A stretch of 64,000 bases of DNA from Phaeospirillum sp. (GTDB lineage Bacteria > Pseudomonadota > Alphaproteobacteria > Rhodospirillales > Magnetospirillaceae). Position 1 is the first letter of the stretch, and each line of letters opens with the position of its first letter. Positions 1 to 64,000 of this stretch are shown here, one piece after another. Under the pieces are notes generated by a model that had not been told where the DNA came from, searched no databases, and saw only the letters and a program-made list of their open reading frames with translations. The DNA lies in assembly GCA_030651575.1 (NCBI GenBank), contig JAUSFB010000032.1, forward strand, positions 272,001-336,000. The letters are read 5' to 3'. A program made the position numbers and the translations under genes.

Positions 1-15
1 GGTCATGGCCGAAGA

Positions 16-936
16 CTAGGCATCGAAATCAAGGCCGATTTCGCTGTAATGACCGCGCTTCTCGGACCAGTCATCCCTGACCTTGACATGGATAAACAGG
101 TGGACGCGGCGCTCCAGCAATTCTTCCAGCTCGATCCGGGCGGCGGCGCCGATGGCCTTGATCTGCTTGCCGCCCTTACCCAGCACGATGGGCTTTTGGC
201 TGTCGCGCTCCACATAGATCACCTGATCGATCCGGGCCGAGCCGTCGTCGCGCTCCTCCCAGCTTTCGGTCTCCACATGTACCGAATAGGGCAGTTCCTG
301 ATACAGGGCCAGAAAGACCTTTTCACGGGTGATCTCGGCGGCCAGCAGGCGCTGGGGCAGATCGGAAACCTGATCCTCGGGGAACATCCAGTGTCCCGGC
401 GACACCAGCTTTTCCAGGTGAGCCAGCAGGTCGGCCACGCCAGAGCCGTTCAGGGCGCTGATCATGAACACATCGGTGAACAGGCCCTCGGCGTCCAGTT
501 CGGCGGTCAGGCCCAGCAACGTGTCGCGCTTGACCAGATCCACCTTGTTCAACACCAAGATGGCCTTGCGCCCCGCCGATCTCAGCCGGGCGACAATGGC
601 CTTGGCGTCGTCGTCATAACCACGATGGGCATCCACCAGCAGGCAGATGTGATCGGCATCGCTGGCGCCGCTCCAGGCGGCGGCGACCATGGCGCGTTCC
701 AGACGCTTCCGGGGCTGGAAGATACCGGGGGTGTCGACCAGGATAATCTGGGCAGTGCCGGCCATCACGATCCCCAGAACGCGAAAGCGAGTGGTCTGCA
801 CCTTGGGCGATACGATGGAAACCTTGGTTCCCACCATGGCGTTGACCAGAGTGGACTTGCCCGCATTGGGCGCCCCGACCACGGCGATAAAGCCACAGCG
901 TTGATCGGCCTCGGGAATCGAGCATTGCTCGGTCAT
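16..936 (-). CDS. era: GTPase Era
   Basis: Era is a GTP-binding protein that docks on 16S rRNA during 30S ribosome maturation. The 306-residue product has the P-loop GAPNAGKST at residues 21-29, a DTPG G3 motif near residue 70, NKVD as the G4 specificity motif near residue 130, and a C-terminal KH domain containing GKGGKQIKAIG. Length and domain order match the family. The ATG start overlaps the rnc stop as ATGA, so it is translationally coupled to RNase III, the usual alphaproteobacterial arrangement. It is the last complete gene of the leftward operon in the window. Confidence 0.98.
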   Translation of the reverse strand: MTEQCSIPEADQRCGFIAVVGAPNAGKSTLVNAMVGTKVSIVSPKVQTTRFRVLGIVMAGTAQIILVDTPGIFQPRKRLERAMVAAAWSGASDADHICLLVDAHRGYDDDAKAIVARLRSAGRKAILVLNKVDLVKRDTLLGLTAELDAEGLFTDVFMISALNGSGVADLLAHLEKLVSPGHWMFPEDQVSDLPQRLLAAEITREKVFLALYQELPYSVHVETESWEERDDGSARIDQVIYVERDSQKPIVLGKGGKQIKAIGAAARIELEELLERRVHLFIHVKVRDDWSEKRGHYSEIGLDFDA

Positions 937-1619
937 GAAGTTACCTTTTCAAGTAAGGCGGCCGCAGCCGCCTGTTCCGCTACGCGTTTGGACGGGCCGC
1001 ACCCGCTGGCGGAGCCCGCGCCTTCGACTTCGACACCGATCAGGAAGACCGGTTCGTGCGGCGGTCCCTCGGTTCCCAGAGTGGTGTAGACCGGCAAGGC
1101 CTTTCCCAGTCCCTGAGCCCATTCCTGAAGGGTGGTCTTGGCGTCCTTGGGCGGCGCCAGGACCTCATTCATCAGACCCCGCCAGCGGCTGCGGACAAAA
1201 CGAGCCGCCACATCGAAGCCGCCATCGGCGTAAAGAGCGCCGATCACCGCTTCGCAGGCATCGGCCAGCATTCCCTGATTGGCGCGGCCGCCGGCATCCT
1301 CGTCGCCCTTGGACATGGACAACCGTTCATCCAGGCCGATGGCAAGACCGATCCGCGCCACCGCCTCTCGCCGCACCAGGGCGGTGAAGCGCCGCGCCAG
1401 CGCCCCTTCCGCCTCATCGGGAAAGGCTTGGAACAGCATGTCGGCAACCACCAGCCCCAGCACCCGGTCGCCCAGGAATTCCAGCCGTTCATAAGGCGCC
1501 GACTGCTTCTGACGCCGTCCCTGCAACATGCTGGGGTGGGTCAGCGCCTGAACCAGAAGCTCGGGCCGGACAAAGCGGTGCCCCAGGATTTTGTAAAGAT
1601 CGGAGGCAGCCCCGGTCAC
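933..1619 (-). CDS. rnc: Ribonuclease III
   Basis: Double-strand-specific endoribonuclease that processes rRNA precursors and structured mRNAs. The 228-residue product holds the signature ERLEFLGDRVLGLV near residues 45-58 and the second metal-site motif DACEAVIGALYAD near residue 120, followed by a C-terminal double-stranded-RNA-binding domain ending in AAAAALLEK. The start is GTG and abuts the lepB stop codon with no gap. The 3' end overlaps era by 4 bp. All catalytic acidic residues expected by family alignment appear present. Confidence 0.97.
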   Translation of the reverse strand: MTGAASDLYKILGHRFVRPELLVQALTHPSMLQGRRQKQSAPYERLEFLGDRVLGLVVADMLFQAFPDEAEGALARRFTALVRREAVARIGLAIGLDERLSMSKGDEDAGGRANQGMLADACEAVIGALYADGGFDVAARFVRSRWRGLMNEVLAPPKDAKTTLQEWAQGLGKALPVYTTLGTEGPPHEPVFLIGVEVEGAGSASGCGPSKRVAEQAAAAALLEKVTS

Positions 1620-2363
1620 CTACTGAATTCCCTGGAAAAGGCGAGAATAGCGGATGGCCCAGGGCCACCGCCACACTTCCCACAGCGCGGCGCTGCCATC
1701 GCCCGAGAAGAACAGCACTTCGGCGCGGCCCACCAGATTTTCCGCCGGCACATAGCCAACCTCGGACAGGAATCGCGAATCGGCCGAGTTGTCGCGGTTA
1801 TCGCCCATCATGAAGTAATGGCCGGCCGGCACCTTATATTCCGGAGTATTGTCGGCGGGGCCGTTATCGCCATGGGATTCGATGATGTTGTGCTTCTTGC
1901 CGTTGGGCAGGGTCTCGACATACTGCGGCGCACGGAAGATGTTGCCGTCGCGGTCGCGCTCGATGAAGTCCTCGATGCGCTGACGATCGACCGGGACGCC
2001 GTTGATGTGCAGGATGCCGCCCTTGACCTGAATCCGGTCACCCGGCAAGCCCACCGCCCGCTTGATATAATCGATCCTGGCCTCGGGCGGCTTTTTGAAG
2101 ACGATGACGTCGCCGCGCTCGGGAACCTTCTCCATGACCCGCCCGCCGCCAGGGCCGATGCTGAACGGCATGGAGTGGCGCGAATAGCCATAGGCGGATT
2201 TGGAAACGAACAGATAATCGCCGATCAGCAGACTGGGAATCATCGATCCCGATGGAATGTTGAAGGGCTCGAAAGCCACCGTCCGCACCCCACCGGCGAT
2301 AACCATGGCATAGACGATCGTGCGGACCGTCTCCATCACCCCGCCAGACTTACCTTTTGACAT
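1620..2363 (-). CDS. lepB: Signal peptidase I
   Basis: Inner-membrane serine/lysine protease that removes Sec and Tat signal peptides. The motif FEPFNIPSGSM carries the catalytic serine just before the Met, YIKRAVGLPGD carries the general-base lysine, and GDNRDNSADSR is the conserved box E. One N-terminal membrane segment (ETVRTIVYAMVIAGG) precedes the catalytic domain. I chose the ATG at 2363, giving 247 residues starting MSKGKSGG as in other alphaproteobacteria; an in-frame TTG at 2393 would add ten residues without a better ribosome site. It sits between acpS and rnc in one operon. Confidence 0.96.
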   Translation of the reverse strand: MSKGKSGGVMETVRTIVYAMVIAGGVRTVAFEPFNIPSGSMIPSLLIGDYLFVSKSAYGYSRHSMPFSIGPGGGRVMEKVPERGDVIVFKKPPEARIDYIKRAVGLPGDRIQVKGGILHINGVPVDRQRIEDFIERDRDGNIFRAPQYVETLPNGKKHNIIESHGDNGPADNTPEYKVPAGHYFMMGDNRDNSADSRFLSEVGYVPAENLVGRAEVLFFSGDGSAALWEVWRWPWAIRYSRLFQGIQ

Positions 2364-2457
2364 GAAATGCGCCGCCCAACCGTTTGAATTCAAAGATAAT
2401 TAAAGATGCACACATAGACCGTGGCTGCGCAGATCAAGCCAGCCCCCGACGCGCCTG

Positions 2458-2862
2458 TCAAGCCGGGACGGCGGAGATGATCACCACCGCCTCGGCCATG
2501 GGGTATTCGTCGGTCATGGTCAGATCGATGCGGGCCGTCATGCCCGCCGGAACCATCTGCTCCAACCGCCGCGCCGCGCCGCCGGTCAACACCAGAACCG
2601 GCTGGCCGAGGGGGGAATTGATCACGCCGATATCGCGCCAGAACACCCCGGCGCGGAACCCGGTCCCCAAGGCCTTGGCGGCGGCTTCCTTGGCGGCGTA
2701 ACGCTTGGCGTAGGTGGCGGCGCGCATGGCTTGGGTACGGCGCTCCGCCTTGGCCCGCTCGGCCTCGGTGAAGACGCGATTGATGAAGCGCTCGCCATAA
2801 CGCTCCAGGGTCTTTTCGATCCGGCGGATGTCGATCAGGTCGTTGCCGATGCCCAAAATCAC
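2458..2862 (-). CDS. acpS: Holo-[acyl-carrier-protein] synthase
   Basis: Transfers 4'-phosphopantetheine from CoA to apo-ACP. The 134-residue product starts at GTG (2860-2862) with [11 protein letters not shown], the conserved N-terminal motif, and has [10 protein letters not shown] and [15 protein letters not shown], the Mg/CoA-binding helix with the catalytic glutamate. The GTG overlaps the pdxJ stop as GTGA, so the two are coupled. A longer in-frame extension upstream to 3114 is a shadow of pdxJ and is not used. Neighbours pdxJ and lepB are the family's usual partners. Confidence 0.96.
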
Positions 2863-3593
2863 CGGTTGCGCGCCTCGTCCATCAAGGCCCGCATATGGCG
2901 GATCGAGGCCTCGAAGCCGATAAAGATCGCCTCTCCCACCAGGAAATGACCGATATTCAATTCGGCGATGGTCGCGATGGCCGCCACCGGCTTGACGGTA
3001 TCGTAGGACAGGCCGTGCCCGGCGTGGCATTCCAGCCCGATGGCCTCGGCATGGGCGGCGGCGGCCAGAATACGGGCGAATTCGCGGTCGCGCGCCTCGC
3101 CCTCGGCATCGCAATAGGCGCCGGTGTGTAACTCCACCACCGGCGCGCCGATGGCCTTGGAGGCGTCCAACTGACGTGGATCGGCCACGATGAACATGGA
3201 GACGCGGATTCCGGCCTCCACCAGCCGACCCACCAGGGGGCGCAGCGTCTCCACATGGCCGGCGACGTCAAGACCGCCCTCGGTGGTGCGCTCTTCCCGC
3301 CGCTCGGGCACGATGCAGGCGGCATGGGGGCGATGACGCAGCGCGATGGCGACCATCTCCTCGGTGGCTGCCATCTCGAAATTCAGCGGCAGGGCGATCT
3401 CGTTGGCGAGGCGCTCCATATCGCGGTCGGAGATGTGGCGGCGATCCTCGCGCAGATGGGCGGTAATGCCGTCGGCCCCGGCAGCGGCGGCGGTATGGGC
3501 GGCGCGCACCGGGTCCGGATGATGGCCGCCTCGGGCGTTGCGGATCGTGGCGACGTGATCGATATTCACGCCGAGGCGAAGACGCCGGGTCAT
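2859..3593 (-). CDS. pdxJ: Pyridoxine 5'-phosphate synthase
   Basis: Condenses 1-deoxy-D-xylulose 5-phosphate with 3-amino-2-oxopropyl phosphate in the DXP-dependent pathway to vitamin B6. The product (244 residues from the ATG at 3593) begins [20 protein letters not shown], the hallmark start of PdxJ, continues with [12 protein letters not shown], and has the late phosphate-binding stretch [12 protein letters not shown]. The ORF extends upstream to 3674 but that part overlaps rsh and lacks similarity. The 3' end overlaps acpS by 4 bp. Confidence 0.97.
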
Positions 3594-3612
3594 CTGTTTC
3601 AAGCTCCTGAAG

Positions 3613-5760
3613 CTAATTTCGCGCGCGATCGACCGAGTTGATGGCGGGGGTGGCGCGTAGCGCGGCGATGACATTGGTGAGGTGTTTCACGTCGCGCACC
3701 TCGATATCGATGATCATCTCGAAGAAGTCGGAGGTGCGGTTGGTGATCTTCAGATTGGTGATATTGCCCATGTTCTTGGCAATCACCGTCGAGATGGCGC
3801 CGAATGCGCCGGGCTCGTTGGTCACCACCAGATCGATCCGTCCCACATGGCCGGCGTTGTCCGCCTCGTCCCAGGCCAGATCCAGCCAGCGTTCGGGCTG
3901 ATCGACGACCTGTTCCAGGTTTTCACAGTCGATGGTGTGGATCGTCACCCCCTTGCCGGTGGCGACGATACCGACGATACGGTCGCCGGGCAGCGGATGG
4001 CAGCAGCCGGCGAAGTGCATGGCCATACCGGGAATCAACCCCTTGATGGGAACCGCGCCGGCCTTGTCCTTCTTGTCGGAGCCGCTCTTGCCGCGCATCT
4101 TGAGGGCCACGACATTATCGGGCCGAGCCGCCTTCAACTCGGGGAAAATCGACGAGACCACTTCCCGAGCCGTCAGAATCCCCTCACCCACCATGGCCAG
4201 CAGATCATCGACCGTGGGGGCCTTGAAGATGCGCAGAACGCCTTCCGCCGCCTTTTCCGTATAGTCGTAGCTTTCCTGGCGGAAGGCGCGAACCAGGATG
4301 GCGCGCCCCAGCTCGGTATACTGCGCCCGCTGCTGGGTGCGGATGTAGCGGCGGATCCGGGCGCGGGCCTTGCCGGTGACGACGAAGCGCTCCCAGGTGG
4401 GATTGGGAGTCTGCGCCTTGGAAGTGATGATATCGACCTGATCACCGTTCTGGAGCTGGGTCCGAAGCGGCATGATACGGCCGTTGACCTTGGCGCCCAC
4501 GCAGGTGTCGCCCACCTGGGAATGGACGGCATAGGCGAAGTCCACCGGACAAGCGCCGCGCGGCAGCGAGATCAAGTCACCCTTGGGAGTGAAGCAGAAC
4601 ACCTGGTCCGAGAACATCTCAAGCTTGGTGTGCTCCAGGAACTCCTCGGGGTTGGAGGCATGTTCCAAGATGTCGAGCAGCTCACGCAGCCAGCGATACT
4701 GACGACCATCGGTCAGATTGCCACCATCCTGCTTGTACTTCCAATGGGCAGCCACCCCCAGTTCGGCCACCTCGTGCATCTCGGTGGTGCGGATCTGCAC
4801 CTCGATGCGATGACGCTCGGGACCGAACACGCCGGTATGCAGCGAGCGATAGCCGTTGGGTTTGGGGGTCGAGATGTAGTCCTTGAAGCGGTTCGGCACC
4901 ATGGGGTACTTGGAGTGGATCACTCCCAGCGACCGATAGCAATCCTCGACCCCGTTGACCGCCACGCGGAATGCCATGATGTCGGACAATTGCTCGAAAC
5001 CGACATTCTTGCGCTGCATCTTCTGCCAGATGGAGTACGGCGTCTTCTCGCGCCCGGAGACGGTGGCGGCGATGCCGGCCTCGCCCAGGATCTTGCGCAA
5101 CTCTTCCAAAATACGGCCGATCAGGTCCCCACCCTGTTCGCGCAGGAAGCTGAGGCGCGCCACGATAGAGGTCCGGGCGTCGGGGTGGAGTTCGCCAAAG
5201 GCGAGATCCTCCAACTCCATCTTGATCCCCTGCATGCCGATCCGCTCGGCCAGGGGGGCGTAAATCTCCATGGTCTCCATGGCGATACGGCGGCGCTTAT
5301 CGGGGTTCTTGATGTAGTGCAGCGTCCGCATGTTGTGCATGCGGTCCGCCAGCTTGACCAGCAGGACGCGGATATCCTCGCTCATGGCCAACACCAGCTT
5401 GCGGAGGTTCTCCGCCTGCTTGGCGTGATCGGATTGCAGCTCGATACGGTTCAGCTTGGTGACGCCGTCCACCAGACGACAAATCTCGCGCCCGAACAAC
5501 CGCTCGATATCGTCAAGCGACGCCGGCGTGTCCTCGATGGTGTCATGCAGCAGGGCGGTGATGATCGAAGCCGAATCCAACCGGTACTTGGTCAAGATGC
5601 CAGCAACTTCGATGGGGTGGGAAAAATAGGGATCGCCCGAGGCCCGAAGCTGCGAACCATGCATCTTCATGGCGAAAACATAGGCGCGATTAATGGCATC
5701 CTCGTCCGCGTTGGGATCGTAGGATTTGACGCGCTCGACCAGTTCGAATTGGCGCATCAT
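3613..5760 (-). CDS. rsh: Bifunctional (p)ppGpp synthetase/hydrolase (RSH)
   Basis: Makes and degrades the stringent-response alarmone (p)ppGpp; alphaproteobacteria typically have one long RSH. The 715-residue product contains, in order: an HD hydrolase domain with HPIEV and LLHDTIEDT (about residues 47-75), a synthetase domain with [10 protein letters not shown] and EVQIRT, a TGS domain ([19 protein letters not shown] onward), a zinc-finger-like region with [11 protein letters not shown], and a C-terminal ACT domain. Both hydrolase and synthetase signature residues are present, so it should be bifunctional. It lies between rpoZ and pdxJ, the usual position. Confidence 0.97.
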
Positions 5761-5847
5761 GCCAGCATCACCCTATTCCAGCGGCCCCGAGGCCACTATC
5801 CCACGAGTGTGTACGGCACAGGGGCGAAGGAAAAGAAGAAACCCACT

Positions 5848-5881
5848 CCGCCCATCTTCTTTCATGGAAGACGGGCGGAAA
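5848..5881 (-). terminator. Possible rpoZ terminator hairpin
   Basis: Between rpoZ and rsh an imperfect inverted repeat (CCGCCC..TCTTC / GAAGA..GGGCGG) is followed on the minus strand by a pyrimidine run with several T. It could end or attenuate the rpoZ transcript before rsh. The U-tract is interrupted, so this is a weak call. Confidence 0.35.
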
Positions 5882-5894
5882 GACGACCAGCCGA

Positions 5895-6293
5895 TCAATC
5901 TTCGCCGATGGCGGCATCGCCGGCCGCGTCGGGATCGAAATCCGCGCCGTCCTCGCTGATGGACATGCCGTCTTCGATCATCTCATCCTCGTTGGCGACG
6001 GTCTCGAAGGCAAGATCGCCATCGGGGATGAAGCCCTCCATCTCGTCTTCTTCCGGCTCGTCCACCTCGACATGCTTCTGCAAGCCCTGGATCAAGGCGT
6101 TATGCAACGCGTCGAGCGGAACGGTGTCGTCGGCGATCTCGCGCAGCGCCACCACCGGATTCTTGTCGTTATCGCGTTCCACCGTCAGCTTACCGCCAGC
6201 GGAAATATCACGGGCACGCTGGCCGGCGATCAGAACCAGCTCGAAGCGGTTCGGAATCCTGAGGACACAATCTTCTACTGTAACGCGCGCCAT
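5895..6293 (-). CDS. rpoZ: RNA polymerase omega subunit
   Basis: Small RNA polymerase subunit that helps assemble beta' and contributes to the (p)ppGpp site. The 132-residue product begins [23 protein letters not shown], with the family motif RARDISAG and then [11 protein letters not shown]. The C-terminus after about residue 80 is a long acidic tail rich in Glu and Asp, longer than in enterobacterial omega but common in this group. It sits immediately upstream of rsh, an association that matches its role in the stringent response. Confidence 0.97.
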
Positions 6294-6332
6294 CGATGAT
6301 CCTTGTCACAGGCAGTCTGGAAAAGAAGACAG

Positions 6333-6362
6333 CTTATATATGGCGTTGCGGGTGGAAAGCAA
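6333..6362 (-). promoter_or_regulatory. Candidate sigma70 promoter of rpoZ
   Basis: On the minus strand TTGCTT (6362-6357) and TATAAG (6338-6333) are separated by 18 bases, about 40 bases upstream of the rpoZ start. The spacing and hexamers fit a housekeeping promoter; assignment rests only on pattern. Confidence 0.4.
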
Positions 6363-6484
6363 GTGCCGGCCACTTGCGGCGGCGCGGGTTGCCGCCTACC
6401 TTATGCGGATTGCCGCTCCCAGGTAACGGCGACCTCTTGGTTTCCCAAGGCCGCCCACACCGTATTTTACGAGAGAGATTAGCC

Positions 6485-7060
6485 ATGCAATTCTATGCCG
6501 CCGAACGAGTTGGCCTGTTTATTGACGGATCGAACCTCTATTCCGCCGCCCGCGCGCTGGGTTTCGACATTGACTACAAGAAACTGCTTCAACTGTTCGC
6601 TTCCAAGGGGCGGCTGATCCGCGCCTTTTATTACACCGCACTGATGGAGGACCAGGAATACTCCCCCATCCGCCCGTTGGTCGACTGGCTGGACTATAAT
6701 GGCTACACCATGGTCACCAAGCCGACCAAGGAGTTCACCGACGCCACCGGCCGGCGCAAGATCAAAGGCAATATGGATATCGAACTGGCCATCGACGTGA
6801 TGGAAATGTGCCAGTACCTGGATCATGTGGTGCTGTTCTCCGGCGACGGCGACTTCCGCCGGCTGGTTGAGGCGGTCCAGCGCAAGGGCGTGCGCGTCAC
6901 CGTGGTCAGCACCATCCGTTCGCAGCCGCCCATGGTGGCCGACGAATTGCGCCGCCAAGCCGACACCTTCGTCGAATTGCTCGACCTGGAATCCCAGATC
7001 GCCCGCGCCCAGTCCTACCGGGAAGAGCGCCCCGCGCCGCAGGGTGGAAACGAAGAGTGA
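6485..7060 (+). CDS. NYN-domain (LabA/DUF88-like) putative nuclease
   Basis: PIN-like NYN proteins are metal-dependent RNases or RNA-binding proteins. The 191-residue product starts at ATG 6485 after a GAGAG ribosome site and shows the three acidic motifs of the fold: FIDGSNLYSAARALG near the N-terminus, KGNMDIELAIDVME mid-protein, and LFSGDGDFRRLVEAV followed by GVRVTVVS. The expected aspartates are all present, so it is likely catalytically competent. An in-frame extension to 6296 has no ribosome site and overlaps the rpoZ promoter. Its stop overlaps the GTG start of the next gene, so the two are cotranslated. The substrate is unknown. Confidence 0.9.
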   Translation: MQFYAAERVGLFIDGSNLYSAARALGFDIDYKKLLQLFASKGRLIRAFYYTALMEDQEYSPIRPLVDWLDYNGYTMVTKPTKEFTDATGRRKIKGNMDIELAIDVMEMCQYLDHVVLFSGDGDFRRLVEAVQRKGVRVTVVSTIRSQPPMVADELRRQADTFVELLDLESQIARAQSYREERPAPQGGNEE

Positions 7061-7713
7061 GGGGGGAAACACAGCCCTCTCTTCTGATCCCCGCTCCCGA
7101 TTGCGCCGCCTGTCCTCGCCTTGTCGAGTACAGGCGCGCCAATCGCGACGCCTATCCCGGCTGGCACCATGCGCCGGTGCCGTCGTTCGGAGAACTTGAC
7201 GCCAGCATCCTGGTGGTCGGGTTGGCGCCGGGACTGAAGGGGGCGAACCGGACCGGCCGCCCCTTCACCGGCGACTATGCCGGCGACTTGCTTTACGCCA
7301 CCCTATCGAGGCTGGGCCTCGCCCGTGGCAGCTATGGAGCCAGCGCCGATGACGGATTCACCCTGGTGGACTGCCGGGTAACTAACGCGGCGCGTTGCGC
7401 CCCCCCCGCCAACAAGCCGCTGCCGGCCGAATTCGCCGCCTGCCGGCCGTTCCTGGCCTCGGAAATCGCCGCCATGCCGGCCCTCAGGGGCATCCTCTGC
7501 CTGGGGCGCGGGTCCCATGATCAGGTGCTGTCGACCCTGGGCCTGCGCAAGGCCGCCCACCCCTTCGGCCATGGTGTGACGCACCCCCTGCCCTCTGGTC
7601 TGGCGCTCACCGACAGCTATCACTGTTCACGCTACAACACCAATACCCGCCGACTGACCGAGGCCATGTTCGTGGCGGCGGTCGAGGCGCTGCTGAACGC
7701 AATCAGACGATAA
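7057..7713 (+). CDS. Family 5 uracil-DNA glycosylase (UDGb)
   Basis: Removes uracil and other deaminated bases from DNA to start base-excision repair. Motif 1 is GLAPGLKGANRTGRPFTGD, typical of the family-5 (UDGb) type rather than UngA, and the C-terminal motif is HPLPSGL. Four cysteines are placed as for the [4Fe-4S] cluster: CAACPRL near the N-terminus and NAARC...FAACRP further on. The GTG start at 7057 overlaps the upstream stop as GTGA. The gene converges on a leftward gene only 3 bp away. Confidence 0.92.
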   Translation: MRGETQPSLLIPAPDCAACPRLVEYRRANRDAYPGWHHAPVPSFGELDASILVVGLAPGLKGANRTGRPFTGDYAGDLLYATLSRLGLARGSYGASADDGFTLVDCRVTNAARCAPPANKPLPAEFAACRPFLASEIAAMPALRGILCLGRGSHDQVLSTLGLRKAAHPFGHGVTHPLPSGLALTDSYHCSRYNTNTRRLTEAMFVAAVEALLNAIRR

Positions 7714-7716
7714 CGA

Positions 7717-8520
7717 TCAGTGCCTGCTGGTGGTTGACAGATTTGCCCGAGCATCCTGGAAACGGGCGCGGCGCAACTGATACTCCGATACCCTGGCCTT
7801 GCGGTAGGCGTCGGCGATGCGGCTGGCCTCGTCACGACCGGCCAAGGCCTGATCACGCCAAGCCTTGCGCATGTCCTCGACCTGGGGAGAACCGGGAACC
7901 GACTTCAGCGTCGGGGCGTACGGCACCGGCTTGGAGCCACGAGGAGCGGAAGCAACCTGAGCGGACGCGCCAGCGCCGTTCCAGACTTTCATCAGCCGCT
8001 CACGGTAGGCGGCGGCCAGATTTGGCGTCTGGGAATGATAGTACGACGCAGCCGTCGGCCAGTGATTGGTCGCCCCGAACAGACCCTTCAAAAACCGGGC
8101 GGCATAACCGACATTGGCGGCGGGGTCGAAGGCCTGCTCCAGATTGGCGAACGCCTCGGGGTGATAGCGCAGATTGACCTGCATACAGCCCACATCGATA
8201 TTTTTGACGCCCCGCGCCTTCAGCCGCTTTACCTCGGCAATGGCCTCGGCCTTGCTGGGCAGATAGTGTCCCTGCCCTTCGGCGGTGACCGTCCATGGCC
8301 AGGCAATAGTTGCCCGGCGCTCGGAATCGTATCGACCGGACTCGACGATGGAAATCGAATGCAACAAAGCAGCCGGGATTCCGTAGCTGCGTTCATTGGC
8401 CGAGGCCTCGGCCGCGCAGAGATTGTCGGCCGGTAGCGGCGTCACCGCCATTGCCGGCACGGAGGCAACCGCGATGACGGCAAAAGCTCCCACCATCCAT
8501 GTCGCTTGCCACGTCCTCAT
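7717..8520 (-). CDS. Secreted lytic transglycosylase-like (SLT) protein
   Basis: Predicted periplasmic murein transglycosylase. The 267-residue product has a signal peptide (WMVGAFAVIAVASVPAMAV, cleavage after AMA), then an SLT-type domain with the catalytic glutamate in LHSISIVESGRYD, the motif VGCMQVNLRYHPEAF in place of the classical GLMQI box, and the tyrosine motif ASYYHSQT. The C-terminal 80 residues are basic and probably disordered. A cleft of this kind is often used to open peptidoglycan for envelope machines, but no such genes are adjacent. Confidence 0.88.
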   Translation of the reverse strand: MRTWQATWMVGAFAVIAVASVPAMAVTPLPADNLCAAEASANERSYGIPAALLHSISIVESGRYDSERRATIAWPWTVTAEGQGHYLPSKAEAIAEVKRLKARGVKNIDVGCMQVNLRYHPEAFANLEQAFDPAANVGYAARFLKGLFGATNHWPTAASYYHSQTPNLAAAYRERLMKVWNGAGASAQVASAPRGSKPVPYAPTLKSVPGSPQVEDMRKAWRDQALAGRDEASRIADAYRKARVSEYQLRRARFQDARANLSTTSRH

Positions 8521-8681
8521 CGACCCGCTCCAAAAGCGTCATTCCCGCAGGCATTCTTGCATGATGTGTGCCACAAGTGCCAGCGTTGCCGCCGCCCAGT
8601 GGTCATACCTGACATGCGCGGCAAACGGCCTGAGAAACGGGTGATTCCCGGCCTATCCGCAGTTTCCCCCCATTTTTCCGC

Positions 8682-8710
8682 TTGCGCCAAAGTCGCTTGG
8701 CCAATATATA
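8682..8710 (+). promoter_or_regulatory. Candidate promoter of the small RNA
   Basis: TTGCGC at 8682-8687 and TATATA at 8705-8710 are separated by 17 bases. Transcription would begin near 8717 and run to the terminator at 8812, with no open reading frame on that transcript preceded by a ribosome site. Confidence 0.5.
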
Positions 8711-8716
8711 TTGCAG

Positions 8717-8812
8717 TGCAACAAACGGAAGTCCTCGGACGCTCCCTTGTTGCCTTTCTTGGACGTTTCCTCCCAAAACTCAAGCCGCTGGGGCAACCCA
8801 GCGGTTTTTTTT
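8717..8812 (+). ncRNA. Candidate AbcR/alpha-r15-like trans-acting sRNA
   Basis: The transcript of about 95 nt has the architecture of the alphaproteobacterial AbcR family: a 5' part with the motif CTCCCTTGTTGCC (8742-8754), a second exposed anti-Shine-Dalgarno motif TTTCCTCCC (8766-8774), and a strong intrinsic terminator. Family members repress ABC-transporter mRNAs by pairing near the start codon, usually with Hfq. Family assignment is from recalled motif arrangement, not alignment. It lies between two leftward protein genes and is read rightward from its own promoter. The ribosome sites of both LIV-type binding proteins in the window are complementary to the second motif region. Confidence 0.62.
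8785..8812 (+). terminator. Intrinsic terminator of the small RNA
   Basis: Perfect 8-bp stem CCGCTGGG / CCCAGCGG with a GCAA loop, followed by eight T (8805-8812) on the plus strand. It ends no plus-strand protein gene, which supports a dedicated small transcript. Confidence 0.85.
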
Positions 8813-8814
8813 GG

Positions 8815-8931
8815 CTATAAACTTCTGATTGCGCCATAGGCCAGAGATCCAAGCAAAATGGCGAGGAGAACCGCCACGCCGACAATGATGCGGCGGCTGA
8901 AGATGATGTCATCGGGAGTCGGTTGGGTCAT
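8815..8931 (-). CDS. 38-residue single-span membrane protein
   Basis: Small protein of 38 residues starting MTQPTPDDIIFSRR, with one hydrophobic helix (IIVGVAVLLAILLGSLAYGAI) and a basic flank on the N-terminal side. Its ATG overlaps the stop of the upstream acetyltransferase as ATGA, so it is translationally coupled and likely real despite its size. The function is unknown; coupling suggests it may anchor or regulate the acetyltransferase, but that is inference. Confidence 0.7.
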   Translation of the reverse strand: MTQPTPDDIIFSRRIIVGVAVLLAILLGSLAYGAIRSL

Positions 8932-9524
8932 GGCGCATCCTTGGAATTGATTGAAGAAGCCAGCGGCGGGGCCTTGCCGCCATCGGGAAGGGGGCGGTCG
9001 TCGCCACCCAGTGTTCTGTGCATGATCACCACATCGACCCAGCGTCCGAACTTCAGTCCGACTCCGCGCAGGACCCCTTCCTGGCCAAAGCCGTTGGCGC
9101 GATGCAGGGCGATGGACCCAAGATTGGCGGAGTCCCCGATTACGGCGATCATCTGACGATAGCCGAGAGCGGTGCAACGCTCGATCAACGCCGACAGCAA
9201 AACGCCCCCGATGCCGCGCCGGACCACGAACGGGGCCACGTAGATGGAATCCTCGACGGTGTAGCGGTAAGCCGAACGCTGCCGGAAGGGACCGGCATAG
9301 GTGTAGCCCAGAACCTCCCCCTTCTCCTCTGCCACCAGGAACGGTATGCCGCGCCCGATGATCTGGCTCCAGCGGGCGGTCATCTCCTCGACGCTGGGAG
9401 TCTCCTCCTCGAACGACGCGGCCGAGCGGGTGACGTAATACGAATAGATCGCCTGGATCGCCGGCATATCCTCCGCGGTCGCGTCGCGGATCACCACCGG
9501 CAGCGGGGTCGGGCTCAGGGACAT
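8928..9524 (-). CDS. GNAT N-acetyltransferase (phosphinothricin acetyltransferase-like)
   Basis: Acetyl-CoA-dependent N-acetyltransferase of the Pat/Bar type, which acetylates phosphinothricin or, in most bacteria, methionine sulfoximine/sulfone-like analogues. The 198-residue product has IRDATAEDMPAIQAIY at the start, SFEEETPS, the acetyl-CoA-binding loop VVRRGIGGVLLSALI and the late motif NLGSIALHRANGF. Its 5' end overlaps the 3' end of the N-formylglutamate amidohydrolase by 10 bp, and its 3' end overlaps the 38-residue gene, so three genes form one unit. Confidence 0.88.
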   Translation of the reverse strand: MSLSPTPLPVVIRDATAEDMPAIQAIYSYYVTRSAASFEEETPSVEEMTARWSQIIGRGIPFLVAEEKGEVLGYTYAGPFRQRSAYRYTVEDSIYVAPFVVRRGIGGVLLSALIERCTALGYRQMIAVIGDSANLGSIALHRANGFGQEGVLRGVGLKFGRWVDVVIMHRTLGGDDRPLPDGGKAPPLASSINSKDAP

Positions 9525-10450
9525 GATGGTGGGAACTCGCTTGCGGCACGGGCCAGAGACGCGACCACGTCTTCGATATCGGCCTGCATTTGCCCAAAGC
9601 CGGGGCCATGCAGATGCTCGGCCTCATTCATATAAAGTCCTCGGTTCAGCTCGATCTGCAAGGCATGACTGCCCTGGCGGGGTTGGCCGTAATGCCGGGT
9701 GGTGAAACCACCGGCATAGGGGGTGTTGCGCACCACCCGATACCCCTTCCGGCTGAACGCGTCCTCCGCCACCTGGGTGAACAGCGGCGAGCACGCGGCG
9801 CCAAAGCAATCGCCCAACACCACATCCACCCGCGACAACCCGGAATCGCGGTCCAAGGGGCCGCCCACCGATGGCATGGAATGGCAATCCACCAGCAAGG
9901 ACCAGCCGAAGGCGGCCCGGGTTTCCTCCACCAGCCGCCGCAGACAGTCATGATACGGAAGATAACATCGGGTGATCCGCCGCTCCACCTCGGCCACCGG
10001 CAGTTTGGCGCTGTAGATTTCGGCCCCGCTGGCGACAACCCGGGCGATTGTGCCAAGCCCGGCCAGAACCCGAGGACTGCGGGTATTGGCGTGACCGGGC
10101 AGCGGCCCGGCGAACATGGCGGGGTCAAGCTCGTAAGGCTCGCGATTGGGATCACAATAAGCGCGTGGAAACACCGCGCTGATCAGCGGCGCTCCATGAT
10201 CGGGCGCACAGGAATACAGTTCATCGACGAAACTGTCCTCGGATCGGCGCAACGTCTTGGGATCCAGCTTGGAGGCGGCGATGAATTCAGCGGGATAGGC
10301 CCGCCCCGAATGCGGAGACGCGAAAACCAACGCCACGGTCTGTCGGAGCGGAGCACGCACCGTCAGCACGGAACTGTCATCTTGAGTGGCGGTGAGCGTG
10401 GTATCCATGGCGTCGGCAGCATTCTTAGCAGGTCGCGGCAAGGGTGTCAT
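9515..10450 (-). CDS. N-formylglutamate amidohydrolase family protein
   Basis: Zinc hydrolase family that releases formate from N-formyl-L-glutamate in histidine catabolism, or acts on related N-acyl amino acids. The 311-residue product contains FASPHSGRAYP, the metal-site region DPNREPYELDP, and LLVDCHSMPS, all family hallmarks. No hut genes are adjacent, so the in vivo substrate is open. The start used is the ATG at 10450; an internal ATG (residue 15, MDTTLTATQ) is possible. It leads the operon with the acetyltransferase. Confidence 0.88.
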   Translation of the reverse strand: MTPLPRPAKNAADAMDTTLTATQDDSSVLTVRAPLRQTVALVFASPHSGRAYPAEFIAASKLDPKTLRRSEDSFVDELYSCAPDHGAPLISAVFPRAYCDPNREPYELDPAMFAGPLPGHANTRSPRVLAGLGTIARVVASGAEIYSAKLPVAEVERRITRCYLPYHDCLRRLVEETRAAFGWSLLVDCHSMPSVGGPLDRDSGLSRVDVVLGDCFGAACSPLFTQVAEDAFSRKGYRVVRNTPYAGGFTTRHYGQPRQGSHALQIELNRGLYMNEAEHLHGPGFGQMQADIEDVVASLARAASEFPPSCP

Positions 10451-10598
10451 ATGCGAGATGAAAAATCACTTATCCACATCCGCGAGGCGGCCTTGAAAAA
10501 AGTATTGTGCCGACGTTCCAGAAGGGCTTGCAATGCCCGAGGAACGACGCTAAAAGAACGGCCCTCAGCGGACGCAACGCGCACCCGCCGAGGAAGAC

Positions 10599-10673
10599 GG
10601 GCGGTTAGCTCAGCGGTAGAGCACTGTGTTGACATCGCAGGGGTCACAAGTTCAATCCTTGTACCGCCCACCA
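10599..10673 (+). tRNA. tRNA-Val(GAC)
   Basis: Complete cloverleaf: acceptor stem GGGCGGT/ACCGCCC, D-arm with GCTCAGCGGTAGAGC, anticodon arm CTGTG-TTGACAT-CGCAG giving anticodon GAC, T-arm with GTTCAATCC, discriminator A and an encoded CCA. It is the integration site of the decayed element that follows, and its 3' part is duplicated at 13181. Confidence 0.97.
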
Positions 10674-10707
10674 TCAAAGCCCCCAGGGAAACCTGGGGGC
10701 TTTGTCC
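10624..10707 (+). repeat. attL-like direct repeat (84 bp) within tRNA-Val
   Basis: From tRNA position 26 through the CCA and the downstream terminator, 84 bp are repeated exactly at 13181-13264. The divergence on both sides is abrupt. This is the footprint expected of a tyrosine-recombinase element inserted in a tRNA gene. Confidence 0.9.
10676..10703 (+). terminator. tRNA-Val terminator
   Basis: Stem AAAGCCCCCAGG / CCTGGGGGCTTT with a GAAA loop directly after the tRNA. It is duplicated with the att repeat at 13233-13260. Confidence 0.8.
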
Positions 10708-10813
10708 TTTCAGGACCTACCCACTCCGGTAAGAGATCATCCTATTCACACTGATTCACAACGGTCAATGTGAACGGTCAACACAGTCGCTTGAGCCTGA
10801 CGGCTCCGCTGTC

Positions 10814-10837
10814 GCTCTACCGCTGAGCTAACCGCCC
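10814..10837 (-). repeat. Inverted copy of the tRNA-Val 5' half (24 nt)
   Basis: The minus strand here reproduces tRNA positions 1-24 exactly (GGGCGGTTAGCTCAGCGGTA plus GAGC) and then diverges. The right-hand repeat begins at tRNA position 26. The two partial copies therefore complement each other almost to the base. Confidence 0.85.
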
Positions 10838-11136
10838 TTCAAGGGGGAACCCAATTCCCGTCATTCCCCCCTTCCCGCCTCAGAGCGGGTCAACGTGTGG
10901 GCGGGTAAGCGAAGATGGGTACAAGGGGGATCAAGGGGGATATGGGGGGCTTCGTATACCCTGAAACGCCCCTCCAAATTTTCTATGAATAAATACGAGC
11001 TCAGGGGATGTTAGCGGGATATATAGCGACGAACACAAGGCATAATGAAATAATAAAACATAGAATTTCCGCCATTCTTATTTAAAATAATGATTGAATT
11101 TGCATAGCACCGGCACTCAACCTAAAAATATTTTTC
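10838..11136. other. Gene-free left part of the element with G-rich repeats
   Basis: No convincing gene is present. Positions 10841-10949 hold four G-runs, three in close array (AAGGGGGAT at 10923 and 10933, then ATGGGGGG at 10942), resembling short iterons. From 10980 to 11135 the sequence becomes AT-rich. Just upstream, at 10744-10785, TTCACA/TGTGAA and ACGGTCAA are repeated, as might be integrase arm sites. Confidence 0.4.
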
Positions 11137-11517
11137 CTAAGCCTCACGCCCACCGACCACCAACCTCATACGCTCACTATCTATTTTAAATTCATTTTCG
11201 ATGCGCTTCCTAACGGCATCGTCGTGCATATTATCAATGGCTTGGGCCTTGGTGGTGACGGATTTTCCCCTCAATGCCTTAAGGGCCTTCTCGGCCTGAG
11301 CCGAGTCTTCCGTTTCGACGGCATTCTTCAGGAGGATGGAGAGCATTTTCTCCTCCCAATATCTCCGTCTCAGGGTATCCCATCCCCTTTGGCAGGCCAC
11401 AGACTGTAACGTCTTGAACGAACACTTCCACATATTATTTGAACATAGACGCATTATATCTATCGCAGATACATAAGTCTTACCCCCATTCAACGGGATA
11501 TCATGGTATCCTTCCAT
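11137..11517 (-). CDS. Hypothetical protein of the element
   Basis: A 126-residue soluble protein, not recognised. It starts at ATG 11517 six bases after a clean AGGAG; an in-frame TTG sits just before. The sequence begins MEGYHDIPLNGGKTYVSA, has a Trp- and Arg-rich centre (RGWDTLRRRYWEEKMLS) and a charged, probably helical second half. It is the only element gene that looks intact. Codon use is more AT-rich than in the flanking chromosome, consistent with foreign origin. Confidence 0.6.
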   Translation of the reverse strand: MEGYHDIPLNGGKTYVSAIDIMRLCSNNMWKCSFKTLQSVACQRGWDTLRRRYWEEKMLSILLKNAVETEDSAQAEKALKALRGKSVTTKAQAIDNMHDDAVRKRIENEFKIDSERMRLVVGGREA

Positions 11518-11681
11518 CAATTTCTCCTAAAAAATTATATCGTTATTTATTTTGTGAATAATAATATTCTTGCGTCTTGGGCCGCCCGCCCTTGAGGGCG
11601 TTAGGTTTGGAAATAATTTGTTTTCAAATAAGGAAGGGTGCAGGAACCACCCAATGCCAAACCCATAGGGGCGACAACTCC

Positions 11682-12438
11682 CTATAAGCTCTTATAAGAA
11701 AAAGTCTCCCTAGGGCCAGCTTGTCGCCCGTCTAAAACGGACAGGGTACAGGGTGCTGCTCCGAGGTTTGGTAAGCGCACATTGCTGAACCACCCCTCCT
11801 TGGAAAGTGGTTCGATGCCTTGCCCTTTCATTCGGCCCCTGTACTTGAAGTACGCCTTCCGATGCAGGGACCAATCTACTTTCTCGCCGCTCCCCGCTTT
11901 AACTCCCCGCGTAAGGGTGGATAGCTGCGGCAGAATGCCAAGCTGCCCGACGACCTCAGCCCCCTCGAAAAGTTCCGCAAGCTTGTCAGCTTCGGCCTTG
12001 GAGAGAACCACCAGTTTGATTGGCTCTTCGCTATGGCGGTCCCTAAGCGAACAACGGCCAATCGTTTGGTAGGTGTGGGAGAACTTGGTGGCGAAATAGA
12101 TTTCTGACAGGCCCAGCCCCGTGAAGGCGCTCAGCAGTTTCGCCACCGGGGGAGCGGGATTGATGACCAGCAGGCACGCCACATTGTGAACGCCCTTATA
12201 CTGGTCCATTCCCTCCGACCTAGCTGGCAAGCGCTTATCGTGAGGAAGGCACCCTTCTTCGTTTGCGTAGTCGTTGTTGGCGTTCCACACGAATGGTGCT
12301 TCCTTGAAGAAGCGGGCCAGGGTTCGCCTGAATGCCTCGAATGGCCGCCTCTGTCTTGCCGCTTCCCACCGAGTGGGCAAGGCATTTGATCGTAGCATCG
12401 CGTCCAGCCGCGATACGGCATCGTAAGTTTAATGTCAT
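11682..12438 (-). pseudogene. Helicase remnant with internal deletion and frameshift
   Basis: Two frames together spell the two ends of a phage/plasmid-type superfamily 2 helicase. The first (12438-12235) starts MTLNLRCRIAAGRDATIKCL and contains a Walker A motif, AHSVGSGKTEAAIRGI. The second, in another frame (to 11682), contains QYKGVHNVACLLVINPAPP and FSHTYQTIGRCSLRDR, the shape of motifs V-VI. The DEAD/DEAH box and the middle motifs are missing, and a frameshift lies just after the P-loop. It cannot make a working enzyme. Confidence 0.7.
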
Positions 12439-12515
12439 AATAAAATCCTTTTGCGGAAAATGGTTTGGAGCAGGCGCGACCTATGCTGCCACGCCCGCTT
12501 TTTGGCTCGGATACT

Positions 12516-12677
12516 CTAAGGAGTCCGGTATCGTGCCCGGATGGCCTTCATATACTCCATGCCCTCAGTGAGGGTTCCGCCAGAGAGCAGCGACTTCATG
12601 GGCGGAAGGAGATTGCCAGCATCGTCGTATGCGACAACCTTGCTGGGAGTCTTGGCATTGCGCTGTCGCACAAGCAT
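12516..12677 (-). CDS. Unrecognised 53-codon ORF of the element
   Basis: ORF starting MLVRQRNAKTPSKVVAYDDA and ending MEYMKAIRARYRTP, immediately after the truncated integrase and in a different frame. Its composition is protein-like and the spacing between its neighbours suits a gene, but the ribosome site (GCAGAG) is poor. It could be a small regulator of the element or a fragment of a longer ORF. No family was recognised. Confidence 0.4.
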   Translation of the reverse strand: MLVRQRNAKTPSKVVAYDDAGNLLPPMKSLLSGGTLTEGMEYMKAIRARYRTP

Positions 12678-12688
12678 CTCTGCGAGGG

Positions 12689-13123
12689 CTATGAAGGATA
12701 CCGAGCCTTATCCAGAAGAAGCTCGCTGTGAGCCCACCTGAAAATGCGGTGGATGATTTGAAGTTCCTCCCTGCATGTCGCTGGCGCAACTTGATCCAGC
12801 CGCATGAGGCGATAGCCGTTCACGTCAAACTTGGTCATCGTCCGCACATCATCGGGAAGGTGAGGTACTATCCGCTCGACACGGGAGAGTGTAATTGCCC
12901 TCGATGGACGCCCCTTCAACACTGTGTCGCAATAGCGCCTTCCCAGGGCCAGAAACGACAGTGGGGGTTCCGAGACGGGTCCAGTAGTAGGTAGGGCCGC
13001 AAGTTGGTCTTCTTGGCGTTCAGCCTCCTCCAGAGTGGGGAACGAGGCCGAGAGTGGTTTTGCGTTTTTCCGCCTGATCTGGACGTTGAACCGTCCCGAG
13101 GGAAGTTTCCTGATGCTAGCCAT
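12689..13123 (-). pseudogene. int: Truncated tyrosine recombinase/integrase
   Basis: Starts with GGAG seven bases before the ATG. The N-terminus is an arm-binding domain (MASIRKLPSGRFNVQIRRKN), followed by a core-binding SAM-like domain ending in ELQIIHRIFRWAHSELLLDK. The ORF then stops at residue 144. The whole catalytic domain, with the Arg, His-x-x-Arg and Tyr residues, is absent, so it cannot recombine DNA. Its place beside the right att repeat and reading away from it match an integrase gene. Confidence 0.8.
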
Positions 13124-13180
13124 TCACCACTCCATCGCGTGAATGGAGCGGGTAAGAGCGTGAAAGGACAGGCATTACGC

Positions 13181-13264
13181 CTGTGTTGACATCGCAGGGG
13201 TCACAAGTTCAATCCTTGTACCGCCCACCATCAAAGCCCCCAGGGAAACCTGGGGGCTTTGTCC
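13181..13264 (+). repeat. attR-like direct repeat (84 bp)
   Basis: Exact copy of 10624-10707: tRNA-Val from position 26 to the CCA, plus the terminator. It lacks the 5' half of the tRNA and so cannot form a tRNA. It marks the right boundary of the element. Confidence 0.9.
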
Positions 13265-13369
13265 GTTCCAAGCCATGGAGCGTCAGATGGGACCGAGTCC
13301 TAACCTTGTCTTAAGCATCTTCCGATATCATCTACTTGTTGGAGACATCTTATTCTCCCAGGGCGGTGA

Positions 13370-13849
13370 ATGATGATCAGTCACTCAGTAACTCCCGGCA
13401 AACATATCGGCCACCACCACTCGGCGCCCAGGCATCGGCATGAGAGCGGCGGGGGGTCCCATAAAGTCCTGGTCATCGTCGCCCTGATCGCGGTCGTCGC
13501 CGCCTTCAGCATCGCGGCCTTCCTGCTGAGTCCCAAGGAACAGGAGGAATCGGCGACTCCCGAAGCCTTTGTCGAACAGATAGAACGAGCCGCCAAAGGC
13601 ATCGTGGTCGAACGAAATGTATTCGGCGGCGCCATGATGGTCGAGCACAAGGGAAGCCAGGTCGCCGTCACCGCCTCGAACGTCCCGCCGAATATCTGCG
13701 TCTCGGTCGGGTGGAAGCTGGTGCGCAAAGGCATCCTCACCATCAACGGTACCACCCCGTTGCGGGTTTCAGCCGCCAAACTGTCCGAACTTTGCAATCA
13801 GGAAGAGGGAAACGCCACCCTGACCTGGTCGCCGAAGACCGTGGACTAG
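13370..13849 (+). CDS. Hypothetical membrane-anchored protein
   Basis: A 159-residue protein with a His-rich cytoplasmic N-terminus (GKHIGHHHSAPRHRHES), one membrane helix (VLVIVALIAVVAAFSIAAFLL) and an extracytoplasmic domain of about 105 residues. That domain has two cysteines (NICVSV and ELCNQEEG) that could form a disulfide, and its C-terminal layout vaguely recalls type IV secretory pilins (PilS/TcpA). The N-terminus lacks a prepilin cleavage motif, so it is not a normal pilin. It stands alone just outside the element. Two tandem ATG codons compete as the start. Confidence 0.65.
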   Translation: MMISHSVTPGKHIGHHHSAPRHRHESGGGSHKVLVIVALIAVVAAFSIAAFLLSPKEQEESATPEAFVEQIERAAKGIVVERNVFGGAMMVEHKGSQVAVTASNVPPNICVSVGWKLVRKGILTINGTTPLRVSAAKLSELCNQEEGNATLTWSPKTVD

Positions 13850-13950
13850 CGGCGCGGGCAAACTCTCTTTCATCACCACCATCATATATATTGATCTCTG
13901 CGTGAACTGATTCCACAATATCGGCCTACTTGGCTCTCAGGAGTGAGGGT

Positions 13951-14181
13951 ATGGACGATATTGATCTCGCGGCCGAACGGGTTGAAGTCCTTAATGCGGC
14001 TGCCATTCAAGCGGTTCTCGGTAAAGTGGAAACGGTTCCGTCGACGGGAATTTGTCGCGCCTGCGGCGAGGGGATCGAGGCGGATCGCCTGAAGGCCAAC
14101 CCCTACGCCAGACATTGTCGCGATTGCGCCGATGAGGCCGAGGCCAGAGCCAAAATGGCGCGGCGATGCGGCCCCCGCTGA
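13951..14181 (+). CDS. DksA/TraR-type C4 zinc-finger protein (short)
   Basis: A 76-residue protein starting MDDIDLAAERVE after an AGGAG site seven bases upstream. It has the C4 finger CRACGEGI...ARHCRDCADEAE, the C-terminal domain of DksA/TraR proteins, which bind the RNA polymerase secondary channel. It lacks most of the coiled-coil of full DksA, as in TraR and phage homologues. A role as a transcription modulator is inferred from family. The short form and position near an integrated element suggest phage or plasmid ancestry. Confidence 0.78.
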   Translation: MDDIDLAAERVEVLNAAAIQAVLGKVETVPSTGICRACGEGIEADRLKANPYARHCRDCADEAEARAKMARRCGPR

Positions 14182-14205
14182 ACTTGTGTGATTGAATGAA
14201 ATGCT

Positions 14206-14239
14206 CTGCGCCCCCCTTCCTGTTGGACGGGGGGCGCAG
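14206..14239. terminator. Bidirectional hairpin between convergent small genes
   Basis: An 11-bp perfect stem CTGCGCCCCCC / GGGGGGCGCAG with a 12-base loop lies between the convergent genes ending at 14181 and 14248. It has no U-tract, so it may act as a barrier or mRNA 3' stabiliser rather than a classic terminator. Confidence 0.55.
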
Positions 14240-14247
14240 TCGGTTGG

Positions 14248-14421
14248 CTAACAGGCCAACAAAGGTCCCAGCCTTTCCTTCTCGACCACCCAGAGGTAAC
14301 CAAGGGAATCGAGGGCCCGCTCCCTGGACATCAGGGTTTGGGTTTCGGGCGAGGCAAGGATCTCCAGTGCCCGTTCCCGAATTGCCGCTAATTTCTCACG
14401 GCGCGCAGCCTTCTGGCCCAT
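14248..14421 (-). CDS. Small hypothetical protein (57 residues)
   Basis: A 57-residue basic, helical protein starting MGQKAARREKLAAIRERALE and ending EKERLGPLLAC. The ATG is preceded by AGAGGAG at good spacing, which makes it likely to be translated. It has no membrane segment and no motif that I recognise. It converges on the zinc-finger gene, separated by a strong hairpin. Confidence 0.6.
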   Translation of the reverse strand: MGQKAARREKLAAIRERALEILASPETQTLMSRERALDSLGYLWVVEKERLGPLLAC

Positions 14422-14482
14422 GGTCGTTCACTCCTCTTGGAAGCGACTACCCGACCAGTTTATGAGAGCAAATCTTAATAGA

Positions 14483-14860
14483 TTATGAGCCTCGCCGGGT
14501 CGGCCCGCCCGCCGACCTCCATCCCATGATGCCGCCCCGCATGCGAACGATCTCTCCGTCCCAACCGGCCGCCACCAGATGCGCCGACGCGGTGCCGCAA
14601 CGCGCCCCGCTTCGGCAGTGAATCACCAGACGCTTACCCGCTTCCGGCTTGGGAACCTGGGTCGGATTGAACGATGTCAACGGCAGGTTGACGGCGCCGG
14701 GAATGTTCTCGGCGGCGTATTCGTCGCGCTCTCGCACATCGATCAGCACCACTTCCCCGGCCTCCCACCACTCCCGGATGATGGCGGGATCGACCACCTT
14801 GACCTTATCGCCGCCCGGCTGAACCGCCCCACTCAAAGCACCAAACAACCGGCTGAACAT
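14483..14860 (-). CDS. Rhodanese-like sulfurtransferase
   Basis: Single-domain rhodanese of 125 residues; carries sulfane sulfur on an active-site cysteine. The domain contains VVLIDVRERDEYAAENIPGA and the active loop HCRSGARCGTA, with the catalytic Cys first in the loop. The preceding 20 residues (MFSRLFGALSGAVQPGG) are not cleavable-signal-like. It is transcribed divergently from the cytochrome oxidase operon, about 210 bp away. Single-domain rhodaneses supply persulfide to several pathways, and the partner is unknown. Confidence 0.88.
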   Translation of the reverse strand: MFSRLFGALSGAVQPGGDKVKVVDPAIIREWWEAGEVVLIDVRERDEYAAENIPGAVNLPLTSFNPTQVPKPEAGKRLVIHCRSGARCGTASAHLVAAGWDGEIVRMRGGIMGWRSAGGPTRRGS

Positions 14861-15072
14861 AGCGCTGATCCTGATCCAACATTTTAGCTACCCCTAATGT
14901 AGCGATCCGTCGCTGCGCCGCAAGAGGCCGCGTGGATTAGTTTTTCAGAACCCAGGGGTTGGAATCCATCGCCGCCATACCCACAAATAAGAATGAGTTT
15001 CAGCGGCCCCATCGGGGTCGTCCAGCGCATCCGCCGGTTCGCGGGGCGAGACGGCAGGGAGGGATACTCCAG

Positions 15073-17480
<2,408 letters not shown>

Positions 17481-17485
17481 CCATC

Positions 17486-18040
17486 ATGATGAAGCGCGGC
17501 CCCGGAGCAACCGCGGCAGTCCTGGTGGCGATCATCGCCGCCATGATCGGGCTGGTGGTCGCCAGCGTGCCGCTCTACCGGGCGTTTTGCACAGCCACCG
17601 GCATCGGTGGGCCACCAAAGCAGGTGGCGGCCGCCTCGTCCCAGGCGTCGGAACGCATGGTCACCATCCGCTTCGACGCCTCGGTGGCCAAGGGGCTGGA
17701 CTGGCGCTTTTCCCCCCAATTGCGCGAAATGAAGGTGCGGCTGGGCGAGGATACCTTGGCCATCTTCACCGCCACCAACCTGTCGGACCATCCCATCACC
17801 GGCAATGCGGTCTATAACGCGACGCCGGACAAAATCGGGCGATACGTCGCCAAAATTCAGTGCTTCTGCTTCACCGAACAGGTGTTGCAGCCGGGACAAA
17901 CCGTGGAGATGCCGGTGAGCTTCGTCATCGACCCCGCCATGGCCCAAGACCCTCATACCGATGAAGTCGGCACCATCACCCTTTCCTACACATTCTTCCG
18001 GACCGCAGAGTCCGCCACCAGTGGAAGAGGACGGTCATGA
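17486..18040 (+). CDS. ctaG: Cytochrome c oxidase assembly protein Cox11/CtaG
   Basis: Membrane-anchored copper chaperone that inserts CuB into subunit I. The 184-residue product has one N-terminal helix (AAVLVAIIAAMIGLVVASVPLY) with the conserved FCTATG just after it, and the periplasmic copper motif IQCFCFTEQ. The start is one of two tandem ATGs (17486 or 17489). It lies between coxA and coxC and overlaps coxC by ATGA. No haem A synthase or farnesyltransferase gene (ctaA, ctaB) is nearby. Confidence 0.95.
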   Translation: MMKRGPGATAAVLVAIIAAMIGLVVASVPLYRAFCTATGIGGPPKQVAAASSQASERMVTIRFDASVAKGLDWRFSPQLREMKVRLGEDTLAIFTATNLSDHPITGNAVYNATPDKIGRYVAKIQCFCFTEQVLQPGQTVEMPVSFVIDPAMAQDPHTDEVGTITLSYTFFRTAESATSGRGRS

Positions 18041-18849
18041 GCCACGCACATGCCAATTCCGACGCCCCCCACACCCATCCCTACCATCTGGTCGATCCCA
18101 GCCCCTGGCCGCTGATGGGGGGCGTTTCCGCCTTCGTGCTGGCCTGGGGCGGCGTTCACTACTTCCATGACCGCGACAGCAAATGGGGGCTGTCACTGGG
18201 ATTGGCGCTGTTGCTGGTCACCATGTTCGGCTGGTGGCGCGACGTGGTGCGCGAAGCCCGCGCCGGCGATGCCCATACCCCGGAAGTCCGCCACGGATTG
18301 CGCCTGGGCATGGCGTTGTTCATCGCCTCCGAGGTGATGTTTTTCGCCGGATTTTTCTGGGCGTTCTTTCATTCCAGCCTGAAGGTGGCCCCCATGGTCA
18401 CCCAGTGGCCGCCGGCCGGAATCGAGGTGCTGGACACCTGGCACATCCCCTTCGTCAACACCCTGATCCTGATGACGTCAGGCCTGACCCTGACCCGCTC
18501 CCACCGTGCCCTGATGGCGGGCAAGCGGCCCCAGACTGTGCGCTGGCTGGCACTGACCATCGTGCTTGGGCTGGTGTTTCTGTCGTTACAGGTCCACGAA
18601 TACGGACAGGCCATGTTCGCCTTCACCGGCGGCATCTACCCCTCGGTGTTCTACATGGCCACCGGGTTCCATGGCTTCCACGTCTTCGTCGGAGTGACCT
18701 TCCTGGGCGTCTGTCTGGCCAGGACCCTAAGCGGCGACTTCACCGCCGAGCGTCATGTGGGCTTCGAGGCCGCCGCGTGGTACTGGCACTTCGTCGATGT
18801 GGTCTGGGTATTCCTGTTCATCTGGGTCTACTGGTGGGGAAACGGCTGA
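18037..18849 (+). CDS. coxC: Cytochrome c oxidase subunit III
   Basis: Subunit III, 270 residues with seven predicted helices, stabilising the catalytic core and proton uptake. It opens with a His-rich segment and PYHLVDPSPWPLMG, and contains ALFIASEVMFFAGFFWAFFHSS, the conserved glutamate-bearing helix, and a C-terminal helix ending AAWYWHFVDVVWVFLFIWVY. It is the last gene of the cox operon, ending 6 bp from a convergent gene. Confidence 0.97.
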   Translation: MSHAHANSDAPHTHPYHLVDPSPWPLMGGVSAFVLAWGGVHYFHDRDSKWGLSLGLALLLVTMFGWWRDVVREARAGDAHTPEVRHGLRLGMALFIASEVMFFAGFFWAFFHSSLKVAPMVTQWPPAGIEVLDTWHIPFVNTLILMTSGLTLTRSHRALMAGKRPQTVRWLALTIVLGLVFLSLQVHEYGQAMFAFTGGIYPSVFYMATGFHGFHVFVGVTFLGVCLARTLSGDFTAERHVGFEAAAWYWHFVDVVWVFLFIWVYWWGNG

Positions 18850-18855
18850 AATCCC

Positions 18856-20043
18856 TCAGGGCCAGGGAAAAGCCTCGGCAGTGCAAGGACAGCCCAGCAA
18901 GAAGCCCTGGGCCTCCTCGCATCCGATCAGTTTGACGAACTCCATCTGCTCCTCGGTCTCGACGCCCTCGGCCACCACCTTCAGTCCGAGGCGATGGCCC
19001 AGTTGGACCGAGCTTTCCACGATGGCGCGCGAGCCCTCCTCGGTCAGGGCCTTGGCGATGAAGGACTGATCGATCTTCAACTCTGTGAAGGGGCTGTTCT
19101 GAAGCTGCTTCAACGAGGAATAGCCGGTGCCGAAATCATCGATCGACAGCCCGAAACGCCGCATACGCAGGCGCGTGAGAATATCGAGCGAGGCGGAATA
19201 GTCGGACATCAGCGCCGTCTCGGTAATCTCGATCATGATGGTGTCGGGAAACAGGCCGCGCGCCATCACCTTGCGCAACAGCGAGTCCGGAAGGTCGAGC
19301 CGGCGTAGCGACAGCGGCGACAGGTTCAGCGCGATCCGGGGGTGCTTACCTTGCCCGCGCCAGACCCGGCATTGGTCCAGCGCCTGATCGATGATGCAAT
19401 CGGTCAGGGCCTCGATCAACCCCTCGCTCTCCGCCAGGGGAATAAAGCGATCCGGCCCGATCATCCCGTGTTCGGGATCGATCCAGCGGGCCAACACCTC
19501 CGCCCCGGTCACCTGACGGGTGGCCACGTTGAATTTCGGCTGGTAATAGGGCACCACATGACCGGCCGCCAAGGCCGCGCCGAGATGGGCGGCGGTGGGA
19601 GCAAAACGCTGCACGGCCCGCTCCACCGGCTGGGGTGGGGCCGGGGATTGGACCATGGCCAAGATATCGTAAACCGCCGACAGACTGGCCAGCTCGAACG
19701 GTTTATGGAGCACTCCGGCGACCTTGAGCCCACGGGCCTCCGCCAGCCGTCGCGCCGCGTCCAGCAAATGAATGTCGTGTCCGCTCATCAAGACCAGATG
19801 GGCGGCCGAATTGTTGTCTCCGAGGAAGCGGATGATTTCGATGCCATCCATGCCGGGCATGGCCAGATCCAGAAAGATACCCCGCAGGTCGATGGAGTAG
19901 CGGCAGGCGAAATCCTCGAAATTATCGCACCACTGGGTATCGAACCCCATGTCGTCGCCCACATCGGCGACCAGTTCGCACATGTCGCGTTCATCATCGA
20001 GAATGAGAACCGGCGGCCGGCGTGTCGTGTCAGGATCCATCAT
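18856..20043 (-). CDS. Response regulator with EAL domain (c-di-GMP phosphodiesterase)
   Basis: A 395-residue two-domain protein. The receiver domain (residues 12-130) has the phospho-acceptor in IFLDLAMPGMDG. The EAL domain that follows contains EVLARW (the EAL signature as EVL), LNLSPLSLRR, EITETAL and DDFGTGYSSLKQL, with catalytic acidic residues retained, so it should hydrolyse c-di-GMP to pGpG. It overlaps the hybrid kinase gene by ATGA, and the pair forms a two-component unit whose output is second-messenger removal, not DNA binding. Confidence 0.93.
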   Translation of the reverse strand: MMDPDTTRRPPVLILDDERDMCELVADVGDDMGFDTQWCDNFEDFACRYSIDLRGIFLDLAMPGMDGIEIIRFLGDNNSAAHLVLMSGHDIHLLDAARRLAEARGLKVAGVLHKPFELASLSAVYDILAMVQSPAPPQPVERAVQRFAPTAAHLGAALAAGHVVPYYQPKFNVATRQVTGAEVLARWIDPEHGMIGPDRFIPLAESEGLIEALTDCIIDQALDQCRVWRGQGKHPRIALNLSPLSLRRLDLPDSLLRKVMARGLFPDTIMIEITETALMSDYSASLDILTRLRMRRFGLSIDDFGTGYSSLKQLQNSPFTELKIDQSFIAKALTEEGSRAIVESSVQLGHRLGLKVVAEGVETEEQMEFVKLIGCEEAQGFLLGCPCTAEAFPWP

Positions 20044-22649
20044 GGTTGGTCGGTCTCCTCGGGCTGATCCAGCGCATCTCGAACCAGTCGCGCCAGTTCG
20101 GCCTTGCCGTAGGGCTTGATCAGCAGACGCCGGTGAAGGTTGGTTTCCTCCCCCGGACTGTTATGGGCATAACCGGTAAAGCCGGATGTGAAGACCACCC
20201 GGCAGCGACGGCCGAGTTCCCGCACCCGGCGCTCCAGGGCAAAGCCGTCGATGCCGTAGGGCATGACCACGTCCGTGAACAGCAGGTGGATATCGTCGCG
20301 CCGCTCCAGCAGCTCCAGGGCCTCGCGCGGGTCGGAGCAGACGATCGTCTCATAGCCCAGATCGTCAAGAAACTCTCCGGCGATCTCGGCCAGATATGGT
20401 TCGTCATCCACCACCAGGACAGTCTCGTCGCCCCTTGGCATGGCGGCCGCCTCCTCGACTGCTCCGGGCATCTCGGAGGCTCCGACCTGACGAGGCAGGT
20501 AAATGCGGAAGGTGGTCCCCACGCCCGGCTCGGAATAGACCCGCAGATGCCCGCCGGAACGCTTGGCAAAGCCATAGACCATGCTAAGCCCCAGGCCGGT
20601 GCCCTTGCCGCGCTCCTTGGTGGTGAAAAACGGCTCGAAAATACGATCAAGGATGTCCTTGGGAATTCCGGTGCCGGTATCACTGACCGAAGCCACCACA
20701 TAGCTTCCCGCAGCCAGATTGGGATCGATGCGACGGTATTCCGGCTCGATGATGATATTATTGGCCTCGATCATCAACGCTCCGCCTTCGGGCATGGCGT
20801 CACGGGCATTGATGGCGAGGTTGAGAAGGGAATCCTCGAATTCGCTGCGGTTGATCTCGGTCAGCCAGAGATTCGGCGCGATCCGGGTCGAGACCTCGAC
20901 CCGACGGGTCAGGGACCGCTGCAACATCTCCAACATGCCGACAACGACTTCGCCCACATCGCAGGCGGCCTTACCCTGCCCCCCCTGATCCTGGCGGGAG
21001 AAGGACAGCAGGCGCCGGGTGAGATCGGCGCCGCGTCTGGCGCTGTTCAGGGCGGTGGCGACCCGCTTGGAGGCCTTCTCATCCCCGGCCACGTTTTTTT
21101 GCAGCAACTCCAGATTGCCGGTGATGATCCCCAACAGATTGTTGAAGTCGTGAGCGATGCCGCCGGTTAGCTGCCCAACCGCCTCCAGCTTCTGAGAGCG
21201 TTGCAAGGCGGCTTCCGTCCGCTTCTGGTCGCTGAGATCGCGAATGAAGGCGGTGAACAGGCCGTGATCGGGAAGATGGGTGATGGTCAGCTCAACCGAC
21301 AACTCCCGACCGCTGGCGTGAAGCGCCGTCATTTCAAGCCGCTGGCCGGTCAGATGCGACGGCTGACCGGAGACCACCCGCGCCAATCCTCGACGATGGG
21401 CCTCGCGATGGACCTCGGGGATGATCAGATCGGCGACCTCGCGACCGATCACCGCCTGTTCCTCCACTCCGAATATTCGCTCGGCCGCCGGATTAAACTC
21501 GACAATATTGCCGTCCCGGTCGACGGTGATGATGGCGTCGAGGGCGGCGTCAAGGATGCTGCTCTTGACTTCCTCACTGGCCTCCAGCGCCCGCTTTGAT
21601 TCCAGCTGATCGGTAACATCGCGGAAGGTGATCACCGCGCCCCGCGCCCCGTCCTCCCGCTCGATCGGCGTCGAAGTATAGTGAATTGGAAAGCTGGAAC
21701 CATCCTTGCGCCAGAACAACTCGCCCTCGACCGAACATTTTGTCCCCTCGGCCAGGGTCCGGGTCAGAGGACATTCACTCGCCGGATAATAAGATCCATC
21801 GGGATGGGTATGGTGCAGCAGCGAATGCGAGCGTTGGCCAATCATCTCGGCCGCCCCGTACCCGACCATCTGTTCCGCCGCAGAATTGACAAAAACGATA
21901 TGACCCGTGTGATCGAGGCCAAGGACCCCCTCGCCCACTGCGGCCAGGATCAGCCGATTCTGTTCCTCGGCCTCCTCGTGGGCCACCAGTTCCTCGCGCA
22001 GGCGTCGGACCATGGGTTGAAACACCCCGAGCCAAGCAAACCCCAGAACCGCCACCGTCAGCAACAGCCCAAGCGTCACATAGCTGCGCAGACGCGCCAC
22101 CCGAACCCGGCCTTCCTCCTGATAACGCGCAACCACCTTTTCCAGACCGGGCAGCAGCACGGTCCGCGACATCTCCGACAGGCTTTTAAGCAGGGGATCA
22201 TCGACTCCGACGGGCAGCTCCGAGGATTCAACGAAATTGCGGGCGAAGATGACGAAGTATCGAACCCCCGCGTCCAGGCCGGTGGAAGCGCCGAAATACA
22301 GCTCCCACAGCTCCGGCGTCATCCCGCGGGCATTGCTTTCGTTGATCAGGTGAGCCTGGGCCGCCTTCATCTCCGAAGCACTGTCATTCATCAAAGTGCG
22401 AAACAGGTTGCGCTCTTCCGAAGTCGGCGCCGTCGCCACTTGCAGCGCATAGGCGATGATGCGTTGCGACAACATTCGCTGACGCCCGGCGACATTGATC
22501 AGGGCGCCGTCCTCGGAAAGCGAGCTGGCGGTCAATCCCAAAGCCTGATAACCGGCCAGGGCAAGGACCAGCAACGTCGCCAGTACCGTTGCCTGACGGC
22601 GAGCCAACCGAATCAAGAGGGCGCGGGTTATGGATCGGGTTTCTCCCAA
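20040..22649 (-). CDS. Hybrid sensor histidine kinase with PilJ-type N-terminal sensor
   Basis: An 869-residue membrane kinase. The N-terminal part has one helix, a periplasmic type IV pilus-chemotaxis (PilJ_N/NarX-like) domain with [19 protein letters not shown], and a second helix near residue 200. Two PAS domains follow, each with a helix-linker, then HisKA with [14 protein letters not shown], an HATPase domain with [14 protein letters not shown] and [11 protein letters not shown], and a C-terminal receiver ([15 protein letters not shown]). The PilJ_N fold in NarX binds nitrate or nitrite, so a small anion is one possible signal. It is the first gene of the pair with the EAL regulator. Confidence 0.93.
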
Positions 22650-22787
22650 CGACCTCCCTCCCCTTTGCAGCCTGCCAATAGTTAATCCCTAAATTACAGC
22701 AAAGGGACCACGCATACATCATATATATGCCGTTCGAATGGTGCGAGTGGCTATACAATGGTTATATAAGGAAGCGAAATACCGGTT

Positions 22788-23021
22788 TCAATACGGACAA
22801 TCGGCGCGTCCGCACGCCCTAGTCGTCGAATCGGCCTGCCACGTTCCGCAGATGCGGCACTCCACCATGGTTTCCGCCTTGATCCCGGCGGCCCGATCCG
22901 GTCGGCTTGCCGGCCCCGGCGACTCGCCCCGGCGCTTCACCTCGGCCACACGCACGAGATACTTGAAGCCGAACCAGACGATGGCGATGACCACGACGGT
23001 CAGAAGCGTTTTTCCGAACAT
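22788..23021 (-). CDS. Small membrane protein with zinc-ribbon (PP0621-like)
   Basis: A 77-residue protein with one N-terminal helix (MFGKTLLTVVVIAIVWFGFKYL) and a short C-terminal zinc-ribbon-like CRICGTW...TRACGRADCPY. This layout recalls the PP0621 family of small inner-membrane proteins of unknown function. I chose ATG 23021 because the upstream in-frame sequence overlaps the methyltransferase and lacks similarity. It lies 31 bp downstream of the methyltransferase and probably shares its transcript. Confidence 0.72.
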   Translation of the reverse strand: MFGKTLLTVVVIAIVWFGFKYLVRVAEVKRRGESPGPASRPDRAAGIKAETMVECRICGTWQADSTTRACGRADCPY

Positions 23022-23052
23022 GCCGCCGTTATCGCCCGTGAAGGACAAGGGG

Positions 23053-23805
23053 TCAAGACGTGTGAAGCGCCTGACCGCCGCGCAACACCGCCTCCGCCGC
23101 CTCGGTGAAGCCGCCATCGTCGCGGTGAAGCACAAGACCGGGCAAAAGCTCCAGCGGCGCCCGCGATCCCTTGCGGGCCAACACCAGAACCCTCCCGGCC
23201 GGACGCCCGGCCTTGGGCCATAACGGCAGGATACGAATCGCACCGGCGCCGCTCCCCCTCAGCGCCGCCAGCAGATCCGCCAGACGGTCGGCGCGATGGA
23301 TGGCCGCCATCCGTCCCTTGGGCTTCAGCAACCTCATCGACGCTTTGACCCACATGGCCAGATCGACCTCACCCTCCACATTGGCGATTTCCTTAATGAC
23401 GCCGGGCGGCGGCGTGCCCTGCTCCGGCCGATGAAAGGGCGGGTTGGTCATGACATGATCGAACCCGCCCAGGGTCGGAGGAATGGCCGCAACCGAGCCC
23501 TCGACCACCCGAAAGCTCTCGCTCCGGCCATTGGCCTCGGCGTTCAGACGGGCCAACCCCGCCAATTCGGGCTGAAGTTCCAGACCAGTAATCTGCAACT
23601 GGGGCAGACGGGCCAGCAGGCACAACGCGGCCGCCCCGACGCCACAGCCCAGATCAAGCACGCTTTCACCCGGCTTGGCCGCCACGGCCGCGGCCAGCAT
23701 CACCGGGTCGATGGCGGCGCGATAACCGCAAGCAGGCTGACGCAGGCCTATGCGCCCCCCCAAAAGGCGGTCCTCGGTGGTGACGAAGAGGGATTCTGTC
23801 TGCAT
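23053..23805 (-). CDS. tRNA1(Val) (adenine37-N6)-methyltransferase-like protein
   Basis: SAM-dependent methyltransferase of the TrmN6/YfiC type, 250 residues from ATG 23805. It has the SAM-binding motif VLDLGCGVGAAAL, the acidic loop GLELQPELAGLA, and the adenine N6-methyltransferase motif MTNPPFHRP. The E. coli homologue methylates A37 of valine tRNA; A37 is present in the tRNA-Val of this window. The upstream ORF extension to 24213 overlaps the divergent polyprenyl synthase and is rejected. Substrate is inferred from family. Confidence 0.85.
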   Translation of the reverse strand: MQTESLFVTTEDRLLGGRIGLRQPACGYRAAIDPVMLAAAVAAKPGESVLDLGCGVGAAALCLLARLPQLQITGLELQPELAGLARLNAEANGRSESFRVVEGSVAAIPPTLGGFDHVMTNPPFHRPEQGTPPPGVIKEIANVEGEVDLAMWVKASMRLLKPKGRMAAIHRADRLADLLAALRGSGAGAIRILPLWPKAGRPAGRVLVLARKGSRAPLELLPGLVLHRDDGGFTEAAEAVLRGGQALHTS

Positions 23806-23919
23806 GAATTCGCTATAAACCGGCAAATTAGGGAGATGCAAGCTTGACCGACTTTCCGCCACAACACTATGTTCGTCCTGCGGGTAGGGACAACCCCGCA
23901 GGCGGGGAGTTTCGACATC

Positions 23920-24939
23920 GTGGCGATCGTGGTCAATTTCGAGGATGAACGCGGGAAAAAAGCCAAGAGCTTCGACGCTCTTGTGGCCTTGGTGAAAGAC
24001 GACCTTCAGAAGGTCAACCGCACCATCGTCGACCGCATGCACAGTCCCGTCGCGCTGATTCCGCAACTGGCCGGCCATATCATCGCCGCCGGCGGCAAGC
24101 GGCTGCGCCCAGTGCTGACCCTGGCCTCGGCCAAGCTGGCCGGCCACGAGGGCGAGCGCCATGTGAAGCTGGCCGCCTGCGTCGAATTCATCCACACCGC
24201 CACCCTGCTGCATGACGACGTGGTCGACGAGTCCGACCTGCGACGCGGTCAGGCCTCTGCCAACGCCCTGTTCGGCAACAAGCCCAGCGTCCTGGTCGGC
24301 GACTTCCTGTTCTCGCGCTCGTTCGAGCTGATGGTCGAGGACGGCTCGCTGTCGGTGCTGGCCATCCTGTCGCGCGCCTCCTCGGTCATCGCCGAGGGCG
24401 AAGTGCTCCAGCTGATCACCGCCAACGACACCGAAACCAGCGAGGACTCCTATCTGGAGGTCATCCGCTCCAAGACCGCCGCGCTGTTCGCCGCCGCCTG
24501 CCGTATCGGCGCGGTGGTGGCGGAGCGGCCCAAGATCGAGGAAGAGGCGCTGGAATCCTACGGCCTCAACCTGGGTATCGCCTTCCAGCTGATTGATGAC
24601 GTGCTGGACTACTCTGCCAAGCAGGCCGTGCTGGGCAAGACGGTGGGCGACGATTTCCGGGAAGGCAAGATCACCCTGCCGCTAATTCTGGCCTTCCGTC
24701 GCGGCGACGACGACCAACGCACCTTCTGGCGCCGCTGCGTCGAGGATCTGAACCAGGAAGACGGCGACCTGGACCGCGCCATCGCCCTGATGGAAAAGCA
24801 CGGCAGCCTCGCCGCTACCGTCGCCCGCGCCCGCCACTATGGCGAGATCGCCCGCGACGCCCTGGGTATCTTCCCCGATTCCCCGGTCAAGCAGGCCATG
24901 ATCGACGTTATCGACTTCTGCATCGACCGGGCTTACTGA
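23920..24939 (+). CDS. ispB: Octaprenyl/polyprenyl diphosphate synthase
   Basis: Trans-prenyltransferase that makes the side chain of ubiquinone. Contains [19 protein letters not shown] and [15 protein letters not shown], plus [11 protein letters not shown] early on. I favour the GTG at 23920, which follows GGGGAG by ten bases and gives 339 residues; an ATG at 23869 adds 17 residues but lies over a hairpin-forming leader and lacks a ribosome site. Chain length cannot be set from sequence alone. Its 3' end overlaps convergent cueR by 7 bp. Confidence 0.93.
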
Positions 24940-25319
24940 GTCAGTCCATCCAGGATCGGGCAATCGGGATGATCATTGCCGCAACAGCGGTTGGTCAGGT
25001 CCAGCAACGTCCTGCGGATAGAATCCAGTTCGGCGATCTTGCGCTCGATGGCGGCGACGTGATTAAGGGCGATGGCCTTGACGTCGGCGCTGGCGCGGGA
25101 CCGGTCGCGCCACAGTTCCAGCAGCCCCCCCACGTCTTCCACCGAAAAACCCAACGAGCGGGCGCGGTGAATAAAACGCAAGGTCTCGACCTCGTTGGCG
25201 GTATAGGCCCGGTAACCGGCCGCGGTGCGCCCCGCGGCCGGAATCAGGCCGATGGATTCATAGTAGCGGATGGTTTTGGCCGAAACCCCCGAGCGTCGCG
25301 CCGCCTCACCGATATTCAC
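24933..25319 (-). CDS. cueR: MerR-family copper-responsive regulator CueR
   Basis: Metal-sensing activator that underwinds promoters with a 19-bp spacer. The product begins [21 protein letters not shown] (GTG start at 25319, five bases after GGAGG), has a dimerisation helix, and ends with the Cu(I)/Ag(I)-type loop containing [11 protein letters not shown]. The GTG overlaps the copA stop as GTGA, so cueR is downstream of and coupled to the pump it should control. An in-frame TTG at 25331 is a less likely start. Confidence 0.93.
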
Positions 25320-27505
25320 CGCATCCTCCAACGCCGCAGCAGCAGGGAATTCGACACCACCGACACCGACGACATGGCCATGGCCGCCCCGGCGATCACC
25401 GGAGTCAGCAAGCCGGCGGCGGCGGCAGGAATCGCCACTACGTTATAGGCGAAGGCCCAGAACAGGTTCTGGCGGATCTTGCGGGTCGTGGCGCGCGAGA
25501 TGGACAGCGCCTCGGCCAGCAACGCCGGATCGCCCCGCACCAGGGTGATGCCGGCTGCCTGCATCGCCACATCGCTGCCGGTTCCCATGGCGATCCCGAT
25601 ATGGGCGGCGGCCAGGGCGGGGGCGTCGTTGACGCCATCGCCCACCATGGCGACCACCCGCCCCGTTCCCTTGAGCTTGGCGACCTCGGCGGCCTTGTCC
25701 TCGGGCAACACCTCCGCCACCACCCGGTCGATGCCGACTGCATCGGCAACGACACGCGCCGCCAGCGCATTGTCGCCGGTCAGCATCACCGTCTCGACTC
25801 CCAGCGCCCGGAGCGCCGCCACCGCCCTGGCGGAACTCGGCTTGACCGGATCGGCCACAGAAACGAAACCCAACCCCCGCCCAGCCTCCGCCACCCACAT
25901 GATGGTGCGGCCCAAGGCCTCTTCCGCCGCCGCCAGGGCGAACAGGGACGAGAGATCGATATTCTCCTCGATCATCAACCGGCGGCTGCCGATCAGCAGG
26001 GTGCGCCCCTCCACGGTGGCGACAAGGCCTCGGCCGGGCAGGCTGCGGAACTCGGACACGGCCGCCAGCGCCTCGGGCGGCACGGCGGCCAGCACGGCAC
26101 GGGCCAGCGGATGCTCGCTACCCTGCTGGGCCGAGGCCGCCAACCGCAAGAATGCGTCCCGGTCGCCATCGACAGCCATGGCCGAGATCATCGCCGGACG
26201 GCCTTGGGTCAGGGTTCCGGTCTTATCGAAGACCACCACCGAAACGTGATGGGCACGCTCAAGCGCCTCGGCATCCTTGATCAGGATGCCGTGCCGCGCC
26301 GCTACTCCGGTTCCGACCATGATCCCGGTGGGCGTCGCCAACCCCAGCGCGCAGGGACAGGCGATCACCAGGACCGAGACCGCAGCGACGAAGGCGGTCT
26401 GAATATCTCCCGCCACCAGCCACCAGCCAAGGAACGAAGCCAGCGCCACCGCCACCACCACCGGCACGAAGACCGCCGAAATCCGATCCACCAGCTTTTG
26501 CACCGGCGCCTTGCTGGCCTGAGCCCCCTGGACCATGCGGATGATACGGCTGATGGTGGATTCGGTGCCGACCCGGGTGGCTGCAACCCGCAACATTCCA
26601 TCGCCGTTGACGGCACCCGCCACCACTCCATCGCCCACACCCTTAGCGACGGGCAGGCTTTCGCCGGTGATCAGGGACTCGTCCATCTGGCTTTGCCCCT
26701 CGACCACCGCGCCATCCACCGGCACGATCTCGCCCGGACGCACCACGACGATTTCGCCTACCGCCACCAGGGCGGCGGGAACCTCCAGGATCACGCCGTC
26801 GCGCTCGACCCGGGCAATGTCGGGACGCAGCCGCATCAGCGCCCGAATGGCTCCGGCGGCCGAGCGCTTGGCCCTGGTCTCCAACCCCTTGCCCAGCAGC
26901 ACCAGGGTGATGACCACGGCGGCCCCCTCGAAGTAAAGATTGCCGTGATGGGCGTCACCGGCCACCACATGCCAGGCCGACAGGCCAAAGGCAGCCGAAG
27001 TGCCCAGCGCCACCAACACATCCATATTGCCGATACCGCCCCGAAGCGAAGTCCAGGCCCCCCGATAAAAGCGCCCGCCGATCCAGAACTGCACCGGAGC
27101 CGCCAGGGCCAGTTGCAGCCAGGGTGGGATCATTACATGAGCGCCGGACAGGTCGAGAATCATCTGCCCCACCAATGGCAGGGTCAGCATGGCCGCCACC
27201 GTCAGCAGCAGCAGCTGGTGGCGGGCCTCTGCTTCATATTCGGCTTCGGCCCGGTCCAGATCCTCCTCGCCGGATCGGGCGAGATCGGCCTGAAAGCCGG
27301 CCTTGACGATCGCCTCCACCAACTGCTCCGGGCGGGTCAAGGTGGGGTCATAGCGGATATCGGCCCGCTCGGCCGCCAGACTGACCAGAGCGCGATCAAC
27401 CCCCGCGACCTTCCCCAGGACCCGCTCCAGCCGGGTTGAACAGGCGGCGCAGGTCATGCCCTTGATGGGCAAGGATAGGCTGGCCGGCTGAGGTTGATGC
27501 GTCAT
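25316..27505 (-). CDS. copA: Copper-exporting P1B-type ATPase CopA
   Basis: Inner-membrane Cu(I) efflux pump of 729 residues. It has one heavy-metal-associated domain ([15 protein letters not shown]), the metal-transport motif CPC in [13 protein letters not shown], the phosphorylation site DKTGTLTQG, the nucleotide-domain SEHPLA motif, and [13 protein letters not shown]. Eight helices are expected. It is preceded by a perfect copper-type palindrome at 27543-27569 and followed by cueR, so expression is probably induced by Cu(I). Confidence 0.97.
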
Positions 27506-27542
27506 GGCGGAGTCCTTATTCTATGCGTCTACCCGACCATAA

Positions 27543-27569
27543 TTGACCTTCCAGTGACTGGAAGGTCAA
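27543..27569 (-). promoter_or_regulatory. CueR operator/promoter of copA
   Basis: A perfect 27-bp palindrome, TTGACCTTCCAGT-G-ACTGGAAGGTCAA, contains the ACCTTCC..GGAAGGT core of copper MerR operators, with TTGACC serving as the -35 on the minus strand. A 19-base spacer leads to AATTAT as a weak -10. It lies about 40 bases upstream of copA. Confidence 0.85.
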
Positions 27570-27658
27570 GGGAAGACGCATGTGAAGCCTCCTTGCCGCA
27601 GCCCCGGAATGCCGTTATCAATACCTTTCTGATAAACACCATCGAGTCGCGAGGGGTC

Positions 27659-28033
27659 ATGAGCCGGATTCTGATCGTCGAAGACACCAAGCTGATGCAA
27701 GAGACTCTGGTCGATGTGCTTGGCGCCGTCGGCCACGACATCGTGACCGCCGATAATGGCGTTCACGCGGTGGAGATCGTTGCCGCAGGCAAGACGTTCG
27801 ACATTATCGTCACTGACATCATCATGCCCGAAATGGACGGTATCCAAACCATCCTCGAACTCCAGACCATGCTGCCGACGGCGCGGATCATCGCCATCTC
27901 CGGCGGCAGCGCCCGCATGGAGAAGGCCCAGGGATTGGATACCGCCCGTCGGCTCGGGGCCGTAGCGGTGCTGGAAAAGCCGTTCGAGGTTGACGCCCTG
28001 CTGGACGCCATCAACGCCGCCGCCAAGGCCTAG
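27659..28033 (+). CDS. Single-domain response regulator
   Basis: A stand-alone CheY-like receiver of 124 residues. It starts MSRILIVEDTKLMQETLV, with the acidic pair early on, the phospho-acceptor in IIVTDIIMPEMDG, the switch Ser in IIAISGGS and the Lys in VLEKPFEVD. There is no output domain. The start is ATG 27659. It diverges from copA and has no kinase beside it; it may interact with a kinase or motor elsewhere. Confidence 0.92.
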   Translation: MSRILIVEDTKLMQETLVDVLGAVGHDIVTADNGVHAVEIVAAGKTFDIIVTDIIMPEMDGIQTILELQTMLPTARIIAISGGSARMEKAQGLDTARRLGAVAVLEKPFEVDALLDAINAAAKA

Positions 28034-28049
28034 AAGGCGGATTTCAACG

Positions 28050-28976
28050 CTAATACGCCAACCCGGTCCGAACCTCGTTCAACGTGCGGCAGACATAGTT
28101 CCAATAGGCGTGCGCTCCCGCGACGTCATCCGGGCCGGAATCGGAGTCAAGCCCGATCCAGGCGGCCCCGTTCTCGAAGGAATACGGCGCGGCCACGCGG
28201 ACCACCGGGCGGTCATCCTCGGGAACCGGCGCCAGTTCGGCCGGCCGATACGCCTCGGGGAAACCCAATTGAATGGCATCGTCGCCATGGCCGAAAATCC
28301 AGTCGCACAAGGCCCGCGACCAGGAAACAAAGTCGTCACGTTCCGCCGCCGAGACGAATTCGAGAATCTGCTTGGCATAAGCATAGGTGAGGCATGCATA
28401 GGCGCGACCATCGCTGCGCTGGCTACGGGCGGCAAAGCGGTCTAGCACCCCGGCCTTGGTCAGGTGACGGTTTGATTCCCGCGCCACGCCGTTGGTTCCC
28501 TCGGCATCGTAGAAGCGGGCCTTGAGCCTACCGTCCATGCCGGGAACCACCCCGACCAGGGCGTGCCCCACATGGGACGACAACTCGGTCAGGAAGCTGT
28601 CGATCGCCTCGCGATTGGCCGGTTTTTCCAACACGATATAGACGTAGATCGGCGGCAGATCGACGGCGCTGTGCTCGTTGCCCTTGACCAGGTCGGTGAC
28701 CGCATCCTCGGGAACGTCATCTTCCACCGAATACAGCTCACCATCGGGAAAACCCAGGAAAGCCCCGGCGATGGGACCAACCCCAGGCTCCACATAGCCG
28801 TATTCAACCAGCCTGAACGGCGCCAATTCACGCCACAGCGCGGTCGCGGCCGGGTTGGCCGGCGCCCGCGTCTCGCCCTCGGCGGCCTGTTCGGCCAACA
28901 AAGTGAGGAAAGCATCCACCGCCCGCGTCGTATCGATGCGGATGCGGATGACGTCGTCCATGGGTTCCTGCGGCAT
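28050..28976 (-). CDS. Hypothetical protein (308 residues)
   Basis: Soluble acidic protein with no signal peptide and no motif I recognise. It contains a central stretch GMDGRLKARFYDAEGTNGVA, then AYACLTYAYAKQILEFV and a C-terminal GLDSDSGPDDVAGAHAYWNY. The start at ATG 28976 follows AAGGGG; ATG 28961 (MDDVIRIRID) is an alternative. Codon use is like that of its neighbours, so it is probably native. It diverges from the LIV transporter operon. Confidence 0.75.
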   Translation of the reverse strand: MPQEPMDDVIRIRIDTTRAVDAFLTLLAEQAAEGETRAPANPAATALWRELAPFRLVEYGYVEPGVGPIAGAFLGFPDGELYSVEDDVPEDAVTDLVKGNEHSAVDLPPIYVYIVLEKPANREAIDSFLTELSSHVGHALVGVVPGMDGRLKARFYDAEGTNGVARESNRHLTKAGVLDRFAARSQRSDGRAYACLTYAYAKQILEFVSAAERDDFVSWSRALCDWIFGHGDDAIQLGFPEAYRPAELAPVPEDDRPVVRVAAPYSFENGAAWIGLDSDSGPDDVAGAHAYWNYVCRTLNEVRTGLAY

Positions 28977-29153
28977 CCGAATCCCCTTCCGATCCCCAAT
29001 TCCAGCGATGAATTGTACCAGAGAAGGCCGTGCGGGCGATGAAAAAGCATTATGCCGAAACGGTTGTCAGCCTTCCTGGTTGACAGGATCGCATCGCCGA
29101 GTACGTTTCTCCCAACCGGGCAGAAACAAACCGGGGAAAAACAGGGTGGATGG

Positions 29154-30068
29154 ATGGAATATTTCCTCCAGCAATTGATCAACGGACTGACGCTGGGAGC
29201 GATCTATGGCTTGATCGCCATCGGTTACACCATGGTTTACGGCATCATCGGCATGATCAATTTCGCCCATGGCGAAATCTACATGTTGGGCGCGTTCATC
29301 TCGCTGATCGCCTTTCTCGCCGCCACCACCATCGGGGGCAGTTCGGTTCCCATCGCCCTGGTGATAACCCTGTTCGCGACCATGATCTTCACCTCGTTAT
29401 GGGGTTGGACGGTAGAGCGGATCGCCTATCGGCCGCTGCGGAGCGCGCCTCGGCTGGCGCCGCTGATTTCGGCCATCGGCGTATCCATCGTGTTGCAGAA
29501 TTTCAGTCAGCTGGCCCAGGGCGCGCGGGTCAAGCCGCTGCCGCCGGTCTTTCACGGCGGCGTCACCTTGATGGAAGGCGGCGACTTCACCGTTTCGCTG
29601 AACTGGCTACAGATCGTCATCATGGCCCTGACCCTGGTTCTGATGCTGGGCTTTACCTGGCTGATCACCCGAACCGCGCTGGGACGCGCCCAACGGGCGA
29701 CCGAGCAGGACCGGACCATGGCCGCCCTGCTCGGCATCGACGTGGACCGCATCGTGTCGGCGACCTTTGTCATGGGTGCGGTCCTGGCCAGCGTCGCCGG
29801 CTTGATGGTGACGCTGTATTACGGCGTGATCGACTTCTATATTGGCTTCCTGGCCGGCATCAAAGCCTTTACCGCCGCCGTGCTGGGCGGCATCGGATCA
29901 CTCCCCGGCGCCATGCTGGGGGGCTTGCTGATCGGGCTGATCGAGGCATTCTGGTCGGGCTATTTCTCCATCGAGTACAAGGACGTCGCAACCTTCGGCA
30001 TCTTGGTGATGGTGCTGCTGTTCCGCCCCACCGGCCTGCTTGGCCGACCGGATGTGGAGAAAATCTGA
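29154..30068 (+). CDS. livH: Branched-chain amino acid ABC transporter permease LivH (system 1)
   Basis: Inner-membrane permease, 304 residues from ATG 29154, with about eight helices. The family signature at the start, [23 protein letters not shown] followed by [16 protein letters not shown], is clear, as is the coupling loop [22 protein letters not shown]. An in-frame extension to 29052 has no similarity. First gene of livHMGF, with livM starting 1 bp after its stop. Confidence 0.95.
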
Positions 30069-30069
30069 G

Positions 30070-31295
<1,226 letters not shown>

Positions 31296-31299
<4 letters not shown>

Positions 31300-32150
31300 G
31301 CCGAAGTGACCGCCCGGCGCCCGAGGGACTTTTATTAAACGTCGAGCACGTGACAATGCGGTTCGGCGGGCTGTTTGCGGTCAAGGATCTGTCGTTCTCG
31401 GCGCGATCGGGCGAAATCACGGCGGTGATCGGTCCCAACGGGGCTGGAAAGACCACCTTGTTCAACTGTATCACCGGATTTTACAAGCCGCAGGTCGGGC
31501 GGATGACCCTGCATCACCCTGATGGCGAATTTCTGCTGGAACGCCTCGACGATCACGCCATCAACCGCCGCGCCCGCGTGGCCCGGACCTTCCAGAATAT
31601 CCGGCTGTTCGCCAAGATGAGCGTGCTGGAAAACCTGATCGTCGCCCAGCACGCCGCCCTGATGAAGGCCTCGGTCTTTTCGCTGGCCGGGCTGCTGGGG
31701 CTGCGGAGCTACCGCGAGGCGGAACGGGCGGCGGTGGCCAAGGCGCGACACTGGCTGGAGCGGGTGGGACTGACCGAGCTTGCCGACGCGGAGGCCGGCA
31801 GCCTGCCCTATGGCCATCAGCGCCGGCTGGAAATCGCGCGGGCCATGTGTACCGATCCGCTGCTGCTATGCCTGGACGAGCCCGCCGCCGGCCTTAATCC
31901 CCGCGAATCCGCGGAACTGAATCGGTTGCTGCGCTCCATCCGCGACCAGGACGGCATAGGCCTGCTGCTGATCGAGCATGACATGAGCGTGGTCATGGAA
32001 ATTTCCGATCAGGTTGTGGTGCTGGACTACGGCAAGAAGATCGCCGAGGGCAGCCCGGTCGAGATCAGGCGCGATCCGGCGGTGATCCGCGCCTATCTCG
32101 GCGAGCCCGACGATACTGAACTTCCCCTGACGGGAGGGGCGTCATGCTGA
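31296..32150 (+). CDS. livG: Branched-chain amino acid ABC transporter ATPase LivG (system 1)
   Basis: ATP-binding subunit of 284 residues. Walker [11 protein letters not shown]-loop region [10 protein letters not shown], signature [15 protein letters not shown], Walker [13 protein letters not shown] and switch His in LIEHDMSV are all present. The C-terminal YLGEPDD tail is LivG-type. It overlaps livM (ATGA) and livF (7 bp). Confidence 0.95.
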
Positions 32151-32857
32151 AGGTGGAGGCGGTGCAATCGGGCTATGGCCGCATCCAGGCGCTGCACGGA
32201 GTCGATCTGACGGTGGCCAAAGGTGAAATCGTCGCCCTGGTGGGAGCCAACGGCGCCGGCAAGACCACCCTGCTGATGACCATCTGCGGCAATCCCCGCG
32301 CCACCGCCGGTCAGGTGCGATTGGGCGGCGAGGACATCACCCGGCTTCCCACCCACCACATCATCCGCCGGGGCCTCGCCCATTGCCCCGAGGGCCGGCG
32401 GATTTTTCCACGCATGAGCGTGCTGGAAAACCTTCAGATGGGCGCCGCGACCGCTCTGCCGATTCATTTCGAGCAGGATCTGGAGCGGGTACTGGAACTG
32501 TTTCCCCGCCTCAAGGAGCGCCTCCACCAGCGCGGCGGCACCCTGTCGGGGGGCGAGCAACAGATGTTGGCCATCGGCCGCGCCCTGATGAGCCGGCCCA
32601 AGGTTCTGTTGCTGGACGAGCCTTCACTGGGGCTGGCGCCGCTGGTGGTCCGCCATATTTTCGAAATCATCGCCGCCATCAACCGCGATCAGGGGGTTAC
32701 CATCTTCCTGGTGGAACAAAACGCCTATCACGCCTTGAAGCTGGCCCATCGCGGCTATGTCATGGTCAACGGCAGGGTAACCCTGAGCGGAACGGGGGCC
32801 GAATTGCTGGCCAACCCCGAAATCCGAGCCCACTACCTGGACGGAGGCGCCGCATGA
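32144..32857 (+). CDS. livF: Branched-chain amino acid ABC transporter ATPase LivF (system 1)
   Basis: Second ATPase, 237 residues, with Walker A GANGAGKTT, the LivF-typical AHCPEGRRIFPRMSVLENL, signature LSGGEQQMLAIGRAL, Walker B VLLLDEPSLGLAP and switch His replaced in LVEQNAYHAL as usual in LivF. It overlaps livG by 7 bp and the next small membrane gene by ATGA. Confidence 0.95.
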   Translation: MLKVEAVQSGYGRIQALHGVDLTVAKGEIVALVGANGAGKTTLLMTICGNPRATAGQVRLGGEDITRLPTHHIIRRGLAHCPEGRRIFPRMSVLENLQMGAATALPIHFEQDLERVLELFPRLKERLHQRGGTLSGGEQQMLAIGRALMSRPKVLLLDEPSLGLAPLVVRHIFEIIAAINRDQGVTIFLVEQNAYHALKLAHRGYVMVNGRVTLSGTGAELLANPEIRAHYLDGGAA

Positions 32858-33180
32858 TCACCTCCATCGGCGTTCTGATCGGCCTGACCATTGTCTTATT
32901 CGGCGGGTGCGCCTTCATGACCGGTCAAGCCCTGGCCTCCACCTGGAGGCCAGGGTGGTCGGTCCTGCCCTATGGGCTGATGCTGGGAGCCGCCGACCGC
33001 TTCCTCGGCTTCGCCTTGTTCCAGGGCGAGCCACTGTCGCTGTCAGGCTGGGCGCTGGACAGCGTCATTCTCATCGCCATCGCGCTTGGCGCCTTCCGCC
33101 TGACCCGGGCCAGACGCATGGCCACCCAGTATCCCTGGCTGTACCAGCGCACCGGCCCGTTCAGTTGGAAGACGCTGTAA
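32854..33180 (+). CDS. Small membrane protein coupled to LIV transporter (DUF6867-like)
   Basis: A 108-residue protein with three predicted helices (ITSIGVLIGLTIVLFGGCAF; YGLMLGAADRFLGFALF; ALDSVILIAIALGAFRL) and a C-terminal YPWLYQRTGPFSW. Its start overlaps livF as ATGA, which makes it a component of the transporter operon. Similar small proteins follow livF in other alphaproteobacteria (I believe DUF6867, from memory). A role in assembly or gating of the transporter is inference. Confidence 0.78.
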   Translation: MITSIGVLIGLTIVLFGGCAFMTGQALASTWRPGWSVLPYGLMLGAADRFLGFALFQGEPLSLSGWALDSVILIAIALGAFRLTRARRMATQYPWLYQRTGPFSWKTL

Positions 33181-33182
33181 AA

Positions 33183-33551
33183 TCAGGCCTTGGTCAGCGC
33201 CTGAGCCACCACCATGCGAACCCAGGCGGCGCGGGACAGCCCCAAAGCCTCGGCGCTGGCGTCAATCTGCGGAAGTTGAGCGTCGTCGAAGCGGATGATG
33301 ACGGCCTCTTTATTCTTCTTATCCTTTTTCTTTGCCTTCTTTTTATCCTTTTTGTCCTTCTTCGGCGGCGCGGCGTCCACTACCACGGGCTTGGCGGCGG
33401 GCTCCGGCGCAACGGCCGCCTTCGGGGCGGCGGTCGGTTTGGCGACTTTGACCGGCTTGGCTGCCTTGATCGGCTTGGCGGCTTTTACGGCCGGCGCCGG
33501 CTGCGGCGCATCCTGCGCGGACGAATCAACCGGTTTCTTTTCGGTAGTCAT
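33183..33551 (-). CDS. Lys/Ala/Pro-rich protein with RHH-like C-terminus
   Basis: A 122-residue protein starting MTTEKKPVDSS at ATG 33551 after AGGAG. Residues 15-60 are repeats of AAKP/VKAAKP type, residues 63-83 are almost all Lys with Asp (KKDKKDKKKAKKKDKKNK), and the last 40 (VIIRFDDAQLPQIDASAEAL) look like a ribbon-helix-helix fold. A histone-H1-like tail on a DNA-binding module would suit a nucleoid or polyester-granule protein. Function is not established. Confidence 0.72.
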   Translation of the reverse strand: MTTEKKPVDSSAQDAPQPAPAVKAAKPIKAAKPVKVAKPTAAPKAAVAPEPAAKPVVVDAAPPKKDKKDKKKAKKKDKKNKEAVIIRFDDAQLPQIDASAEALGLSRAAWVRMVVAQALTKA

Positions 33552-33715
33552 GGGGCTTGCTCCTGCCTGAGAAATCTCATTGCGATCATGGGGAAATGGT
33601 ATATCGAACCGATATCGCTTTTCAAGCACAATCGCATTGCCGACATTGTCCATGGTCAAGCCCACCGGCCCTGCTAAACTAAAGCGACTGATTTTCGTCC
33701 AGGGAGGAAAGACCG

Positions 33716-34819
33716 ATGAGCAGGACCAAACTTCTGGCGTTGGCCGTAACCGCCGCCGCTCTTTTTGCCGGCAATCACGCCCATGCCGACATCACGATCG
33801 GCATGGCCGGCCCCATTACCGGCAGTGAAGCCGCTATCGGCGAGCAGTTCCGCCGCGGCGCCGTCAAGGCCGTCGAGGACATCAACGCCAAGGGCGGCGT
33901 CCTGGGGCAAAAGCTGGTGGTGGCCATCGGCGACGACGCCTGCGACCCAAAGCAGGCCGTGGCCGTCGCCAACGAAATGTCCTCCAAGAAGGTACCGTTC
34001 GTGGCTGGGCATTACTGCTCGGGCTCGTCGATCCCGGCCTCGGACGTCTATGCCGAAACCGGCATCCTGCAAATCTCTCCCGCCTCGACCAACCCGAAAT
34101 ACACCGAACGCGGCCTGCCCAACGTGTTCCGCGTCTGCGGCCGCGATGACCAGCAGGGCAAGGCGGCCGCAGACTATATCGCCAAGCACTTCAAGGGCAA
34201 GAATGTGGCGGTCATTCACGACAAGTCGCAATACGGCAAGGGACTGGCCGATCAGACCAGGGACTATCTGGGCAAGCTGGGCGTCAAGGAGGTTCTCTAC
34301 GAGGCCTACACCGCCGGAGAAAAGGACTATTCCGCCCTGGTCACCAAGCTGAAGGCGGCCAAGGTCGACCTGGTGTATCTCGGTGGCTACAAGACCGAGG
34401 GCGGCCTGATCGTCCGCCAGATGCGCGACCAGGGAATGCAGACCACCCTGATGGGCGGCGACGCCCTGATGACCGAGGAATACTGGTCGATCACCGGCCC
34501 CGCCGGCCAGGGCACCCTGATGACTTTCAGCCCCGACCCGCGCAAAATTCCGGCCAATGCCGAACTGGTGAAGTACTACCGCGCCCAGAACTACGAGCCG
34601 GAAGCCTATACCCTGTACACCTACGCCACGGTACAGACCTGGGTTCAAGCGGTGGAAAAAGCCAAGTCCACCGACTGGAAAAAGGTTGCCGCCGTGCTGA
34701 AGTCGGAAAGCTTCGATACCGCGCTGGGCAAGATGGCCTTCGACGCCAAGGGCGACGCCGCCGCCCCCGGCTATGTCGTGTATGTGTGGAAGAACGGTAA
34801 GTACGAATACGCGGAATAA
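33716..34819 (+). CDS. livK: Branched-chain amino acid ABC transporter substrate-binding protein
   Basis: Periplasmic binding protein of 367 residues. The signal peptide is KLLALAVTAAALFAGNHAHA with cleavage before DITIG. The mature part begins with the LivJ/K pattern GMAGPITGSEAAIGEQFRRG, and has YCSGSSIPASDVYAE and the hinge-region DDQQGKAAADYI. The start lies 5 bases after GGGAGGAAA. It is separated from livHMGF by a leftward gene. The ribosome site is complementary to the candidate sRNA of this window. Confidence 0.95.
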   Translation: MSRTKLLALAVTAAALFAGNHAHADITIGMAGPITGSEAAIGEQFRRGAVKAVEDINAKGGVLGQKLVVAIGDDACDPKQAVAVANEMSSKKVPFVAGHYCSGSSIPASDVYAETGILQISPASTNPKYTERGLPNVFRVCGRDDQQGKAAADYIAKHFKGKNVAVIHDKSQYGKGLADQTRDYLGKLGVKEVLYEAYTAGEKDYSALVTKLKAAKVDLVYLGGYKTEGGLIVRQMRDQGMQTTLMGGDALMTEEYWSITGPAGQGTLMTFSPDPRKIPANAELVKYYRAQNYEPEAYTLYTYATVQTWVQAVEKAKSTDWKKVAAVLKSESFDTALGKMAFDAKGDAAAPGYVVYVWKNGKYEYAE

Positions 34820-34829
34820 ATCCGGAAAC

Positions 34830-34853
34830 GGCCCGGCGCAAAACCGCCGGGCC
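34830..34853 (+). terminator. Hairpin after livK
   Basis: A 9-bp GC stem GGCCCGGCG / CGCCGGGCC, with a six-base loop, lies 11 bases after the livK stop. There is no U-tract, so it may stabilise the livK mRNA 3' end or attenuate read-through into the downstream copper-protein gene. Confidence 0.5.
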
Positions 34854-34884
34854 GCCTTCGCGTCGCCAAAAGGGGAGAATGGAA

Positions 34885-35214
34885 ATGCCCTTATCCGATT
34901 GCATTGAAGACTGCCTGAACGCCCACCGCATCTGCACCGAATCCGTCATTCACGGCCTGCAACACGGCGGCGAGGCGGCGCAGTGGGAGCTGGTTCAACT
35001 GCTGCTTGACTGCGCCGATATCAATGAGACCGCCGCCGACTTCATGATGCGGTCGTCACGCCTGCACCACCTCACCTGTCAGGTGGCGGCCGAAGTCAGT
35101 GACAAATGCGCCAGCGCCTGTGAAAAACTGTCCAAGGACGATGTCCGCCTCCGGGAATGCGCCCAGGCCTGCCGCCGCGCCGCGACCGCCTGCCGCAAGA
35201 CCATCAAGAACTGA
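34885..35214 (+). CDS. Four-helix-bundle copper-binding protein (Csp/DUF326-like)
   Basis: A 109-residue all-helical protein with about a dozen cysteines spaced along helices (DCIEDCLNAHRICTE, LLDCADI, HLTCQV, DKCASACEKL, RECAQACRRAATACRK). This is the pattern of Csp copper-storage proteins, which line the bundle core with Cys to hold many Cu(I) ions. There is no signal peptide, so it is the cytosolic type. The start is ATG 34885, seven bases after GGGGAG; ATG 34879 is too close to that site. Confidence 0.87.
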   Translation: MPLSDCIEDCLNAHRICTESVIHGLQHGGEAAQWELVQLLLDCADINETAADFMMRSSRLHHLTCQVAAEVSDKCASACEKLSKDDVRLRECAQACRRAATACRKTIKN

Positions 35215-35230
35215 GAGAGACGAAGAGACC

Positions 35231-35266
35231 ATGAGCGTAAGAAAACAAGGGCGAACCATAGCGTGA
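35231..35266 (+). CDS. Leader peptide upstream of the MFS gene
   Basis: An 11-codon ORF (MSVRKQGRTIA) begins eight bases after GAGAGACGAAGAG and its TGA overlaps the GTG start of the MFS transporter as GTGA. This suggests that translation of the transporter depends on passage of ribosomes through the leader. It is basic (3 of 11 residues Lys/Arg). Called from arrangement only. Confidence 0.5.
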   Translation: MSVRKQGRTIA

Positions 35267-36447
35267 CGGAACCCGCCCATACGTCCTGGCCTGCCGTGAT
35301 TCTGGCGGTGGGAGCCGGGGTCGCCGCCGCCTTTCAAATCGGAAAAGCTCCCATCGCCCTGCCCTTCATCCGGGACGAAATCCAGATCGGCCTTTCGGCG
35401 GCATCCTGGATCTTGTCGATATTCGCCCTCCTGGGGGCAACGGCGGGGGCCAGTATGGGCAGCATCGTCACCCGCCTGGGGGCGAGGCGAATGCTGCCAT
35501 TCGGCTTGATCCTGCTGGCGGCGGCCAGCCTGGCCGGCAGCCTTGCCCCCAATCTTCCATGGCTGCTGGCCAGCCGCGCCGTCGAAGGAATCGGCTTCAT
35601 GCTGGTGGTGATCGCGGCGCCGACCCTGATCACCTTGCTGACCCACCCCAAGGATCGCCAGACGGCGTTCGGCCTGTGGGGAAGCTTCATGCCATTCGGC
35701 GTCGCGGTGGCCATGATGGCCGCCCCCGGCCTGCCGCTGGTCGGCTGGCGCGGCCTGTGGTTGGGCATGGCGGCCCTGTTGACCGCCTACGCCTTGCTGG
35801 TTCATTACCGGATGCCGCACCCGGCCATACCCGCCGCCACCGCGTCCACCCACCTGCTGCGCGACATCGCCGCCACCATCACCGCCCCCGGACCATTGGT
35901 CCTGGCCGGAATCTTCCTGCCCTATTCCGCCGCCTACGCCGCCCTCACCGGCTTTTTACCCACCCTGCTGATTGAACGTCTGGCGGTATCGCCCGGCGTC
36001 GCCGGCATGATGGCGGCGGCAGTCGCCGGCGCGAACATCCTGGGCAACCTCGCCACCGGGCCGCTGCTGCGCCTGGGAGCGCGGCGCTGGGCGGTCATGA
36101 CCGGTGCCGGCGTCGTGGTGCTGCTGACCCTGATCGGCATCTTTTCACCCGATATGCCCAGCGATATCACCTATATCCTATGCCTGATCTTTTCCGCCGT
36201 GGGCGGCCTGCTGCCGGGCTGCATCCTGGGCGGGGCCTCGATCTTCGCCCCCGACCGCCGACTGGTGCCCGTGACCCTGGGTCTCCTGATGCAAGGCAGT
36301 AATCTGGGGCAACTGCTCGGCCCGGTCGCCGTCGCCGCCGCCGTTGCCGGTGGCGGCTGGGAAGCGGCCCGGCTGGTGCTGGCCCCGGCGGCATTGGTGG
36401 GAGTCGGACTGGTCCTGGTCTTGCGCCGCATGGGCAAGGAACCGTAA
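35263..36447 (+). CDS. MFS transporter
   Basis: A 394-residue major facilitator with about 12 helices. The N-domain contains AAFQIGKAPIALPFIRDEI and the motif-A-like loop between helices 2 and 3, GSIVTRLGARRMLPFG; the C-domain repeats it weakly in ATGPLLRLGARRWAVM. It resembles drug- or metabolite-efflux MFS proteins, but no substrate can be read from the sequence. GTG start at 35263, coupled to the leader ORF. Confidence 0.88.
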   Translation: MTEPAHTSWPAVILAVGAGVAAAFQIGKAPIALPFIRDEIQIGLSAASWILSIFALLGATAGASMGSIVTRLGARRMLPFGLILLAAASLAGSLAPNLPWLLASRAVEGIGFMLVVIAAPTLITLLTHPKDRQTAFGLWGSFMPFGVAVAMMAAPGLPLVGWRGLWLGMAALLTAYALLVHYRMPHPAIPAATASTHLLRDIAATITAPGPLVLAGIFLPYSAAYAALTGFLPTLLIERLAVSPGVAGMMAAAVAGANILGNLATGPLLRLGARRWAVMTGAGVVVLLTLIGIFSPDMPSDITYILCLIFSAVGGLLPGCILGGASIFAPDRRLVPVTLGLLMQGSNLGQLLGPVAVAAAVAGGGWEAARLVLAPAALVGVGLVLVLRRMGKEP

Positions 36448-36477
36448 GCTTTCCGCCCCGTTGTCGAGAGGCGCTTC

Positions 36478-37848
36478 ATGCCGTTACCCCAATCCCTGCT
36501 TGACCAGCTTGGCGCCGTCTTTGGTGAGCGCCTGTCCACCGCCCACGCCGTGCGCGAGCAGCATGGCAAGGATGAATCGCATTTCCCCCCCTGCCCGCCG
36601 GAAGCCGTGGTGTTCGCACTGAACACGGCGGAGGTCAGCGCCGCCGTCAAGATCTGCGCCGCTCACGGGGTCGCGGTCATCGCCTTTGGGACCGGAACCT
36701 CGCTGGAAGGCCATGTGGCGGCTCTGAAGGGCGGCATCTGCATCGATGTCAGCGGCATGAACGCCGTACTGACCGTCCGTCCAGAAGACCTCGACGTCAC
36801 GGTTCAGCCCGGCGTCACCCGCAAGCAGCTCAACGAATACCTGCGCGACAGCGGCCTGTTTTTTCCCATCGACCCCGGCGCCGATGCCTCGCTGGGCGGC
36901 ATGGCGGCCACCAGGGCGTCCGGCACCAACGCGGTCCGCTACGGCACCATGCGCGACAACGTCCTGTCCCTGGAGGTTGTGCTGCCCGACGGCCGGGTGA
37001 TCCGCACCGCCCGGCGCGCCCGCAAATCCTCGGCCGGTTACGACCTGACCCGGCTGTTCGTCGGCTCCGAGGGCACGCTTGGCATCATCACCGAAGTGAC
37101 GCTGCGGCTGCACGGTATCCCGGAAGCCATCTCGGCGGCGGTCTGCCCCTTCCCATCGGTGGAGGCCGCCGTTCAGACGGTGATTCTGACCATTCAGTCC
37201 GGCATTCCGGTGGCGCGGATCGAGTTCATGGACGACCTGATGGTCGAGGCCGTCAACCGCTACTCCAAGACCACGCATCAGGTGGCCCCGACCCTGTTCT
37301 TTGAATTCCACGGCAGCGATGCCGGAGTGCGCGAACAGGCCGAACGGGTCCAGGCCATCGCCGCCGATTTCGGAGCCCGGCAGTTCCAGTGGGCGACCGG
37401 AACCGAGGACCGGACCAGGCTGTGGGTGGCCCGTCACAACGCCTATTATGCCGGCGTGGCACTCCGCCCCGGCTGCCGCGCCTGGACCACCGACACCTGC
37501 GTCCCCATCTCGCGGCTGGCCGAGTGTCTGTTGGAGACCAAGGAGGATCTCGCCACCTCCTCGCTGATCTCGACCGTGGTCGGGCATGTGGGAGACGGCA
37601 ATTTCCACGTCATGCTGCTGGTCGATCCCGACCGGCCCGAAGAAATCGCCGAAGCCGAAACCCTGAACCGCCGCATCGTCCGCCGCGCCCTGGCCATGGA
37701 CGGAACCTGCACCGGCGAGCATGGCGTCGGTCACGGCAAGATGGAATTTCTGGAGGAGGAGTTCGGCGAGGCGCTGGACGTCATGCGCCGGATCAAGACG
37801 GCGATCGACCCCGCCGGAATCATGAATCCCGGAAAAATCGTCGTTTAG
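36478..37848 (+). CDS. dld: FAD-linked oxidase, D-lactate dehydrogenase (cytochrome) type
   Basis: Membrane-associated flavoprotein of 456 residues in the GlcD/Dld family that oxidises D-2-hydroxyacids. The FAD-binding PCMH fold shows VIAFGTGTSLEGH, FFPIDPGADASLGGMAATRA and GYDLTRLFVGSEGTLGIITE; the C-terminal cap holds the catalytic-site VVGHVGDGNFH and CTGEHGVGHGK. D-lactate is most likely by family, though glycolate or other 2-hydroxyacids are possible. The stop overlaps convergent 37845 by 3 bp. Confidence 0.9.
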   Translation: MPLPQSLLDQLGAVFGERLSTAHAVREQHGKDESHFPPCPPEAVVFALNTAEVSAAVKICAAHGVAVIAFGTGTSLEGHVAALKGGICIDVSGMNAVLTVRPEDLDVTVQPGVTRKQLNEYLRDSGLFFPIDPGADASLGGMAATRASGTNAVRYGTMRDNVLSLEVVLPDGRVIRTARRARKSSAGYDLTRLFVGSEGTLGIITEVTLRLHGIPEAISAAVCPFPSVEAAVQTVILTIQSGIPVARIEFMDDLMVEAVNRYSKTTHQVAPTLFFEFHGSDAGVREQAERVQAIAADFGARQFQWATGTEDRTRLWVARHNAYYAGVALRPGCRAWTTDTCVPISRLAECLLETKEDLATSSLISTVVGHVGDGNFHVMLLVDPDRPEEIAEAETLNRRIVRRALAMDGTCTGEHGVGHGKMEFLEEEFGEALDVMRRIKTAIDPAGIMNPGKIVV

Positions 37849-38033
37849 GCAGCCATGTGATCCGACTGCGGAAAGACCAACTGAACGATAAAGTGAGCAA
37901 TGGCCGGAGCTTCACCGGGCGTCACCGCCCACAGAGCCGCCACGGCGGCATCTCGCTGGTCTCGAACGTCAAGGCCGGCCTGACGGGCGCTGGCAACCAC
38001 GCGGGTCACGATTTCGACCAATGACGGATCCAT
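37845..38033 (-). CDS. Small paralogue A (62 residues)
   Basis: A 62-residue protein starting MDPSLVEIVTRVVASARQAG, behind GAGGTGAGG. It aligns along its length with the next leftward small gene (shared MDPSL.EI....V.SAR..GL...EQRAA-type pattern, then a hydrophobic IVQLVFP). It is helical, with a hydrophobic C-terminal segment. No family recognised. Confidence 0.65.
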   Translation of the reverse strand: MDPSLVEIVTRVVASARQAGLDVRDQRDAAVAALWAVTPGEAPAIAHFIVQLVFPQSDHMAA

Positions 38034-38153
38034 GGGCCTCACCTCGACGATAGAACGGCAGTCCAGCCTTGCGTCCCGAGAATTCCTTATCCCCCGCATC
38101 CGATCCACCTTCTAAACAGCAAGAATTGTGACACTGTCTAACCCGGAGACGGA

Positions 38154-38348
38154 TCAGGCGACAACGCTCATTTCAGCGATAAACGGGTAAAGCTGCTCGA
38201 CGATGAGAATCGCGATGGAGGGACTGAGCGACGGAATCATGGACAGCAGGACCGCCTCGGCGGCGGCGCGTTGCTCCAGGGTTCCAAGTCCCCGAATCCG
38301 GGCACTCAGCACCGCGGTCCTGATAATCTCGGCCAATGAAGGGTCCAT
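38154..38348 (-). CDS. Small paralogue B (64 residues)
   Basis: A 64-residue protein starting MDPSLAEIIRTAVLSARIRG, about 120 bp upstream of paralogue A and clearly its tandem duplicate. The C-terminal half (SPSIAILIVEQLYPFIAEMS) is hydrophobic. Both members keep their own start and ribosome site, so both are probably expressed. Function unknown. Confidence 0.65.
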   Translation of the reverse strand: MDPSLAEIIRTAVLSARIRGLGTLEQRAAAEAVLLSMIPSLSPSIAILIVEQLYPFIAEMSVVA

Positions 38349-38543
38349 GGGCGCACCTGAGAAAATAACATTCGCATAACTACCTATGCAAAGTATCTCC
38401 TTAAGCGGCACGGCAAGACACCCGCGAACCGAGAGAAGTTGTAAGACTCTGACGCGCCTTGGCCAAAACTCGACAGATTTCGTTTCAAATGAAAAGGGCG
38501 CCGGCAAAGCCGACGCCCGATGCCAACATCATACGGAGTCCGA

Positions 38544-39320
38544 TCATGGCCCGCCGGCCACATCCCGGTAAGCGTGCCAACTGGCATGCCCCACCAGCGG
38601 CAAGACCAAAATCAGGCCCAAAAAGGCCGTTCCCATCCCAAAGAAGGTAACAACCGCAATGGTGGCGGCCCAGCCGATCATGGTGCGCCAGTTGCGGCGA
38701 ACGGCGTTAACGCTGAACGCCATGGCCTCGACCACCCCCACATCCCGCTCCAGCAGCATGGGCATGGCGAATACGCTGATGGAAAACGCCACCGTGGCCA
38801 ACACGCCCCCGACCAGCGTTCCAACCGCCAGGAAGCTGACCGATTCCGTCTTCAGCACCACATCGACCATGAAACTATCCAGGCCCAGTTGCATGCCAGA
38901 AGGATAAAACAGGGCGAAAACCACCAGCCCAGCCACCAGCCACACCATCATCAGGATCGCCAGAACCAGCCCCATATTGCCAATCTGGCCGACACGGGTC
39001 AGGATATGGCCGATCACCAGCGACAACGACACCGGCTCTCCGCTTTCCAGACGGCGACTGATCTCGTAAAAGAACACCGCCGCCAGCGGCCCGACCAACA
39101 TGAATCCCGACGCCACGGGAAAGAGCAGCGCCCCCATCCCGATTTCGGTCAGAACCAGAAACAAAGCCCCGCCGATTCCGGCGTAAAGAGCGCCAAAGCC
39201 CAGACTGAGCAACGGCTGTCGCCACATGTCGCGCCAGCCGGAAGCAAGCCATTCCGACGCCTGGGCCGGAGAAATAATGCCGGAGCGAGAAGATTGGGAA
39301 CCGACGGCTAAGGTCAACAT
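38544..39320 (-). CDS. DUF2189 integral membrane protein
   Basis: A 258-residue protein with six or so helices, matching DUF2189 in layout: a soluble start with ASEWLASGWRDMWRQPLLSLGFGALYA, the GPLAAVFFYEISRRLESGEPVS loop, and a C-terminal LVLPLVGHASWHAYRDV. The start is ATG 39320 after AGGGGG; a TTG at 39365 is weaker. The family has no known function. It stands alone, about 200 bp from the small paralogue pair. Confidence 0.85.
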   Translation of the reverse strand: MLTLAVGSQSSRSGIISPAQASEWLASGWRDMWRQPLLSLGFGALYAGIGGALFLVLTEIGMGALLFPVASGFMLVGPLAAVFFYEISRRLESGEPVSLSLVIGHILTRVGQIGNMGLVLAILMMVWLVAGLVVFALFYPSGMQLGLDSFMVDVVLKTESVSFLAVGTLVGGVLATVAFSISVFAMPMLLERDVGVVEAMAFSVNAVRRNWRTMIGWAATIAVVTFFGMGTAFLGLILVLPLVGHASWHAYRDVAGGP

Positions 39321-39596
39321 GCGAGCCCCCTGTTCGTTCGCGGCCCAAACCCGGCGTCCGATCAATCACGAACATTCGGGGCGGTCCTTGATGTTTATCT
39401 GGAAACGCGGCATCGATTCGACAAGATCATTCCGCGTATTCTTTTGCCTGCGTCGGCGGATGTCGCGGCCCTGACCACCCTCGGACGGAGACGACCGATC
39501 CGGACCAACCACAATCAATGGTATTTGGCATAATACAGTTGTGTGGGTTGACGGAAATCAATACATCTTGCAATGAAGAGGGCATGAGGAGGCGTC

Positions 39597-40097
39597 TTGG
39601 CCAACAAGGTAAACAGCAAAAGCAGGACACGGAAGCCGGTTTCGGGTGATTTATCCCCCGCTCCAACCACGGGTCTTGCCCTCGACATGCTTGATGACAT
39701 CGTCGGCTATCGGCTGCGCCGTGCCCAGTTTGTGGTCTATCAAGACTATGTCCGGACTGTCGGATCCCTGGAAATCCGGCCCGCGCAATTTGCCGCCATG
39801 ACCATTATCGGCGCCAATCCCGGCCTCAGCCAAACCACCCTGGCGGGGACCATGGGAATCGACCGCTCCGGCGCGGTCATCCTGATCGACGCGCTTGAGG
39901 ACAAGGGGCTGGCCAGCCGCGTCCCATCGCCGGTGGACCGGCGCACCTACGCCATCGTGCTGACTGAAAAGGGCCAAGCCACCCTGGCGCGCCTCAAGGA
40001 ACTGGTGAGCGAGCACGACCGCCGCGTCACCGCCTGCCTGACCGAGGCCGAACGCGGCCAACTCAGCGCCTTGCTGCTGCGCCTCTATCAGGGCTGA
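39597..40097 (+). CDS. MarR-family regulator of the CoA catabolic cluster
   Basis: A 166-residue winged-helix regulator. TTG start at 39597, four bases after AGGAGG. The wHTH has LRPAQF-type spacing in EIRPAQFAAMTIIGANPGLSQTTLAGTMGIDRSGAVILIDALEDKGL and the wing VPSPVDRRTYAIVLT. Homologues beside hydroxycinnamate genes (CouR, FerR type) sense the aromatic acyl-CoA and repress. Here the gene sits 87 bp upstream of the crotonase, with a palindrome between them. Confidence 0.88.
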   Translation: MANKVNSKSRTRKPVSGDLSPAPTTGLALDMLDDIVGYRLRRAQFVVYQDYVRTVGSLEIRPAQFAAMTIIGANPGLSQTTLAGTMGIDRSGAVILIDALEDKGLASRVPSPVDRRTYAIVLTEKGQATLARLKELVSEHDRRVTACLTEAERGQLSALLLRLYQG

Positions 40098-40123
40098 CCC
40101 GACAGGATTGTGCCTGACCGATA

Positions 40124-40142
40124 TTGTTGTTGCGCACAACAG
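40124..40142 (+). promoter_or_regulatory. Candidate MarR operator 1
   Basis: TTGTTGTTGCGCACAACAG is a near-palindrome between the marR stop and the crotonase start. A sister site sits at 42170 in the divergent promoter region of the same cluster. Recognition by the cluster's MarR protein is inference. Confidence 0.55.
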
Positions 40143-40184
40143 TTTTAACAAATAACATCTCATCGTGATCCGAGGAGGCACGGT

Positions 40185-40964
40185 ATGAGCACGAAGTCCT
40201 ATGCCCTTTTGACCGTCGAGATGCGTGGCGCCGTCGCCGTGGTGGGATTGAACCGCCCCGACAAACGCAACGCCATCAACGACCCCCTGATCGATGAGAT
40301 CTGCGACGTCTTTTCCGCCCCCCCGGCAGGGGCGCGCGTCATCGTCCTGCACGGCCATGGCACCCATTTCTCTGCCGGCCTCGACCTCGCCGAGCATCGC
40401 GACCGCGAGGCCTTCGAGGTGATGCAGCATTCCCAGAAGTGGCACCGCACCTTCCAGTACGTCCAGATGGGCGGCCTGCCGGTTGTGACCGCCTTGAAGG
40501 GCGCCGTGGTCGGTGGTGGCCTGGAACTGGCGACGTCCACCCATGTCCGCGTGGCGGAACCCTCGACCTTTTACGCCCTGCCCGAGGGCAGCCGCGGCAT
40601 TTTTGTTGGTGGCGGCGGCTCGGTCCGCATCGCCCGCATCATCGGCGCCGGCCGCATGGCCGAGATGATGCTGACCGGTCATGCCTATAATGCCCAGGAG
40701 GGTCAGGCCATGGGCCTGTCCCATCACCTGGTCGGCGAGGGCGAGGCGCTGCCCAAGGCGCTGGAACTGGCCGAACGCATCGCCAGCAACGCGCCGCTAT
40801 CCAATTACGCCGTCATCAATGCCCTGCCCCGTATCGCGGACATGGCCCAAAATGACGGACTGTTCGCCGAATCCCTGATGGCCGCCATGACCCAGACCAG
40901 CACCGAGGCCCGCGACCGCATGCGCGCCTTCCTGGAGGGCAAGGCCCCCAAGGCCGGAGCCTGA
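40185..40964 (+). CDS. Enoyl-CoA hydratase/isomerase (crotonase) family protein
   Basis: A 259-residue crotonase. It has the oxyanion-hole regions THFSAGLDLAE and GAVVGGGLELATSTHVRVAE and two glutamates in the positions of the hydratase acid-base pair (GGGLE and LPEGS). It could hydrate an enoyl-CoA or cleave a hydroxycinnamoyl-CoA; the neighbouring dehydrogenase and thiolase favour hydration in a beta-oxidation route. It is followed by a strong terminator. Confidence 0.9.
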   Translation: MSTKSYALLTVEMRGAVAVVGLNRPDKRNAINDPLIDEICDVFSAPPAGARVIVLHGHGTHFSAGLDLAEHRDREAFEVMQHSQKWHRTFQYVQMGGLPVVTALKGAVVGGGLELATSTHVRVAEPSTFYALPEGSRGIFVGGGGSVRIARIIGAGRMAEMMLTGHAYNAQEGQAMGLSHHLVGEGEALPKALELAERIASNAPLSNYAVINALPRIADMAQNDGLFAESLMAAMTQTSTEARDRMRAFLEGKAPKAGA

Positions 40965-40996
40965 CCCGACGCAATCATCCTCCCGGATGATGTACT

Positions 40997-41033
40997 GGAG
41001 GCCCGAGAGTTTCGACTCCGGGCCTCCTTTTTT
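40997..41033 (+). terminator. Intrinsic terminator after the crotonase
   Basis: GGAGGCCCG...CGGGCCTCC stem followed by six T (41028-41033) on the plus strand, 30 bases after the crotonase stop, separating it from convergent gene 41040. Confidence 0.8.
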
Positions 41034-41039
41034 ATCGGA

Positions 41040-42125
41040 TCAACCGAACAGGGTATCGAGGCTTCCAGGCAGGGGACGGTCCTGGAAGTGACGCGCCACC
41101 AGACGTTCGGTCCCGACGCGGCCCAGGGCGCGGGCTCCTCCGCAGGGCTGCCAGTTCCACTGCAAGCCGATCCGGGCGCCCAGATCGAAATCCTCCGGCG
41201 TGGCCACATCCTCGTCCAGCGCCTCCAGCACGGCGGTCAGGACCGCGCCCTGCAAACGCTCGACAATCGTCTTGGCCGTCACCGGATCGACCGAGGCCGG
41301 CAGAGCGGCATTCCATAACGCTCCCGACTCGCCGATGCTCACCAGGGAGGTCGCCGGCTGATAGAACTGTCCCATTTGGGCCAGGGTGCGGCAGGCATGC
41401 AGCGCGATGACCGGCTTGGAGATGTCCATCAGCTTGAACGGCCCGATAGCGGTGCCGAAACCGGTGGTGATGGCCAGATCGATCTCGCCGGGGTTCATGC
41501 CCTCGTCCACCAGCCGCACCGCCTCGTTGAGATAGGGCACGAAGAAGCGGTTGACCGCGAAGCCGAACGCATCGCGGCAGCGAATCGCCTGCTTGCCGGT
41601 CGCCTTGGCGAAAATCGCGGCGGCATTCATCGCCGCATCCGAGGTTGCCGCGCCGCGCACGATCTCCAGCAATGGATTGACCGCGGCCGGAAAGAAATAG
41701 TGCAGCCCCAAAAACCGCTCGGAATGACTTACCGCAGCCGCCAGATCGTCGACCTTGAGCGAGCTGGTGTTGGTGGCGATCAAGGCGTCCGACGTCAGCA
41801 GAGCGGACAGGGTACGGAACAGCCCGGCCTTGGCCTCGGCATTCTCGACGATCGCTTCGATCACCAGACCACAGGGCGCCAGTCCGGCGATGTCAACCGA
41901 TGGCGTCAACCGCCCCAGGGTGGCCTCGGCCTCGGCCTCGGTCAGGCGGCCCTTCTCGACCGCACGGCCAAGGGAGCCCTTGATCTGGCCCATGGCGCGG
42001 TCGAGCACGGCGGCGTCGCGGTCGTTCAGGATGACCTGAAATCCACTGGTCGCAGCCCCTTGCGCGATGGCGGCCCCCATGGTCCCGGCCCCCACCAGCC
42101 CAATCTTCGTATCAAGATTCATCAT
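41040..42125 (-). CDS. 3-hydroxyacyl-CoA dehydrogenase
   Basis: NAD-dependent beta-oxidation enzyme, 361 residues. Rossmann motif GLVGAGTMGAAIA, then LIATNTSSLKVDDLA and the catalytic region LGLHYFFPAAVNPLLEIV, where the usual HFFNP is replaced by HYFFP with a later NP. This variant recalls dehydrogenases acting on bulky aromatic acyl-CoAs. A second 3HCDH C-terminal half is present. It diverges from the transporter genes across a 176-bp region with a palindrome. Confidence 0.9.
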   Translation of the reverse strand: MMNLDTKIGLVGAGTMGAAIAQGAATSGFQVILNDRDAAVLDRAMGQIKGSLGRAVEKGRLTEAEAEATLGRLTPSVDIAGLAPCGLVIEAIVENAEAKAGLFRTLSALLTSDALIATNTSSLKVDDLAAAVSHSERFLGLHYFFPAAVNPLLEIVRGAATSDAAMNAAAIFAKATGKQAIRCRDAFGFAVNRFFVPYLNEAVRLVDEGMNPGEIDLAITTGFGTAIGPFKLMDISKPVIALHACRTLAQMGQFYQPATSLVSIGESGALWNAALPASVDPVTAKTIVERLQGAVLTAVLEALDEDVATPEDFDLGARIGLQWNWQPCGGARALGRVGTERLVARHFQDRPLPGSLDTLFG

Positions 42126-42169
42126 GACTCTCCCGGCGGAATTCCTACGTCTGGAACATCATGCTATTT

Positions 42170-42188
42170 TTGTTGTTGTGCGCAACAG
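42170..42188 (+). promoter_or_regulatory. Candidate MarR operator 2
   Basis: TTGTTGTTGTGCGCAACAG lies in the divergent region between the 3-hydroxyacyl-CoA dehydrogenase and the binding-protein gene, and matches site 1 at 17 of 19 positions. It is placed to control both directions. Confidence 0.55.
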
Positions 42189-42301
42189 TTTTTATCGGCA
42201 ACAATGCCCCTTGACGAACGGGCTCTGCCAGATCAGGATCATGATCAATAAGTTGCCAAAGAGCGACACCAGAGGCTTTCGATCCGAGAAAGGGACGTCC
42301 A

Positions 42302-43555
42302 ATGTCTGACAACACTATGAATCCGTCTGCATCCAAGGGCATTTCCCGGCGCCAATTCACGGCCGCCGCCGCGACAGGCGCCTTGATCTCCTCCGCCGGC
42401 CTGCCGTTTCGTTCGGCCCGCGCCGCGACTCCGCTGAAGCTTGGCGTCTTGCTGCCGCGCTCCGGCCATCTGGCGCTGATCGGCCAAGCCTGCCAGCGCG
42501 GCGCCGAAATCGGCCTGCCCATGCTGCGCGATATGGGCTATGCGGTCGAGCTGATGAACGCCGATACCGAGTCGAATCCGGATTCCGGCCGCACCCAGGC
42601 GGAAAAACTGATCCGCGAAGGCGCTCAGATGCTGATGGGCTGCTTCGACTCCGCCACCACCCTGGCGGTTGCCGGCGTCGCCGAGCAGAAGGGCATCCCC
42701 TTCGTGGTCAATATCGGCGCCGAGCCCAAGATCACCGAACAGGGCTTCAAATACGTTTTCCGCAATTTCCCCAGCGCCCCCATGTTGGGCAAGGGCGGAT
42801 TGCTGCTCTACAAGGATATGTTCGCCGCCGCCGGAGTCTCCCCCAAGACCGCCGTGCTGCTGCACGTCAACGACAGCTTCGGCATGGGCATGCTGGGCGG
42901 TATCAACGCCCTGATGCCCAAGCTGGACATGCCCTTCACCATCGTCGAGACCATCGCCTACGACCCCAAGGCCCGCGATCTGTCCATCGAGGTGGCCAAG
43001 GCCAAGGCGGCTAAGGCCGATTTCGTCATGACCGTGACCCGGCTCAACGACGCCATCATGCTGGTGCGCGAAATGGTCAAGCAGCAGGTCGAGACCATGG
43101 GCATCACCTCGCCCGGTTCACCCGGCATGTACGACAAGCAGTTCTTCAAGGCTCTGGGCAAGTATGCGGAATTCTGCTCGGTCAACATCCCGTGGTTCGA
43201 CCCCAAGCAGGAGATGGCCCAAGTTCTCAGCAAGACCTTTGAAAAAGCGTTCCCCGAGGAAAGCTGCGACCTCAACGTCGGCTTCACCTTCGAGGCCGTG
43301 CTGATCGCCGCCGACGCCCACAAGCGGGCCGGCAGCAGCGATCCGCAGGCGCTGACCGAGGCCCTTCGCGCCACCAACATCGCCAAGCGCGTCATGCTGG
43401 GCGGAGCGATCAAGTTCGAAGCCAACGGCCAGAACATGAATCTGCGCTCGGCGGTAGTCCAGAACCTGAACGGTCGGCCGACGGTGGTGCTGCCCTCTGA
43501 ATCGGCCGAGGCGAAGCTGGTCTTCCCGATGCCGCCCTTCAAGGGCCGTACCTGA
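42302..43555 (+). CDS. LIV-type ABC substrate-binding protein (Tat-exported), system 2
   Basis: A 417-residue binding protein of the leucine/aromatic-acid type. The N-terminus has a Tat signal, ISRRQFTAAAATGALISSAG, ending ARA. The mature domain starts PLKLGVLLPRSGHLALIGQACQRGAEIG. In this catabolic context an aromatic or branched acid ligand (hydroxycinnamate-like) is more likely than leucine. Its ribosome site and start are complementary to the candidate sRNA at 8717. First gene of a five-gene transporter set. Confidence 0.92.
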   Translation: MSDNTMNPSASKGISRRQFTAAAATGALISSAGLPFRSARAATPLKLGVLLPRSGHLALIGQACQRGAEIGLPMLRDMGYAVELMNADTESNPDSGRTQAEKLIREGAQMLMGCFDSATTLAVAGVAEQKGIPFVVNIGAEPKITEQGFKYVFRNFPSAPMLGKGGLLLYKDMFAAAGVSPKTAVLLHVNDSFGMGMLGGINALMPKLDMPFTIVETIAYDPKARDLSIEVAKAKAAKADFVMTVTRLNDAIMLVREMVKQQVETMGITSPGSPGMYDKQFFKALGKYAEFCSVNIPWFDPKQEMAQVLSKTFEKAFPEESCDLNVGFTFEAVLIAADAHKRAGSSDPQALTEALRATNIAKRVMLGGAIKFEANGQNMNLRSAVVQNLNGRPTVVLPSESAEAKLVFPMPPFKGRT

Positions 43556-43586
43556 CGCTTTCCCCATAGCTGGCCGAGGGTCCGAG

Positions 43587-44456
43587 ATGGACGCGACATT
43601 CTTCTTGAACGTGACCAGTGGCGGTCTGCTGACCGGTCTGGTCTACGGCCTGATGGCGCTTGGGCTGTCGGTCATCTTCGGCGTCATGCGCGTGGTCAAT
43701 TTTGCCCATGGCGACATGATGGTGGTGGCTATGTACGCCGCCTTCCTGCTGTTCACCAAACTGGGCATCGAACCGGTCCCCGCGCTGCCTCTGGTGGCCG
43801 GTGGCCTGTTCGTGTTCGGGTACCTCCTACAGCGGTTTCTCATCAACCGCTTCCTGGGGGTCACCGAGCACATCCAGTTCCTGCTGTTGCTGTCGATCGC
43901 CATGATCATCACCAACGGACTGCTGATGGTGTTCGGCCCCGACGCCCGTAATATCCAGCTGGACGCCAGCTTCGAGAGCTACTCCATCGGCCCGTTGGTG
44001 CTGGACAAGGTCCGCGTCATCGCCGCCATCACCGCTGGCGGAGTAGCGGCCTTGCTGTGGGCCTTCTTCCGCTACACCACGACGGGAACCGCCATCCGCG
44101 CCTGCGCCGACAATCCGGTGGGCGCGCGGGTGGTGGGGCTCGACGTGGAGAAACTCTATGCCGTCACCTTCGGCATCGGCGCCGCCTGCGTCGGGGCCGC
44201 CGGTTGCCTGCTGCTGCTGCTGATGGATGTGCATCCGCATCTGTCGTCGGACTATACCCTGCTGGGCTTCATCATCGTCATTCTGGGTGGCCTCGGCAGC
44301 CTGGGCGGCGCGCTTTTGGGCGGCATCCTGGTGGGATTGTCCGAGGCCCTGTCCGGGGTGCTGATCGCTCCCAGCCTGAAAAGCATGTTCAGCTTCGGCC
44401 TGCTGATCCTGGTCTTGCTGCTGCGGCCGCACGGCATCTTGGGGAAAAAGCCATGA
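43587..44456 (+). CDS. LIV-type ABC permease LivH, system 2
   Basis: Permease, 289 residues, eight helices. Family signature GGLLTGLVYGLMALGLSVIFGVMRVVNFAHGD and coupling loop TGTAIRACADNPVGARVVGLDVEK. The ATG start lies 31 bp after the binding-protein stop; the 3' end overlaps livM by ATGA. Confidence 0.94.
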   Translation: MDATFFLNVTSGGLLTGLVYGLMALGLSVIFGVMRVVNFAHGDMMVVAMYAAFLLFTKLGIEPVPALPLVAGGLFVFGYLLQRFLINRFLGVTEHIQFLLLLSIAMIITNGLLMVFGPDARNIQLDASFESYSIGPLVLDKVRVIAAITAGGVAALLWAFFRYTTTGTAIRACADNPVGARVVGLDVEKLYAVTFGIGAACVGAAGCLLLLLMDVHPHLSSDYTLLGFIIVILGGLGSLGGALLGGILVGLSEALSGVLIAPSLKSMFSFGLLILVLLLRPHGILGKKP

Positions 44457-45439
44457 GCGCCCTTCTGTCCGACCGCCGGGCGGTCTTGCTGCTGGGCCTG
44501 CTGGCGGTGCTGGTCGTGGCTCCGCTGGGAGCCGGCGACTACCTCCTGTCGATCCTGATCACCATCTTGCTCCAGGCTTATCTGGGCATGGCGTGGAACG
44601 TGATGATGGGCTTCGCCGGCCAGTTCTCGCTGGGTCACGCGCTTTATGTCGGCCTCGGCGCCTATGCCGGCGGCGCTCTGTTCGTGCATTTCGGAACTCC
44701 ACCCCTGATCGGGGCCATGGCCGGCATGCTGGTATCCGCCGTGGCCGGAACGATCATCGGAGCGTTGGGCTTTCGCTTCAAGGTGATGGGGGTCTATTTC
44801 GCCCTGCTGACCATCGCCTTCGCCGAGTTCGTCCGCGTCCTGTTCGATCACTGGGGCTGGGTGGGGGCGTCTTCCGGCCTGTTCCTGCCGGTCAGCAACC
44901 GCGCCACCGACGATATCTGGATGCTGCGGGGCTCGGCGACCATGTTCTACTACGTGATCCTGGGCATGGCGGCGCTGGGCTTCGCCTTCTCGCGCTCGCT
45001 GCTGCGCCGCCGCATCGGCTATTACTGGCAGGCCATCCGCGAGGACCAGGAGGCCGCCGACGCCTTGGGCATCGACGTTTTCCGTCTCAAGATGATCGCG
45101 GTGGTGATCTCGGCCTCCATGACCAGCCTGGGCGGCCTGTTCATCGCCTTTTACAACAACAACCTCTATCCCGAGAGCATCTTCTCCATGCACCGCTCCA
45201 TCGAGCTGATGCTGGGGACCATCATCGGCGGAATCGGAACCCTGTTCGGCCCGATCCTGGGCGCGGTGGTGCTGACCGCGCTGGGTGAGATTCTGACCAT
45301 CGCCGGCAACGCCATCGGCATCGACGGCATCAAACAGATCGCCTATGGCGTCTGCCTGATGGCAATCCTGATCCTGAAGCCCGGCGGTTTGTGGCCATGG
45401 CTACGTCAGCGCTTTGGCCTTGAGGGAGGCGCACGATGA
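44453..45439 (+). CDS. LIV-type ABC permease LivM, system 2
   Basis: Second permease, 328 residues, without the long N-terminal extension of the system-1 LivM. The core has TILLQAYLGMAWNVMMGFAGQFSLGHALYVGLGAY and the coupling region GYYWQAIREDQEAADALGID. The ATG at 44453 overlaps livH; an ORF extension to 44057 is a shadow. Confidence 0.94.
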   Translation: MSALLSDRRAVLLLGLLAVLVVAPLGAGDYLLSILITILLQAYLGMAWNVMMGFAGQFSLGHALYVGLGAYAGGALFVHFGTPPLIGAMAGMLVSAVAGTIIGALGFRFKVMGVYFALLTIAFAEFVRVLFDHWGWVGASSGLFLPVSNRATDDIWMLRGSATMFYYVILGMAALGFAFSRSLLRRRIGYYWQAIREDQEAADALGIDVFRLKMIAVVISASMTSLGGLFIAFYNNNLYPESIFSMHRSIELMLGTIIGGIGTLFGPILGAVVLTALGEILTIAGNAIGIDGIKQIAYGVCLMAILILKPGGLWPWLRQRFGLEGGAR

Positions 45440-46181
45440 CCGCCGCCAAGGGAAACAGCCCCCTGCTATCGGTCGAGAATGTCGGCAAGAGCTTTCGGGG
45501 ACTGCGCGCCGTCAACGCCGTCACCTTCCAGGTTCCGCGCGGCGATATCGTCGCCCTGATCGGTCCCAACGGCGCTGGCAAGACCACCACCTTCAACCTG
45601 ATCGCCGGAGCCTTGCCGCCCAGCGAGGGGCGGATCGTGCTGGACGGCGCCGACATCACCGGGCTGGATCAGGCCCGCATCTGCCGGGCCGGCATCGGCC
45701 GCACCTTCCAGATCGTCAAGCCGTTCGCCGGCCTGACCGTCGAGGAAAACGTCATGGTCGGCGCGCTGCGCCACGATGGCGGCGATGTGGAAAAGGCCCG
45801 CGTCGAGGCCAACAAGATCTTGCGGCTGCTGGAATTGGGCGACAAGGCCTCTCATCCAGCCCAGTCGCTGACCCTGCCCGACCGCAAGCGGCTGGAAGTG
45901 GCGCGCGCCCTGGCGACACGACCGAAGCTGCTGCTGCTGGACGAGGTGATGGCGGGTCTAAGGCCGGTGGAGTGTGACCGCATGGTGGCGATCCTGACCG
46001 GCCTCAACAAGGAAACCGGCCTGACCATCTTGCTGATCGAACACGTCATGCGCGCCGTGATGGCGCTGTCCGACCATGTGGTGGTGCTGCATCACGGCGA
46101 GAAGATCGCCGAGGGCACGCCGGCCGAGGTCACCAGCCACCCCAAAGTGTTGGAATGCTATCTGGGCGAGGAGCACGAGTG

Positions 46182-46182
<1 letters not shown>
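45436..46182 (+). CDS. LIV-type ABC ATPase LivG, system 2
   Basis: ATPase, 248 residues. Walker [11 protein letters not shown]-loop [10 protein letters not shown], Walker [12 protein letters not shown] and switch His LIEHVMRA. The signature motif is [15 protein letters not shown], unlike the usual [15 protein letters not shown]; the Ser-Gly pair is replaced by Leu-Pro-Asp. This is characteristic of some aromatic-acid transporter subfamilies but worth noting. Overlaps livM and livF. Confidence 0.93.
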
Positions 46183-46886
<704 letters not shown>

Positions 46887-46927
46887 AGAACCAAATCGAC
46901 CGGCAACGACCGGAGTGGGAGGACGTC

Positions 46928-48769
46928 ATGAATAGCACTGCCTGGGGACCGATCAACTTCGCTCCGGCTCGGGTCTCGGTCGAGGAATTGCCCGGCGGCG
47001 GCATGATCCTGCGCTCTCCCGACAGCCTGAAGCCATTCTCTCGCTGCCTCGGCGACCTACTGCACCACTGGGCGGACCGCACCCCCGACGCCATCTTTCT
47101 GGCCCAACGCGATGCCGAAGGCGGCTGGCGCAAGGTCACCTGGGCCGAGGCGCTGAAGGCGGTCGAAGCCATCGCCCAGTCATTGCTGGATCGCGGCCTG
47201 AACAAGAACCGGCCGGTCATGATCCTGTCGGATAACAGCATCGATCACGCCTTGCTGGCCCAGGGCGCCATGTATGCAGGAATTCCGGTGTCGCCGATCT
47301 CGCCGGCCTATTCCCTGGTCTCCAAGGACTTCTCCAAGCTCAAATACATCGCCGATCTGCTAAAGCCGGGCTTGGTCTACGCCGCCGACGGCGCCCGCTT
47401 CGCCGATGCCCTGGTGATTCCGGAACTGGCCCGCGTCGAAGTGGTGACCAGCACCAATCCGCCGGCCGGATCGGCCAGTTTCGCGTCGCTGCTGACCGCC
47501 ACTCCCGGTATCGAGGTCGAGACGGCCTTTGCCTCGGTCCGCCCCAGCACGGTTGCCAAGATTCTGTTCACCTCGGGCTCCACCGCCCTGCCCAAGGGGG
47601 TGATCAACACCCAGCGGATGATCTGCTCGAACCAGCAGGCGATCCGCCAGTGCTGGCCGTTCCTGGCCGACTCCGCGCCGGTGCTGGTGGACTGGCTGCC
47701 GTGGAATCATACCTTTGGCGGCAATCATAACTTCAACATCGTGATGCGCCACGGCGGCACCTTGTATATCGACGAGGGCAAGCCGGTCCCCGGCCTGATC
47801 GAAAAAACGGTGGCCAATCTGCGCGAAATCTCGCCGACGCTGTATTTCAACGTTCCGCGCGGTTTTGACATGCTGATTCCGCTGTTGGAAAACGACGAGG
47901 CGCTGCGTGTTTCGTTCTTCCGCGATCTGAAGCTGATGTTCTATGCCGGCGCGGCCCTGCCCCAGACGCTGTGGGACAAGCTGGAAAATCTGTCGATCAG
48001 GACCGTCGGCCACAAGGTGCGGCTGGTGTCGTCCTGGGGCTCGACCGAGACCTCGCCCATGATCACCACGGTGCATTTCGATATCGAGCGCGCCGGCAAT
48101 ATCGGACTGCCGGCTCCCGGCTGCGAAGTGAAGATGATCCCCAATGGCGGCAAGATGGAGATGCGGGTTCGCGGAACCAACATCACGCCGGGCTATTACA
48201 AACGCGACGACCTGACCCAGGCCGCCTTCGACGAGGATGGTTTTTATATCATCGGCGATGCCGGCAAGCTGGCCGACCCCGATGACCCGGCCAAGGGCAT
48301 CGTGTTCGATGGCCGGGTTGCCGAGGACTTCAAGCTGATGTCGGGAACCTGGGTGCCGGTGGGAGCCCTGCGGCTCGACATCATCGACGCCGCCTCTCCC
48401 ATCATTCAAGACGCGGTCATCACCGGCCATGACCGCGAAGAGGTCGGCGTGCTTGGCTTCGCCAGCCAGCCCGGTTGCCTCAAACTGTGCCCAGACGCCG
48501 CCCCCGATACTCCGCTGAAGGACCTGATCGCCCGGCCGGAAGTGCGCGATCATCTGGCCAAGGCATTGAAATCACTGGCTGCCCAGGGCAAGGGTAGTTC
48601 CCACCGGGTCGCTCGGGCGCTGCTGATGGATGAACCACCCTCCATCGACGCCAACGAGATCACCGACAAGGGCTATATCAACCAGCGCGCCGTACTGACC
48701 TGCCGGGCCGATCTGGTGGAACGCCTCTACGCCGAGAGCGACACCCCTGAGATCGTCCGCCTCGCATAA
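46928..48769 (+). CDS. Feruloyl-CoA synthetase-like AMP-dependent acyl-CoA ligase
   Basis: ANL-superfamily ligase of 613 residues that activates a carboxylic acid as acyl-AMP and then acyl-CoA. The P-loop is LFTSGSTALPKGV, with Ala where most ligases have Gly, a feature I associate with feruloyl-CoA synthetases; SSWGSTETSP and the ADP-binding GDAGKLADPDDPAKGI follow. The C-terminal hinge and lysine region are shorter than in fatty-acid ligases. Together with its neighbours it defines the cluster's entry step. Substrate is inferred. Confidence 0.85.
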   Translation: MNSTAWGPINFAPARVSVEELPGGGMILRSPDSLKPFSRCLGDLLHHWADRTPDAIFLAQRDAEGGWRKVTWAEALKAVEAIAQSLLDRGLNKNRPVMILSDNSIDHALLAQGAMYAGIPVSPISPAYSLVSKDFSKLKYIADLLKPGLVYAADGARFADALVIPELARVEVVTSTNPPAGSASFASLLTATPGIEVETAFASVRPSTVAKILFTSGSTALPKGVINTQRMICSNQQAIRQCWPFLADSAPVLVDWLPWNHTFGGNHNFNIVMRHGGTLYIDEGKPVPGLIEKTVANLREISPTLYFNVPRGFDMLIPLLENDEALRVSFFRDLKLMFYAGAALPQTLWDKLENLSIRTVGHKVRLVSSWGSTETSPMITTVHFDIERAGNIGLPAPGCEVKMIPNGGKMEMRVRGTNITPGYYKRDDLTQAAFDEDGFYIIGDAGKLADPDDPAKGIVFDGRVAEDFKLMSGTWVPVGALRLDIIDAASPIIQDAVITGHDREEVGVLGFASQPGCLKLCPDAAPDTPLKDLIARPEVRDHLAKALKSLAAQGKGSSHRVARALLMDEPPSIDANEITDKGYINQRAVLTCRADLVERLYAESDTPEIVRLA

Positions 48770-48785
48770 CTCAAGGAAGACTTCC

Positions 48786-50009
48786 ATGACCAAAGGACTC
48801 GGAGCCGTCTATAACGATGTCTGGCTGGTGGACGGTGTCCGCACCGGCTTCGCCGACTTCACCAGTGTGCTGCGCGATATCTCCCCCACCGATCTGGGGA
48901 TCAAGGTGGCGCGGGAAGCCCTGGCCAAAGCGGCCATTCCCGCCGCCGAGATCGACATGGTCGTCGCCGGCAACATGGCGCAGAGCAGCTTTGACGCCTA
49001 TTTCCTGCCGCGTCATATCGGCCTGTATTCGGGGGTTCCGCTGGAGACTCCGGCGCTGCTGGTTCACCGCCTGTGCGGCACTGGCTTCGAGACCATCATC
49101 CAGGCGGCCGACGCCATCACCCTGGGCAAGGCCACCAAGGTTCTGTGTGTCGGCACCGAGTCCATGTCCCGCAATCCGGTGGCGTCCTACACGTCGCGTT
49201 CCGGCTTCAAGATGGGGCAGGTGGAGTTCAAGGACTTCCTGTGGGAAGCGACCAAGGACACCGCGTCATCCACCGGCATGGGCGATACCGCCGAGAATTT
49301 GGCCAAAAAGTACAATATCAGCCGCGAGGAAGTCGATGAGTTCGCCGCTCAGAGCTTCGCCCGCGCCATCGCCGGCATGGAGTTCCGCTCGGGCGAGATC
49401 GTGCCGGTCATCAACGAGACCTTCAGCCTCGCCGGCTATAATGATCGAGGCATCCGCCTGCCCAAGGGTGTCGAGAACTTTGCCATCGACGAACATGTGC
49501 GCCCCACCCCGCTCTCCATCCTGAACAAGCTGAAGCCCGCCTTCAAGGGGGTGCAGACCGGCGGCAACAGCTCGGCCGTGGTCGACGGCGCCGCCGCCGC
49601 CATCGTGGTCGGCGGCCAGACCGTGCGCGAGCGGGGCTTGAAGCCGCTGGCCCGCGTGGTCGCCGCCGATGTGGTCGGCGTGCCGCCCGAAATCATGGGA
49701 ATCGGTCCCGCTCCCGCCATCGCCGCCGTGGTCGAACGCGCCGGTCTCAAGCTGTCCGATATCGACCGCTTCGAGATCAACGAGGCGTTCGGCGCCCAGT
49801 ATCTGGCGGTGGAAAAGGAACTCGGCCTCGACCGCTCCAAAGTCAACGTCAATGGCGGCGCCATCGCGCTGGGCCACCCGCTGGGAGTAACCGGGGTGCG
49901 GCTGTGCATCACCGTGGCTCGCGAACTGCGCCGGGCCGGACTCAAACGCGGCATCGCCTCGGCCTGCATCGGCGGCGGCCAGGGCGTGGCGATCCTGATC
50001 GAGGTATAG
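48786..50009 (+). CDS. Thiolase (acetyl-CoA acyltransferase)
   Basis: Degradative-type thiolase of 407 residues that releases acetyl-CoA from a 3-ketoacyl-CoA. Active-site Cys in VHRLCGTGFETI, His in NVNGGAIALGHPLG, and second Cys in ASACIGGGQG are all present. It starts 16 bases after the ligase stop and is the third enzyme of the beta-oxidation-like set. Confidence 0.93.
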   Translation: MTKGLGAVYNDVWLVDGVRTGFADFTSVLRDISPTDLGIKVAREALAKAAIPAAEIDMVVAGNMAQSSFDAYFLPRHIGLYSGVPLETPALLVHRLCGTGFETIIQAADAITLGKATKVLCVGTESMSRNPVASYTSRSGFKMGQVEFKDFLWEATKDTASSTGMGDTAENLAKKYNISREEVDEFAAQSFARAIAGMEFRSGEIVPVINETFSLAGYNDRGIRLPKGVENFAIDEHVRPTPLSILNKLKPAFKGVQTGGNSSAVVDGAAAAIVVGGQTVRERGLKPLARVVAADVVGVPPEIMGIGPAPAIAAVVERAGLKLSDIDRFEINEAFGAQYLAVEKELGLDRSKVNVNGGAIALGHPLGVTGVRLCITVARELRRAGLKRGIASACIGGGQGVAILIEV

Positions 50010-50036
50010 CCCGCCCGGCGACTGAGGGACACAACC
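50009..50036 (+). repeat. Direct repeat copy 1 (28 bp)
   Basis: GCCCGCCCGGCGACTGAGGG plus ACACAACC directly after the thiolase stop, repeated at 50102-50129. The two copies are 93 bp apart start to start. Confidence 0.85.
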
Positions 50037-50101
50037 GGAGCAAAGCGACGAGGCCGTCAAGGCCGCGCCGCTCGTGCGGCGAAAGCCAAGGGCGCGGATG
50101 C

Positions 50102-50129
50102 GCCCGCCCGGCGACTGAGGGACACAACC
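50102..50129 (+). repeat. Direct repeat copy 2 with ribosome site
   Basis: Exact second copy of the 28-bp unit. Its GAGGGA serves as the ribosome site of the acyl-CoA dehydrogenase start at 50134, so the duplication spans translation signals. Copy 1 has no start codon in position. Confidence 0.85.
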
Positions 50130-50133
50130 AACA

Positions 50134-51798
50134 ATGATCGACTACCGCACCCCCCTACCCGATCTGCTATTCGCGCTCAAACATGGCGCCGACGCCGCCC
50201 GTTTGCCCCATTGGGATGAAGAACTGGCGTCGGACGTCATGACTCATGCCGCAACCATGGTGGACGGCATCATCGCGCCGCTGGACCCCATCGGCGATAT
50301 GGAGGGTACTCATCTGGTAGAGGGGCGCGCCGTCATGCCGGCCGCCTTCGTCGACGCCTTCCGGCAATTCAAGGACGGAGGCTGGCCCGGTCTGGCGGTG
50401 GCGGAGGAAGACGGCGGCCAAGGCCTGCCCCATATCCTGGCCTCGGTTCTGTCGGAAATGCTGTCGGGGGCCTGCATCACCTATCAGATGGTGCTGTCGC
50501 TGGCTCATGGCGCCATGCGGACCCTGATCGCCAGCGGCTCGGAGGCCCAGCGCAAGACCTGGGTTCCGCGTCTGGCCTCGGGCGATTACCTCGCCACCAT
50601 GTGCCTGACCGAGCCCCAGGCCGGCTCCGATCTTGGTCTGGCGCGGACCATGGCCACCCCCGCCGAGGATGGTTCCTGGCGCATCTCCGGCGGCAAGATC
50701 TTCATCTCCGGCGGCGATCAGAACCTGACCGACGGCCGTATCATGCATCTGGTTCTGGCCCGCACTCCCGGTGCGCCGGCCGGAGTCAAGGGACTGTCGC
50801 TGTTCCTCAGCCCGTCGCATCTGCCCGATGACAGCCGCAACCCGATCTCGGTGGTGCGGCTGGAAGAAAAGATGGGCATGCACGCCTCGCCGACCTGCCA
50901 GATCGCCTTCGACGGGGCCTGGGCCGAGATAATCGGCGCTCCCGGCGAGGGCCTGAAGCGCATGTTCACCATGATGAACGCCGAGCGGCTGGACGTGGCG
51001 GTCCAGGGCGTCGGACTGGCGGAGGTGGCCATGCAACGCTCGCTGGCCTATGCCGCCGAGCGCAAGCAGGGCCGCGCCGGAGCCTCCGAAGGCCCCGACG
51101 TCATTTCCCGGCACGGCGATGTGCGACGCATGTTGATGACGCAGATGGCTCTGGCCATGGGCTGCCGCGCCCTGGTCATGCGAACCCTGGTCGATCTGGA
51201 GTTGAACGAAACTCCGGCGCTGATGGAACTGATGACGCCGGTATGCAAGGCCTTCGTCACCGACGCGGCGCAAGAGGCCGCCAGCCTCGCCATCCAGATT
51301 CACGGCGGCTATGGCTTCCTGCGCGAATATCGGGTCGAGCAGATCGCACGCGACGCCCGCATCACCCCCATCTACGAAGGCACCAACGGCATCCAGGCCC
51401 AGACCGTGGCCGGCAGGGTAATCCGGCTGGACAACGGCGCGGCGCTGCGCGAATTCAAGGCGGAGATCGACGGCGCGGCCGCCATCGCTGTTCCCGCCAC
51501 CGCCGCCGCCCTTATCCAAGCCTTGGCCGCCATGGACAAGGCCACCACCGCCATCCTGCCGCGCCGCGATGTGGGCCTGATCGCGACCAGCTATCTTCGC
51601 CTGCTGGGACTGGTAGCGTTCGCCGCCGCCTGGGCCAGGCTGGAGGCTGCCGCCGAGGCCGCCCCAAACCCGGAACGGGTCCGCGCCTGCGCAACTTTCG
51701 TCCGCGACTGGATGCTGCCGGAGGTCGAGCATCTTGCGGCGCGATGCCAAAGCGATGGCGAGCTAGGGTCCTTACCCGACACCGTCTTCCAATCCTGA
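50134..51798 (+). CDS. Acyl-CoA dehydrogenase
   Basis: FAD-dependent desaturase of 554 residues. TMCLTEPQAGSDLGLARTMA and KIFISGGDQNLTD are the flavin-binding signatures; the catalytic glutamate is in PIYEGTNGIQAQTVAGR. A C-terminal extension of about 100 residues places it in the long, fadE12/hydrocinnamate-type subgroup. It could desaturate a phenylpropanoyl- or branched acyl-CoA, extending the pathway to saturated side chains. Last gene of the cluster. Confidence 0.92.
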   Translation: MIDYRTPLPDLLFALKHGADAARLPHWDEELASDVMTHAATMVDGIIAPLDPIGDMEGTHLVEGRAVMPAAFVDAFRQFKDGGWPGLAVAEEDGGQGLPHILASVLSEMLSGACITYQMVLSLAHGAMRTLIASGSEAQRKTWVPRLASGDYLATMCLTEPQAGSDLGLARTMATPAEDGSWRISGGKIFISGGDQNLTDGRIMHLVLARTPGAPAGVKGLSLFLSPSHLPDDSRNPISVVRLEEKMGMHASPTCQIAFDGAWAEIIGAPGEGLKRMFTMMNAERLDVAVQGVGLAEVAMQRSLAYAAERKQGRAGASEGPDVISRHGDVRRMLMTQMALAMGCRALVMRTLVDLELNETPALMELMTPVCKAFVTDAAQEAASLAIQIHGGYGFLREYRVEQIARDARITPIYEGTNGIQAQTVAGRVIRLDNGAALREFKAEIDGAAAIAVPATAAALIQALAAMDKATTAILPRRDVGLIATSYLRLLGLVAFAAAWARLEAAAEAAPNPERVRACATFVRDWMLPEVEHLAARCQSDGELGSLPDTVFQS

Positions 51799-51842
51799 GG
51801 AATCCTATGGAAAAACCGCAGTATATTGGGGGTAGACGGTTG

Positions 51843-51860
51843 TATTGTTGCGCAAAACAG
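51843..51860 (+). promoter_or_regulatory. Third palindrome of the MarR-operator type
   Basis: TATTGTTGCGCAAAACAG, between the acyl-CoA dehydrogenase and hupB, shares the TTGTTGCGCA and AACAG halves of sites 1 and 2 but with an AAA asymmetry. It may be a degenerate operator or chance. Confidence 0.35.
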
Positions 51861-52017
51861 GCGACATTGCCTATCGTTTCGCTGTCCGGGCTTCCACGAA
51901 AAGGGGGCTGCCCGGACGGGATACAAGACGGCCGATTGGTGCGTGACCGATTCAAAGGTTGACGCCGGAAGCGGTCGTGTCATTTTCCATCGGCTACGAC
52001 ATTCATTTGGGGGTCTC

Positions 52018-52293
52018 ATGAACAAGCAGGATCTGGTGAACAAGGTTGCGGAACTGAGCGGCCTGTCCAAGGCGGCTTCCGACTCGGTCGTCGACGCGAC
52101 CTTCGCCGCCATCACGGAAGCCTTGAAGGCCGGTGACGATGTCCGTCTGGTCGGTTTCGGCTCCTTCTCGGTGACCCAGCGGGCCGCCAAGGATGGCCGC
52201 AATCCCCGCACCGGCGCGACCATCAAGATCGCGGCCTCCAAGGCCCCGAAGTTCACCGCCGGCAAGGGTCTGAAGGACGCCGTCAACGGCTAA
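52018..52293 (+). CDS. hupB: DNA-binding protein HU
   Basis: Histone-like nucleoid protein of 91 residues. It begins MNKQDLVNKVAELSGLSKA, has the beta-arm motif GFGSFSVTQRAAKDGRNPRTGATIKI and ends KAPKFTAGKGLKDAVNG. The ATG at 52018 follows GGGGG at suitable distance; the long upstream in-frame extension is not coding. Followed by its own terminator. Confidence 0.97.
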   Translation: MNKQDLVNKVAELSGLSKAASDSVVDATFAAITEALKAGDDVRLVGFGSFSVTQRAAKDGRNPRTGATIKIAASKAPKFTAGKGLKDAVNG

Positions 52294-52329
52294 ACCTTCA
52301 TCCCCCGCGGGTGAGAGAGAGCGCTTGCC

Positions 52330-52364
52330 AAGCCCCTCGGAGAGAAATCTTCGGGGGGCTTTTG
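52330..52364 (+). terminator. hupB terminator
   Basis: AAGCCCC and GGGGCTT pair around an imperfect inner stem, followed by TTTTG on the plus strand, 37 bases after the hupB stop. Confidence 0.65.
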
Positions 52365-52420
52365 CTTGAAGGAATGAATTTACCGCGCTGGTGAGTTTGA
52401 GCAAGGCCCACAAATGACAA

Positions 52421-52446
52421 CGGCCGGGGAGTCGCCTCCCCGGCCG
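52421..52446 (-). terminator. Hairpin downstream of enolase
   Basis: A perfect 11-bp stem CGGCCGGGGAG / CTCCCCGGCCG with a 4-base loop, 26 bases after the eno stop on the minus strand. Followed by TTGTCATTTG rather than a pure U-run. Confidence 0.6.
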
Positions 52447-52471
52447 TATCCTTGCCCTGGTCGCCGAGGTT

Positions 52472-53782
<1,311 letters not shown>

Positions 53783-54628
53783 TCAGTCAATGGAAATGGG
53801 ATAGGACTTGGCGGTGGCGTCGAGTTTCATCAACACCTCGATCAGCGCCGGCATGTCGGCCATGCGGATCATATTGGGGCCGTCGGACGGCGCCTTGTCC
53901 GGGTCGGGGTGGCACTCGACAAACACCCCGGCCACGCCGATGGCCACGGCGGCGCGCGCCAGCACGGAGGCGAAGCGGCGGTCCCCGCCCGAGGAATTGC
54001 CCTGTCCGCCCGGCGCCTGCACCGCATGGGTGGCGTCCATGATGACCGGCCAGCCGGTCCTGGCCATGATCGGCAGGCCGCGCATATCGGTCACCAGGGT
54101 GTTATAGCCGAACGACGCGCCACGCTCGGTGAGCATGATGCGCGAATTACCGGTGCTTTCGATCTTGGCCGCCACATTGGCCATGTCCCAAGGGGCCAGG
54201 AACTGACCCTTCTTGACATTGATGGCTAGACCGGTCCGGCCGGCGGCGATCAGCAGATCGGTCTGGCGGCAGAGGAAGGCGGGAATCTGCAACACATCGA
54301 CCGCCTTGGCGGCGATGGTGCACTGCTCCTCGGTATGAACGTCGCTCAGGACCGGAAGACCCAGGGTCTCGCGGATTTCGGCGAAGATGGGGATCGCCTT
54401 GTCCATCCCGATGCCGCGCTGACCGGCAAGGCTGGTGCGGTTGGCCTTGTCGAACGACGACTTGTAGATCAACGGAATGCCGGCCTTGACCGCCATTTCC
54501 TTCAATGCCGAGGCGCACTCCAACGCATGCGCCCGACTTTCCATCTGGCACGGGCCGGCGATGAGGACCAGGGGCAGGTCGTTGCCGGCGATAACGTTGC
54601 CGATGGCGACATGGTGGCGATTGGTCAT
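53783..54628 (-). CDS. kdsA: 3-deoxy-8-phosphooctulonate synthase (KdsA)
   Basis: Condenses PEP with arabinose 5-phosphate to Kdo-8-phosphate for lipid A-core synthesis. The 281-residue product from ATG 54628 shows LIAGPCQMESRAHAL, YKSSFDKANRTS, VKKGQFLAPWDM and the metal-site HAVQAPGGQG..SGGDR. The histidine/cysteine pattern at the metal site was not resolved, so metal dependence is open. Sits between pyrG and eno, separated from pyrG by 11 bp. Confidence 0.96.
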   Translation of the reverse strand: MTNRHHVAIGNVIAGNDLPLVLIAGPCQMESRAHALECASALKEMAVKAGIPLIYKSSFDKANRTSLAGQRGIGMDKAIPIFAEIRETLGLPVLSDVHTEEQCTIAAKAVDVLQIPAFLCRQTDLLIAAGRTGLAINVKKGQFLAPWDMANVAAKIESTGNSRIMLTERGASFGYNTLVTDMRGLPIMARTGWPVIMDATHAVQAPGGQGNSSGGDRRFASVLARAAVAIGVAGVFVECHPDPDKAPSDGPNMIRMADMPALIEVLMKLDATAKSYPISID

Positions 54629-54639
54629 GGCGACCTCAC

Positions 54640-56271
<1,632 letters not shown>

Positions 56272-56352
56272 TTAGCCCTTGATTCTGGTTCCCCACACGC
56301 AGGAACCGGCTTCCTTGTGGAAGCCGTCCCGCCCCATGATCGTCCTGGCGTC

Positions 56353-56691
56353 CTAGCGCGAGATCGGCGCGCTGGGAGCCGCCGGTTCGACCGGCTCGGC
56401 CGGCGCCGCGATCGGCGCCACGTCATTGATCTTGTCGAACGGCGAGTTGCCGCCGGTCCGTACATTGGAGATCAGCGCCAGCGACATGCTGGTGATGAAG
56501 AAAGACCCCGCCAGGATGGCCGTGGTGCGGGTCAACAGATTGCCAGCCGCGCGGCCGCTCATCAGCCCACCGCCGGCAGCGCCGCCGCCGATGCCGAGGG
56601 CGCCGCCCTCGCTCCGCTGCAACAAGATCGCCCCCACCAGAGCGATGGCGATGATCAGGTGGATGGAGAGAATGATCGGAAAAACGTCCAT
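56353..56691 (-). CDS. secG: Preprotein translocase subunit SecG
   Basis: Accessory SecYEG subunit, 112 residues from ATG 56691, with two helices: VFPIILSIHLIIAIALVGAILLQ and AGSFFITSMSLALI. Between them is QRSEGGALGIGGGAAGGG..SGR, the conserved cytoplasmic loop. The C-terminus is Pro/Ala-rich. A longer in-frame ORF to 56733 was not used. Confidence 0.95.
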   Translation of the reverse strand: MDVFPIILSIHLIIAIALVGAILLQRSEGGALGIGGGAAGGGLMSGRAAGNLLTRTTAILAGSFFITSMSLALISNVRTGGNSPFDKINDVAPIAAPAEPVEPAAPSAPISR

Positions 56692-56831
56692 GGAATCATC
56701 ACCGGAAATTAGCCGCCCGGCCGCAGGTCCCAATCGGAACCGCAGTCGGGCGCAGAAACAATGTTGGAGGCGTTTTTAGACCCGGCGGCGAAGGATGGCT
56801 AGTGCAAACTTCCACCCGCCGCCGGTTATCC

Positions 56832-57590
56832 TCAACAACTCTCGGCGATGGCCCAGAAGTCGGCGACTTTAAGGCTGGCGCCACCGATCAAACCACCATC
56901 CACGTCGGGCAGAGCCAGCAATTCGCGGGCATTGTCCGGCTTCATGGAACCGCCGTAAAGAATCCGCATCCTGGACGCGGCCTCACCGCCCAGCTTCGAG
57001 GCCAGCTCGGCCCGAATGGCGGCGTGAACCTCCTGCGCCTGGGCGGGAGTGGCGACACGGCCGGTACCGATAGCCCAGACCGGCTCGTAGGCGATGACGG
57101 TATTGTCCGGGGTCGCGCCATCAGGCAGTGAGCCCTGCAACTGCGACCGGTTGACCTCGATGGTCTGGCCGGCATCGCGTTGGGCCAGAGTCTCGCCGAT
57201 GCAGACGATGGCGATCAGCCCGGCGGCTTGCGCGGCGGTTCCCTTGGCCTTGACCACGGCATCGGTCTCGGCATGGTCGGTGCGGCGCTCGGAATGGCCG
57301 ACGATGGCGTAGGCGCAACCCAGATCGGCCAGCATGACGGGTGATGTGTCACCGGTATGGGCGCCGCTGGTCTTGGCATGGCAATCCTGCCCCCCCACCG
57401 CCAGCGCCGAACCGGCGGCGATCGCAGCCACCGGAGCGATCAGGGTGAAGGGCGGACAGACCAGCAGGTCACAGGCCGGAGCCGGCCCGCCCTTCAGCTT
57501 GTCGGCCAGCCCCTGGGCTAGGGCGAGTCCATCGGCCTTGAGGCCATTCATCTTCCAATTGCCGGCAATCAGCTTGCGTCGCATCGTCAT
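56832..57590 (-). CDS. tpiA: Triosephosphate isomerase
   Basis: Glycolytic isomerase, 252 residues from ATG 57590 (preceded by GGGAGGA). [13 protein letters not shown] at the start holds the catalytic Lys, AIVGHSERR the catalytic His, and [14 protein letters not shown] the catalytic Glu. The C-terminal [22 protein letters not shown] is the phosphate-binding loop. The ORF extension to 57791 is not supported. Confidence 0.97.
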
Positions 57591-57741
57591 GTTGGCTGTC
57601 CTCCCAAAACACCAAAAGGCATATAGCACCAGAACAAACGGGGCGGAACCGTTTCCGGAACCGCCCCGCCGGTTTCGTGACAAGCCGCTGAAGCACTCGT
57701 CCCATGCTCCATCAAGCGTCGGACGCGAACTCCGGATAGGA

Positions 57742-58269
57742 TCAGGCCTGCGGACTCTTTCCCAGGACCACGGCCCGCTTCTTGAACGCACAGGAGAACG
57801 ACAACATGAAGCGCAGCGCTTCCTGGGTATCTTTTTGCGACAACATGCGCATGGTGCCCATCAGGCCGCCGCCGCCGCCGGGGATGTTGCAGGAATCGAT
57901 GGCATCCTCCAAAGCGCCCTTGGCCTCGTGCGCCAGGGTGGCCAGATCCTCGGTGCCGAGGTTGTTGGCCATGTGCTCGATGAAGGCAAAGGCCCGATCC
58001 ACCATGGAATCGGTCGCGGCCGACCGCATGGCGTGGAGCATGTAGACGGCATCGATAACGGTCTGAAGGGCGCCGGTCCGGTGCATGGTGCCGACCGCGT
58101 CCAGCAGAGTCGACAACCCATCCCGGATATCGGGTTCGTTCAGCTTGTCGACGACCTCCAGGGCGTTGCCGGCGGTGCCGGTCAGGCGGTCGACCATGCT
58201 GTCGGACAGGGCGTCGCGGACCCCCTGGGCGAGGCGCGTGATTTCATCCATCTGCGGGGTCTCGGTCAT
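57742..58269 (-). CDS. DUF1641 protein of the sulfur-relay operon
   Basis: A 175-residue helical protein, matching DUF1641 by layout: a helical N-terminal half ([21 protein letters not shown]) and a Gly-rich stretch [28 protein letters not shown]. The family often lies beside sulfide:quinone oxidoreductase-type flavoproteins, as here (10 bp downstream). There is no obvious cofactor site. It may be a partner or stabiliser of the flavoprotein; function is not established. Confidence 0.82.
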
Positions 58270-58279
58270 GACGCACTCC

Positions 58280-59419
58280 CTACAGCAGGCCGCGGGCCGA
58301 CAGCCAGTACAGTCGGTTATAGGCCAGCTTGAACCAATGGATCATCTGGGACGGCGGGCCGGGATTGGGCGGCGTGGTGTAATTGAACCACACATAGGTA
58401 CCCGAGCTGAGGCCGGTCTCGACGAAGCAGAACACCTTACCGTCATATTCGCGAGCGAAAGCGCCTTCCTGGCACAGCGAAACCAGATTGTCGATGGTGA
58501 CGTCGGCTTCGAAATGGGCGGTGGAGCCGGCCTTGGAGATCGGAATATTGGTGGTGTCGCCGACCACGAAAACATTGGTCGAGCCGTCGCGATACAGCGT
58601 CTTGGGGTTGGTCGGCACCCAGCCGCCCTTGCCGAGCCCGGAATCGTCGATCACCTGGGCGCCCTGATGCGGCGGAATGGTGATCAGCAGATCATAGGAC
58701 AGCTCGCTGCCTTCCATGGAGGTCAGCGTCTTCTTTTCCGGATCGACGCTTTCGGTATTGAAGAAGGTCTCGTACTTGATGCCCAGCTTCTCGAATTCGG
58801 GCTTGGCCCAGTGCGCCACGGCCTCCAACGCATGCAGGCGGCCGATGGGATAGGTGTAGGTCAGCTCGGTCTTTTCCCACAGGCCGCGGGCCTTGAGGAA
58901 GTCGTGCAGCATGAAGGCCACTTCCAACGGTGCCACCGGGCATTTGTGCGGGGCATTGACGTTGATGACGATCTTGCCGCCTTGGAAGGCGTTGAGCGCA
59001 CCGCGCAGTTTGCGGGCGCCGTCGAGGTCATAGAACCAGTGCCCGCCTTCCTTCATGCCGGGAATGCTCTGCGGCATGATGCGCGAGCCGGTGGCCAGCA
59101 CCAGATAATCGTAGCGGAAAGTCCGTCCGGCCTCGGTGGTGACCTGGTTCTTCTCCACATCGATATGCTTGGCCGGATCGACGAAGAAGTTCACCCTTTT
59201 GTCCAGCACCTTACGCTGTTCGCGGAACAGCTCGGCCTCGCGGATGCGCCCGAACGGCACATACAGCAGGCCCGGCTGATACATGTGGGTTTCGGACGTC
59301 CCCAGCATGGTGATGGTGAGCGCGCCATTCCGCAATTCGGCCCCCATCTGGCGGCACAGACCATTCGCGACGATGGTGCCGGCAAGGCCCCCGCCGACGA
59401 TCAGAATCGTCTTGGACAT
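58280..59419 (-). CDS. SQR-like FAD-dependent oxidoreductase
   Basis: A 379-residue flavoprotein of the sulfide:quinone oxidoreductase family, from ATG 59419 after GGAGGG. The FAD motif is VGGGLAGT at residues 8-15, with FVVGDTTNIP near 285 and the amphipathic membrane-binding C-terminus MIHWFKLAYNRLYWL. Cysteines are at 22, 160, 316 and 331. Cys160 (HKCPVAPLEVAF) and Cys331 (KVFCFVETG) match two of the three classical SQR cysteines, but none occurs near residue 125. It may therefore act on a different sulfur species or partner. Confidence 0.85.
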   Translation of the reverse strand: MSKTILIVGGGLAGTIVANGLCRQMGAELRNGALTITMLGTSETHMYQPGLLYVPFGRIREAELFREQRKVLDKRVNFFVDPAKHIDVEKNQVTTEAGRTFRYDYLVLATGSRIMPQSIPGMKEGGHWFYDLDGARKLRGALNAFQGGKIVINVNAPHKCPVAPLEVAFMLHDFLKARGLWEKTELTYTYPIGRLHALEAVAHWAKPEFEKLGIKYETFFNTESVDPEKKTLTSMEGSELSYDLLITIPPHQGAQVIDDSGLGKGGWVPTNPKTLYRDGSTNVFVVGDTTNIPISKAGSTAHFEADVTIDNLVSLCQEGAFAREYDGKVFCFVETGLSSGTYVWFNYTTPPNPGPPSQMIHWFKLAYNRLYWLSARGLL

Positions 59420-59509
59420 GAACTCCCTCCTCACGAGAAGAATTTAGCTTGACAAGCCGTCTCCGCGGCCTTCAGGGGCATCCTTTGGGTGCCCCGGCAA
59501 GCACCCAAA

Positions 59510-59740
59510 TTACTTTGCCTTACGAACCACCACGCTCCAATAGCCATCATGCTCGGTGCTCTCCACCACGGCGTGACCGACCTTGGCGCACCAGGCGGGA
59601 ATATCGGCGGCAGAGCCTTTATCGGAGGACCAAAGGTCAATCTCGTCTCCGACCGAGGCCAATTTAAGGGCGGCGATCAGCTCCATCAGCGGTCCTGGGC
59701 AAAACGCGCCACGCGCATCGATCTTCTGGCGTTCGGCCAT
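59510..59740 (-). CDS. TusA-family sulfur carrier
   Basis: A 76-residue TusA-like protein that carries persulfide on the Cys of ARGAFCPGPLMEL (Cys14). The fold pattern continues with VGDEIDLWSSDKGSAADIPAW. In sulfur-oxidising bacteria TusA passes sulfane sulfur between DsrE-type proteins and oxidising enzymes. It lies between a dsrE-like gene and the SQR-like gene, so here it probably works in a dedicated relay, not only tRNA thiolation. Confidence 0.92.
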   Translation of the reverse strand: MAERQKIDARGAFCPGPLMELIAALKLASVGDEIDLWSSDKGSAADIPAWCAKVGHAVVESTEHDGYWSVVVRKAK

Positions 59741-59771
59741 GGTGATGTTCCTTCCAACGGATGAATAAAAT

Positions 59772-60173
59772 TCAGATGGTGATCAGTTCGCCGCTTTCGG
59801 CATCGGCGAGAAACTTCGCCAGTCCCATGGGACCATCGAACAGCCCCTCGGACAGGTGAGTGTCGCACTCCCAATGCTTGAGGTCGAGCACCAGGGAGCA
59901 AGCCCACATCTTCATATCTCCCAGCATCTTGCCCTGACTGAACAGTTCGATGGCGTCGGGAACGTTCTTGGTCACGAACAAGTCGTGGAAATGCCCACCC
60001 TGGTAACGTTCCTGGGGAGTTTTACCCCGCTCGAACGGCAACAGGGCATTCATGGTCACGAAAACCTCGACCGGGCGGTCGGAGACCGCGGCGACCGAAG
60101 CAACCATGGCGGCCAATTGGATTTTCTCGTGCTCGCCCGAGCACAGCATGACATAGAGCGGCTTGGTGGACAT
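59772..60173 (-). CDS. DsrE-family sulfur-transfer protein
   Basis: A 133-residue DsrE-like protein. It begins PLYVMLCSGEHEKIQLAAMVAS, and the conserved DsrE active Cys is in GDMKMWACSLVLDL (near residue 92). The region VTMNALLPFERGKTP and FHDLF are extra features of the DsrE2-like/peroxiredoxin-like group. It is the first gene of the operon, separated from tusA by 31 bp. A persulfide-carrier role is inferred from family and neighbours. Confidence 0.87.
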   Translation of the reverse strand: MSTKPLYVMLCSGEHEKIQLAAMVASVAAVSDRPVEVFVTMNALLPFERGKTPQERYQGGHFHDLFVTKNVPDAIELFSQGKMLGDMKMWACSLVLDLKHWECDTHLSEGLFDGPMGLAKFLADAESGELITI

Positions 60174-60449
60174 GATCGCTTCCCCGCGAGTGTGTTCGGC
60201 TGTCGGCTTATGTGAGAACCGGCTTACCTTTGTTTTTTATTATATACGCAGATTGCAAGGTTTTGCCGCAAGAAGATTCCTGACATCCGGAGACCGTCGG
60301 CCACCCCCTTCGATCAGGGTGGGCTTTGTCGGGAGTTTCCGGTTGCCGGCCCCCCTGCCCCCCCTTATTATGCGCCCGGCCTGTAATGGCGGCGTCCCAT
60401 CGGGGAGATACCGCCGTCTTCCTTCTTTTCCAGGGTGTGTTTGAATCCG

Positions 60450-62321
60450 ATGCTGGACGTATTTCGCAAAGCCTCCAAAAGCTGGATCATCAAGATTCTC
60501 TTCGCCCTTCTGGCCCTCAGCTTTGTCGCCTGGGGCGCTGGCGACGTGGTGCGAGGCGGCATCTCCCGTGGCCCCGCCATCGAGGTCGGCAAGACCAGCG
60601 TCACCACCCCCGAGGTCATGGCCGAATTCAAGCGCGAGGTCGAACGCCTGCAACCGCTGTTCGGCGGCAAGCTGACCCCGGAAGACGCCCGCAAGATGGG
60701 CATGCTGGACCGCACCATCGATTCCATCATCACCCGGTCGCTGATCGATGAGGCGGCCCGTGGGTTGGGGCTGGCCACCAATGACGAGGTGATCTTGCGC
60801 CGGCTGGCCGGCAATCCCGCCTTCCGTGGCCCGACCGGCCAGTTCGACCGCGATACCCTCCGCTCCCGCCTCAGCCGGGCCGGCTTTACCGAAGACAGCT
60901 TCATGCGGGCGGAACGCGCCAATATGATCCGCAATCAGATGGCCGAGACGCTGGCCGCCGGCATGACCGCGCCGGTGACACTGGTGGACCCGCTGTTGCG
61001 GTGGCGCGAAGAGCGCCGGGTCGCCGAGACCATGGTGGTCCGAGACGACGCGGTCCCCCTGCCCGCCGCCCCGGAATCCGCCGTCCTCGAAGCCTACTAT
61101 AAGAACAACACCGATCGCTTCATGGCGCCGGAATACCGGGCGCTGTCGATTTTGCTGCTGCGCCCCAGTGACGTGGTCGCCGCCGTCGATATCGACGAAA
61201 TGATGGTCCGCGAGGCCTATCAGCAGCGACTGGAGGAATTCAACACCCCGGAACGCCGTCAGGTCACCCAGATCGTCATCGACGGTCAGGCTGCCGCCGC
61301 CAAGGCATCGGATTTGGTTACCCAGGGCAAGGATCTGGACGCCATCGCCAAGGCGCTGGATGGTCAAGTGATCGACCTGGGCCTCGTGGAAAAGCGCGAC
61401 CTCCCCGAGGGCTTGGCCGAGGCCGTGTTCAAGCTGTCCACCGGCGGCACCGGCCAGCCGGTCAAGACCGCCCTGGGCTGGCATGTGGTCAAGGTGACGC
61501 AGATCCAGCCGGGTCGCGTCAGGCCATGGACCGAGGTCAAGGGGCAGCTCGAACAGGATTTGCGACGGGAAAAGGCACTGGACGGTCTGGCCGAGCTTGC
61601 CAACAAAGTGGAAGACGCCCTGGGCGGCGGCGCCACCCTGGAGGAAGCCGCCAAACGCTTCAACCTCGCAATGACCCAGATTCCGACCGTCGATGCCCAG
61701 GGGCGCGGCCCCGACGGCAAGCCGGTCGCCGAGTTGCCCAAGTCGGATCAATTCCTCGACGTGGCGTTCCATACCGAGCCGAATACCGAAAGCCCCCTGA
61801 CCGAAGTGCCCAATAACGGCTACTTCCTGCTGCGTGTCGATGGCGTAACGCTGCCGGCGCCAAAGCCCCTGGCCAGCATCAAGACCGATATCCTGGCAAC
61901 CTGGCAGGCCGAGCGCCGTCACGAATCCGCCCGTGAAAAGGCGGAAAAGCTGGCCGAGCGCCTTAGGGCCGGCGAGTCCCCGACGGCGGTCGCGCAGTCG
62001 GCCGGCCTCAAGATCGAGATCTCCAAGCCGTTCTCGCGCGAAACCACCGAAGGCACCGTCCTGCCCGCTTCCGTCGCGACCGAACTGTTCCGGGCTCAGC
62101 TTGGCGGCGTCGCCATCGGAAGCCTGCAAACCGGAACCCTGGTGGCCAAGCTGCACAAGGTGATGTCGTTCGACCCCAACGCCAACCTCGCCGTTACCGA
62201 AGCCGCACGCCGCCGGGTGTCGCAGACGGTGGCCAGCGATATCGCGGATCAGTATATCGCGGCCCTGAATGTCTCGTTCGGCGTCAAGGTCGATCGTCCC
62301 CAGCTGACCCGCGAAGAGTAA
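60450..62321 (+). CDS. PpiD-like periplasmic peptidyl-prolyl isomerase/chaperone
   Basis: An inner-membrane-anchored parvulin-type foldase of 623 residues, from ATG 60450 (MLDVFRKASKSWIIKILFAL). One N-terminal helix (WIIKILFALLALSFVAWGAG) is followed by a SurA_N-like chaperone domain (TIDSIITRSLIDEAARGLG), and then a parvulin-like domain around RRQVTQIVIDGQAAAAKASDLV..FKLSTGGTGQPVKTALGWHVVKV. It aids outer-membrane and periplasmic protein folding at the Sec exit. GTG 60435 and TTG 60441 are possible earlier starts. trpE begins 2 bp after its stop. Confidence 0.9.
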   Translation: MLDVFRKASKSWIIKILFALLALSFVAWGAGDVVRGGISRGPAIEVGKTSVTTPEVMAEFKREVERLQPLFGGKLTPEDARKMGMLDRTIDSIITRSLIDEAARGLGLATNDEVILRRLAGNPAFRGPTGQFDRDTLRSRLSRAGFTEDSFMRAERANMIRNQMAETLAAGMTAPVTLVDPLLRWREERRVAETMVVRDDAVPLPAAPESAVLEAYYKNNTDRFMAPEYRALSILLLRPSDVVAAVDIDEMMVREAYQQRLEEFNTPERRQVTQIVIDGQAAAAKASDLVTQGKDLDAIAKALDGQVIDLGLVEKRDLPEGLAEAVFKLSTGGTGQPVKTALGWHVVKVTQIQPGRVRPWTEVKGQLEQDLRREKALDGLAELANKVEDALGGGATLEEAAKRFNLAMTQIPTVDAQGRGPDGKPVAELPKSDQFLDVAFHTEPNTESPLTEVPNNGYFLLRVDGVTLPAPKPLASIKTDILATWQAERRHESAREKAEKLAERLRAGESPTAVAQSAGLKIEISKPFSRETTEGTVLPASVATELFRAQLGGVAIGSLQTGTLVAKLHKVMSFDPNANLAVTEAARRRVSQTVASDIADQYIAALNVSFGVKVDRPQLTREE

Positions 62322-62323
62322 TC

Positions 62324-63844
62324 ATGAGCCTGCAACCGGACTATTCCAGCTTTGCCGCCACCTATGATTCCGGCAAGCCGCAGGTAGTCTGGCGGATTTT
62401 GGTCGCCGATCTGGAAACACCGGTTTCCGCCTTCCTGAAGCTGACCAACGGCCAGCCCAACGCCTTCTTGCTGGAATCGGTCGAAGGCGGCGCGGTGCGC
62501 GGGCGCTATTCCATCCTGGGGTTCAAGCCGGACCTGATGTGGAAATGCGAAGGCAATCAGGCCTGGGTCAACCGCAATGTCCGCTCGAAATCCGGCGGCT
62601 TCATTCCCTGTCCGGTGGCCGAGGCGTCGGGGGCGCTGGACTCGCTGCGGGCGCTGATCTCCGAATGCCATATCGACACGCCACCCCACCTCCCCCCCAT
62701 GTCGGCCGGCCTGATCGGCTATATGAGCTATGACATGGTCCGGCTGGTCGAACGCCTGCCCGACACCAATCCCGACACCATCAAGGTGCCAGACGGCATC
62801 TTCATGCGTCCGACCATCATGGCGGTATTCGACAACGTTAACGGCACCCTGACGGCGGTGACCTCGGTCTGGCCGCGCCCCGGCCTGGACGCCCAGACCG
62901 CCTGGGAGCTGGCCAGCGAGCGGCTGGAACATGTGGTCGAGACGTTGGAGTGTCCCCTGCCCCATGGCGAAGCCGGCGCATCGCGGGCCGAGCATCAGCC
63001 CATCCCGGTGCCCGGCGTTTCGCCCGAGCACTATTGCCGTATGGTCGAGAAAGCCCAGGAATACATCGCCGCCGGCGACGTGTTCCAGGTGGTGCTGTCC
63101 CAGCGGCTGGCGGTGCCGTTCAAACTACCGCCGTTCTCGCTATATCGTTCGCTACGGCGCCTCAACCCCAGCCCGTTCCTGTTCTTCCTGGATTTCGGCG
63201 AGTTCCAGCTGGTTGGCTCCAGCCCGGAAATTCTGGTTCGCCTCAGGGACGACAAGATCACCATCCGCCCCATCGCCGGCACCCGGCGGCGCGGCAAGAC
63301 CCCGGCCGAGGACGACGAGTTGGCCGCCGATCTGCTGGCCGATCCCAAGGAACTGGCCGAGCACCTGATGCTGCTGGATCTGGGCCGCAACGATGTCGGC
63401 CGCGTCGCCGCCATCGGGTCGGTATCGGTCACCAAGAAGATGGCGGTGGAGTATTACTCCCACGTCATGCACATCGTTTCCAATGTAGAAGGTAAGATCC
63501 GCGAAGGCTGCGACGCCATGGACGCCCTGATGGCCGGATTCCCCGCCGGCACCACCTCGGGCGCTCCCAAGATCCGGGCCATGGAAATCATCGACGAGTT
63601 GGAGACCGAACGCCGCTCGTTCTACGCCGGCGCCATCGGCTATTTCGACGGCAATGGCAACATGGACACCTGCATCGCGCTTCGAACCACCCTGGTCAAG
63701 GATGGCACCATGTACATCCAGGCCGGTGCCGGCATCGTCGCCGACTCGGTTCCCTTGAGCGAGCACGAAGAGTGCATGAACAAGGCCCGCGCCCTGGTTC
63801 GTGCCGCCGAGGACGCCATCGACTACACCCTCAAGAAGCAATAA
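62324..63844 (+). CDS. trpE: Anthranilate synthase component I
   Basis: Chorismate-utilising enzyme that, with the glutaminase TrpG, makes anthranilate for tryptophan. The 506-residue product has the feedback-site element LLESVEGGAVRGRYSILG, then VFQVVLSQRL, LVGSSPEILVR, IAGTRRRGKTP, LMLLDLGRNDVGR, FPAGTTSGAPKIRAMEII and QAGAGIVADS, in normal order. It follows the PpiD-like gene with a 2-bp gap, an arrangement seen in alphaproteobacteria, so tryptophan and foldase expression are linked. No attenuator is visible between them. Confidence 0.96.
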   Translation: MSLQPDYSSFAATYDSGKPQVVWRILVADLETPVSAFLKLTNGQPNAFLLESVEGGAVRGRYSILGFKPDLMWKCEGNQAWVNRNVRSKSGGFIPCPVAEASGALDSLRALISECHIDTPPHLPPMSAGLIGYMSYDMVRLVERLPDTNPDTIKVPDGIFMRPTIMAVFDNVNGTLTAVTSVWPRPGLDAQTAWELASERLEHVVETLECPLPHGEAGASRAEHQPIPVPGVSPEHYCRMVEKAQEYIAAGDVFQVVLSQRLAVPFKLPPFSLYRSLRRLNPSPFLFFLDFGEFQLVGSSPEILVRLRDDKITIRPIAGTRRRGKTPAEDDELAADLLADPKELAEHLMLLDLGRNDVGRVAAIGSVSVTKKMAVEYYSHVMHIVSNVEGKIREGCDAMDALMAGFPAGTTSGAPKIRAMEIIDELETERRSFYAGAIGYFDGNGNMDTCIALRTTLVKDGTMYIQAGAGIVADSVPLSEHEECMNKARALVRAAEDAIDYTLKKQ

Positions 63845-63887
63845 CACCGGAAATAGCTCTTGCCGGAATGACATCCTTATGCGATGT

Positions 63888-63902
63888 TGCGACTAATTCG
63901 CA
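63888..63902. promoter_or_regulatory. Fur-like palindrome
   Basis: TGCGACTAATTCGCA is a 5-5-5 palindrome (TGCGA, TCGCA) followed by TTTGCAT, which resembles alphaproteobacterial Fur boxes. It lies 21 bases upstream of the start of the partial gene at the window edge. Confidence 0.4.
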
Positions 63903-63922
63903 TTTGCATTACGAGGATCATC

Positions 63923-64000
63923 ATGGGCTTCATCGATCGTCACCCTTGCCTCGCTGTCCGCCAGATGACGGCATCCGACTATATCTGGCTTGCCACCCTG
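63923..64000 (+). CDS. 5' end of an unidentified gene (truncated by window)
   Basis: ATG 63923 follows GAGG by eight bases, and 26 codons are open to the window edge, starting MGFIDRHPCLAVRQMTASDY. Too little is visible for a function. The Fur-like palindrome just upstream suggests iron control, but this is weak. Confidence 0.5.
   Translation, partial: MGFIDRHPCLAVRQMTASDYIWLATL

Follow-up and report, generated by a model that had tools for sequence, protein, structure and literature searches.

An ordinary start-codon match to a genuine alphaR8 small RNA, and a class-level lead among LIV-type binding proteins

Does a small RNA (sRNA) lower the translation of the LIV-type binding-protein gene that starts at position 42302 of the 64,000-nucleotide stretch of Phaeospirillum sp. 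DNA analysed here (the window)? A first-pass annotation had proposed that the start of this gene pairs with an sRNA encoded in the same window, and that the sRNA serves as a shared post-transcriptional brake on LIV-type binding proteins. Overall, we find an ordinary match, a real sRNA and a lead at the level of the protein class. The genes concerned are as follows.

42302..43555, plus strand: LIV-type periplasmic binding protein (Peripla_BP_6, E 1.2e-42)
43587..51798, plus strand: LivH, LivM, LivG, LivF, acyl-CoA ligase, thiolase and acyl-CoA dehydrogenase
33716..34819, plus strand: second LIV-type binding protein (PF13458, E 4.6e-61)

The proposed pairing exists. The sequence GGGACGTCCAA at 42292-42302 lies on the ribosome-binding region and reaches the A of the ATG (42302-42304), and it can form 11 pairs, including two G-U, with TTGGACGTTTC at 8759-8769 on the plus strand. 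The target bases opposite sRNA positions 8759-8765 are ACGTCCAA.

The sRNA was correctly recognized as well. An Rfam scan of the window returned RF00519 ('suhB') at 8745-8819 on the plus strand, with 56.5 bits against a gathering cut-off of 41, and nothing else besides a tRNA. The same family scores above its cut-off in 16/16 same-genus relatives. Several features surround this match.

8711..8723, plus strand: PhaR-type box TTGCAGTGCAACA, directly 3' of TATATAT, a -10-like stretch in the sRNA promoter
8766..8775, plus strand: seed 10-mer UUUCCUCCC(A), read from the sequence; this seed was tested in Caulobacter SisA, according to the available part of PMC12559287
8785..8812, plus strand: intrinsic terminator hairpin followed by T8, from sequence and fold
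9515..10450, minus strand: FGase, N-formylglutamate amidohydrolase (PF05013, E 1.3e-75)

Of the family motif UUUCCUCCCU, nine bases out of ten are present here (UUUCCUCCCA), and the final U is found in several relatives. FGase is the usual neighbor of the alphaR8 family and stands one gene away from the sRNA in this genome. Judged by its covariance score, by the 10-mer together with a Rho-independent terminator and by the presence of FGase beside the primary copy, the RNA at 8745-8819 is a genuine, ordinary alphaR8/MmgR (SisA-type) sRNA. A second, weak RF00519 match on another contig (L002:1501-1580) scores 32.3 bits, below the cut-off, and has a CCTCCC preceding a terminator-like hairpin; second matches below the cut-off also recur among the relatives.

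The promoter sequence suggests that the sRNA is probably under PhaR control, and it would therefore be tied to carbon storage. The PhaR-type pattern occurs at 12 sites in the genome, compared to 0 for the reversed pattern, and three of the 12 adjoin two phasin genes. The other sites lie by a resolvase, a glucosaminidase, a TetR/citrate transporter, a cobalamin adenosyltransferase and a zinc dehydrogenase, with no evident link to PHB. Furthermore, the box core TGCANTGCANCA is present in 17/17 same-genus sRNA promoters, the window's own included, and the window box is similar to published PhaR sites, differing at one base from the Bradyrhizobium consensus given in the available parts of PMC12542648 and PMC6201568. 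In S. meliloti, PhaR has been reported to bind the mmgR promoter (PMC12542648, available part).

The first-pass annotation had held that the match at 42292-42302 goes well beyond a generic anti-Shine-Dalgarno match. This was not upheld, because the chance levels range from a nominal 1% to 15% before the 61 gene starts called within the window are counted. The background starts were crude calls (open reading frame, GC3 and Shine-Dalgarno-guided start) in a sample of 464 kb out of the 4.23 Mb of this genome (G000), window included. Helices of 11 contiguous bp with no more than two G-U pairs were found at 4/373 sampled starts, compared to 2.2 +/- 1.5 when 60 shuffled sRNAs were used. If G-U pairs are not limited, 11 contiguous bp are found at 25/373. 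Computed from 20-nt windows and without the accessibility of either RNA, the best duplex at 42302 has an energy of -20.2 kcal/mol (G000 median -14.7) and ranks 40 among the 373 starts. These energies replaced earlier long-loop duplexes, which were discarded as unrealistic. The rank becomes 16/373 once Shine-Dalgarno strength is regressed out, and it is 9/143 with one single relative and 8/44 with another. Taken alone, the 11-mer helix ranks 11 among the best uninterrupted helices of the 373 starts, and an alternative, mutually exclusive 11-bp helix between sRNA 8753-8763 and 42283-42293 is slightly stronger, with rank 9.

Shuffling gave similarly mixed results. Among 35 shuffled sRNAs, the 42302 start ranked 40th or better with one, and -20.2 was reached by none. 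Shuffled 21-mers made from the invariant bases of the sRNA reached the mean energy of 13 leaders in 13.9% of 1000 cases, and when CCTCCC was held fixed and the rest shuffled, 1.4% of shuffles did equally well. The 42302 match is nominally above typical, but not once the 61 window starts are allowed for; after Shine-Dalgarno correction it exceeds what is usual for starts whose ribosome sites are this weak. Additionally, the pairing is not centered on UUUCCUCCCU, and only the last four bases of sRNA 8759-8769 (UUUC, 8766-8769) fall inside the 10-mer seed. Since the helix holds only these four motif bases, the reading of 42292 as an alphaR8 target is lowered, and a different kind of contact is still compatible with the data.

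On the proposed reading, sRNA 8759-8769 pairs with GGGACGUCCAA, blocks ribosome entry and lowers the amount of the 42302 binding protein. We regard this as unlikely, and conservation provides evidence on both sides. Close orthologues of the 42302 gene (83-91%) occur in 12/16 same-genus relatives, and the nine named contigs on which a relative was found, among them P. caucaseum, P. marisnigri, P. kuznetsovii and one or more of Magnetospirillum sp., place the window's genome in the Paramagnetospirillum/Magnetospirillum group. In favor of pairing, besides the position of the site on the ribosome site and its high rank against shuffled sRNAs, GGGACGTCC is present in 12/13 same-genus leaders and the 13th has GGGACGTTC, a G-U-compatible change; nine base pairs are retained in 13/13 (one with an added G-U), in a leader that is conserved as a whole. 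The full 11 bp are intact in 5/13, namely G000, G002, G008, G014 and, with an additional G-U, G003. The sRNA segment 8759-8769 is invariant in the 13 genomes that have the target orthologue, which thus offer no covariation, and the sRNAs that differ at base 8759 (G004, G006 and G015) all belong to the four genomes without the target gene, which is a small point for pairing. Other LIV-type binding proteins also resemble targets of the same sRNA, as described below.

Several observations argue against it, in addition to the ordinary duplex energy and a position mostly outside the tested seed. An extra C in 7/13 genomes, and CCC before the ATG in G007, leave nine uninterrupted pairs, and the seven extra-C genomes have energies of -14.1 to -15.4, about the median of all starts. 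G001 carries an identical sRNA segment and lacks the target gene. G026, which lies outside the genus and has a 71% identical protein, is also without the site, though both of its alphaR8 copies keep the segment. The first-pass annotation had named conservation in relatives as the check on its claim; the outcome is mixed, with GGGACGTCC kept in the genus but not the full 11 bp, nothing in G026, and leader conservation that extends well beyond the site.

The leader itself was found by DNA search in 13/55 family genomes, all of this genus, and has the following elements.

42170..42188, no strand: near-perfect inverted repeat TTGTTG-N7-CAACAG, upstream of the promoter, both arms invariant in 13 leaders
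42211..42239, plus strand: putative promoter with TTGACG (42211), a 17-bp spacer and CAGGAT (42234)
42252..42267, plus strand: leader hairpin 1, GUUGC-CAAAGA-GCGAC, with four invariant pairs and one that is C-G or U-G
42276..42292, plus strand: possible hairpin 2, CUUUC...GAAAG, covering the ribosome site; some leaders have it in their minimum-energy fold
42293..42307, plus strand: possible hairpin 3, GGACGU-CCA-AUGUCU, spanning the start codon

Mean identity over positions -40 to -1 is 0.83 for the 42302 leader, compared to 0.51-0.65 for the leaders of LivH, the ligase, the dehydrogenase and the thiolase; LivM, LivG and LivF were left out because they start inside coding sequence, and the divergent gene 42125 gave 0.71 from two usable sequences only. 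Conservation runs from the promoter to codon 2, which lies outside the pairing. TTGACG is invariant in the 13 leaders and the -10-like hexamer is not, and about 30 bases before the start the leaders have GGAGG, represented by GAGG in this genome. The inverted repeat, placed before the -35, is a possible operator. One candidate regulator is the MarR-type gene at 39597, located near the gene in only 4/12 same-genus stretches. An upstream open reading frame over the leader was considered and rejected, as by eye its frame is not kept across leaders.

RNAalifold found hairpin 1 convincing and the others weak. Hairpin 1 has an ensemble probability of 0.62-0.99 in 12/13 leaders and 0.01 in G014, and hairpin 2 is absent from the minimum-energy fold of this genome's leader. 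Hairpin 3 provides another explanation for the kept bases, in which a cis pairing of GGACGU with AUGUCU would enclose the start codon and tune translation. Its stem bases are invariant in all 13 leaders, the variation within the 11-base site falls in its predicted loop, and codon 2 is TCT in 13/13, a codon that accounts for 2.9% of later Ser codons in the gene. On the other hand, invariant pairs offer no covariation, and the ensemble probability of 0.42-0.75 in 11/13 leaders falls to 0.09 and 0.18 in the other two (G002 and G012). TCT is also not unusual at codon 2 (5/38 Ser among sampled genes, the 42302 gene included). Because hairpin 3 is weak, its pairs are unvarying and six leaders are predicted to fold no more stably than shuffles (z -0.42 to 0.70), we consider a role in cis possible, though doubtful.

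Other starts in the window were compared with the same sRNA, and two further features are of note.

33702..33710, plus strand: GGGAGGAAA, complementary over 9 bp to the sRNA 10-mer, ahead of the 33716 gene
58280..59419, minus strand: SQR-like gene (sulfide-quinone reductase), below the family cut-off

The second binding protein, which the first-pass annotation had taken as another match to this sRNA, did not hold as such in relatives: GGGAGGAAA precedes the 33716 gene in 1/11 same-genus genomes, with GGGAGG in 7/11. The G-rich start of the SQR-like gene, GGAGGGAGTTCATGTC, is kept in 12/12 leaders compared (a count that excludes a 13th match, G006), each with an sRNA duplex of -19.3 to -25.0. 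Two candidates were rejected. The TpiA start (57590, minus strand) has a 12-bp perfect match to UCCUCCCAAAAC here that is absent from 16 relatives, and the site of the ligase at 46928 (GGGAGGACGTCATG) is not retained in most relatives. Window genes make up 13 of the 30 best sRNA duplexes, compared to 6.3 +/- 1.6 (maximum 10) for 35 shuffles. Genes near the sRNA are not enriched among the best duplexes in G014 or G016, and thus the local excess is taken as chance.

A signal does appear across LIV-type binding proteins as a class. Our Peripla_BP_6 set consisted of nine full genes of this genome and genes of six congeners, and was compared with 985 background starts drawn from G000, G014 and G016. 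GGGAGG, the complement of the alphaR8 core, precedes 46/101 Peripla_BP_6 genes compared to 60/985 other starts, and GGGAGGAA precedes 22/101 compared to 6/985. For this genome alone, GGGAGG is found at 7/9 binding-protein starts and 27/370 others, a pattern that was framed after inspecting these nine starts; the six congeners alone have it at 39/92, many of which are mutual orthologues and hence not independent. Grouped by N-terminal sequence, 12/36 clusters have GGGAGG in the majority (p 8e-7 against 6.1%). Two large clusters carry it in 7/7 genomes, one of them with GGGAGGAA in all seven. Partial matches were dropped (1/10 of this genome's Peripla_BP_6 matches, 6/99 in the congeners and a further 5/53), L313 and L341 were excluded as they had no start within reach, doubtful starts such as those of the fusion proteins L256 and L314 were kept in the congener count, and three and six binding-protein starts were taken out of the background sets. 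The proposed brake on LIV-type binding proteins therefore fared differently for the class and for its first example: the class carries the seed complement in excess at its ribosome sites, with strong Shine-Dalgarno sequences accounting for part of it and remaining a confound, whereas the 42302 cluster has GGGAGG in 0/7.

That confound is itself an explanation, according to which abundant binding proteins simply have strong ribosome sites and the enrichment does not reflect sRNA targeting. We place it somewhat short of an even chance. GGAGG of any kind is likewise enriched (55/101 compared to 145/985), yet a G precedes GGAGG in 46/55 binding-protein sites and in 60/145 others, AA follows GGGAGG in 22/46 compared to 6/60, and AGGAGG, the better match to 16S rRNA, is not enriched (3/101 compared to 26/985). 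Small control sets bear on the same point, with backgrounds supplied by G043 and G054 (G036 contributed none) and by G038, G045 and G059. In three genomes of the order in which one filtered search detected no alphaR8, binding-protein starts have GGAGG in 10/21 and GGGAGG in 3/21, compared to 4/215 other starts for the latter (p 0.017), which is in keeping with strong ribosome sites; GGGAGGAA occurs in 0/21 of the same starts, which is not. In three genera that lie outside the family and do carry alphaR8, GGGAGG occurs at only 3/26 compared to 6/132 (p 0.17), and GGGAGGAA at 1/26. These control counts indicate that strong ribosome sites are general for the class and that the GGGAGGAA form is almost confined to this genus. 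The survey of binding-protein genes that the first-pass annotation had called for thus found an enrichment here that alphaR8-bearing outgroups do not repeat, and the latter counts against a simple story of presence or absence of the sRNA.

Taken together, we favor, with moderate confidence, an ordinary alphaR8 sRNA that is probably PhaR-controlled, a 42292-42302 match that is most likely chance complementarity or at best a weak accessory contact, lying as it does mostly outside the seed, and a brake, if there is one, that acts mainly elsewhere in the class. By analogy with SisA, the sRNA, where expressed, would act with Hfq and cover ribosome sites through its CCUCCC core. The 42302 leader would be conserved for its own reasons, which lie in its promoter, its 5' hairpin, its ribosome site and the region of its start codon, and any repression of LIV-type binding proteins would fall mainly on GGGAGG- or GGGAGGAA-led members and not on 42302. 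This explanation has to contend with the retention of GGGACGTCC, the core-fixed shuffles, the single shuffled sRNA of 35 and the change at base 8759 only where the gene is missing. The modeled leader folds, no stabler than shuffles, may also weaken a cis-structural cause of the conservation.

A more ambitious proposal is that the Paramagnetospirillum alphaR8 is a class regulator, where PhaR senses carbon storage and controls the sRNA, the CCUCCC core brakes GGGAGG(AA)-led binding-protein mRNAs and 42302 has joined through a second, upstream segment; we hold this only tentatively, as one of the less probable readings. If the class signal is true, a single sRNA would connect a regulator of carbon storage with the uptake of amino acids and aromatic acids. 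On its own, the 42292 site has little significance.

Similar sRNAs have been studied in other alphaproteobacteria. SisA-D of Caulobacter crescentus, which are alphaR8 by family name, share with the window sRNA the UUUCCUCCC motif and a nearby FGase. As described in the available part of PMC12559287, SisA acts on ribosome sites through the motif, pairing just upstream of the start codon, with support from exchange of C40G and target G-6C, whereas the helix at 42292 includes just UUUC from the 10-mer. The Caulobacter target studied as representative is a TonB-dependent receptor, in contrast to the LIV binding protein considered here, and the direct alphaR8 targets named there are five Caulobacter reporters. 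MmgR of Sinorhizobium meliloti belongs to the same family and likewise has a PhaR-type box in its promoter; the available parts of PMC7143759, PMC8401924 and PMC12542648 name no direct mRNA target for it and describe a phenotype in PHB and phasins. The proposed brake also recalls AbcR1/2 of rhizobia, which repress amino-acid binding proteins, livK included for AbcR1 (PMC7143759, available part). The likeness is in mode of action, and the family here is RF00519. By this analogy, the class reading, doubtful as we judge it, would give alphaR8 the role played by AbcR in rhizobia, and, were the class signal true, these two alphaproteobacterial sRNAs would have arrived at one type of target.
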